From IMG/VR virus record IMGVR_UViG_3300048836_000699, positions 1 to 32,750 of that record: 32,750 bases of DNA; one strand, written 5' to 3'. The notes beneath the pieces were generated by a model. The model saw nothing but the letters and a program-made list of their open reading frames with translations. It made no database searches and was not told the origin of the DNA. Source of the stretch: a virus. Both the position numbers and the translations under genes were made by a program. Below are positions 1 through 32,750 of the stretch, in pieces; within the stretch, counting starts at the first letter, position 1; the number at the start of each line of letters is the position of its first letter.

Positions 1-1
1 T

Positions 2-30
2 TTGAAAGTCAAGCAAAAGTAGAGTATGAC
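2..30 (+). promoter_or_regulatory. Promoter-like element with embedded TCAAG inverted repeat
   Basis: A TTGAAA hexamer (2-7) and TATGAC (25-30) are separated by 17 bp, the ideal spacing for a sigma70-type promoter. Between them lies TCAAG-CAAAA-GTAGA (9-23), a degraded copy of the dispersed TCAAGnnAAACTTGA repeat. The arrangement matches 21012-21040 almost base for base. Transcription would start near 37 and read the whole head module. The sequence match is direct; promoter function is inferred. Confidence 0.55.
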
Positions 31-56
31 CTGTCGAAACTCGGAGCGGACCTTGC

Positions 57-278
57 ATGACCGACGCCGAAAAACTCGCCGACGCGGAGCAGGCGCTCCA
101 CGACCTCGCCACCGGCGCGGCGGTTCGCGTCTATGTCGACCAGAACGGTGAGCGCATCGAGTACACGCCCGCACGCATGCCCTCCCTGCGGGCCTACATT
201 CAGGACCTTCGCGCCACCATCGCAGCGGCGCAGCCCGGCGCCACAGTCGTCAAGGGCCCGCTGCGGGTGAGCTTCTGA
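57..278 (+). CDS. gpW-like head-to-tail joining protein
   Basis: This 73-residue protein resembles the lambda gpW family in length and pattern. It has an N-terminal helix with an ALHDL-TG motif, a beta hairpin (VRVYVDQNGERIEYTP) and a second helix (LRAYIQDLRATI). gpW caps the DNA-filled head at the portal and prepares it for tail attachment. Its position directly before the portal gene is the lambda order, so the terminase large subunit is probably just left of the window. The start at 57 has only a weak GGAG (43-46) about 10 bp upstream. The stop codon abuts the portal ATG (TGATG), suggesting coupled translation. Confidence 0.85.
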   Translation: MTDAEKLADAEQALHDLATGAAVRVYVDQNGERIEYTPARMPSLRAYIQDLRATIAAAQPGATVVKGPLRVSF

Positions 279-1888
279 TGATCCCGCACACGCTGCTCCC
301 GCTTGCAGCTGCGCACTCGCCCGGCGTCGGCGGCGCCTATGAGGGCGCGGCCCGCATCGCGGATGCGCTGCACACCTGGCAGCCGGCCCTCAATCCTGTG
401 GACGAGGACGTCCTGGCCGCCAAGGACCTCGGCCTCGCCCGCGTCTACGATCTGATCCGGAACGACGCCTACGTCTCTGCGGGCCAGCGCGTCGTGCAAG
501 ATGGCATCGTCGGCGCGTCGTACCTCCTCAACGCCCGCCCGGCGTACTCGGTCCTCGGCCTCGACGAGACTTGGGCGGCCGAGTTTCAGGAGGAAGTCGA
601 AACCAAGTTCACGCTCGCGGCCGAGAGCCACCGCGGCTGGTTCGACGCGGCTCGGCGCAAGACGCTCACGGACATCGTTCGTCTCGCCGTGGGCCTCGAC
701 ATCGCATGCGGCGAGGTCCTGATGCAGGCGCTCTGGCTGCGCGGCGCCGATCGGCCTTTCTCCAGCGCCACGCAGTTTATCGAGATCGAGCGGCTGTCGA
801 CGCCGTCGAATGTTCAGGAGAGCCGGTTCCTGCGGGGCGGGGTCCAGAAGGACCAGTTCGGCCGCCCGACCGGATACCACATTCGCGTCGCGCATCCGGC
901 CGACTATGTCGCCGAGCAGGGCTTTTTCGCCCTCGACCGCTGGACGCTCGTGCCCGCCCAGCTGCCCTGGGGCCGTTGGCAGGTCCTCCACCTGTTCGAG
1001 GACGTCGCGCCGGCGCAGACGCGGGGCGTGCCCGGGTTGATGGCGGCGGTGAAGGAAATGCGGATCGCGCGCAAGCTGCGCGAGGTCACGCTGCAGAACG
1101 CCGTGACGAACGCCACCTTCGCCGCGACCATCGAGTCCGAACTGCCCACCTCGGCGGTGTTCGAGGCGCTCGGCGCAGGCGCGTCGAACGGCGAACTCGC
1201 GGCCTCGGCCTTCCGCAGCTACGTCGGCAGCTTCCTGTCGTCGATCGCGCAGTACTCGGGCGGGGCGAACAACCTCCGCCTCGACGGCGTCAAGATTCCG
1301 CACCTCCACCCCGGCACCAAGCTCAACCTGCAGCCGGCCGGGACCGGGTCTGCGCCGGGCAGCGACTTTGAGCAGTCTCTCCTGCGATACCTCGCAGCGA
1401 ACCTCGGCGTCTCTTATGAGGAGTTGTCGCGCGACTACACCCGCACGAACTACTCGTCGGCTCGTGCGGCGATGCTGCTGACCTGGCGCAACATGCAGGC
1501 GCGCAAGAAGCGCGTCGCGGACCGGGTCGCGACGGCGCACTACTGGCTGTGGCTGGAGGAGGCCCTGAACAAGGGCGAGATTACCGCCATGCCGCGCAAC
1601 GCGCCCTCGTGGTACGAGGGGCTGAACGCCGAAGCCTATGCGGCGTGCGACTGGCTCGGCGCGGCGCGCGGCCAGATCGACGAGATGAAGGAGACGCAGG
1701 CGGCTGTCCTGCGACTCCAGCACAACTTGAGCACCTACGAGGATGAGTTGGGTCGCATGGGTCGCGACTGGCGCAAGGTCATCGAGCAGCGGCGCCGGGA
1801 GAACGAGGCGTTCGCCGCGGCCGGCCTACCCCGGCCCGACGAGCCGCTCGTCATGCCCTCGGCCGAAGAAAGAGATCCCGAAGAATGA
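278..1888 (+). CDS. Portal protein, lambda gpB family
   Basis: This 536-residue protein has the features of lambda-family portals: an N-terminal segment with LARVYDLIRNDAYVSAGQR followed by DGIVGASYLL, a central clip/stem region, and a C-terminal block with ANLGVSYEELSRDYTRTNYS and a basic helix (RKKRVADRV). These are hallmarks of the phage_portal_2 family. Twelve copies would form the ring through which DNA enters and leaves the capsid and onto which tail connectors dock. Length is usual for the family. It is coupled to the gpW gene upstream and overlaps the protease gene by ATGA. The long antisense reading frame across it is a codon-bias shadow. Confidence 0.93.
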   Translation: MIPHTLLPLAAAHSPGVGGAYEGAARIADALHTWQPALNPVDEDVLAAKDLGLARVYDLIRNDAYVSAGQRVVQDGIVGASYLLNARPAYSVLGLDETWAAEFQEEVETKFTLAAESHRGWFDAARRKTLTDIVRLAVGLDIACGEVLMQALWLRGADRPFSSATQFIEIERLSTPSNVQESRFLRGGVQKDQFGRPTGYHIRVAHPADYVAEQGFFALDRWTLVPAQLPWGRWQVLHLFEDVAPAQTRGVPGLMAAVKEMRIARKLREVTLQNAVTNATFAATIESELPTSAVFEALGAGASNGELAASAFRSYVGSFLSSIAQYSGGANNLRLDGVKIPHLHPGTKLNLQPAGTGSAPGSDFEQSLLRYLAANLGVSYEELSRDYTRTNYSSARAAMLLTWRNMQARKKRVADRVATAHYWLWLEEALNKGEITAMPRNAPSWYEGLNAEAYAACDWLGAARGQIDEMKETQAAVLRLQHNLSTYEDELGRMGRDWRKVIEQRRRENEAFAAAGLPRPDEPLVMPSAEERDPEE

Positions 1889-3102
1889 ACTTCGTGCCCC
1901 GCATCTCGGGCGACGTGCTCGTGGACCCCTCAAAGATCGACCACTTCAAGGCGTGCCTCGAAGCTCTGTCGGAGTTCGAGTGGCCGGTCTGCGCCGGCGG
2001 CTTCTGGTTTGCGGACGACGACCCGATGTCGGAGTACCGCCCCTACCGGGTTGAGGGCGGGGTGCTCACGATTCCGGTGAAGGGTGCGCTGCTGAACGGC
2101 TTCCCCTACGCTTACGGCGAAGTCGCGACCGGCTACGAGTACATCGCCGCGGCCATCCGTCGTGGCGTCGCGGACTCGGATGTTCGCGGGATCGCGCTGC
2201 AGATCGACAGCCCGGGCGGCATGGTCGCCGGCAATTTCGATCTGGCGGACGCGATCTTCGCGGCTCGCGAGCGCAAGCCCATCCGCGCCTACGCGGCGGA
2301 GAGCGCCTACTCCGCGGCCTACAGCATCGCGTCGGCCGCCGACCGCGTCTCGGTCGCGCGGACCGGCGGCGTCGGCTCCATCGGCGTCGTCACGATGCAC
2401 GTCGACATGAGCAAGGCTCTGGCCGAGGCCGGCTACGAGGTCACGTACATCTATGCGGGCAAGCACAAGGTCGAGGGCAACCCCTTCGAGCCGCTGGGCG
2501 ACGACGCCCGTGCGCGCATCCAGGCGCGCATCGACAACCTCTACTCGATCTTCGTGAGCACCGTGGCGCGGAACCGCGGGCTCGATGAGGCGGCGGTTCG
2601 CGCCACTGAGGCTGCGACCTACGGCGCCGAGGAATCCGTCGCGAAGGGGCTCGCCGATGAGGTCGGCTCCTTCGAGACGGCTGTGGCCGCTTTTGCGGCG
2701 GAACTGTCGCGTGGCGACACAGAGGAGATGCCTATGGCGGAGAACATGATCCCGCAGGCGGACCTCGAAGCGGCCGTGGCGAAAGCCGCGACCGACTCGA
2801 AGGCCGCTGAGCGCGCCCGGATCTCGGGCATCCTGAACAGCGAGGAGGCGAAGGCACGGCCCGGCGCCGCGGCACACCTCGCGCTCGAAACGGACATGAC
2901 CGTCGCGCAGGCGACGGCGCTGCTCGCGAAGCTGCCGAGCGAAACTGCGGCCACCGCGCCCGCGGGCGGCCTCGACCAGAAGATGAAGCAGCACGCCACC
3001 GCCCCGGTGGGCGAAGGCGCCGCCCCGGCCGGCAAGGTCGAGGACGGCTCGTCGGATCTCGAAATCGCCCGCGCCCTTGGCGTGTCGGGCCTGAAGTACT
3101 GA
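1885..3102 (+). CDS. S49-family capsid protease with C-terminal scaffold region (gpC-like)
   Basis: This 405-residue protein has an N-terminal SppA/ClpP-fold peptidase domain (about residues 55-260). It shows IDSPGG (107-112), a likely nucleophile Ser143 in AYSAAYSIAS, GGVGSIGV (161-168) and a likely general base Lys195 in AGKHKVEGNP. This Ser-Lys arrangement is that of lambda gpC and SppA. The protease cleaves scaffold and portal during prohead maturation. The C-terminal third is charged and alanine-rich and resembles a scaffold; an internal start at 2734 could produce it separately. The start ATG overlaps the portal stop (ATGA). Confidence 0.92.
   Translation: MNFVPRISGDVLVDPSKIDHFKACLEALSEFEWPVCAGGFWFADDDPMSEYRPYRVEGGVLTIPVKGALLNGFPYAYGEVATGYEYIAAAIRRGVADSDVRGIALQIDSPGGMVAGNFDLADAIFAARERKPIRAYAAESAYSAAYSIASAADRVSVARTGGVGSIGVVTMHVDMSKALAEAGYEVTYIYAGKHKVEGNPFEPLGDDARARIQARIDNLYSIFVSTVARNRGLDEAAVRATEAATYGAEESVAKGLADEVGSFETAVAAFAAELSRGDTEEMPMAENMIPQADLEAAVAKAATDSKAAERARISGILNSEEAKARPGAAAHLALETDMTVAQATALLAKLPSETAATAPAGGLDQKMKQHATAPVGEGAAPAGKVEDGSSDLEIARALGVSGLKY
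2734..3102 (+). CDS. Nested scaffolding protein (Nu3-like), in frame within the protease gene
   Basis: A strong Shine-Dalgarno GAGGAG (2722-2727) stands 6 bp before an in-frame ATG at 2734, inside the protease gene. Starting there gives a 122-residue, helical, acidic and alanine-rich protein without the catalytic region. In lambda, Nu3 is produced exactly this way from the 3' end of gene C and acts as the internal scaffold for prohead assembly. ATG 2728 is in frame too but lies right against the Shine-Dalgarno. The ribosome site is seen directly; separate synthesis is inferred. Confidence 0.7.
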   Translation: MAENMIPQADLEAAVAKAATDSKAAERARISGILNSEEAKARPGAAAHLALETDMTVAQATALLAKLPSETAATAPAGGLDQKMKQHATAPVGEGAAPAGKVEDGSSDLEIARALGVSGLKY

Positions 3103-3112
3103 GGGGGCGAAG

Positions 3113-3535
3113 ATGGTTGATCGCACGATTCCCTATCCCGAGGTCGGCCTCGCGACGTTCGAGGAGCTCGACACCTACCGGCAGAAGATGCTCCTCACGA
3201 GCGACTATCCGCCGCTCAAGTCCTTCCCGATGCCGATGGCGGCCTCGCAGACCTTTCAGCAGTTCGAGGTGGTCGGACTGAACGCCTCGGGCCAGCTGGT
3301 TCCGGCGACGTGGAACGCCACGCCCGCCTCCGCCGTCAAGCCGGTCGGCGTCGTCACGCAGGCTGTCGCGTCGGGTTCGGGCGAGGCAGGCAAGACCGTC
3401 CCCGTGTGGTTCTCGGGCGCCTTCAACCAGGACATCTTGGTCTGGCACTCGACGTTCGACACCGACGCGAAGAAGGCCACCGCGTTCAGCGGCTCGCCCT
3501 CGCCCACCCAGATCACCGTCCGCAAGGCCGCGTAA
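3113..3535 (+). CDS. Head decoration protein, lambda gpD-like
   Basis: This 140-residue protein shows the head-decoration (HDPD) pattern. There is an N-terminal segment near LLTSDYPPLKSFP, followed by a beta-rich body: QFEVVGLNASGQLVPAT, KPVGVVTQAV and VPVWFSGAFNQDILVW. Trimers of gpD bind the outside of expanded capsids and hold them against internal DNA pressure. It lies between protease and major capsid genes, as in lambda. A GGGGGCGAAG stretch precedes the start. The gap to the upstream gene is only 10 bp, so it shares the head transcript. Confidence 0.88.
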   Translation: MVDRTIPYPEVGLATFEELDTYRQKMLLTSDYPPLKSFPMPMAASQTFQQFEVVGLNASGQLVPATWNATPASAVKPVGVVTQAVASGSGEAGKTVPVWFSGAFNQDILVWHSTFDTDAKKATAFSGSPSPTQITVRKAA

Positions 3536-3544
3536 GGAGCCCCC

Positions 3545-4630
3545 ATGAGCAACTATCCGTATGAAATCTGGGACACGCGCCGCCTTCTGGGCGTGATGCG
3601 TGACGTCAAGTCCCGGGCGAACTACTGGCTGCCGATGTTCACGAACCAGGTGAACAGCGACACCGACTGGATCGAGTTCGACAAGCTGCCCTACCGCGGC
3701 CGCCGCATCGCCCCCTACGTTCGCCCCGCGGGTCAGGGCAAGCCGATGTGGCGCGACGAGGGCAAGTCGTTCCGGTTCAAGCCGGCCTACGTCAAGGTCA
3801 AGGAGGTCGTCGACCCCTTCCGGCCGCTGACGAAGATCGTCGGCGTCGACCGCTCGCTTCTCGACGAGGCGCAGCTGACGCCCATGCAGCGCCACAATGC
3901 GCTGAAGGTCCAGATGACCGCGATGGCGGCCGACGCCATCCAGACCCGTCTGGAACTGATGGCGGCCAACGCGATCATCAACGCGGCCGACACGATCTCG
4001 GGCGAGGAGTACCCCACCCAGCAGATCGACTATCTGCGGCAGTCGGCCAACACGGTCGTTCTGACGTCAGGCAACCGCTGGGGCGACGCGGGCGTGTCGA
4101 TTATCGACTCGATCCAGCGGTGGGCGGACATCATGTTCGAGGCCCCGTTCGGCGGCTTCCCCGAGCGCCTGACGATCACGCCCAAGGTGTGGCGCGTCAT
4201 GCGGCAGGACGCCGAACTGCTCAAGCACATGGACACGAACCTGCGCGAACCGCGCGCCACGATCGAGCGGGGCGTCATCGACTCGGAGCGCGTGGTGCCG
4301 GTCGGCAACCTCCAGGTCGGCGGGGCGTCTGGTGCGCGCATCAAGGTGGACCTCTACCGCGACACCTACGAGAACGAGGCCGGCGTCGAGACGCCGTTCA
4401 TGGTCGACGGGACGCTCGTGATGACGGCCAATCCGTCGCGCATCATGGGCTACCGCTGCTTCGGCGCGATCATCGACCCCTACGCGCAGTACCGCTCGCT
4501 GGAGGTCTACGGCCGCAACTGGATGGAGCAGGGCGACCCTGCCGCCGAGTACCTGCTCTGGCAGTCGGCGCCGCTGATGGTCCCCGTCAACCCCAACGCG
4601 ACGTTCAAGGCCACGCCGGTCGCCCTGTAA
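3545..4630 (+). CDS. Major capsid protein, lambda gpE family
   Basis: This 361-residue protein matches the gpE-type HK97-fold capsid family in length and sequence style. It has an N-terminal DVKSRANYWLPMFT, a basic loop with YRGRRIAPYVRP, a spine-helix region around RHNALKVQMTAMAADAI, and a C-terminal domain ending LLWQSAPLMVPVNPNAT. It should assemble into the icosahedral shell, with the decoration protein on its surface. It has a good Shine-Dalgarno (AAGGAG, 6 bp before ATG). It has no N-terminal delta domain, which agrees with the separate scaffold encoded upstream. Confidence 0.94.
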   Translation: MSNYPYEIWDTRRLLGVMRDVKSRANYWLPMFTNQVNSDTDWIEFDKLPYRGRRIAPYVRPAGQGKPMWRDEGKSFRFKPAYVKVKEVVDPFRPLTKIVGVDRSLLDEAQLTPMQRHNALKVQMTAMAADAIQTRLELMAANAIINAADTISGEEYPTQQIDYLRQSANTVVLTSGNRWGDAGVSIIDSIQRWADIMFEAPFGGFPERLTITPKVWRVMRQDAELLKHMDTNLREPRATIERGVIDSERVVPVGNLQVGGASGARIKVDLYRDTYENEAGVETPFMVDGTLVMTANPSRIMGYRCFGAIIDPYAQYRSLEVYGRNWMEQGDPAAEYLLWQSAPLMVPVNPNATFKATPVAL

Positions 4631-4640
4631 GGAGGTCCTG

Positions 4641-4874
4641 ATGCTTCTCACCGCAATCCACACCTGCGTCGTCGGCAACCCGGGCGTCGAGCACAAGGGC
4701 GGCTCCGTGTTCGAGGTCAGCGCGCAGGACGGGGCGTTCCTGCTGTCCGTGGGCGCTGCGCGCGAGCCGTCGGAGGAGGAACTCGCCCTCCACGAGCGGT
4801 TCAACCCGGCGCCCAAGCCGGCGGCGAAGGCGGGCAAGACCAAGACCGCCGAGGCCGAGGACGATGGCGTCTGA
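4641..4874 (+). CDS. Small head-region protein of unknown function
   Basis: This 77-residue protein has a beta-rich N-terminal half (LTAIHTCVVG, GGSVFEVSAQDGAFLLSVGAA) and a charged Ala/Lys/Glu-rich tail (about 48-77). It occupies the place of lambda FI, between major capsid and the FII-like joiner, but I see no clear FI similarity. The strong Shine-Dalgarno AAGGAGG precedes ATG 4641. Its last 11 bp overlap the next gene. A head completion or capsid-associated role is inferred only from position. Confidence 0.75.
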   Translation: MLLTAIHTCVVGNPGVEHKGGSVFEVSAQDGAFLLSVGAAREPSEEELALHERFNPAPKPAAKAGKTKTAEAEDDGV

Positions 4875-5211
4875 GGCCATCCGCAACAAAGCCCGCGCCC
4901 GGATTCACGTCCGGGCGCGGCGCCTCTGCACGTATCGCGCCCCGGATGGCGTCGAGACGATCGTCGGGGTGCGCGTGTTCGCGCGCCGCGCGGAGATCGG
5001 CGACGTCGACGGCATCCCAGACGCGGTCACGGTGTCGGAGGACAACCCCGACATTCTGTTTCACCTCTCGGAGGGCGTCACGCCCGCGCGTGGCGCCGTC
5101 GTGATCTTCGCCGAGGAGGCGTTCCGCATCGACTACGTCCACCCGCGCGACGGCGAGACCGTGCTCGCGCAGAGCACGCGGCTCAGCCCGGCGCAGAGGG
5201 CCGCCCTGTGA
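4864..5211 (+). CDS. Putative head-tail joining protein (FII-like)
   Basis: This 115-residue protein starts with a basic helix (IRNKARARIHVRARR), followed by a beta-rich body (RAPDGVETIVGVRVFARRAE, LSEGVTPARGAVVIFAEEAF). Its size, position between the capsid gene and the minor tail gene, and beta-barrel-like pattern fit lambda gpFII-type adaptors, which bind gpW at the portal vertex and create the tail docking surface. Similarity is by pattern and gene order rather than by a diagnostic motif. GTGA coupling links it to the next gene. Confidence 0.62.
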   Translation: MASEAIRNKARARIHVRARRLCTYRAPDGVETIVGVRVFARRAEIGDVDGIPDAVTVSEDNPDILFHLSEGVTPARGAVVIFAEEAFRIDYVHPRDGETVLAQSTRLSPAQRAAL

Positions 5212-5822
5212 GCGGCTTCCGCATCCAGATTTCGGGCAAGGGCGTCGAGGCCGTGCTGAAGGACGTCTCCGACCTTCCGGCCGCCATGCCCAAGATCCTG
5301 TCGATGGCTGTCAACCGCACCGCCGACCGGGAGCGAACCGAGTCGGCGCGCGCGCTGCTGGGGGAGTATGCGTGGCCCAAGAGCTACCTCGCACCGGCCA
5401 CCGGCCGCCTCGTCGTGAGCCGGCGGGCTTCCGAGTCCATTCCCGAGGCTACGATCCGCGCCCGCTGGCGGCCCACCTCCCTCGCCCGCTTCGTGGATGG
5501 CGCCCCGGGCAAGGGCCTAGCCGTTCGCGTTCGGGCCAACAAGGGGCCGCGCCTGCTGAACCGCGCGTTCCTGGTGCGGCTGCGCGCGGGGAACCAGCTG
5601 ACGGAGACGAAGTCGAACCTTGGCCTCGCGGTCCGCACGAGCGGCCCGAAGCCCGCGGCGGCGTTCAAGCCCGCCAAGTTCGGCAAGAACGTCTGGCTGC
5701 TCTACGGTCCGTCGGTCGCGTCGGTGTTCTTCCGCGTCTCGGGCGAGCGGTCCGAGCAGACTGCGCGCCTGCTCGAGACTGAGTTCCTGCGCCTGCTGAA
5801 CCTGACAAGAGGGTCGAACTGA
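5208..5822 (+). CDS. Minor tail protein Z-like
   Basis: This 204-residue protein begins at GTG 5208, overlapping the upstream stop by GTGA. It carries the gpZ-like N-terminal pattern: a short beta strand (FRIQISGKGVEAVL), a helix with AMPKILSMAVNRTADRERTE, then basic and beta-rich segments ending in a helix with ETEFLRLLNL. In lambda, gpZ is needed to make tails competent for DNA injection and sits before the tail terminator gene U, as here. Confidence 0.75.
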   Translation: MSGFRIQISGKGVEAVLKDVSDLPAAMPKILSMAVNRTADRERTESARALLGEYAWPKSYLAPATGRLVVSRRASESIPEATIRARWRPTSLARFVDGAPGKGLAVRVRANKGPRLLNRAFLVRLRAGNQLTETKSNLGLAVRTSGPKPAAAFKPAKFGKNVWLLYGPSVASVFFRVSGERSEQTARLLETEFLRLLNLTRGSN

Positions 5823-6307
5823 TGGGGAGCCATCGGCTGTTGTGGCTGCGGGCGCTGACCGACGGCCTCAAGGAGATCACCCCGGCGAACGGCTACGAGC
5901 ACGACCTGAGAGGCGCCGTCTACCGCGGCCGGGTTCGTTTCGGACCCGAGACGCCGGTGCCGTTCGTGACGATCGTCGAGCGGCTGCCCGAGCCCGGCGC
6001 GCCGGCGCCGGTGCCGGATCGCAGCGGGCTCATCAGCGACACCTGGCGCCTGCTCGTGCAGGGCTTCGTCGACGAAGATCACGAGAACCCGACCGACCCC
6101 GCCTACCTGCTGGCGGCCGACGTGAACCGCCGCATCTACCGCGAGCGCGAGCGCGGCACGTTCTTCGGGCACCGCGTTCCTGGCGTGTTCGTCGTGGAGG
6201 ACATCCTGGTCGAGCGGACGCTGGTCCGCCCGCCCGACGAGACCTCGAACCAAGCCTACTTCTGGTCCGAGCTGGCGGTGAAGGTGATCGAAGCCGCTTC
6301 CATTTGA
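5822..6307 (+). CDS. Tail terminator protein (gpU-like)
   Basis: This 161-residue protein has the pattern of tail terminators: an N-terminal helix (LLWLRALTDGLKEI), a central strand pair (VPFVTIVERLPEP) followed by a linker, a DTWRLLVQGFVDED segment and a C-terminal strand (AYFWSELAVKVIE). Tail terminators form a hexameric ring that stops tube polymerisation and joins the tail to the head. It lies between the Z-like gene and the tail tube gene, as expected. It is the last gene before an intergenic gap that holds a TCAAG repeat. Confidence 0.78.
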   Translation: MGSHRLLWLRALTDGLKEITPANGYEHDLRGAVYRGRVRFGPETPVPFVTIVERLPEPGAPAPVPDRSGLISDTWRLLVQGFVDEDHENPTDPAYLLAADVNRRIYRERERGTFFGHRVPGVFVVEDILVERTLVRPPDETSNQAYFWSELAVKVIEAASI

Positions 6308-6315
6308 ACCGGGAC

Positions 6316-6330
6316 TCAAGTATGACTTGA
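6316..6330 (+). promoter_or_regulatory. TCAAG-N5-CTTGA dispersed operator-like site
   Basis: This is a perfect TCAAG / CTTGA inverted repeat with spacer TATGA, in the 44-bp gap between the tail terminator and tail tube genes. It ends 21 bp before the tube start codon and 9 bp before its Shine-Dalgarno. No convincing -35/-10 pair surrounds it. It belongs to the dispersed repeat family described in the findings. Confidence 0.6.
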
Positions 6331-6351
6331 CCCGTCACTGAGGAGATGACG

Positions 6352-7122
6352 ATGGCGAACAACTACGTCCGCGGCTCGGGGAAAATCTTCTTCGACCGCT
6401 TCGCGGCCGGCACGGAAACCCGGACCGGCGAACTCTACCTGGGCAACACGCCCAGCTTCTCGCTGACCATCGCCGCCGAGAAGCTGGAGCATTTCAGCGC
6501 GGACCGCGGCCTCCGCGAGAAGGACGCCAGCGTCGTCATCGAGACCACGCGATCGGGCACCATGTCGTGCGACAACATTAGCACGGACAACGTGGCGCTG
6601 TTTTTCTTCGGCACCGCGTCGAATGTGACGCAGACGGCGATCGCCGGCCCGGCCACCGAGACGATCTCGATGCGCCGCGGGCGGTTCTACCAGATCGGCC
6701 AGACCGCCGCCCGGCCCACCGGCCTCCGCAACGTGACCGTCACCAGCGTCGCGACCACGACGCCCGCCGCGACCGCCGTCCTCGGCACTGACTACGTCGT
6801 GGACAGCACCCTCGGCCGCATCGAGATCCTGGCGAACTCGCCGTTCTTCTCGACCGAGAAGTCCTGCGTCGTGACCTACTCGGCCGCGGCCGCGACCTTC
6901 GAGCGCGTCATTTCGGGTGCGACGCCGGTGCTGGGCGCCCTGCGCTTCATCGCGGACAACCCCATCGGCGCGAACCGCGACTTCTACATGCCGAAGGTCG
7001 AGATCACGCCGTCGGGCGAGTACGCGCTCAAGGGCGAGGACTGGCAGACCATCGAGTTCGCGCTCGAGGTGCTGAAGCCCGACGTCGGCGAGGCGATCTA
7101 CGCTGACGGGCGTCCGCTCTGA
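6352..7122 (+). CDS. Major tail tube protein
   Basis: This protein is 256 residues from ATG 6352, chosen over ATG 6346 because the Shine-Dalgarno GAGGAG (6340-6345) touches 6346 but is 6 bp from 6352. It is beta-rich: an N-terminal GSGKIFFDRFAAG, strands around TPSFSLTIAAEKLEHFSADRG, a central inserted segment (about 100-180) and a C-terminal MPKVEITPSGEYALKGEDW. This resembles tail tube proteins of lambda-like siphophages, whose hexameric rings stack around the tape measure. The tail chaperone gene follows with TGATG overlap. Confidence 0.88.
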   Translation: MANNYVRGSGKIFFDRFAAGTETRTGELYLGNTPSFSLTIAAEKLEHFSADRGLREKDASVVIETTRSGTMSCDNISTDNVALFFFGTASNVTQTAIAGPATETISMRRGRFYQIGQTAARPTGLRNVTVTSVATTTPAATAVLGTDYVVDSTLGRIEILANSPFFSTEKSCVVTYSAAAATFERVISGATPVLGALRFIADNPIGANRDFYMPKVEITPSGEYALKGEDWQTIEFALEVLKPDVGEAIYADGRPL

Positions 7123-7487
7123 TGCGCGCCACGATCACCTTCCCGGGCGGCGAGTTCGCCGTCCGGGGTCTCGGCCTCGCGGACATTGTCGAACTGGTCC
7201 GCGAGAACGCCGACGTCGTCCGCCGGCTGTTCGCCGCGTTTCAGGGTGACGCGCAGGCCGCGATGCTCGACGCGATGGTGGCGGCGCCCGACCTGCTGGA
7301 CGCGGTTATCCGCCGCGCCGCGGACCGGGAACTGCCTGAGAACCTGCCGCTCTCCATCCAGATCGAGGCGCTGCAGCACATCGGCGACCTGACCTTCGTG
7401 GGCGAGGGCGCCGTGGGAAACCTGTTGGCGGTCGCCGAGCGGGCGGTGGCGGCCCTCAACGCAAAGGCGATTTCGACGCCTGGCTGA
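7122..7487 (+). CDS. Tail assembly chaperone, short form (gpG-like)
   Basis: This 121-residue acidic helical protein lies directly after the tail tube gene and before the tape measure gene, the invariant place of the chaperone. Segments such as LADIVELVRENADVVRRLF and LDAVIRRAADRELPENL are typical of small helical tail chaperones. The short form would coat the tape measure and guide tube polymerisation. A slippery heptamer near the 3' end (7415-7421) allows a fraction of ribosomes to make the longer G-T form. Confidence 0.85.
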   Translation: MRATITFPGGEFAVRGLGLADIVELVRENADVVRRLFAAFQGDAQAAMLDAMVAAPDLLDAVIRRAADRELPENLPLSIQIEALQHIGDLTFVGEGAVGNLLAVAERAVAALNAKAISTPG

Positions 7488-7714
7488 CGAACGTCAGGAG
7501 GCAGGTCAGCCTCCTGATCGAGCACGGCCACGTAGCCGCCCGAGACTACCCCATCGGCCGCGTCTGGGTCGAGGCGGCCTTGGTTACGGAGAGGGTCAAC
7601 GCTCGCATGGCGGACGAAGCGATCGTCATGCAGGCGGTGATTGCGAGCGTCCTCGACAAGAAGGGCGCGAAGCACCTGAAGGACCTGATTACGAGGTTGC
7701 GCCCCGATGACTAA
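7122..7714 (+). CDS. Tail assembly chaperone G-T fusion made by -1 frameshift
   Basis: The joined reading is 7122-7421 followed by 7421-7714, giving about 197 residues. After the slip the -1 frame has no stop through 7712 and encodes a Gly/Arg-rich linker, then a helical domain beginning FDAWLTNVRRQVSLLIEHGH and ending at LRPDD. This downstream stretch has no convincing start codon or Shine-Dalgarno of its own, yet it fills the space up to the tape measure. In lambda the GT form bridges the short chaperone to tail tube subunits. The TAA at 7712-7714 overlaps the tape measure start at 7707. Confidence 0.82.
7415..7421 (+). promoter_or_regulatory. Programmed -1 frameshift slippery heptamer
   Basis: The sequence G-GGA-AAC is in the correct register (zero-frame codons GGA 7416-7418 and AAC 7419-7421) to be a canonical X-XXY-YYZ heptamer. 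Tandem slippage gives GGG-AAA. Lambda uses the near-identical GGGAAAG in G/GT. A G-rich stretch follows and could form a stimulatory structure, which I did not fold. Confidence 0.85.
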
Positions 7715-10700
7715 GCGAGACGTCAACCTCGTAATCACCGCGCAGGACCGGGCCAGCAAGACGGTCCAGTCCATCGCCGACGCGCTCGAAACGCTGACTC
7801 AGGCGCAGGACACCGCGGCGAGTTCCGCGCAGGGCGCCGCCACCCTTACCGACAAGCTGGGCGCCAGCATCCAGAAGCTCGAAGCGCAGGCGACTGCGCT
7901 CCGGGCGCTGGACCGGCTGACGAAGGACCTTGAGTCCGCCGGCAAGGCCCTCGCCACCATCGAAGCCGAAGCGCAGGCGGCCGGCGACGCGCAGCAGCAG
8001 TACGCCGACCGCAGCGCGCGAGCCCGCGCAGACGTCGAGCGGCTCGAAGGCGCCCTCGCAAAGCTGCAGGCTAAGTTCCAGCAGCAGGACGCCGCCGCCT
8101 CGGGCGCGAGCGCCGCGCAGGATAAGGCCGCGGCCGCCGCGGCGAAGGCGCAGCGTGACTACGCGGCGCTTGAGAAGCGCCTCCAGCGCGCCAAGACCGT
8201 CACCGACGAGCAGCGCGCGGCGCTTTCCCGGCTGCAGAGCCTCGTCGCCAGCACCGCCGCCGCCGAGCGCCGCGCGGCGCAGCAGGCCGAGCCGCTGGTG
8301 CGGGCGCGCGAGCGGTCGGCGGCGGCCATCGCCAAGCAGCAGGCCGCGCTGAAGCTGGCGCAGTCCGAGCAGCGCGCCGCGGCGTCGGCGGAGAAGCAGG
8401 CGGCCGAGGCGGCGGAGGAGTCCGCGGCGGCGCTGGGCCGCGTGCAGACGGCCTACGCCGGGCTCAGCGACCAGACCGAGACGGTGCGGGCCGCCCTCGC
8501 CCGGTCGGGCGCCACGCTCAACGATCTCGGCGGCGAGGCGCTGCAGGCCAGCCGAGACGTCGAGACGCTGACCCGGGCGCTGAAGGAGCAGCAGGCCGCC
8601 GAGCAGCGCCGCGCGACCGCGCAGGCCGAGGCGCGCGTGCTGGCGACGCCGGGCGGGCTCCGCAACCAGTACGCCGACGCGCTGCGCGATCTGATCGCCG
8701 TGCGCCAAGCGGTGAAGGAGGCCGAGCAGCCGACGGCGGCGCTCGCGCAGCGGCTCCTCGACGCTGAGAAGGCCGCGGCCAAGGCGGGCGCCGAGTACCG
8801 GAAGTACGGCGCGCAGGTTCAGGCCGCGGCGCGCAAGCAGGCGTCGGAGCAGAGCAAGGCGGCCGAGGCCAGCCGCACGGCGCAGTTGCAGGCGATCGCG
8901 GCCCGCGAGACCGCCGCGGCGGCGACGCAGGCCGCGGCGGCGACGGCATCCCTCACGGGCCAGCAGACGGCGGCGGCCAGCGCCGCGGCGCGTCAGCGCG
9001 CCGAGGTCGACAAGCTCGTGCGCTCGCTGTTCCAGGGCGTCGAGAGCGCCGAGGCGCTGAACCTGTCGCTGCGCCGCGTGGGCGACGGCTCACGCACCAC
9101 GCTCGATCTGACGCAGCGCCTCCGGGGCCAGATCCTCGGGCTGACGGCAGCCTTCGTCGGCTTCTACAACGCGCTCGACCAGGTCGGGCGGATCATCGAC
9201 AGCCAGCGCCAGATCGACGCCGCGTTCAGCCGCCTGAACGTCGCGTTCGACGACGGCGATCAGGACTCGACGGCCGCGCGCACGGCGCGCGAGATCCGGT
9301 TCCTGCGCGAGGAGGCCAACCGCCTCGGCGTGCAGTTCGGCGTGCTGTCGCAGGAGTACTCGAAGTTCGCCGTCGCCTCGGACGCGGCAGGCTTTGCGAA
9401 CGAGTCGATCCGTCGCATCTTCATCGCGACGGCCGAGGCGGGCAAGGTCAACCGCGCCTCGACGGAGGAACTCGGTCGCGTCTTTCTGGCGCTGACCCAG
9501 ATCATTAACAAGCAGAAGCTCACGGCGGAAGAACTCAACCAGCAGCTCGGCGAAGTGCTGCCGGGCGCTGCGGCGCTGTTCTCCGAGGCGATGGGCTTCG
9601 GCGCCGAGAACGTGAACCTGCTGTTCGCGGCGATGGAGAACGGACTGCTCATCACCGAGCAGGACATGCTCCGCTTCGCTGACGCGCTGACGGCGCGCTT
9701 CGGCGGCGCGCTGCCCGCGGCGCTTGAGACGACCACGTCGCAGATCGACCGGCTTGGCGCGCTGATCTTCGAGTCTCGCCTGCTGGTGGCGGAGAGCGGC
9801 TTCTTCGACGGGCTTGCCGAGGCGGTCGAGGCGCTGAACCGGGCGCTCGCCAGCGACGAGGGTCGGCAGGCGCTTCGCCAGATCGGCGAAATTCTCGGCG
9901 GCCTGATCTCGGTCGTGACGATCGCCGCGCGGAACTTCGAGGTTTTCGGCGACGTTCTCATTGTCGTCGCTTCCGCCAAGATCGCGAAGGGCGTCGTCAA
10001 CCTGCTCGCGAACCTGCGGCGGGCGGGGCCGGGCTCGCTGGAGGCGGCGCAGGCCGTCGTGGCGCTGCGGTCGGCGTTCGAGGCGATGTCTGCCGGCGCC
10101 ACCGGCGCGGGCCGCGCGGTCGGCCGGTTCGGCGTGGCGCTGCTGGGCTTCCAGCGCGCGTCGTTCGTCATCATCCGCAGCATCCGGGCGATCGTCGCGA
10201 GCCTCGGCGGCCTCGCGGGCATCGCAGGCGCGGTGGTGGTGGGCACGATCCTCGACGCCTTTGCCGGCGCCGCAGCCAAGAGCGCCGAGGCGGCGGCCGA
10301 ACTCGAAAAGACCGAGGCGACCCTGCTGCGGGTCAAGGACGCCTTCGCCGAGGCCAAGAGCGCCGCCGAGGCGTTCGACCTCGTGCAGAAGCGCGTCACG
10401 CAAAAAGAGGTCGCCGAGGCGGCGGCGCGGGCGGAGAGCATCCAGCGCGAAGTCGTCGCGCGGGGCACGAGTGGCTCTGGCGTCGGGCTTCGCCGCGCAG
10501 AGGGGGTCAGTCGCCGGGACTTCAACACGGCCCGGCAGCAGCTTCTCCAGCTTCAGGACGCGCTCACGCGCGGCGAGATTAACGCGGCGCAGTTTCAGTC
10601 CAAGCTACGCGACGTGGCCTCGACCGAAATCTTCACCGCCGAGACCGTCACCGACCTGCAAGACTACGCCGCGCGTGCCGTCGAGGCCGAGGCGCGCACC

Positions 10701-13337
10701 ACCGAACTCGGCGCCGCGCTGGCCTTCGTCGAGGGCCGGGCGACCGAGGCGCAGCGCGCCATGTTCCGGTTCGGCGAGGATGCGGGCATCCAAGCCAAGC
10801 GGGCCACGCGAGACGTCAAGGCGTTCACCGAGGCGCTCGACAAGATCGCGGGCCGGGTGCCCGAGTTCAACGAGCAGCGGCAGCGTGAGGCCGCCCTCGC
10901 CGAGATCGACGCGGCGGAGCAGACGGCGCTCCGCAATGCGCCGAACTTCGCCGAGTCCGAGTTCATCCGGCGCGCGGCCGAGCAGGCTCGCTTCAACGTC
11001 GTCAACGAGAAGGCCCTCGAACTCGACAAGGAGCGCGCCGAGCGGGCGCGTGAGTATGCGCAGGAGGTCGAGGAACGCGGGCGCCAGATCGAGGACGAAA
11101 TCCGCCTCCTCGGCATCGTAGACGCGCGCGAGCAGGCTATCGCCCGGGCGCGTCTCGAACGGCAGCGCGAAGCCGAAGCCGAGCAGCAGCCTATCTCGGC
11201 CGACGACCTCGACCGGGCGGGCGACCTCGCGGCGCGCCTGTTCGACGCGCAGGCCGCGGTCGATGCAGCGCGTCAGTTGGAGCAGACCGCCGAGCGGCAG
11301 CGGGAGTTCGTCGAGGGGCTGGAGGCGGCGAACCAGCAGCGGGACTTCGAGATTGACTTGACGCGCCGCACCGCGCGCGAGCAGCAGATCCTCCGCGCCC
11401 AGCGCGAGGCCACCGTCTCGGCAGCGCGCGTCGGCCTCGAAGTTGACCAGCAGCAACTCGACGCTATCGCGGAGCGCGAGGGCCGGCTGTTCGACCTGTC
11501 GAACGTCGAGACCGAGCTGAACGGCCTCTACGAGCAGCGCGGACTCCTGCAAGACCAGATCGAGGCTGCTCGCGAGTCTGGCGACACCCGCCAAGAAGAA
11601 CGACTGAAGGAGCAGTTGGACGCGGTCAACCGCAGCCTCGACGAGGCGCTTGACGGAGCCGTGGCGTTCTATCGGGCGATGGGCGGCGTCGAGGCCCAGA
11701 ACGCCATCCTGCGCTTGCAGGGCCTTCGCGCGGAGATCCGCGGCGCGGCCAGCGAAGCGCGCGCGTTCAGCGCGGCGATGGACACGATCGCAGCGCAGGT
11801 CCCGGCGCTGGAGGCGCAGCGCAACCTCGCCGCGGGGCTTGCGGAGATCGACGCGGCCGAGCGCGAGGCGCTGGCACGGGCGCAGAACGCCGCGGACGCC
11901 GAGTTCATCCGTCGCAACGCCGAGCAGGCGCGTTTCAACCTCGCGAACGCGGAAGCGATTGAGGATGAGAAGCGCCGCGCCGAAGCCGTTCGTGACTACG
12001 CAGAGGGTGTCGCCGAAAGCAATCGGCAGGTCGAGGACGAAATCCGCCTGCTGGGCATCGTCGACGAGCGCGAGCAGGCCATCGCCCGTGCGCGGCTGGA
12101 CCGGCAGCGCGAGGCCGAGTCCGCGGGGACGGTCGCGTCGGCCGAGGAACTGCAGCAGGCCGCCGACCTCGCCGCGCAGTTGTTCGACGCGGAGGCCGCG
12201 CTCTCGTCGGCCCGCGACGGCGGGGGCGGCGCCTCGGAGCAGGCGGAGTTCGCCGACGAGTTGCGTCGCGCGAACGACGAGCGGCGCTTTGAGATCGAGC
12301 TTGCCGGGCAGTCGGCCCGCGCGCAGCAGATTCTCCGGGCGCAGCGCGAAGCGACCAACGCCGCCGCTCAGGCGGGGGCCGTTCTTAGCCGCGCGCAGTT
12401 GGACGAAATCGCAGACCTCGAAGGTCGGTTGTTCGACCTAGCGAACGCCGAGGCCGAAGTCAATCAGCTCTTGGAGCGGCGCCGTCTGCTGCAGGAGCAG
12501 ATCAAGTTCGCGCGCGAAGGCGGCGACACCGCCACGGAGGAGCGGCTCAAGCAGCAACTCGACGCGGTCAACGGCAGCCTGCAGGCCGCGATCCAGTCGG
12601 CGATCCAGTTCTACCAAGCCGTCGGCGGACCCGAGGCGGAGAACGCGATTCTGCGGCTTCAGAACCTCGAAGCCGAGATCGCGTCCGTCGGCGACCAGGC
12701 GGGCGTGACCCGCGGCGACCTCGAGAAGGCGTTCGCCGGCTCGCTGACCAATGCCTTCGACCAGTTGGCGCAGGCTATTGGCGAGGGCGAGAACGCCATC
12801 GAGTCCATCGGCCGCGCCTTCCAGAACTTCGCGTCCGACTTCCTGCGGCGAGTCGGCGAGATGCTCGTCGAAGCGGCGGCCCTACAACTCGCGATGCGCG
12901 CGATCGGCTTCATCGGCGGACTGTTCGGCGGCGGGGGCCCGGGCGTAGGCGGCGGCAATATCGCCGGCCTGCCCCTTGGGGGCGGCTTCGTTCCGGTGGC
13001 GCACACCGGCGGCGTCATCGGCAGCACGCCGCTTCCGACCCGGTTCGCCCCCTCGGCGTGGTTCGCCAACGCCCAGAGGTATCACTCGGGCGGCATGCCC
13101 GGGCTGCGCAGCGACGAGGTCCCAGCCATCCTGCAGACGGGCGAGGAGGTGCTGTCGCGCGACGACCCGCGCAACGCCATGAACGGCGGGGGTGGGCAGA
13201 ACGTGCGCATCGTGAACGCCTTCGACGCGCCGTCGTTCCTCGAACAGAGTCTCAGCAGCCGCCCGGGTGAGCGGGTCATCCTGAACTTCCTGCGCGCCAA
13301 CTCGGGCGCCGTGAAGTCCGCGATAGGCGTCTCGTGA
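7707..13337 (+). CDS. Tape measure protein
   Basis: This 1876-residue protein sets tail length and is ejected ahead of DNA. Residues about 1-430 are Ala/Gln/Lys/Glu-rich coiled coil. About 470-690 hold the conserved tape-measure domain (GRIIDSQRQIDAAFSRLN; EELNQQLGEVLPGAAALF). A hydrophobic segment follows at about 834-857 (IAGAVVVGTILDAFAG), a candidate membrane-inserting piece. Residues about 1016-1643 consist of two tandem 314-residue repeats. A helix-rich region leads to a glycine-rich stretch at about 1737-1761 and a C-terminal domain with VPAILQTGEEVLSRDD, commonly seen at tape-measure C termini. By the lambda rule of about 1.5 angstroms per residue, the tail could approach 280 nm, unusually long. 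The start overlaps the G-T stop. Confidence 0.93.
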   Translation: MTKRDVNLVITAQDRASKTVQSIADALETLTQAQDTAASSAQGAATLTDKLGASIQKLEAQATALRALDRLTKDLESAGKALATIEAEAQAAGDAQQQYADRSARARADVERLEGALAKLQAKFQQQDAAASGASAAQDKAAAAAAKAQRDYAALEKRLQRAKTVTDEQRAALSRLQSLVASTAAAERRAAQQAEPLVRARERSAAAIAKQQAALKLAQSEQRAAASAEKQAAEAAEESAAALGRVQTAYAGLSDQTETVRAALARSGATLNDLGGEALQASRDVETLTRALKEQQAAEQRRATAQAEARVLATPGGLRNQYADALRDLIAVRQAVKEAEQPTAALAQRLLDAEKAAAKAGAEYRKYGAQVQAAARKQASEQSKAAEASRTAQLQAIAARETAAAATQAAAATASLTGQQTAAASAAARQRAEVDKLVRSLFQGVESAEALNLSLRRVGDGSRTTLDLTQRLRGQILGLTAAFVGFYNALDQVGRIIDSQRQIDAAFSRLNVAFDDGDQDSTAARTAREIRFLREEANRLGVQFGVLSQEYSKFAVASDAAGFANESIRRIFIATAEAGKVNRASTEELGRVFLALTQIINKQKLTAEELNQQLGEVLPGAAALFSEAMGFGAENVNLLFAAMENGLLITEQDMLRFADALTARFGGALPAALETTTSQIDRLGALIFESRLLVAESGFFDGLAEAVEALNRALASDEGRQALRQIGEILGGLISVVTIAARNFEVFGDVLIVVASAKIAKGVVNLLANLRRAGPGSLEAAQAVVALRSAFEAMSAGATGAGRAVGRFGVALLGFQRASFVIIRSIRAIVASLGGLAGIAGAVVVGTILDAFAGAAAKSAEAAAELEKTEATLLRVKDAFAEAKSAAEAFDLVQKRVTQKEVAEAAARAESIQREVVARGTSGSGVGLRRAEGVSRRDFNTARQQLLQLQDALTRGEINAAQFQSKLRDVASTEIFTAETVTDLQDYAARAVEAEARTTELGAALAFVEGRATEAQRAMFRFGEDAGIQAKRATRDVKAFTEALDKIAGRVPEFNEQRQREAALAEIDAAEQTALRNAPNFAESEFIRRAAEQARFNVVNEKALELDKERAERAREYAQEVEERGRQIEDEIRLLGIVDAREQAIARARLERQREAEAEQQPISADDLDRAGDLAARLFDAQAAVDAARQLEQTAERQREFVEGLEAANQQRDFEIDLTRRTAREQQILRAQREATVSAARVGLEVDQQQLDAIAEREGRLFDLSNVETELNGLYEQRGLLQDQIEAARESGDTRQEERLKEQLDAVNRSLDEALDGAVAFYRAMGGVEAQNAILRLQGLRAEIRGAASEARAFSAAMDTIAAQVPALEAQRNLAAGLAEIDAAEREALARAQNAADAEFIRRNAEQARFNLANAEAIEDEKRRAEAVRDYAEGVAESNRQVEDEIRLLGIVDEREQAIARARLDRQREAESAGTVASAEELQQAADLAAQLFDAEAALSSARDGGGGASEQAEFADELRRANDERRFEIELAGQSARAQQILRAQREATNAAAQAGAVLSRAQLDEIADLEGRLFDLANAEAEVNQLLERRRLLQEQIKFAREGGDTATEERLKQQLDAVNGSLQAAIQSAIQFYQAVGGPEAENAILRLQNLEAEIASVGDQAGVTRGDLEKAFAGSLTNAFDQLAQAIGEGENAIESIGRAFQNFASDFLRRVGEMLVEAAALQLAMRAIGFIGGLFGGGGPGVGGGNIAGLPLGGGFVPVAHTGGVIGSTPLPTRFAPSAWFANAQRYHSGGMPGLRSDEVPAILQTGEEVLSRDDPRNAMNGGGGQNVRIVNAFDAPSFLEQSLSSRPGERVILNFLRANSGAVKSAIGVS
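10752..12635 (+). repeat. Two tandem 942-bp repeats inside the tape measure gene
   Basis: Matching landmarks recur 942 bp (314 codons) apart. EIDAAE is encoded at 10902 and 11844; DEIRLLGIVD with EQAIARAR recurs at about 11094 and 12036; the GDT codons preceding (R/T)xEERLK fall at 11581 and 12523. The offset is constant, so no net insertion or deletion has occurred since duplication, although many residues differ. Copy boundaries are approximate (about 10752-11693 and 11694-12635). Confidence 0.85.
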
Positions 13338-14575
13338 TGCTGTGGCCGCTCCGCATCAACTGGTCGCAGTCCGTCGACGTTGACTACGAGTTCCGCACGG
13401 AAATCTTCCGGGCGCGCAGCGGTCGCGAGCAGCGACGGTCCCTGCGGCAGCGGCCGCGCATGTCCATCGAGGCGAGCTTTCAGGTCACGCCCGGCATCGC
13501 GTCGATGCTGTCTCGCGCCGCGTCGCAGGAGTTTCTGCTGCCCGATTTCGCAGAGGCGGCGAGCCTTGCGGCACCGGCCGCTGGCGCGCTGATCGAGGTC
13601 GTGCGGCGGCCCTGGTGGGCGGCTGTCGGCGCGCGGCTGATCGTTCAGGGCCAAGAAGCCGTCGTGCAAGCAGTCGCAGGCGAAGTCCTGACGCTCGACA
13701 GGGCGGTGACTGCAGCCGAAGGCGCGCTGGTCAACCTGCTGCGGCGCGTTCGCCTCTCGGAATCGCCCAGCCTGTCGTTCAACACCGGCTCGATCGGCAC
13801 GGCGCGCCTGCGGTTCGACGCGGTTGCCGGCGAGCAAGACTTCCGGCCGCCCGAGCTTGCGCGGCTCGCGCACCTCGGCCGCGAGGTGCTGGCGCACCGG
13901 CCGAACTGGCAGCGACCTGTCGAAACGTCGTGGACCTCGGGCCGCACGGCGATCGACTTCGGCTTCGGCCGCGTCCACTACTTCAACCGCGAGCCCTTCA
14001 TCCGGCAGGTCGCGCGCCTCGATTTCCTGAACGTCGAGGCCGACTGGATCGACGGAGACGCCCGAGACGAAGCGTGGGGCGAGGCGCTGTTCCGCGCATC
14101 GCAGGAGACGGCCGGCGATCCGGCTTCGGCCATCTACCCTGCGTCGGTGGCGAGCCTCGTCGACTTCTTCCGGCGGCAGCGGGGCATGGCGGGGGAGTTC
14201 TTCGCGCCGACCTGGCTGGCCGAGATGCAGACGGGCGAACCGCTCGCCGCAGGCGCTTCGACGTTGACCGTGCTCGGGCGCGACGTGGCCGGCATGGTCT
14301 CCGCAGGATACCGCGACCTTTCAGTGTTCACGGTCAACAAAGAGCGGCTTGTTCGGCGCATCGTTTCCACTTCTGATACAACCGCCGGAGGCCAGCCCGC
14401 CACGCAGATCACGGTGAACGTGCCCTGGCCGCGCAGCGTCGCGGTGCGCTCAATCTCGTGGTGCCCGCTGTGGCGCTTCGCGACGGATACGCTCTCCGTC
14501 TCTTGGTCTACGCCCAAGTTCTCGACGGTATCAGCGACAATCGAATCTCTGGAGGCGCTCGATGCCGACTTTTGA
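13334..14575 (+). CDS. Distal tail-like / tail completion protein
   Basis: This protein is 413 residues from GTG 13334 (ATG 13337 is equally possible), with GTGA coupling to the tape measure stop. The N-terminal region (WPLRINWSQSVDVDYEFRTE, SGREQRRSLRQRPR) resembles a phage tail family in which strands around a REQRR-LR motif open the protein. The middle is beta-rich and includes a possible second domain at about 190-260. It lies between the tape measure and the L-like gene, the place of lambda gpM or of a distal tail hub. The Dit-like role is inferred from order and pattern. Confidence 0.6.
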   Translation: MMLWPLRINWSQSVDVDYEFRTEIFRARSGREQRRSLRQRPRMSIEASFQVTPGIASMLSRAASQEFLLPDFAEAASLAAPAAGALIEVVRRPWWAAVGARLIVQGQEAVVQAVAGEVLTLDRAVTAAEGALVNLLRRVRLSESPSLSFNTGSIGTARLRFDAVAGEQDFRPPELARLAHLGREVLAHRPNWQRPVETSWTSGRTAIDFGFGRVHYFNREPFIRQVARLDFLNVEADWIDGDARDEAWGEALFRASQETAGDPASAIYPASVASLVDFFRRQRGMAGEFFAPTWLAEMQTGEPLAAGASTLTVLGRDVAGMVSAGYRDLSVFTVNKERLVRRIVSTSDTTAGGQPATQITVNVPWPRSVAVRSISWCPLWRFATDTLSVSWSTPKFSTVSATIESLEALDADF

Positions 14576-15380
14576 CCAACTCGAAGTCAGCCGCTACTCT
14601 GGCTCGCCATACTACCTCTACCGCTTCGACGGCGGGCCGGGGCTTCAATGGGCCTACACGTCTTCGGAAACGCCCGAGGTTCTCGACGGCGTGACCTACC
14701 AGCCCATCCCTATCGCCCACGAGTCCATCGTCGCGACCGGCGGCGAGGACAAGACGGCCCTGCGCGTCCGGACGTCATCGCTCTGCGAGGTCGCCGACGA
14801 GTTCCTCGTCTGGCCCCCGTCGAGCATCATCGAGGTCTCGATCTACCTCGCGCACGTCGGCGCCGCGGACCGCAAGGTCGCGTGGGTGGGGCGGCTGTCG
14901 GGCGTGACGTGGGAGGGCGATGCGGTCACGCTGACGGTCGAGCCCTCGGCAGCGTCGCTGCGCAATCCCGGGCTGCGCCGACACTACCAACTGGGCTGCC
15001 CACACGTTCTCTATGGCCCGCACTGCAAGGCGACGAAGGTCCCGGCCACGGTGCAGCCCCTCGGCTTCCTGACCGGCCGCTGGGTCCTGCTGCCGACGGG
15101 CTGGCACGGGGCGCGCACTGCGGCGTCCTTCGCCGGCGGCTTCGCCGAGTGGACGGCCGGGCGCGCGGAACTGCGCCAGATCCTCCGGGCGCAGGCCGAC
15201 CGCATCCTGCTCGGCGGCTCGCTGTTCGGCCTGACAACTGCTTCGGTGATGAGTTTGCTGCCAGGATGCGCAAGAACAATGGAGTCCTGCCGCGTGGTTC
15301 ACAACAACATCGCAAATTTCGGCGGGATGCCGTTCATTCCGGTCAAGAACCCGTTCGGGTTCGACAGCAACTTCTACTGA
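14562..15380 (+). CDS. Tail tip protein of the gpL / BR0599 (DUF2163) type with four spaced cysteines
   Basis: This 272-residue protein opens with a beta domain (LYRFDGGPGLQWAYTS, YQPIPIAHE), followed by LRVRTSSLCEVADEFL and a second beta domain with VAWVGRLSGVTWEGD. The C-terminal half carries Cys146, Cys155, Cys236 and Cys243 (C-x8-C and C-x6-C) and ends NFGGMPFIPVKNPF. Lambda gpL relatives are known to bind an iron-sulfur cluster in the tail tip through conserved cysteines; the spacing here fits that family. A Shine-Dalgarno GGAGG (14551-14555) lies 6 bp before the ATG. Confidence 0.82.
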   Translation: MPTFDQLEVSRYSGSPYYLYRFDGGPGLQWAYTSSETPEVLDGVTYQPIPIAHESIVATGGEDKTALRVRTSSLCEVADEFLVWPPSSIIEVSIYLAHVGAADRKVAWVGRLSGVTWEGDAVTLTVEPSAASLRNPGLRRHYQLGCPHVLYGPHCKATKVPATVQPLGFLTGRWVLLPTGWHGARTAASFAGGFAEWTAGRAELRQILRAQADRILLGGSLFGLTTASVMSLLPGCARTMESCRVVHNNIANFGGMPFIPVKNPFGFDSNFY

Positions 15381-15383
15381 TCC

Positions 15384-15605
15384 ATGTTCTTCGACATCCT
15401 CATCCCCCTGCTGATCGGTCTGGCGCTCAACATCGTCAGCTATATCATCGCGCCGAAGCCCAAAGCGCCGAAGCCCGAGGCGGCGCAAGACCTTCAGGCG
15501 CCGACCGCGGACGCCGGGCGTCCGGTGCCCGTTGCGTTCGGCACGATCCGCGTGAGCGGCACGAACTGTCTCTGGTACGGCGAGAAAGGGAAGCGGTCGC
15601 TGTGA
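15384..15605 (+). CDS. N-terminal tail-tip fragment-like protein with membrane segment
   Basis: This 73-residue protein has a hydrophobic N-terminal helix (FDILIPLLIGLALNIVSYII), a Pro/Lys-rich linker, and then RPVPVAFGTIRVSGTNCLWY. That last motif is usually found near the N terminus of a single large phage tail-tip protein, where it is followed by a YYL-MH-LCHG-like block. Here that block is in the separate gene at 15777. The product is either an independent small subunit or the detached first part of the tip protein. GTGA overlap joins it to the next gene. Confidence 0.7.
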   Translation: MFFDILIPLLIGLALNIVSYIIAPKPKAPKPEAAQDLQAPTADAGRPVPVAFGTIRVSGTNCLWYGEKGKRSL

Positions 15606-15796
15606 AACTGACGATCGACCATGCGCGAGCCGCGGGGCACTGCCCGTCGGGCATCAAGAAGTGGTTCGACCTTCACGGGTTGGACTTCAAGGCGTTCCTG
15701 CGCGAGGGCATCGACGAGAGCGTCATCGCCGCGCTCGACGACGGTTTTGGAAACCAGGTGATCGAGGAGGCGCATCGTGGCGGGCGGGGGCGGTAA
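15602..15796 (+). CDS. Small conserved-looking phage protein between the two tail-tip parts
   Basis: This protein is 64 residues from GTG 15602, overlapping the previous stop by GTGA. It contains ARAAGHCPSGIKKWFDLHGL and FLREGIDESVIAALDDG, a compact helical pattern that I associate with small proteins near tail genes in other Proteobacteria phages, function unknown. Its 3' end overlaps the next gene by 20 bp and carries that gene's Shine-Dalgarno (GAGGAGG). A tail assembly role is inferred from place only. Confidence 0.72.
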   Translation: MKLTIDHARAAGHCPSGIKKWFDLHGLDFKAFLREGIDESVIAALDDGFGNQVIEEAHRGGRGR

Positions 15797-17972
15797 GGGC
15801 AAGGGCGGGAACCCGAAGTTCCCCCACTACTACCTCTCGATGCACCTCGGGGTTTGCCACCCGGTCACGGCGGTCCGCAAGGTGTTCTTCGGCGACCGCG
15901 AGGGGCTTTCAGGCAACTTCAACCCGACCGGCCCGCTGGAAGTCGCCGTCTCGAAGAAGGATTTGTTCGGCGGCAAGACCAACGAGGGCGGGATCGAGGG
16001 CAGCATCACGATCTATCCGGGCAACGCGACGCAGCGGATCTCCGCCGACCACGCCGCGCGCATGGGTCTGACCTTTGATACCTGCCCCGGCTACCGGGGG
16101 TTGCTGACGCTGTTCTTCTGCGAGCAGCCGGGGTCGAACATGCCCGGCTTTCTCTGGGGCACGAACAACCCCTATCTGAAGGACGTCGCCGTCGAGGTCG
16201 AGAACATCCCGACTCCGTTCCGCCCGGACATCGCCTCGATCCCGCGCGCGCCGGGGGGCCCTCTCGACGCGAACCCGGTGCATGTAATCTTGGAGTGCGC
16301 GACGAACACGGATTGGGGCGGCGGCCGCGCGCAGTCCTCGATCGACATGGCCGCCTTCGAGGCGGCGGCCGAGCGGGTGTTCGCCGAAAAGCTGGGCGTT
16401 TCGATGCTGTGGACGCAGCAGGCGCGGATTGAGGACTTCATCCAAGAGGTCTGCACGCACATCGACGCCCGGACTTTCACGGACCCCCGGACCGGCCTCT
16501 ACAGCATCCGCCTGATCCGCGGGGGATATGTCGTTGACGACCTGCTCGAACTCACGCCGGACAACTGCGAAGTCGTGAGCTTCCAGCAGGCGGGCTGGGG
16601 CAACGTCGTCAACGAGATCGTCGTGACGTGGACCAATCCGGAGAACGAGGCGGAGGAGACGATCAACGTGCAGAACCTCGCCGCGATCGCGGCGCAGGGC
16701 GGCGAGATCGTTTCGTCCGCTCGAAACTACTACGGCTTCCGGACTGCCGAAACGGCGAAGCGCGCGGGCCTGCGCGAACTCGAAGCAGCGTCCAGCCCCC
16801 TCGCGTCAGCAGAAGTCCGCGTGAACCGGGAGGGCTGGACTCTGGCGCCGGGCGACGTCGTGGCGCTCAGCATGCCCGAGCGCGGCATCTCGCGCATGCC
16901 CATGCGGGTCGGCCAAGTCGACTACGGCCGCCCGGGAGAGCCGTGGCTGTCGATCCCGCTCGTGCAAGACGTGTTCGGCCGCGACGAGACGGAGTACTCC
17001 GAGCCGCCGGCGAGTGAGTGGAACGGGCTCGGCGAGGCGCCGCGGCCGGCGGACTTCTCGCAGATCGTGACCCTGCCCTACCTCTGGGTGGTTCGGAACC
17101 TCGCGAGCGCCGCTGCGAACGTCGAATATCCGGGCGTGTTCGCGGGCTTTCTCGTGGCACAGAACGGCCTCGACACGCAGGAGTTCAGCGCCCACGGCCC
17201 GTTCGTGGACGCGGCCGGCAACGCGACGCGGGTCCTTCTCGGGGCGTTTGACCTTGTCACTCGCGGCGTGCTCAGCGCGCCGTTGCCCGCGGAGGCCACC
17301 AGCGTCCTCGCCGTCGAGGTCCAGACGCAAGGGCCTCGCCCGCAGGTCGGCGGCTGGCTCATCATCGGTGACGAGTGGGTGCTGATCGGCTCCTCGTCTG
17401 AGGCGGGCTTCGGCCTGCGCCGGGGCGCGCTCGACACGGTGCCGAAGGCATGGCCTGCAGGGACGCCGTTCTTCTTCTTGCCCGACGGCGCGGTCATCGC
17501 CGACGGCGCGGTCCGCTCAGCGGGCGAGTCGATCACCTATCGGATCACGCCGCACACGTCCCGCGGCGTCTTGGCCGTGAGCGCGGCGCCGGACCTCACG
17601 GCCACCCTCACCGACCGGCCGCATGCTCCGTTCCGGCCCGCGAACGTGCGGGTCAACGGAGCGGGCTTCGGCAGCGTCAACCTCGGGGCCGCGAACGCCA
17701 CCGTGACCTGGGCGCTGCGCAACCGACTGCTGGAGGACTCGCGCGCGCTGAACTGGTCGGACGCGGGCGTCGCGCCCGAAGTGAACCAGCGCACGGTCGT
17801 CGATCTGGTGGCCGGCGGCGTCGTGCTCAAGACCTACACCGTCGAGGGGTCGAGCCTGGTGGTGCCGCGTGCGGATTGGGCCGGGGCGACCGCGGGCGAG
17901 ATCCGGGTCGGCTCGATCCGGGACGGCCTCCGCTCGCACCAAGCCCATTCCATCGCCGTGACGAATGTGTAA
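15777..17972 (+). CDS. Tail-tip hub protein (J-like, phage-tail_3 type)
   Basis: This protein is 731 residues from GTG 15777 with a strong Shine-Dalgarno in the upstream gene. It starts with a Gly/Lys-rich linker, then HYYLSMHLGVCHPVTAVRKV, FGGKTNEGGIEGSITIYPG and NVPT-like hub segments. It continues with AERVFAEKLGVSMLWTQQAR, an EVCTHIDARTF block typical of phage-tail_3, and several beta modules with WTLAPGDVVALSMPERG. The C terminus (about 620-731) is Ig/fibronectin-like. This family forms the central tip, contacts the fibre and starts tail assembly. It lacks the N-terminal segment that precedes YYL in relatives, which is encoded separately at 15384. Confidence 0.87.
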   Translation: MAGGGGKGKGGNPKFPHYYLSMHLGVCHPVTAVRKVFFGDREGLSGNFNPTGPLEVAVSKKDLFGGKTNEGGIEGSITIYPGNATQRISADHAARMGLTFDTCPGYRGLLTLFFCEQPGSNMPGFLWGTNNPYLKDVAVEVENIPTPFRPDIASIPRAPGGPLDANPVHVILECATNTDWGGGRAQSSIDMAAFEAAAERVFAEKLGVSMLWTQQARIEDFIQEVCTHIDARTFTDPRTGLYSIRLIRGGYVVDDLLELTPDNCEVVSFQQAGWGNVVNEIVVTWTNPENEAEETINVQNLAAIAAQGGEIVSSARNYYGFRTAETAKRAGLRELEAASSPLASAEVRVNREGWTLAPGDVVALSMPERGISRMPMRVGQVDYGRPGEPWLSIPLVQDVFGRDETEYSEPPASEWNGLGEAPRPADFSQIVTLPYLWVVRNLASAAANVEYPGVFAGFLVAQNGLDTQEFSAHGPFVDAAGNATRVLLGAFDLVTRGVLSAPLPAEATSVLAVEVQTQGPRPQVGGWLIIGDEWVLIGSSSEAGFGLRRGALDTVPKAWPAGTPFFFLPDGAVIADGAVRSAGESITYRITPHTSRGVLAVSAAPDLTATLTDRPHAPFRPANVRVNGAGFGSVNLGAANATVTWALRNRLLEDSRALNWSDAGVAPEVNQRTVVDLVAGGVVLKTYTVEGSSLVVPRADWAGATAGEIRVGSIRDGLRSHQAHSIAVTNV

Positions 17973-17976
17973 TAAG

Positions 17977-17991
17977 TCAAGCGAAACTTGA
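17977..17991 (+). promoter_or_regulatory. TCAAG-N5-CTTGA dispersed operator-like site
   Basis: A perfect inverted repeat with spacer CGAAA fills most of the 26-bp gap between the tip and fibre genes. Its right arm overlaps the only Shine-Dalgarno-like GAGG (17990-17993) of the fibre gene, which starts 8 bp further on. Bound protein or an RNA hairpin here would therefore affect fibre translation or transcription directly. No promoter hexamers surround it. Confidence 0.62.
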
Positions 17992-17998
17992 GGCTTGC

Positions 17999-20287
17999 AT
18001 GGATCGGATCGACCACCCGACGGCCGACACGACCTCCGGCCAGCGTCTTTTCGCCGGCGGCACCGCCGTCACGGCCGAGTTCCTGACCGCGATTCAGGAG
18101 GAGGTCATCAATGTCATCGTCGGCGCGGGCCTGACGCCCGACCCGACGAACCTGACGCAGCTTCGTCAAGCGATCCAGTTGACAGGCCGAGTGTCTCTCG
18201 GTGGCTCCGGGCCTGGCGGCGCTATCGCGGCCGACGACCTGGCTCCGGGCCTAGTCGCCGAACTCACGAACGACCTGAGCACCGTATCGGCGCAGGTGCA
18301 GTCCGAGATCAACGCCGCGCTGGCCGAGGTCGACACTGCTAAAGCGGAGGTCGCCCTCGCGCAGAGCGCGGTGGACGTCGCGCGAGCCGAGGCTCTCGCG
18401 GCCCGCACTGCGGCCCTCAACGCCGCGAGCTTGGCCAGCGCGGAGCGGCTCGCCGCAGAGTCCGCGCGCATCGAGGCCGGCAGCAGCAACTTCACGGCCT
18501 TCGCGGCTCGCGACGCGGCGATCATCGCGCGCAACGAGGCCGAGGCGTTCTCGATCATCACGGAGGAGGTGCGCGTCGAGGTCTCCGACGAGATTTCGGC
18601 GGCCGTGGCGACCGAGGCCCTCGCCCGCGCGAACGCGGACTCGGCGCTGAGCGCGCAGGTCACGTCGCTGACTGCGGCGGTGGGGGCGAACGAAGCGGCG
18701 ATCTCCGCGGAGAGCGTCGCCCGCGCCAACGCCGACTCCGCGCTGAGCGCGCAGGTCACGTCGCTGACGGCGCGAACCGACGACAACGAAGCTGACATCG
18801 CGACTGAGGCCCTGGCCCGCACCAACGCGGACTCGGCGCTGTCCTCAACGATCGAGTCCGTTCGGGCGGCGAGCGGCGCGACCCTCTGCGTCCCCGACAA
18901 CACCTTCCTGACATATGGCGCTGCGGGCGGGTGGCTGGCCTACGAGGGTGGCGCGGCTGCATCCGGATACCCCGGAGGGCAGACGCTCACGTCGACGGTT
19001 GCGACGGGCGGCCTGGCGGGCGTCGCGCACATCAGCAACCGGACCGGCTGGTCCGGTGCGAAGCGGCCGCAGTCCGTCTCACTGGAAGTCGCGCTGACTC
19101 GCATCACGGGTGACTTGGGCGGCGCCGGGCTTCTGGTCTATTTCCGCTCGGGTGCCACGATCATATCGACCCAGACCTTTCGCCTAGCTCAGCTTCAGGC
19201 GACGCCGCTGGGGGTGCGGTCGGTCATAACGGCTGTCGCACGAAACACCTCCTCCACGCAGGCTGATCGCGTCGATGTGTACCTGATGGCGGGCTGGCCC
19301 GGCTTCAGCGAGACGATCGCAGCGAAACAGATCCAGTGGCACTCCTGCGACATCCGCCCCGCCAGCGCAGAGGAGATCGGGGGCGGTCGGGTCGGCGACG
19401 CGATCGCGGCGGCCATCGAGGTCGAGACCACTGCGCGCGTCGCCGGGGACTCGGCGCTGAGCGCGCAGATCACGTCGCTCAGCGCGTCGGTGGGCGCGCA
19501 GTTCGCCACGGTCAACTCGACGCTGGCGACGAAAGTGGATTCTGCGGGCGCTCTGGCCGCCGTGAACAACCAGGTCAGCGCGCAGGGGCGCGCGGGCCTC
19601 GCGACAGTCTCGGACCTCACGGTCGCAACGTCGCGCGCCGACGGGGCTGTGCAGGCGACGACCGTGCTGACGGTCGAGAGCAACGGCATCGTCGCCCGCC
19701 GGACGATGACGGCCTCGCCGCAAGGCGGCCTTATCACGTTCGAGGCGGCGCGCTTCGCCATCTGGAACAGCGCGACCCTTGCGGGCGACGCGCCCTTCGA
19801 GGTGGTTGGCGGGCAGGTCCGCATCCGAGACGCCGCCATCGGCACCGCGCGCATCGGCACGCTGCTCCTGGCGGGAGAAGCTGTGACGCCCGAGAAGCTG
19901 CGGCCGAACGCCGTCAGCCGACCCTACGCCGCGACGATCAGCACCAACAACGCGATCTTCGCGACGGTCCAGATGGATCGCGCCGGGTATATTCTCGCAG
20001 GCGTGGTTCGAGAAGTAAACGCGACCAACCCCAGCAGCGCATCAAGCGTGCGAGCTGTTCTGTATATCGACGGGATTCAGGTCGCGCAGACTCGAATTGC
20101 GGAAATCGTTGTAGGGACGGCAGGCGAAAGCGCCGGCCAAGTCATACGAAACACTTTCCCGCTCGACGCTTCTATTTTTGCTGTTCAGGCCGTCGCCGCT
20201 GGCAGCCGGCAGGTTCGCGTGGAATTGATCGGGGCGGGTTTCACCGCGTCGACAGGAACAGGCTTTGCCGTGGGGTACTACGCATGA
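17999..20287 (+). CDS. Tail fibre / tip attachment protein with coiled-coil repeats
   Basis: This protein is 762 residues from ATG 17999; the reading frame is open further upstream, but that part lies inside the tip gene. Residues 1-60 (PTADTTSGQRLFAGGTAVTA) resemble the N-terminal anchor of phage fibres. Residues about 95-290 are Ala-rich coiled coil with three tandem 32-residue repeats (ANADSALSAQVTSLTA). A beta domain at about 295-460 could bind receptor. A fourth repeat leads to a DUF1983-like segment (GIVARRTMTAS, FEVVGGQVRIRDAAIG) and a C-terminal beta domain ending FAVGYYA. The coding from about 19990 is visibly more AT-rich, suggesting a swapped receptor-binding tip. A trimeric fibre is inferred. 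Confidence 0.82.
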   Translation: MDRIDHPTADTTSGQRLFAGGTAVTAEFLTAIQEEVINVIVGAGLTPDPTNLTQLRQAIQLTGRVSLGGSGPGGAIAADDLAPGLVAELTNDLSTVSAQVQSEINAALAEVDTAKAEVALAQSAVDVARAEALAARTAALNAASLASAERLAAESARIEAGSSNFTAFAARDAAIIARNEAEAFSIITEEVRVEVSDEISAAVATEALARANADSALSAQVTSLTAAVGANEAAISAESVARANADSALSAQVTSLTARTDDNEADIATEALARTNADSALSSTIESVRAASGATLCVPDNTFLTYGAAGGWLAYEGGAAASGYPGGQTLTSTVATGGLAGVAHISNRTGWSGAKRPQSVSLEVALTRITGDLGGAGLLVYFRSGATIISTQTFRLAQLQATPLGVRSVITAVARNTSSTQADRVDVYLMAGWPGFSETIAAKQIQWHSCDIRPASAEEIGGGRVGDAIAAAIEVETTARVAGDSALSAQITSLSASVGAQFATVNSTLATKVDSAGALAAVNNQVSAQGRAGLATVSDLTVATSRADGAVQATTVLTVESNGIVARRTMTASPQGGLITFEAARFAIWNSATLAGDAPFEVVGGQVRIRDAAIGTARIGTLLLAGEAVTPEKLRPNAVSRPYAATISTNNAIFATVQMDRAGYILAGVVREVNATNPSSASSVRAVLYIDGIQVAQTRIAEIVVGTAGESAGQVIRNTFPLDASIFAVQAVAAGSRQVRVELIGAGFTASTGTGFAVGYYA
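18614..18860 (+). repeat. Tandem 96-bp (32-codon) repeats in the fibre gene
   Basis: Units begin at 18614, 18710 and 18806. The encoded core (N-A-D-S-A-L-S) recurs exactly every 96 bp, and the DNA stays nearly identical for about 40 bp in the first two units. The third unit diverges after ADSALS. A separate fourth core lies at about 19447-19490. This is consistent with unequal recombination lengthening a fibre shaft. Confidence 0.85.
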
Positions 20288-20694
20288 TCGTCGCCTACTC
20301 TCGAAACGGACGCATCGAGCAGATCGTAACGCTGCCGCCCGGTGACGACGGCATGGCCCACCTTGCCTCGCTGGGGCCGGAATACGTCATGGACGTGCTG
20401 CCACAGATGGTCGACATCGTCCGCTACTGGCGGTCGCCCAGCGGCATCGAGCCGCGGCCCGCGCCGCCCGCGCCGCCGTCGCTGACGGCCGCGGTCGCCG
20501 CCTCGTGGGCCGGCTTGCCCGTCGGCGCGGTGGTCGAGGCCATCGACCCGATCAGCGGCGACATCGCGGGCTTCGAGTCCGTCGGCCCGACCGGCTCCGT
20601 CCAGATCGCCCTGCCCGCGGGGCCGTGGACGGTGGTGGTCAACGAGGCGTTCCCCGCGCTGCCAGAAACCTTCCAGATCGAGGTGCTGCCGTGA
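20284..20694 (+). CDS. Fibre-associated protein of unknown function
   Basis: This protein is 136 residues from ATG 20284, overlapping the fibre stop by ATGA. An N-terminal part (IVAYSRNGRIEQIVTLPPGD) leads to a Pro-rich linker (about 58-66). The C-terminal beta-rich domain (VGAVVEAIDPISGDIAGFES, GPWTVVVNEAFPALP) looks like a small Ig- or transthyretin-like fold. Its place suggests a fibre chaperone or fibre-bound subunit; no specific family is recognised. Confidence 0.72.
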   Translation: MIVAYSRNGRIEQIVTLPPGDDGMAHLASLGPEYVMDVLPQMVDIVRYWRSPSGIEPRPAPPAPPSLTAAVAASWAGLPVGAVVEAIDPISGDIAGFESVGPTGSVQIALPAGPWTVVVNEAFPALPETFQIEVLP

Positions 20695-21011
20695 GCCTGA
20701 TCGTCTCCACCCGCCCGCCGGGCCGCGTGCCGCAGGCGTTGACCGCGGTCCAGTTCTGGCTGGTCTGCGACAGCATCGGCTTTACGCGCGAGAACGTGCT
20801 CGCGCTCATCGACTTCCAGGCCGTGTCCGAGGGCTGGCCGGCGCAGGCGTGGGCCGAGTCGTCGGAGCGCCGCGGCGTCACCCTGCGCCTAGACCGCGCC
20901 ACCACGTTCCCCCGCGACTGGCCGATGCTCGAACTGATCGCGGCGTCGATGACGCCGCCGCTGACGCCCGCGCAGATCGACGACCTTTATCGCTGGGGGG
21001 CAACGCTTTAA
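20691..21011 (+). CDS. Small protein after the fibre genes, unknown function
   Basis: This protein is 106 residues from GTG 20691, overlapping the previous stop by GTGA. The helical pattern includes PQALTAVQFWLVCDSIGF, NVLALIDFQAVSEGW and a C-terminal LTPAQIDDLYRWGATL. No enzyme motif or membrane segment is seen. It ends the structural transcript just before a promoter-like element. A fibre-assembly function is possible but rests on position alone. Confidence 0.68.
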   Translation: MSLIVSTRPPGRVPQALTAVQFWLVCDSIGFTRENVLALIDFQAVSEGWPAQAWAESSERRGVTLRLDRATTFPRDWPMLELIAASMTPPLTPAQIDDLYRWGATL

Positions 21012-21040
21012 TTGAAAATCAAGAGAAACTTGAGTATATG
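21012..21040 (+). promoter_or_regulatory. Lysis-cassette promoter with operator-like repeat in the spacer
   Basis: TTGAAA (21012-21017) and TATATG (21035-21040) are 17 bp apart. The spacer contains a perfect TCAAG-AGAAA-CTTGA repeat (21019-21033). Transcription would begin near 21047, shortly before the Shine-Dalgarno GGGAGG (21056-21061) and the first lysis gene at 21066. An operator placed between -35 and -10 is a classic repressible arrangement. The hexamers and repeat are seen; function is inferred. Confidence 0.65.
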
Positions 21041-21065
21041 TCCCCGTGACCAGCGGGAGGCGCGC

Positions 21066-21347
21066 ATGACCACCGAGGATCTGCAGGGGGCGCTCTGGGC
21101 CGTCCGCGAGTGGGTGGCTGGCGCCATCCTCGCCATCGTGGGATGGGCCTGGTCCGTCGAGAAGCGCATCCGCAGCAAGACCTCGCACGAGGAGCGCATC
21201 CGGGTCCTCGAGGTCCGCGAGGCCGAGGCTGCCGCCCAGCGCGCCGCCACCGCCGCGCACCTCAAGAGCATCGAGCACCGCACCGGCCGCATCGAGTCCG
21301 GCGTGGACGACCTCCGCAACCACCTTCTCGGAGCGCGCCGTGACTGA
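21066..21347 (+). CDS. Membrane protein at head of lysis cassette, holin candidate
   Basis: This protein is 93 residues from ATG 21066 with Shine-Dalgarno GGGAGG. One hydrophobic segment (EWVAGAILAIVGWAWSV, about 15-31) is followed by a basic patch (EKRIRSKTSHEERI) and a long coiled coil (about 38-85). The gene order before a muramidase and spanin pair suggests a holin or lysis regulator. The single-helix plus coiled-coil form also resembles small phage DUF2730-type proteins. The last 8 bp overlap the endolysin gene. Confidence 0.72.
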   Translation: MTTEDLQGALWAVREWVAGAILAIVGWAWSVEKRIRSKTSHEERIRVLEVREAEAAAQRAATAAHLKSIEHRTGRIESGVDDLRNHLLGARRD

Positions 21348-22386
21348 GCCGTGGATCGTTCACGGCGCGGTCGCGCGCCACCTGACGCCCTACGACTTCG
21401 AGCAGGCGGCCGAGCGCATCGGCTGCTCGCCGGCCGCCGTCGAGGCGGTGTTCGAGGTCGAGGCGGGCGGCCGCTTCTTCGGCGGCGACGCGGTCATCAG
21501 CCGCTTCGAGCCGCATCACATGCCGCGCGAGACGTGGGGCTATCTGGGCTTCGAGCCGGGCGACGCGGCGCCGTGGCGGGCCGCGCTGCGCCTCTCGGAC
21601 AAAGCGCGGCGCGCCATGTTCAAGAGCGCCGCTGCGATTGACCCGGAGTTGCTCATGCGCGCGAGCAGCTGGGGCGCGCCGCAGATCATGGGCTTCAACG
21701 CGCAGGCGTGCGGCTTCGACACCGCCCGCGAGATGGTCGAGCACATGGCGCTCGGCGCGCCGCAGCAACTCGGCGCGTGGGTTCAATTCGTGGAGGCCAA
21801 GGGCCTCGACGCCAAGATCCGGGCGCACGACTGGCGGGGCTTCGCAGAGGGCTACAACGGCTCGGGCCAGCCCGAAGTCTACGCGCGGAAGATCGAGGCG
21901 GTCTACCGGCGGCTCAGCGGCGGGCAGGCGTCGGCTGTGATCCTGCGCGTCGGCGCCCGCGGTCCGGCGGTGCGCGAACTGCAGCGCGCGCTGGGCGTGG
22001 AGGACGACGGCGCTTTCGGCCCGGGCACCGAGCGCGCGGTGCGGGACTTCCAGCGCAGCGCGGGGCTGCCGGTTGACGGCGTGGTCGGGCATCGCACCTG
22101 GTCGGCGATCCGCGAGGCGGGGATCTCGGTGCAGCCTTCCGCGCAGCCGACGCCGGGCGCGGTGCTGGCCGACGCGGCCGTGAAGGGCGGCGGCGTCGTG
22201 CTGACCGGCGGCGCGGTGCTCACTCAAGTCGAAGCGGCCGCCACGACGCTGACCCGCGTGCGCGAGTCGCTCGATGGCGTCGCAGCCGCGCTAGGCGCCG
22301 AGATCGGTCTCGTCATGCTGGGTGCAGGGGCCGCCGCGCTCGCGTTCGGCGGCTGGCGGCTCTGGCGCGAGCGGAGGCTCGCATGA
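21340..22386 (+). CDS. Endolysin: N-acetylmuramidase with peptidoglycan-binding domain and C-terminal membrane segment
   Basis: This protein is 348 residues from GTG 21340. Residues about 15-195 match the phage N-acetylmuramidase family (DUF3380): a likely catalytic Glu41 in FEVEAGG, then SRFEPHHMPR and SSWGAPQIMGFNAQACGF. About 200-262 is a PG_binding_1 repeat (LRVGARGPAVRELQRALGV, DGVVGHRTWSAI). The end (about 321-342, IGLVMLGAGAAALAFGG) is a hydrophobic helix followed by a basic tail. The enzyme would cut glycan strands at lysis. The membrane tail is unusual and could anchor or restrain the enzyme until release. ATGA couples it to the Rz-like gene. Confidence 0.9.
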   Translation: MTEPWIVHGAVARHLTPYDFEQAAERIGCSPAAVEAVFEVEAGGRFFGGDAVISRFEPHHMPRETWGYLGFEPGDAAPWRAALRLSDKARRAMFKSAAAIDPELLMRASSWGAPQIMGFNAQACGFDTAREMVEHMALGAPQQLGAWVQFVEAKGLDAKIRAHDWRGFAEGYNGSGQPEVYARKIEAVYRRLSGGQASAVILRVGARGPAVRELQRALGVEDDGAFGPGTERAVRDFQRSAGLPVDGVVGHRTWSAIREAGISVQPSAQPTPGAVLADAAVKGGGVVLTGGAVLTQVEAAATTLTRVRESLDGVAAALGAEIGLVMLGAGAAALAFGGWRLWRERRLA

Positions 22387-22667
22387 GCACTGTCGCCGCC
22401 GCCGCGGTCCTCGTGGCGGCGGTCGTCGCGTGGGCGCTCTGGTCGTCCGGCTTCGACGCGGGGGCCAACGCCGTGCGGGCTGAGTGGGCCGCTGCAGCCG
22501 CAGCCGAGCAGGCGCGCGTCGCCGCCGTGCTGGTCGAGGTCGAGGCCCTGCGCGCCGAACGCGACGCCGCCGTGCTGGACGCGCGCCGCGCCGCCGGCCG
22601 CGCACGGGGCCTGTCGCAGGCGCCGCTGACCGAGGCGCAGCGCGGGGCCGTGGAGGCGATCCGATGA
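22383..22667 (+). CDS. Inner-membrane spanin (Rz-like)
   Basis: This 94-residue protein has an N-terminal signal-anchor (AAAAVLVAAVVAWALW) followed by an Ala/Glu/Arg coiled coil (about 30-85). This is the pattern of i-spanins, which span the periplasm and pull the two membranes together at the last step of lysis. It directly follows the endolysin and overlaps a small lipoprotein gene by ATGA, the usual Rz/Rz1 pairing. Sequence similarity between spanins is low, so context carries the call. Confidence 0.8.
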   Translation: MSTVAAAAVLVAAVVAWALWSSGFDAGANAVRAEWAAAAAAEQARVAAVLVEVEALRAERDAAVLDARRAAGRARGLSQAPLTEAQRGAVEAIR

Positions 22668-22891
22668 GGGCCGCGGCGCTGCTGCTGGCGCTCGCGGGGT
22701 GTGCGTCGGCACCGCCCGTGTCGACGCCGCTGCCACCCGCGCCACCGGCGAACGTGACTCTCGCCTGCGCGCTGCCCGAGGTCGTGGCGGACGCCTTTGA
22801 GGCGCTGATCGACCACCGGCTCGCCCTCGTCGAGTGCCGCAGCGCGGCCCTCGTCAACGAACAAGCGTGGCGACGGATCGCGACCCCATGA
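22664..22891 (+). CDS. Outer-membrane spanin lipoprotein (Rz1-like)
   Basis: This protein is 75 residues from ATG 22664. The signal peptide ends in a lipobox LAGC (Cys13), so the mature lipoprotein starts CASAPP. A Pro-rich stretch (STPLPPAPPA) follows, as in Rz1. The C-terminal part is helical with two more cysteines, which could allow disulfide-linked dimers. It overlaps the Rz-like gene end by 4 bp. It probably forms the o-spanin partner in the outer membrane. Confidence 0.82.
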   Translation: MRAAALLLALAGCASAPPVSTPLPPAPPANVTLACALPEVVADAFEALIDHRLALVECRSAALVNEQAWRRIATP

Positions 22892-22905
22892 ACGCGGAGG
22901 CGGCG

Positions 22906-23115
22906 ATGAACACCCGACCCCTGCCCTTCGGCTGGCGATGGTGGACGGGAGTCGCCTTCATGCCGGACGGCGACCGCTACACATTCGACATCCCCGCCCG
23001 CACCTTCGAGGAGGCCGAGGCCGCAGCCTTCGAGCTGCTGCCGAACGGCCGACTCGTGGGCGACCTCTCCGTGTTCGACGAGGATGAGACCGATGACGAC
23101 CTCGACCTTGCGTGA
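22906..23115 (+). CDS. Small acidic protein of unknown function
   Basis: This protein is 69 residues from ATG 22906, preferred over ATG 22888 because GGAGG (22896-22900) is well spaced from 22906. It has an aromatic N terminus (FGWRWWTGVAFMPDGDRY), a helix (TFEEAEAAAFELL) and a very acidic C terminus (DEDETDDDLDLA). The 3' end overlaps the next gene by 23 bp. The acidic tail suggests a binding partner with positive charge, but there is no recognised family. Confidence 0.65.
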   Translation: MNTRPLPFGWRWWTGVAFMPDGDRYTFDIPARTFEEAEAAAFELLPNGRLVGDLSVFDEDETDDDLDLA

Positions 23116-24229
23116 GGCCGTGGAGCGCCACGGCAGCGCGGCCGCCGCCGCCCGGGCGCTCGGCATCCCCCGCACCACGTTCCGCCGCCGCCTCGCCGCC
23201 GAGGAGCACCCGACGCTCGAACAGACGGCCGCGGCCGAGGGCTTCGACGCCGCGGGCGTCACCGCCTACTGGCACAAGTCCAAGCGCATCTCGGCCTACG
23301 TGCGCGTGGACCGCGGGCGCGACGAGACGGGGCTGGACCGGGCGTTGGAGCGCGTCCAGGCGGCGCTGGCCGCCCCGCAGCAAGGTCCGCCCCCGGCGCG
23401 CGTCAACGACGTGCTGAGCGTGCTGAGCTTCCCTGACTGGCACCTGCTGATGCAGGCTCACGCCGAGGAGACCGGCGGCGAGTACGACCTCTCGATCGCC
23501 GAGGCGAACTTCCGGGTCGGCGCGGCGCGCCTGCTGGAGCGGGCGGGCCCAGGCGAGGAGTGCCTCGTGCTCGGCCTCGGCGACCAGTTCCACACCAACT
23601 CGAACAAGAACGTGACCGAGGCGTCGGGCCACCCTCTGCAGGTCTCGGGCCGCATCTGGCGCGCCTTCGACATCGCGGTCTACGCCTTCGTCTACGCGGT
23701 GCGCGCCGCGCTGCGCACGCACCGGCGCGTCGTGGTCCGGATCCTGCCCGGCAACCACGACGAGTTCCTCGCCACGCTGCTCGAGCGCGCGGTCGGCCTC
23801 GCCTTCGCGGCCGAGTCCCGCGTCACGGTCGCCGCGTCGCCGCGCTACTACTTCGCTCACCAGTTCGGCCGGGCGATGGTGGCGGCGACGCACGGCAACA
23901 ACATCAAGGGCGGCGAGAACGGCCGCATCCGCGCGGCGGCGATCCTGGCGCACCACTACCGCGAGATGTACGGCACCTCCGACGTCCGCTACCTGCTGTC
24001 GGGCGACAAGCACCACGAGCGCACCTTCGACGTGCCGGGCTGGCTGGCGATCCAGTTGCGTGCGATGACGGCGATGGACGCGTGGGCCGCCAAGAGCTAC
24101 CTCTCAGTGGGTGAGGTCTCGCTCCTGCAGATCGGGCGGAGTGGCGCGCGTCTCGCGCATCTGTTCGAGCCCCTGCCCGCGCTCGGCGAGCGCCGTGACG
24201 AACCCGACCAGCTCAGCCTCGCCCTGTAG
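23093..24229 (+). CDS. HTH-metallophosphoesterase fusion protein
   Basis: This protein is 378 residues from ATG 23093; GAGG (23080-23083) favours it over ATG 23084. Residues about 4-34 form a Fis-type helix-turn-helix (HGSAAAAARALGIPRTTFRR). About 105-350 form a calcineurin-like phosphoesterase with DWH (115-117), GDQFH (163-167), GNHDE (220-224), THGNN (266-270) and GDKHH (304-308), the full set of metal ligands. Such phage proteins probably act on nucleic acid or nucleotides, with the HTH giving DNA binding. It lies after the lysis genes and ends at the convergent junction. The substrate is unknown. Confidence 0.83.
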   Translation: MTTSTLREAVERHGSAAAAARALGIPRTTFRRRLAAEEHPTLEQTAAAEGFDAAGVTAYWHKSKRISAYVRVDRGRDETGLDRALERVQAALAAPQQGPPPARVNDVLSVLSFPDWHLLMQAHAEETGGEYDLSIAEANFRVGAARLLERAGPGEECLVLGLGDQFHTNSNKNVTEASGHPLQVSGRIWRAFDIAVYAFVYAVRAALRTHRRVVVRILPGNHDEFLATLLERAVGLAFAAESRVTVAASPRYYFAHQFGRAMVAATHGNNIKGGENGRIRAAAILAHHYREMYGTSDVRYLLSGDKHHERTFDVPGWLAIQLRAMTAMDAWAAKSYLSVGEVSLLQIGRSGARLAHLFEPLPALGERRDEPDQLSLAL

Positions 24230-24328
24230 CCGCCGCGCGGCGGCCACGGTCGCCGCCACGCCGAGGCGCGCCACGCTCTCGGCGAGGCGCCGGCCCCGGG
24301 CGCATCCCTCAACCCACTCACACACCAT
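24104..24328 (-). CDS. Small helical protein overlapping the opposite strand's gene end
   Basis: This candidate of 74 residues starts at ATG 24328 with Shine-Dalgarno GGAGG three bases upstream, inside the end of the methylase gene. It is helical (GRRLAESVARLGVAATVAAA, ELVGFVTALAERGQ). Its last 126 bp are antisense to the C-terminal tail of the metallophosphoesterase. The ribosome site and coupled start support a real last gene of the minus-strand operon; the large antisense overlap argues against it. Confidence 0.42.
   Translation of the reverse strand: MVCEWVEGCARGRRLAESVARLGVAATVAAARRLQGEAELVGFVTALAERGQGLEQMRETRATPPDLQERDLTH
24229..24244. terminator. GC-rich perfect palindrome at the convergent gene junction
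   Basis: The 16-bp perfect inverted repeat GCCGCCGCGCGGCGGC begins at the last base of the metallophosphoesterase stop codon. It could form a stable hairpin in transcripts from both strands and limit read-through where the two operons meet. No T-run follows on either strand, so it is not a standard intrinsic terminator. Confidence 0.35.
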
Positions 24329-25355
24329 GCACCTCCGGAACGCGCAGCGGGATCTCGGCCGCGTGCTTCGGCTCACGCTCTATCAGCGTCACCTGAAAGC
24401 CCTCATCTAGCGCGGCGCGCCCGGTCGTGCCGCTGCCGGCGAAGGGGTCGAGGATGTGCCCGCCAGGCGGCGTGAAGTGGCGGCAAAGCCAGCGCATCAG
24501 GGCAAGCGGCTTCACCGTCGGGTGCGTCGTGTCGCCCTTCTCGGCCTTCGATGGCTTGGCGCAGTAATAGAATCGGGCGGCTGAACCGGCGTCGCCGTAT
24601 TCTATGTTGGGCGTTCCGGCTGGGCGGTTTTCCCGCCCGTAGGTGTTGCCTTGGTGTCCTGCCGCCGTCGCCTTTTTAACTGCGCCCGTGCCGCTGACCG
24701 TGTGGGGAAACAGCGCAAGCACCTCGTCGCTGCCGTCGTGCATCAGGTTCGCGGGCCAGCGTCCGCCCTCAACCCGACACCCGTCTATGTTGACACACCC
24801 CACGCCCCACTTGAGAAGGTTGTCGGCCATCGTCGGCTCGGAGATGGGTTTCTGGCCGATGTAGATGGGTTCGAGGGCGGGCTTCTGCGCCTGAGTTCCG
24901 TGGCGCCAGCCTTCCCACTGCGCCGGGTCCGCGCCGCGCGCGGCAAGCGCCTTGTCGGGGTTGGTCGCCTTCGGCATGCCACTCGCATAGCACCAGCCGA
25001 TGAACGGGTGCATGATGAAGCCGGCGTCCTCCATCGCGCAGGCCATCCGGTGCCCGGTGCGCGGGCTGCTGAACGCCGCGACGTAGCCGCCCGGCTTCAG
25101 GACGCGGAACAGCTGCGACCAGAGCGCCGGGCTCTGTGCGATGTCGCCGCCGTCCCACCGCAGATTCATGAAGCCCTTGCTCGCGCGGCTGAAGGCGCCG
25201 TCCGAGCCGTGCTTGGCGGGCGCGGCGTTCTCGCCCCCGAACCGCTTCGTGATCGAAGTCAGGTGGTAGGGCGGGTCGGTGATGACCGAGTCGAACCAGT
25301 TGTCGGGGTAGAGGTCGAGTTCCTCGATGCAGTCGCCGACGATCAGTTCAGCCAT
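24318..25355 (-). CDS. DNA amino-methyltransferase, beta-class (N4-cytosine or N6-adenine)
   Basis: This 345-residue protein has the catalytic DPPY at 27-30 and the SAM-binding DPFAGSGTTG at 303-312, with the target-recognition region between. That order (motif IV, TRD, motif I) defines beta-class amino-methyltransferases, the class of CcrM. The VGDCIEEL start, LKPGGYVAAFSSPRT and HPTVKPLALMRWL are typical. It would modify phage DNA, probably against host restriction, or mimic host cell-cycle methylation. No paired nuclease is visible. It overlaps the winged-helix gene upstream by 13 bp. Confidence 0.9.
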   Translation of the reverse strand: MAELIVGDCIEELDLYPDNWFDSVITDPPYHLTSITKRFGGENAAPAKHGSDGAFSRASKGFMNLRWDGGDIAQSPALWSQLFRVLKPGGYVAAFSSPRTGHRMACAMEDAGFIMHPFIGWCYASGMPKATNPDKALAARGADPAQWEGWRHGTQAQKPALEPIYIGQKPISEPTMADNLLKWGVGCVNIDGCRVEGGRWPANLMHDGSDEVLALFPHTVSGTGAVKKATAAGHQGNTYGRENRPAGTPNIEYGDAGSAARFYYCAKPSKAEKGDTTHPTVKPLALMRWLCRHFTPPGGHILDPFAGSGTTGRAALDEGFQVTLIEREPKHAAEIPLRVPEVHGV

Positions 25356-25789
25356 GCGTTCGGCCTCCTGCGGTAGGCGAGGTCTCGCCCGTTGACCTCG
25401 TGGACGTCGACCAAGCCGCGACGCTGGAGCGACCGCAGGGCCTTGTTCAGGTTGCCGGGACTCTCGAAGCCGGCCTCGCGCGCGGCCTTGACCCCGAAGT
25501 GCTGCCAGTCCTCGGTGACGAGGTCGTAGGCGCGGCGCTCGACGCCCGTGAGTTCGGCCTTCTTGCCGGGCTCGGGGCCCCGGTAGACGTAGCCGACGGA
25601 GTAGCCAACGCGCTCGATCTTCAGCTCGGGGCGCCGGGTGCGGATGCGCGAGACCTGCACCTTGACGACGTTCTCGGACGTGCGCAGCGCCGCCGCGATG
25701 GTCGCGATGCGGACGGGCAGCGGCGCCTTGTCGTGGAGATACCAGACCAGCGCGGACTGCTGCTCGGTGAGACCTTCAACGTATCGCAC
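25343..25789 (-). CDS. Putative winged-helix DNA-binding protein
   Basis: This 148-residue protein has an N-terminal half (about 10-70: ALVWYLHDKAPLPVRIATIA, VVKVQVSRIRTRRPELKI, VGYSVGYVYRG) resembling the winged helix of OmpR/CtrA-type C-terminal domains, without a receiver domain. The second half (NLNKALRSLQRRGLVDVHEV) looks like another winged helix. It lies between two methylase genes and overlaps both (14 bp and 13 bp). A transcription regulator of the operon or of host cell-cycle genes is plausible; the binding site is unknown. Confidence 0.68.
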   Translation of the reverse strand: MRYVEGLTEQQSALVWYLHDKAPLPVRIATIAAALRTSENVVKVQVSRIRTRRPELKIERVGYSVGYVYRGPEPGKKAELTGVERRAYDLVTEDWQHFGVKAAREAGFESPGNLNKALRSLQRRGLVDVHEVNGRDLAYRRRPNAWLN

Positions 25790-27089
25790 GGATGAACTCT
25801 GTTGCTAGTTGGGGAACGATGGCGTTGCCGTAGCCGCGGAGGCGCGTGACCCTCGCTTCCGCGTCTTGTGCGAGCGGATGGCCGCCCGGCACCACTCCTC
25901 CGGAAACCCCATCAGCCAACCCGAGAAGCGAGGATTCAACCGGCCGCCACTTTCCATCCCGGCAGAAGATCCAGTCAGCATCTCGCCACGGGCTGTCAGG
26001 CGCGCGGGGCCGCTCCACTCGGGCGGCAACGTCAGGCCATGCCCCGCCACCAGCGCGCCGCAGAGCGCCGCCGTCTTGCGGCTGCTGTCCGTGTTGCCCG
26101 CCTCGTTGTTGCCGTTCTGCGCCGGCGTCCCTGCCATCGGCGTCGGCCAGCCCGCCGTCTGCGCCACGCCCCCGAGGCTCACCGTCGCCTTCGACCCATC
26201 CGGCCGCCGGCCCGAGGACGAGCAGTTCGTCATCGTCTGGCCGCCCTCGGCGTTCCCGACTACCGGCGTCGGCCAGCCCGCCATCGTCGCCGCATCGAGC
26301 AGCGTCCAGCCGATATTCGCCGGCTTGGCGCCCGGGGACCGTTTCGCCGTCGCGTTTCTGCTGGAGGCGGCGTCTTGCGCCGTCGTCGTCGGCCAGCCCG
26401 CCGTCGTCGCCACGCGCGGAAGTTGATCCAACCGGGACCGGATCGAGCCGTCGGGGTTCACGCCCGTCGTCGCCATGCCCGCCGAGTCCCGAAAGTCCCG
26501 AGCCGCAGCGGTCGGCCGCCCAGAACAACCGCTGTCGGATGTGCGGCGCGCCGACGCCCGCAGCGCAGAGATCGGCGGACCCAGCGGCGTATCCCAGCCT
26601 TTCCACGACAGCGCGTAGAGCGGCGAACCACAGGCGGCCAGACTCGCTCGCAACCTGCTCTCCAAGGACTCTTGAAGGGCGGCACTCGCCGATGAGACGG
26701 AGGAACTCGGGCAGGAGGTGGCGATCGTCACTGCGCCATTCGTGGCTGCAATCGAGACACACCCATCCGGCAGTGATGAGAGGATGCGCGAGAGCGCGCT
26801 TTCCGCCGCAGTCAGGGCAGAGTTGGCCTTTGCCCGCGGCGCTGAACGGGGGGCACGGGCAGGAGCCGGTCCAGATCGGCTCGTCGGGCGAGACGCCGGC
26901 GAGTTCGAGTGCCAGAGGCCACCCGCCGATGCCCGCGAAGAAGTGGCACTGCGAAAAGCCTCGAAGATCGGAAGGCTGAACATCGACGATGCTCCGACGG
27001 TCTACGACACCCGCAGGTATCAAGTTTTCCTTGACAAGCTGCTCAAGCCAATCCGCGGCAGCAGCGTCGAATTCATTGTAGTAGTTCAA
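25776..27089 (-). CDS. C5-cytosine DNA methyltransferase with zinc-ribbon insertion
   Basis: This protein is 437 residues from TTG 27089, which overlaps the upstream stop (TTGA) and gives the usual MNYYNEFDAAAADWL start of this phage family. The motifs are FAGIGGW (51-57), catalytic Pro78-Cys79 within SCPCPPFS (PCQPFS in most relatives), GEQVAS (143-148, ENV equivalent), IRQR (184-187) and GYGNAIVP near the C terminus. Residues 91-114 carry C-x2-C-x16-C-x2-C, a likely zinc ribbon placed right after the catalytic loop. The middle contains repeated GGLAD(A/D) units at about 227-317. It methylates cytosine in phage DNA; the target is unknown. Confidence 0.92.
   Translation of the reverse strand: MNYYNEFDAAAADWLEQLVKENLIPAGVVDRRSIVDVQPSDLRGFSQCHFFAGIGGWPLALELAGVSPDEPIWTGSCPCPPFSAAGKGQLCPDCGGKRALAHPLITAGWVCLDCSHEWRSDDRHLLPEFLRLIGECRPSRVLGEQVASESGRLWFAALRAVVERLGYAAGSADLCAAGVGAPHIRQRLFWAADRCGSGLSGLGGHGDDGREPRRLDPVPVGSTSARGDDGGLADDDGARRRLQQKRDGETVPGRQAGEYRLDAARCGDDGGLADAGSRERRGRPDDDELLVLGPAAGWVEGDGEPRGRGADGGLADADGRDAGAERQQRGGQHGQQPQDGGALRRAGGGAWPDVAARVERPRAPDSPWRDADWIFCRDGKWRPVESSLLGLADGVSGGVVPGGHPLAQDAEARVTRLRGYGNAIVPQLATEFIRAIR
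26139..26410 (-). repeat. Spaced repeats inside the cytosine methylase gene
   Basis: A near-identical 22-27 bp unit with core GTCGGCCAGCCCGCC occurs at 26139, 26264 and 26384, about 120-125 bp apart. On the coding strand it specifies GGLAD(A/D) in the variable region of the methylase. Such GLADA repeats recur in this phage methylase family and probably lie in the target-recognition region. Confidence 0.75.
27020..27034 (-). promoter_or_regulatory. TCAAG-N5-CTTGA site inside the methylase coding region
   Basis: This is a perfect inverted repeat whose coding-strand spacer is GAAAA, beginning 55 bp inside the methylase gene. It spans codons for V-K-E-N-L and is followed by ATA, all AT-rich choices including TTG and ATA in an otherwise very GC-rich gene. 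The orientation of the A-rich spacer again follows transcription. It may be a roadblock or operator site kept at the cost of codon choice. Confidence 0.5.
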
Positions 27090-27448
27090 CGCAGCACCCG
27101 GACTGCGATGCCGACGCCCGCCAGCAGACCCGCGAACAGCGCGCCGATGCCGCCGATGGGCACGGGCGCAGGCGGCTCGCTGACGACCGGGGGCGGCGCT
27201 GGACGAAGCACCGGCCGCTCGCCGCCCCCCGACGTCACTGCGCCGAACGCCCACTCCGCGGGCGTGGCGGGGTCCCACAGCGTCGGATGCGTCGCCGCCA
27301 TCGGCTGCGTCGGGCCACCGAGGATCGACGGCTGCGCAGCCCACCACGCCTCGGGGCGGTAGTCGCAGAGCGCCCAGCCGCCGGGCTCGTGCATCACGTC
27401 AGCGGCCGCCGGCGCCGCGATCAGGGCGGCGATCGCCAGCGCCTTCAC
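27086..27448 (-). CDS. Small exported protein with C-terminal membrane anchor
   Basis: This protein is 120 residues from GTG 27448, overlapping the HD gene stop by GTGA. Residues 1-19 form a signal peptide (KALAIAALIAAPAAAD, cleavage after AAA). The exported part holds GWALCDYRPEAWW and a Pro-rich stretch (LRPAPPPVVSEPPAP). It ends with VPIGG, a hydrophobic helix (GALFAGLLAGVGIAV) and basic VRVLR. The three-part end loosely recalls PEP/VPLPA-CTERM signals, though it may simply be a membrane anchor. A surface function such as superinfection exclusion is speculative. Confidence 0.68.
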   Translation of the reverse strand: MKALAIAALIAAPAAADVMHEPGGWALCDYRPEAWWAAQPSILGGPTQPMAATHPTLWDPATPAEWAFGAVTSGGGERPVLRPAPPPVVSEPPAPVPIGGIGALFAGLLAGVGIAVRVLR

Positions 27449-27948
27449 AGCCCCAACTCCTTGCGGCGCTGGGCGAATATTCCGGAGTGCGTGTTGACTC
27501 TGGACATCCTGCTCCACGGCGCATCGGTCCTTTCGATGCCGAGGTCCCGCATCTCGATGCGGGCGACGTAGTCGTCAGCCTCGCAAATCGCTTCGGTGTC
27601 GATGGGTCCGTCGCAGAACTTCGCCCAGACGACGTCGATGAAGTTCTCCTCGACGTCTGTCCAGACCTGGCCGAGCGACTTTTTGAGGGGGGCCGGCACG
27701 TCGCCGGCATACGCCTCGAAGGCGTCATGCAGCAGCGCCGCGATGGCGGTCGCTTTGCTCGCGCCGCGCGCCTCGACGATCAAGCTGACCAAGACCGAAT
27801 GATTGGCGACGGAGAGCCGCTGGTTTCCGACGCAGCCCCATCGGATGCGCCGCTCGAGGCCCTCTTGGATGTCGTCGAGGGCGATCAGTGAGGGGTCGGG
27901 CCGGTAGAGGTCCAGCAGCCCGAGGCTGGTGTAGACGAGGGCGGTCAT
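27445..27948 (-). CDS. HD-domain phosphohydrolase (YfbR/DatZ-like)
   Basis: This protein is 167 residues from ATG 27948 with Shine-Dalgarno AGAGGAA. The metal-binding set is His50 (SVANHSVLVS), His74-Asp75 (ALLHDAFEAYAGDVPAPLKK) and probably Asp125 or Asp126. This is the phage HD family that includes 5'-nucleotidases and the dATPase DatZ. It lies in an operon with thymidylate synthesis and methylase genes, so an effect on the deoxynucleotide pool is likely. No purZ-like gene is in the window, so a Z-genome pathway is not supported here. Confidence 0.85.
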   Translation of the reverse strand: MTALVYTSLGLLDLYRPDPSLIALDDIQEGLERRIRWGCVGNQRLSVANHSVLVSLIVEARGASKATAIAALLHDAFEAYAGDVPAPLKKSLGQVWTDVEENFIDVVWAKFCDGPIDTEAICEADDYVARIEMRDLGIERTDAPWSRMSRVNTHSGIFAQRRKELGL

Positions 27949-28094
27949 ACAGGTTCCTCTCTGAAGGCGCGCATCAGCGCCACCCACGGGTCGTCGGCGT
28001 AGGCCACCGACCACCCTCCAGTCTCAGCGTCTTGCACGGACGCCACCCAGCGACCGTGCGGGCTGTCGACTTGGCGGACGTTAAACGCCCTCAT
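27945..28094 (-). CDS. Small 49-residue protein between GapR and HD genes
   Basis: Translation from ATG 28094 gives 49 residues: [20 protein letters not shown] and then a Trp-rich part ending FREEPV. The start lies within the last codons of the GapR gene (14-bp overlap) and its stop overlaps the HD gene start by ATGA. It fills the whole interval, which supports it despite its size. A compact beta-sheet protein is likely; function unknown. Confidence 0.65.
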
Positions 28095-28317
28095 CGAGCG
28101 CGTTCAGGTAGAGTTCGATGAGGGCTTCTTCCTCGGCGCGTTCGTCGGCGTCGCGCTTCATCAGCGCGATCACTTTGCGCAGGATCTTGGTGTCGAAGCC
28201 GTTGCCCTTGGCCTCAGCGTAGACTTCCTTGATCTGGTCGGCGACTTCCTGCTTCTCCTTTTCGAGCGTCTGGATGCGCTCGACGAGGGCTCGCAGCTGG
28301 GGGCTCAGGTTGCTCAT
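28081..28317 (-). CDS. GapR-family (DUF2312) nucleoid-associated protein
   Basis: This 78-residue protein has a coiled-coil N terminus ([20 protein letters not shown]) followed by [20 protein letters not shown] and an acidic helix ending [15 protein letters not shown]. This is the DUF2312/GapR signature; in Caulobacter, GapR clamps overtwisted DNA and aids replication. The phage copy could support its own replication or alter host nucleoid behaviour. It has a strong Shine-Dalgarno (AAGGAG) and a TCAAG repeat just upstream, so it may head a sub-operon. Confidence 0.9.
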
Positions 28318-28332
28318 GTGATTCTCCTTGAA

Positions 28333-28347
28333 TCAAGGTTTAGTTGA
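28333..28347 (-). promoter_or_regulatory. TCAAG-N5-CTTGA-like site upstream of gapR
   Basis: On the minus strand this reads TCAAC-TAAAC-CTTGA, matching nine of ten arm bases, with an A-rich spacer. It lies in the 31-bp gap between the Dam-like gene and gapR and ends 15 bp before the ATG, next to the Shine-Dalgarno. A further TCAAGG directly after it forms a second small palindrome (CCTTGAATCAAGG, 28326-28338 on the plus strand numbering). Confidence 0.5.
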
Positions 28348-28348
28348 C

Positions 28349-28849
28349 TCAGACGCGCGCGTCTAGTGTTAACCATGCGGTGATGAGCGGGCCGTCGACG
28401 CCCGAGTCGTGCAGCCGGCGCGCGGCCTCCGCCCCGTAGGCGATCAGGGCGGACGGGGCGCCGCCGTTGTGGGCCGCGCGTTGCCCGTCGGCGTGGTGGA
28501 AGTGAAGGCGGCCCGCGAGAAACAGCACCGCCGACGCCTTGGCCCAGACCTCGGACTGCCACCAGGCGGTCTCGGTGCGGGCGAACACGAGCGCGAGCGC
28601 CGCCCCGTGCTCTGCGCATCTGGCGAGCCACCGGCCCGCCTCGTCGTCATAGGGCGGGTTGCACCACACCATGCCGCGCCACGGCCGATCGAGGCCACGC
28701 TCGCCGTAGTGCACGGCCGCCGTCGCCCACGGACGCGGCTCGCCGAAACAGGGGTCGAGGTCGAACGGCCCCAGCAGGCGCACGAGGTCGGGAGGCGTCA
28801 GCCAGACCCGGTCGCCGCGCCCATGCCGCTGGTGGCCGCCGATGCTCAC
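28349..28849 (-). CDS. Phage Dam-like adenine methyltransferase
   Basis: This protein is 166 residues from GTG 28849, overlapping the ThyX stop by GTGA; the open frame further upstream lies inside the thyX gene. It contains WLTPPDLVRLLGPFDLDPC (16-34) and the catalytic NPPY at 64-67, then ALALVFARTETAWW and LFLAGRLHFH. This is the pattern of phage DNA N-6-adenine methyltransferases (Dam superfamily), in which the classic SAM motif I is weak. It would methylate adenine in phage DNA. It is the third methylase of this operon. Confidence 0.88.
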   Translation of the reverse strand: MSIGGHQRHGRGDRVWLTPPDLVRLLGPFDLDPCFGEPRPWATAAVHYGERGLDRPWRGMVWCNPPYDDEAGRWLARCAEHGAALALVFARTETAWWQSEVWAKASAVLFLAGRLHFHHADGQRAAHNGGAPSALIAYGAEAARRLHDSGVDGPLITAWLTLDARV

Positions 28850-29589
28850 AGGTGCGACCAGCTGATCGGGAACAGGGGCTCGATGATGGCCTCGACCTGG
28901 TTGGCGAGGTCGCGGATTTCTTTCTGGGCGTGCGGGTCCTGCCGCAGCTTGCAGATGCGCCGGAAGGCGAGGACCGAGCCCGTCTGAATCCAGCGCGTCG
29001 CTGTCGCCATCGGCAGCAGGAAGCGCGCCTGTTCTAGGCAGATGCCCGCGCCGAAGGCACGTTCGTAAGCGTGGGCGCACTGGTCGAAGGTTTCTTCCGC
29101 TACTAGTGCGAAGGACTCATCGTCAACGACTTGATCGCTCGACCCCTGCTTGACATTCGGCGCAGCCGCCCGCCAGTCTGAGGGGCGATAGATGTCCGAC
29201 GCCTCGACGTAGCGCATGCTCATCTCTGACCAGGCGGTCGCCTCCTCGATCGTCGAAACACCGACCGTCGAGCGCCACCACTGCCGGGCGATCGCCAGCG
29301 GCACGCCGTCGAAGTGCAGCTTGATCGAGGTGTGCGTGAACGGCGCGAAGTGGGTCTGCACGTCGCGGATGCGGCGCCACAGCCGCTCGGCGGCGTCGGC
29401 CGTCTCGCACATGACGATCTCGGCGAGCAGCGACCGGAACTCGGCCTCGGTGACGCCCCGGGCGAGGTAGCGGATCAGCGCCGCGTCCTTCTCCGGGTTC
29501 GACGCCTGGCGCTCGCGTGCGTTCGAGACGCGGGCGTCGGCGGCGATGGAGGCGTCCGAGCCGACGTGCCAGATGTAAGTGACGTTCAT
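28846..29589 (-). CDS. thyX: ThyX-like flavin-dependent thymidylate synthase with altered signature
   Basis: This 247-residue protein is clearly of the ThyX fold: H86 and SIKLHFDGVPLAIARQWWR (88-106), SEMSMRYVE (121-129), KQGSSD (147-152), LEQARFLLP (185-193) and DPHAQKEIR (218-226). ThyX makes dTMP from dUMP using FAD, NADPH and methylene-tetrahydrofolate. The canonical RHR core after ARQW is replaced by R-S-T and about eight extra residues precede the S-x-R-Y part, so the diagnostic His and second Arg are missing. It could be a divergent dTMP synthase, or act on another substrate. It overlaps the winged-helix gene upstream by ATGA. Confidence 0.85.
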   Translation of the reverse strand: MNVTYIWHVGSDASIAADARVSNARERQASNPEKDAALIRYLARGVTEAEFRSLLAEIVMCETADAAERLWRRIRDVQTHFAPFTHTSIKLHFDGVPLAIARQWWRSTVGVSTIEEATAWSEMSMRYVEASDIYRPSDWRAAAPNVKQGSSDQVVDDESFALVAEETFDQCAHAYERAFGAGICLEQARFLLPMATATRWIQTGSVLAFRRICKLRQDPHAQKEIRDLANQVEAIIEPLFPISWSHL

Positions 29590-29843
29590 TCGGGGATCCT
29601 CAGTTTTTCAAGCCATTCGTCGAGAAGCTGCCGGCCGCGGGGGGTGATCTCGGTTCGGCGCACGAACCGGCCGGAATCGGAGCGTGAGACGGCGATCAGC
29701 TTGCGGTCCTCGAGCGTGCGGAAGGCCGCGAAGGTCGCGTGCTCGGGGCACCTCCACTGCCGGCATATCTCCATCGGCCCGCCGTCCACGCCTCGCCCCG
29801 CAGCAGACAGCACGACGAGATGGGAGAGTTTCGGCTGGTTCAT
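29586..29843 (-). CDS. Small winged-helix regulator-like protein
   Basis: This protein is 85 residues from ATG 29843, overlapping the upstream stop by ATGA; the longer open frame upstream lies in another gene. It has SHLVVLSAAGRG, a putative recognition helix (HATFAAFRTLEDRKLI), a wing (AVSRSDSGRFVRRTEITP) and a final helix (RGRQLLDEWLEKL). This resembles PadR/MarR-like winged helices. A transcription factor is likely, and it is one candidate for reading the dispersed TCAAG sites. Confidence 0.68.
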   Translation of the reverse strand: MNQPKLSHLVVLSAAGRGVDGGPMEICRQWRCPEHATFAAFRTLEDRKLIAVSRSDSGRFVRRTEITPRGRQLLDEWLEKLRIPE

Positions 29844-30214
29844 CGCGGCGGCTCCCGGTGCGAGAGGGCGATCATCGCGCCGAGGACAAGGGCGCCAGTG
29901 GCGTAAGCGTCGGAGGGCTTGTCGTTGTAGAAGGCGGCCACGGCGAAGATTGCAAGTGCGACTTGGTAGAGCGTGGCGAGCCATGTCAGGGGCGGCTCCC
30001 GGCGGGTGGGATCAGACTTTTTCGGCCATGCGCCCGGACAACCTGTCATGGCGCACACGTCGCCCTTGTCCCACGGGCAGCCCGGCGTGATCGGCGCGCT
30101 CATCGCGAAAGCGTCGCGCAGGCTCATGCCGCGCCCCAGCGGCTCGCCCTCGAAGTCGAACGTCTTGTCGGTTCCAGCTGCGAACGCCGGCCCGCCGTCG
30201 TCAGTCTTGCTCAT
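29840..30214 (-). CDS. Small protein with N-terminal phage motif and two membrane helices
   Basis: This protein is 124 residues from ATG 30214 with Shine-Dalgarno GAGGAGAG. The N terminus has DDGGPAFAAG and GMSLRDAFAMSA, a pattern common in small phage proteins of unknown function. A middle part holds three cysteines. The C-terminal half contains two likely membrane helices (WLATLYQVALAIFAVAAF and ATGALVLGAMIAL). It overlaps the next gene by 4 bp. Function unknown. Confidence 0.68.
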   Translation of the reverse strand: MSKTDDGGPAFAAGTDKTFDFEGEPLGRGMSLRDAFAMSAPITPGCPWDKGDVCAMTGCPGAWPKKSDPTRREPPLTWLATLYQVALAIFAVAAFYNDKPSDAYATGALVLGAMIALSHREPPR

Positions 30215-30224
30215 GTCTCTCTCC

Positions 30225-30545
30225 TCAGAGTTGCCGAATCTTGGCGAGGAAGTCCCTTGCGGCGGCGCCTGCACGCCGGTCGACGCCGTTCTTGAGCAGC
30301 TTCGCCGCCTCGCAGTACGCCGCATAGACCGACGATCGGTCGGCCGCCGCCTGAACACGCTGCAGTGCGCGCTCGACGTTCTCCGGGGTGCTCGGGAAGA
30401 ACCGGGAAATGCCGTCGACGGAATTCCACCCGCCGTCGGACGCCTCGCATCGGTAGCCCCGAACCCAGATGTCGCGCCCTTCCACCCGCTCGACCATGTG
30501 CTCACGCGCGAAGGCGTCGATGACGACGTCTCCGGGCCGGATCAT
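30225..30545 (-). CDS. Small protein of unknown function
   Basis: This protein is 106 residues from ATG 30545, overlapping the upstream stop by ATGA. A beta-rich N-terminal half (IRPGDVVIDAFAREHMVERV, GRDIWVRGYRCEA) resembles a small barrel. The C-terminal half is helical (PENVERALQRVQAAADRSSV). No motif points to an enzyme. It belongs to the early-type minus-strand operon. Confidence 0.65.
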   Translation of the reverse strand: MIRPGDVVIDAFAREHMVERVEGRDIWVRGYRCEASDGGWNSVDGISRFFPSTPENVERALQRVQAAADRSSVYAAYCEAAKLLKNGVDRRAGAAARDFLAKIRQL

Positions 30546-30685
30546 CGGGCGAGGGGGCGCCGGTGCGCCGTCGCATCGTCGCGGTAGATTTCGAGCAGCA
30601 TCGAAACGACGACCTCGGCGGTGTCGCCGGGCATCTCCGCCAGCCAGGCGGCCAGCTTCGGGGGGATCTCGAGAGTCAGCGTCAT
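30542..30685 (-). CDS. Tiny ribbon-helix-helix-like protein
   Basis: This protein is 47 residues from ATG 30685 with Shine-Dalgarno GGAGG upstream. An initial strand (MTLTLEIPPKLAAWLAEM) is followed by a helix (DTAEVVVSMLLEIYRDD), the order of Arc/MetJ-type ribbon-helix-helix proteins. It is the first gene downstream of a TCAAG repeat (27 bp before its start), so an autoregulator is possible. Its small size keeps the call tentative. Confidence 0.58.
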   Translation of the reverse strand: MTLTLEIPPKLAAWLAEMPGDTAEVVVSMLLEIYRDDATAHRRPLAR

Positions 30686-30711
30686 GGGTGCCTCCGTTTC
30701 GGCGCACCCTG

Positions 30712-30726
30712 TCAAGTTTATCTTGA
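30712..30726 (-). promoter_or_regulatory. TCAAG-N5-CTTGA dispersed operator-like site
   Basis: This is a perfect inverted repeat, with spacer ATAAA on the minus strand. It spans the TAA stop of the membrane-protein gene at 30718 and occupies the gap before the ribbon-helix-helix-like gene. On the minus strand TTGACA also occurs (within CTTGACAG), but no good -10 follows at proper spacing. Confidence 0.6.
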
Positions 30727-31059
30727 TTCGCCAAGCAGGATTTTGCGGACTCGCCAGCCGTAGAGCGCGCCCATCGTGACGAGCGCCGCCAGTCCCGTCG
30801 TTGTGCGCTCGAGGTCCGCGAGCGCCAGCGCGGCGCCGGTCGCGGTCACGGCGCAATCGAACAGCGCATCTTGCCAAGCCGCGCGGCCCCAGCCCCCGTT
30901 GTGCAGCTGGACGGCCTGGGCGACGAGGAATACCGCGGCCCATGTAGCGAGCCACTGTGTGCCCAGATCAGCCCATAGGTAGCCCAGCAGGAAGTGGGCG
31001 ACGTCGGTGGCGCCGCGGCCGTGCGGGGTCTCGTCTCGGTCGTCAGTCCATGCGGGCAC
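30718..31059 (-). CDS. Small multi-pass membrane protein
   Basis: This protein is 113 residues from GTG 31059; GGAGG lies 4 bp upstream. There are three hydrophobic segments (WLATWAAVFLVAQAVQL, DALFDCAVTATGAALALA, GLAALVTMGALYGW) and a basic C terminus. The longer open frame upstream would run into the terminator at 31109-31134, so the GTG start is preferred. It is the first gene of the long minus-strand operon. It may alter the host membrane, for example in exclusion; no family recognised. Confidence 0.66.
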   Translation of the reverse strand: MPAWTDDRDETPHGRGATDVAHFLLGYLWADLGTQWLATWAAVFLVAQAVQLHNGGWGRAAWQDALFDCAVTATGAALALADLERTTTGLAALVTMGALYGWRVRKILLGESR

Positions 31060-31108
31060 GGGGCCTCCGGGGCGTCGTCGCCAGGATAGCGTGCGGGGTT
31101 CAGACGGC

Positions 31109-31134
31109 AAAACGCCCCCGGCCTCCCGAGGGCG
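31109..31134 (-). terminator. Intrinsic terminator on the minus strand
   Basis: Read on the minus strand, CGCCCTCGG and CCGGGGGCG form a 9-bp stem (one G-U pair) with loop GAGG, followed at once by TTTT. It lies 31 bp after the stop of the secreted-protein gene at 31165 and before the membrane-protein gene, so it separates the right-hand genes from the minus-strand operon. Confidence 0.8.
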
Positions 31135-31164
31135 CCGCAATCTCAGTCCGGGGTTGGTCGGCGC

Positions 31165-31650
31165 TCAGGCCCGACGGGCGAACCGCAGCGCGCCAAGACC
31201 GCCGAGGCCGGCCAGCAGCATCCACGCCGCGGCGGGCAGGGGGACCGGGGCCAGGAAGGCGATGCGCGCGCCGGCGGGGATGTCGTCTGCGCCGACCCAC
31301 GGGCCTTGATCGCCGAACGGGCCGCCCGGCAGGCGCTGCGAAAGCGGGATGAACGGCCTGAACAGATAATCATACGCGCCGGGTGCGCCCGTGCGGTCGG
31401 CTTGCACATAGACGATTTCGCCGGGAATGAGCGCAGGACCGAAATAGCGGTTCAGGGTGTCGCGAATGTCGCCGTCGTTGTTAATGTCCACCGCCAGCGA
31501 GCGCCCGCCGAAGATCGCCACATCGGCCGGATCGTCGGAAATGAACATGGTGATCCCCCGATTGTGGCTCGGGGCCGTATCGAGGATCGCGGCCGACGCC
31601 GGGGCGGCGGCGGTCATGGCTAGCAGCAGAGCAATGCACTTGCAGATCAT
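31165..31650 (-). CDS. Secreted VPLPA-CTERM-like protein
   Basis: This protein is 161 residues from ATG 31650 with a strong Shine-Dalgarno (AGGAGGT). Residues 1-21 are a signal peptide (ALLLAMTAAAPASA, cleavage before AILDT). The mature part contains DINNDGDIRD, similar to a calcium-binding EF-hand/dockerin loop. The end (136-161) has VPLPA, a hydrophobic helix (AAAWMLLAGLGGLGAL) and an Arg-rich tail (RFARRA), the pattern of the VPLPA-CTERM exosortase-type sorting signal found in Rhodobacterales. It would be exported, processed or anchored, and possibly released outside the cell. It has its own terminator and lacks a TCAAG site, so it may be a moron or host gene. Confidence 0.82.
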   Translation of the reverse strand: MICKCIALLLAMTAAAPASAAILDTAPSHNRGITMFISDDPADVAIFGGRSLAVDINNDGDIRDTLNRYFGPALIPGEIVYVQADRTGAPGAYDYLFRPFIPLSQRLPGGPFGDQGPWVGADDIPAGARIAFLAPVPLPAAAWMLLAGLGGLGALRFARRA

Positions 31651-31709
31651 GTGGACCTCCTATGTGGACAGGGCACGTTAACCTTACACCGTGAGCCGCG
31701 CGTGAGACA

Positions 31710-32750
31710 TCACGTCACGACGAAGCGATCAACCAGCGCGGTCGCGCTGTTGGCCTGTGTGCCCACGCCGACGCCGAGCGCCGACGTATGCGCGGTCATG
31801 GTCACAGCCGACCCCAGCAGGTTCGCCGACCCGTTGACGCGGATCGACGTGAGGTTGTTCGCGCTGCGCTCCACGGTGAGCACGGTCGGATTGCCCGGCG
31901 TCGCGCTCGTCCAGCCCGATGTGATGTCGGAGCCGACGAGGTTCGTCGCCACCCCGGCGACGACCTGCACGACGCGCACAAGCTGCACGCCGGTGTCGCG
32001 GAAGCGGACCAGCGTGTAATTGTTCGTATCGACCCACGCCACGAACACCGCGCCGATCTGTCCATTCCCGAGCCGGAAAGTCGTTTCGATCTGCGCCCAC
32101 GCCGAAGGCAGCGTCACACGCTCGCCGAAGCTGGCGCCTGTCGCGGTCGGCGGCGACGTCGTGCCTACGCTCGCGAGGGAGTTGGTATCCGCGTTGCGCG
32201 CAGTCCCGTCGCCCAGCCGCGTCAGGCCGCCGCCAATGTTGTCGGTGCTTAACGATCCAAGCTGATCGACAGGCCCAGACCCGTCAAACGCCTCGTCGAT
32301 CAACGGCCCGGCCGCCACCCCCGGCGTCACGCTCTTGCCCGCGCTCGCGACGCCCGCGCCGACCGCGTTGACAGCGCGCAGCCGGATCGAGACCTCTGCC
32401 GTCGTCCCGACGTTCACCGTCCGCGCGCCGGTCCCGGTCCCCGTCAGCGCGACCCACGTCCCCGACGCGCCGACGTCGTATTCGAGCGCCGTGATCGCCG
32501 AGCCGCCATTCGCGGGCAGCGCCGAGACCGTGATCGTCACGCCGCCCGACACGCCCGTTTGCGTCGAGACCGACCAGTCGCCGACGCCGAACTGCGCCGG
32601 GGCGGTGGCGGCGGGCGCGCCCTCGACCATCCGCACGTCCGGGGCCTGCCACAGGCTCCACCGTTGCCCCGTCACGGGGTCGGCGGGGGCGCGGCGCAGC
32701 AGGTTGGCCAGCGACAGGTGCGCGATCTCGGTGCGCGTGTGGCCGTTGCC
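31710..32750 (-). CDS. Truncated fibre-like protein with fibronectin-like and jelly-roll domains
   Basis: The gene enters from the right edge; its start is outside the window and the GTG at 32675 is only an internal valine. The visible 346 residues include an Ig/fibronectin-like domain (VTITVSALPANGGSAITALE, EVSIRLRAVNAVGAG) and a C-terminal concanavalin/LamG-like jelly roll (IETTFRLGNGQIGAVFVAWV, TSIRVNGSANLLG). Such pairs occur in phage tail fibres and in surface proteins of Rhodobacteraceae. A carbohydrate-binding role is likely. Whether it is phage or host cannot be decided here. Confidence 0.7.
   Translation of the reverse strand, partial: GNGHTRTEIAHLSLANLLRRAPADPVTGQRWSLWQAPDVRMVEGAPAATAPAQFGVGDWSVSTQTGVSGGVTITVSALPANGGSAITALEYDVGASGTWVALTGTGTGARTVNVGTTAEVSIRLRAVNAVGAGVASAGKSVTPGVAAGPLIDEAFDGSGPVDQLGSLSTDNIGGGLTRLGDGTARNADTNSLASVGTTSPPTATGASFGERVTLPSAWAQIETTFRLGNGQIGAVFVAWVDTNNYTLVRFRDTGVQLVRVVQVVAGVATNLVGSDITSGWTSATPGNPTVLTVERSANNLTSIRVNGSANLLGSAVTMTAHTSALGVGVGTQANSATALVDRFVVT

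Follow-up and report, generated by a model that had tools for sequence, protein, structure and literature searches.

The stretch of DNA analyzed here (the window; 32,750 nucleotides) is the entire IMG/VR record IMGVR_UViG_3300048836_000699, which is itself a fragment of a viral genome. The window has the portal, protease, major capsid, tape measure, and tail genes of a Chi-like siphophage (Casjensviridae). Judging from relatives, approximately half of a genome of about 60 kb would be absent, including the terminase, the integrase, and any repressor gene. We sought contigs bearing the left edge of the window to recover the missing half, and found none; the near-identical contigs L010 and L029 show 100% identity, which leaves no polymorphism to compare.

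Two places in the rightward late operon (positions 1 to 24229) are central to this analysis. At the left edge, a head-joining gene (57 to 278, + strand), with orthologues annotated as joining or gpW-like, lies downstream of a promoter-like element at 2 to 30. A similar element at 21012 to 21040 (+) precedes the lysis genes, which comprise a gene for a small lysis-cassette protein (21066 to 21347, +; XhlA match weak and below threshold) and an endolysin gene (21340 to 22386, +) encoding a muramidase with a peptidoglycan-binding domain (PHROG 1224 / 1493, tblastn). Farther along, a leftward gene (28081 to 28317, − strand) encodes a GapR-like DNA-binding protein (PF10073, E value of 4.5e-30), also found in the relative G001 at 36475 to 36750. 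We also observed an exonuclease/metallophosphoesterase gene with a Fis-like helix-turn-helix (HTH) at the N terminus of its product (23093 to 24229, +) and a gene for a small secreted protein with a VPLPAA-type, sorting-like C-terminal tail, which is unusual for a phage (31165 to 31650, −).

Promoter-like elements and a repeat family in the window

The left-edge element reads TTGAAA-G-TCAAGCAAAAGTAGA-G-TATGAC, and the element before the lysis genes reads TTGAAA-A-TCAAGAGAAACTTGA-G-TATATG. A preliminary description had matched these two segments to each other, with an inverted repeat centered between the hexamers and a gap-free alignment differing at a few positions, and the sequence bears this out: both spacers are 17 bp, each holds a centered 15-bp repeat (1+15+1), and the 29-mers share 21 of 29 positions without gaps, with three of the eight differences falling on the final three bases. 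The repeat at 21019 to 21033 has perfect 5-bp arms, and that at 9 to 23 has two mismatches in its right arm. TTGAAA-N17-TAT has no other match on either strand of the whole window (expectation of 0.34 with one mismatch allowed). As promoters, both elements have the exact N17 spacing and a hexamer score of 9/12 without the final T; the −10 hexamers are mediocre, at 4/6 each. A strict sigma-70 scan calls neither element, and strict promoter and terminator scans gave no signal above chance, with terminators at or below it.

The repeat belongs to a larger family. There are five exact copies of TCAAG-N5-CTTGA in the window (at 6316, 17977, 21019, 27020, and 30712), compared to approximately 0.006 expected from base composition, and two further copies, at 28333 (one mismatch) and 9 (two mismatches), bring the total to at least seven sites. 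Allowing up to one mismatch, we counted 8 matches with an N5 gap against 0.13 expected from Markov simulation of the sequence, and 0 to 2 matches for each other gap length. The matches at 1716 and 11347, both within coding sequence, are probably due to chance.

Four true intergenic gaps in the late operon reach 20 bp or more (1 to 56, 6308 to 6351, 17973 to 17998, and 21012 to 21065), and one site lies in each. In addition to the candidate operators TCAAGCAAAAGTAGA (9 to 23, +) and TCAAGAGAAACTTGA (21019 to 21033, +) within the promoter-like elements, TCAAGTATGACTTGA (6316 to 6330, +; exact arms) lies in a 44-bp gap whose downstream neighbor is the major tail protein gene (PHROG 807), and TCAAGCGAAACTTGA (17977 to 17991, +; exact arms) fills a 26-bp gap, has no −35 or −10 hexamer, and overlaps the Shine-Dalgarno region of a tail-fibre-like gene (17999 to 20287). 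A fifth called gap (7488 to 7706) probably corresponds to a frameshifted tail-chaperone product. On the − strand, the operator-like TCAACTAAACCTTGA (28333 to 28347; one mismatch) is 16 bp upstream of the GapR-like gene, and the candidate operator TCAAGATAAACTTGA (30712 to 30726; exact arms) lies between leftward genes, where it overlaps the stop codon of the upstream one. The operator-like TCAAGGAAAACTTGA (27020 to 27034, −; exact arms) is less certain because it is intragenic, inside the 5′ end of a leftward Dcm-like methylase ORF. The N5 core is A-rich along the direction of transcription at six of the seven window sites and neutral at one (mean A-T skew of 2.9, n = 7); this skew is weak in the relative G002 and absent in five other phages, and we found no family-wide orientation of the core across the compared phages.

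Palindrome arrays in related phages

A weight matrix built from the seven window sites was applied to G001, a 63.5-kb relative with a capsid protein 56% identical to that of the window. All 12 of the 12 best matches were intergenic, in a genome with an intergenic fraction of 0.118. When the intergenic DNA of 18 genomes was searched for dyads without bias, the N5/N7/N9 geometry came out on top in seven: the window, G001, RcCWillis, RHph_X2_30, AchV4, G008, and G002. We count as top a first rank and also a rank directly below a nested dyad belonging to the same palindrome; the RcCWillis result appears as the nested CACG-N5-CGTG. With refined matrices, each of the six relatives holds 15 to 25 intergenic palindromes that have the geometry seen in the window and drifted letters. 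The two coding sites above threshold in each relative follow by construction, because the threshold is the third-best coding score.

Arm letters are TCAAG or TCAAT in the window and G001, TCACG/TCACA in RcCWillis, TCAAC in AchV4, RHph_X2_30, and G008, and TCACC/TCAAC in G002. Arm complementarity is maintained while these letters change between phages; the outer TCA/TGA letters are conserved, with positions 2 (C) and 14 (G) being nearly invariant. The statistic for a gap of 5 gave log10 P values of −5.4 to −14 in the window and the six site-bearing relatives, and with fixed arms, gaps of 4 and 6 gave nothing in any genome examined. In viral contigs, the exact pattern TTGAAANTCAAGNNAAACTTGA gave 7 matches, mostly in AT-rich unrelated phages, and was uninformative; GTCAAGNNAAACTTGAG gave at least 120 matches, with a modest cluster only in L273, a contig not evidently related.

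Positions within the genomes are also shared. A palindrome lies upstream of the head-joining gene in the window and five of the six relatives (G001, G002, RcCWillis, G008, and RHph_X2_30). The gene for the major tail protein is preceded by one in the window and in G001, G002, G008, and AchV4 (four of the six). The endolysin gene has an upstream site in G001 and G002, and the GapR-like gene has one in the window and G002. For most late genes that lack a site in the window, the orthologues in the relatives lack one as well; the tape measure gene, two tail genes, and a methylase gene depart from this pattern.

The placement of a site between promoter hexamers recurs as well. TTG at −7 combined with TAT at +16 (TTG-N4-[15 bp]-N-TAT) was found in 8 of 254 site orientations, compared to an expectation of 0.09 over all intergenic positions (P of approximately 8e-15). 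These sites include both window elements, G002 22861, and RcCWillis 47154, which reads TTGACT-C-TCACATCTGATGTGA-G-TATACC and lies directly before the holin gene. Because eight sites share this register, we regard the operator-in-promoter architecture as real and recurrent, and because the register recurs in other Chi-like phages, the head and lysis promoters of the window are likely under one regulator acting at a shared operator, as the preliminary description had proposed. Its picture of a device of two promoters serving head and lysis genes is too narrow, however: there are at least seven sites, they also precede other genes (those for the major tail protein, the tail fibre, and the GapR-like protein, and a small early gene), and most, in the window and across the family, have no promoter architecture. 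The conserved unit is the repeat, not the promoter.

Several additional features of the relatives were observed. Palindromes occur in tandem at exactly 19 bp start to start in G001 (12572/12591, 20289/20308, and 28552/28571), G002 (11371/11390), G008 (25667/25686), and RcCWillis (58581/58600), a spacing that places the right arm of the first palindrome near the −35 position of the second. In RcCWillis (L045, L046), early-region sites at 59017, 59619, 61751, 62465, and 65281 lie within a longer repeat, roughly ctagTTTCACGTTAGATGTGAAAcaacgaaaccgaa, in which the downstream flank is conserved too. Many early or replication proteins of G001 (L039 to L042) have an acidic motif, either a terminal or near-terminal DDLI or an internal DDFDDLD (genes at 2668, 2934, 35940, 36200, 36475, 37157, 52740, 56932, 58008, and 60850), which may be a shared interaction tag. 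G001 also has a flagellin-like gene (51591 to 52511, on L041) inside a Chi-like phage or prophage; Chi relatives are described as flagellotropic.

A candidate repressor and competing explanations

We compared protein families across genomes and found that the best match to the presence of sites is a CI-like protein of 220 to 240 residues that matches HTH_3 and PHROG 2967. It is encoded in all six site-bearing genomes and in 2 of 10 others (hypergeometric P of 0.0035 for these 16 genomes, ignoring phylogeny). The gap-5 statistic is weak or nil in every genome without it, and the closest isolate, pCB2051-A, has neither array nor repressor. Searching for the repressor gene yielded 68 loci, or 56 after removal of near-duplicates. 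TCAxx-N5-xxTGA lies within 260 bp upstream of the gene at 32 of the 68 loci, compared to counts of 1, 0, 0, 4, and 4 for gaps of 3, 4, 6, 7, and 8. Among the nonredundant loci, 27 of 56 have an upstream N5 palindrome, 16 of them with perfect arms, and other gaps give 0 to 4, none perfect. These upstream palindromes suggest that the repressor may regulate its own gene. Dispersed, significant TCAAC-N5-GTTGA arrays occur in more than 20 of the phages and prophages that carry the repressor, among them prophages of Stutzerimonas and Aquamicrobium.

In an alignment, the recognition helix varies with the operator (SHEAV/SPEAV with TTCAAC, KET/KES with GTCA, and AET with TCACR), an apparent covariation that we offer as a lead. 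Roughly half of the repressor loci lack an upstream TCA-type palindrome, including most members with an SQEAV helix. The relatives with the recognition helix SQEAVRKW (L122 to L147), which mostly belong to this group, may read another operator.

The structural model of the G008 repressor (mean pLDDT of 87, pTM of 0.60) has an N-terminal domain like that of P22 c2 (3jxb, TM to target of 0.83 to 0.85). The best PDB matches of its C-terminal domain are Hjc resolvases and the homing endonuclease I-Ssp6803I, with E values of approximately 2e-3 and above and TM scores of 0.44 to 0.58, which faintly hint at a PD-(D/E)XK nuclease fold. On inspection of the alignment, the strand where E-x-K is expected reads Q-x-x-x-H-V; therefore, the nuclease-like domain is probably noncatalytic. 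We detected no S24/LexA-type peptidase domain in the repressor: Pfam finds only the HTH, and the modeled C-terminal fold differs.

Given these data, the palindromes are quite probably dispersed operators of a homodimeric CI-type repressor, some of them blocking promoters and others possibly elongation, as stoperators do. The evidence from dozens of related viruses indicates that such palindromes are docking sites of the phage's own dormancy repressor. The comparisons thus favor a prophage repressor with dispersed operators over the dedicated late-gene regulator implied by the preliminary description. The link between this repressor and the window runs through relatives only, because the window holds no repressor gene; we infer that the phage carries a repressor of the PHROG 2967 type and that this protein would bind the palindromes.

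We consider it rather unlikely that the sites instead belong to another regulator, such as the small Cro-like HTH protein encoded next to the primase or a late-gene activator acting in the −35/−10 spacer, with the CI-like protein as a bystander or competitor. Lambdoid CI and Cro share operators, every one of the six site-bearing genomes encodes the primase-adjacent HTH, and sites lie upstream of some of these genes (RcCWillis 6292 and G001 55431). However, this HTH is also present in the site-less genomes of pCB2051-A, Phobos, PspYZU01, V16, and DSS3-P1, and its presence therefore follows that of the sites less closely than does that of the CI-like protein, and it is upstream of the CI-like gene that the palindrome recurs over 56 nonredundant loci. 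Complementary 5-bp arms around a 5-nt loop, retained as letters change between phages, would also be expected of RNA elements, either short hairpin terminators or translational operators, and several sites are near start codons, with 17977 overlapping a Shine-Dalgarno region. This reading is very improbable, given that a stem does not require the conserved outer TCA/TGA letters, that the eight sites located between −35 and −10 would not be transcribed from those promoters, and that the terminator scan was at or below chance.

A host regulator such as CtrA, which controls several alphaproteobacterial phages (PMC9437464), would fit the N7 spacing, which equals that of the CtrA box (TTAA-N7-TTAA). 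We give this even less credence: the near-invariant C and G at positions 2 and 14 are unlike TTAA, so the sites do not read as CtrA boxes, arrays also occur in Achromobacter phage AchV4 and the Stutzerimonas prophage, with hosts outside the Alphaproteobacteria, and the site sequence varies by phage and accompanies a phage gene. Finally, the intergenic DNA of this GC-rich phage is AT-richer, and short palindromes arise randomly, but chance or compositional resemblance has a negligible probability. It is refuted by the comparative tests, in which cross-genome prediction was entirely intergenic and junctions were conserved, and it fits neither the excess of N5 matches over simulation nor the empty controls at gaps of 4 and 6.

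Proposed mechanism and comparison with known systems

For the repressor-operator reading, we propose the following mechanism. The 5-bp arms are centered 10 bp apart, with a gap of exactly 5, so that half-sites are one helical turn apart, and a repressor dimer would sit on each palindrome with its half-sites on successive turns of the DNA. At 2 to 30 and 21012 to 21040, repressor bound between −35 and −10 would exclude RNA polymerase, which would silence the head and lysis promoters in the lysogen. By analogy with stoperators, repressor bound at the promoterless sites 6316 and 17977 would serve as a roadblock against transcription reading through. The operator copies are spread over the genome, occupying almost every late intergenic gap and also preceding some of the leftward genes.

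As a more tentative generalization, which we consider possible but somewhat doubtful, stoperator-like silencing may have evolved independently in temperate Chi-like phages of Proteobacteria. A dimeric CI-type repressor, its second domain derived from an inactivated nuclease fold, would bind 15 to 25 palindromes, many in late-operon gaps, and stop both initiation and elongation throughout the prophage, and operator letters and recognition helix would drift together to give new immunity groups. A candidate operator sequence can now be given for each phage, immunity groups would be predictable from sequence, and the sites would help to annotate temperate members of the largely lytic-looking Chi-like family.

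Our literature search on operators or stoperators in Casjensviridae found nothing relevant. The genome-wide dispersed repressor sites that it did find are from actinobacterial phages (cluster A mycobacteriophages and phages of Rhodococcus and Streptomyces), and the dispersed layout is known mainly from viruses of mycobacteria. Ruegeria phage DSS3-P1 and its relatives are described as presumably temperate phages related to Chivirus that have a repressor/integrase tandem, and the available part of the paper describing them makes no mention of operators (PMC9437464). They share the repressor family with the site-bearing Chi-like phages; DSS3-P1 and V16 have a divergent member, yet differ in that we found no such operator array in either.

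Compared to CI of lambda and P22 (c2), the Chi-like system has in common a palindromic operator, a dimer-type HTH, and a modeled N-terminal domain like that of P22 c2. P22 half-sites also have AAG/CTT letters, but an N4 center. In lambda and P22, the operators cluster at divergent early promoters, whereas the Chi-like ones are dispersed over 15 to 25 places, including late operons, and the C-terminal S24 autopeptidase domain of the lambda type was not found in the PHROG 2967 repressor.

The layout more closely recalls the stoperators of cluster A mycobacteriophages, where the sites of one repressor number more than 20 and are dispersed over promoters and short intergenic gaps; each site is 13 bp, asymmetric, and orientation-dependent, and the repressor is monomeric (PMC9283540). 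As in L5, Bxb1, and TipsytheTRex, there are many dispersed sites in promoters and short gaps, and here the gaps of the late operon are filled. Unlike the cluster A site, the Chi-like site is a 15-bp palindrome with no family-wide orientation, and the cluster A repressor joins its HTH to a Stoperator domain, whereas the second domain of the Chi-like repressor has a different predicted fold. Because two defining features differ, we do not class the Chi-like system as a member of the stoperators, although the layout is alike. If our interpretation is true, a palindromic counterpart with a different repressor would suggest that roadblock silencing of a whole prophage arose more than once.
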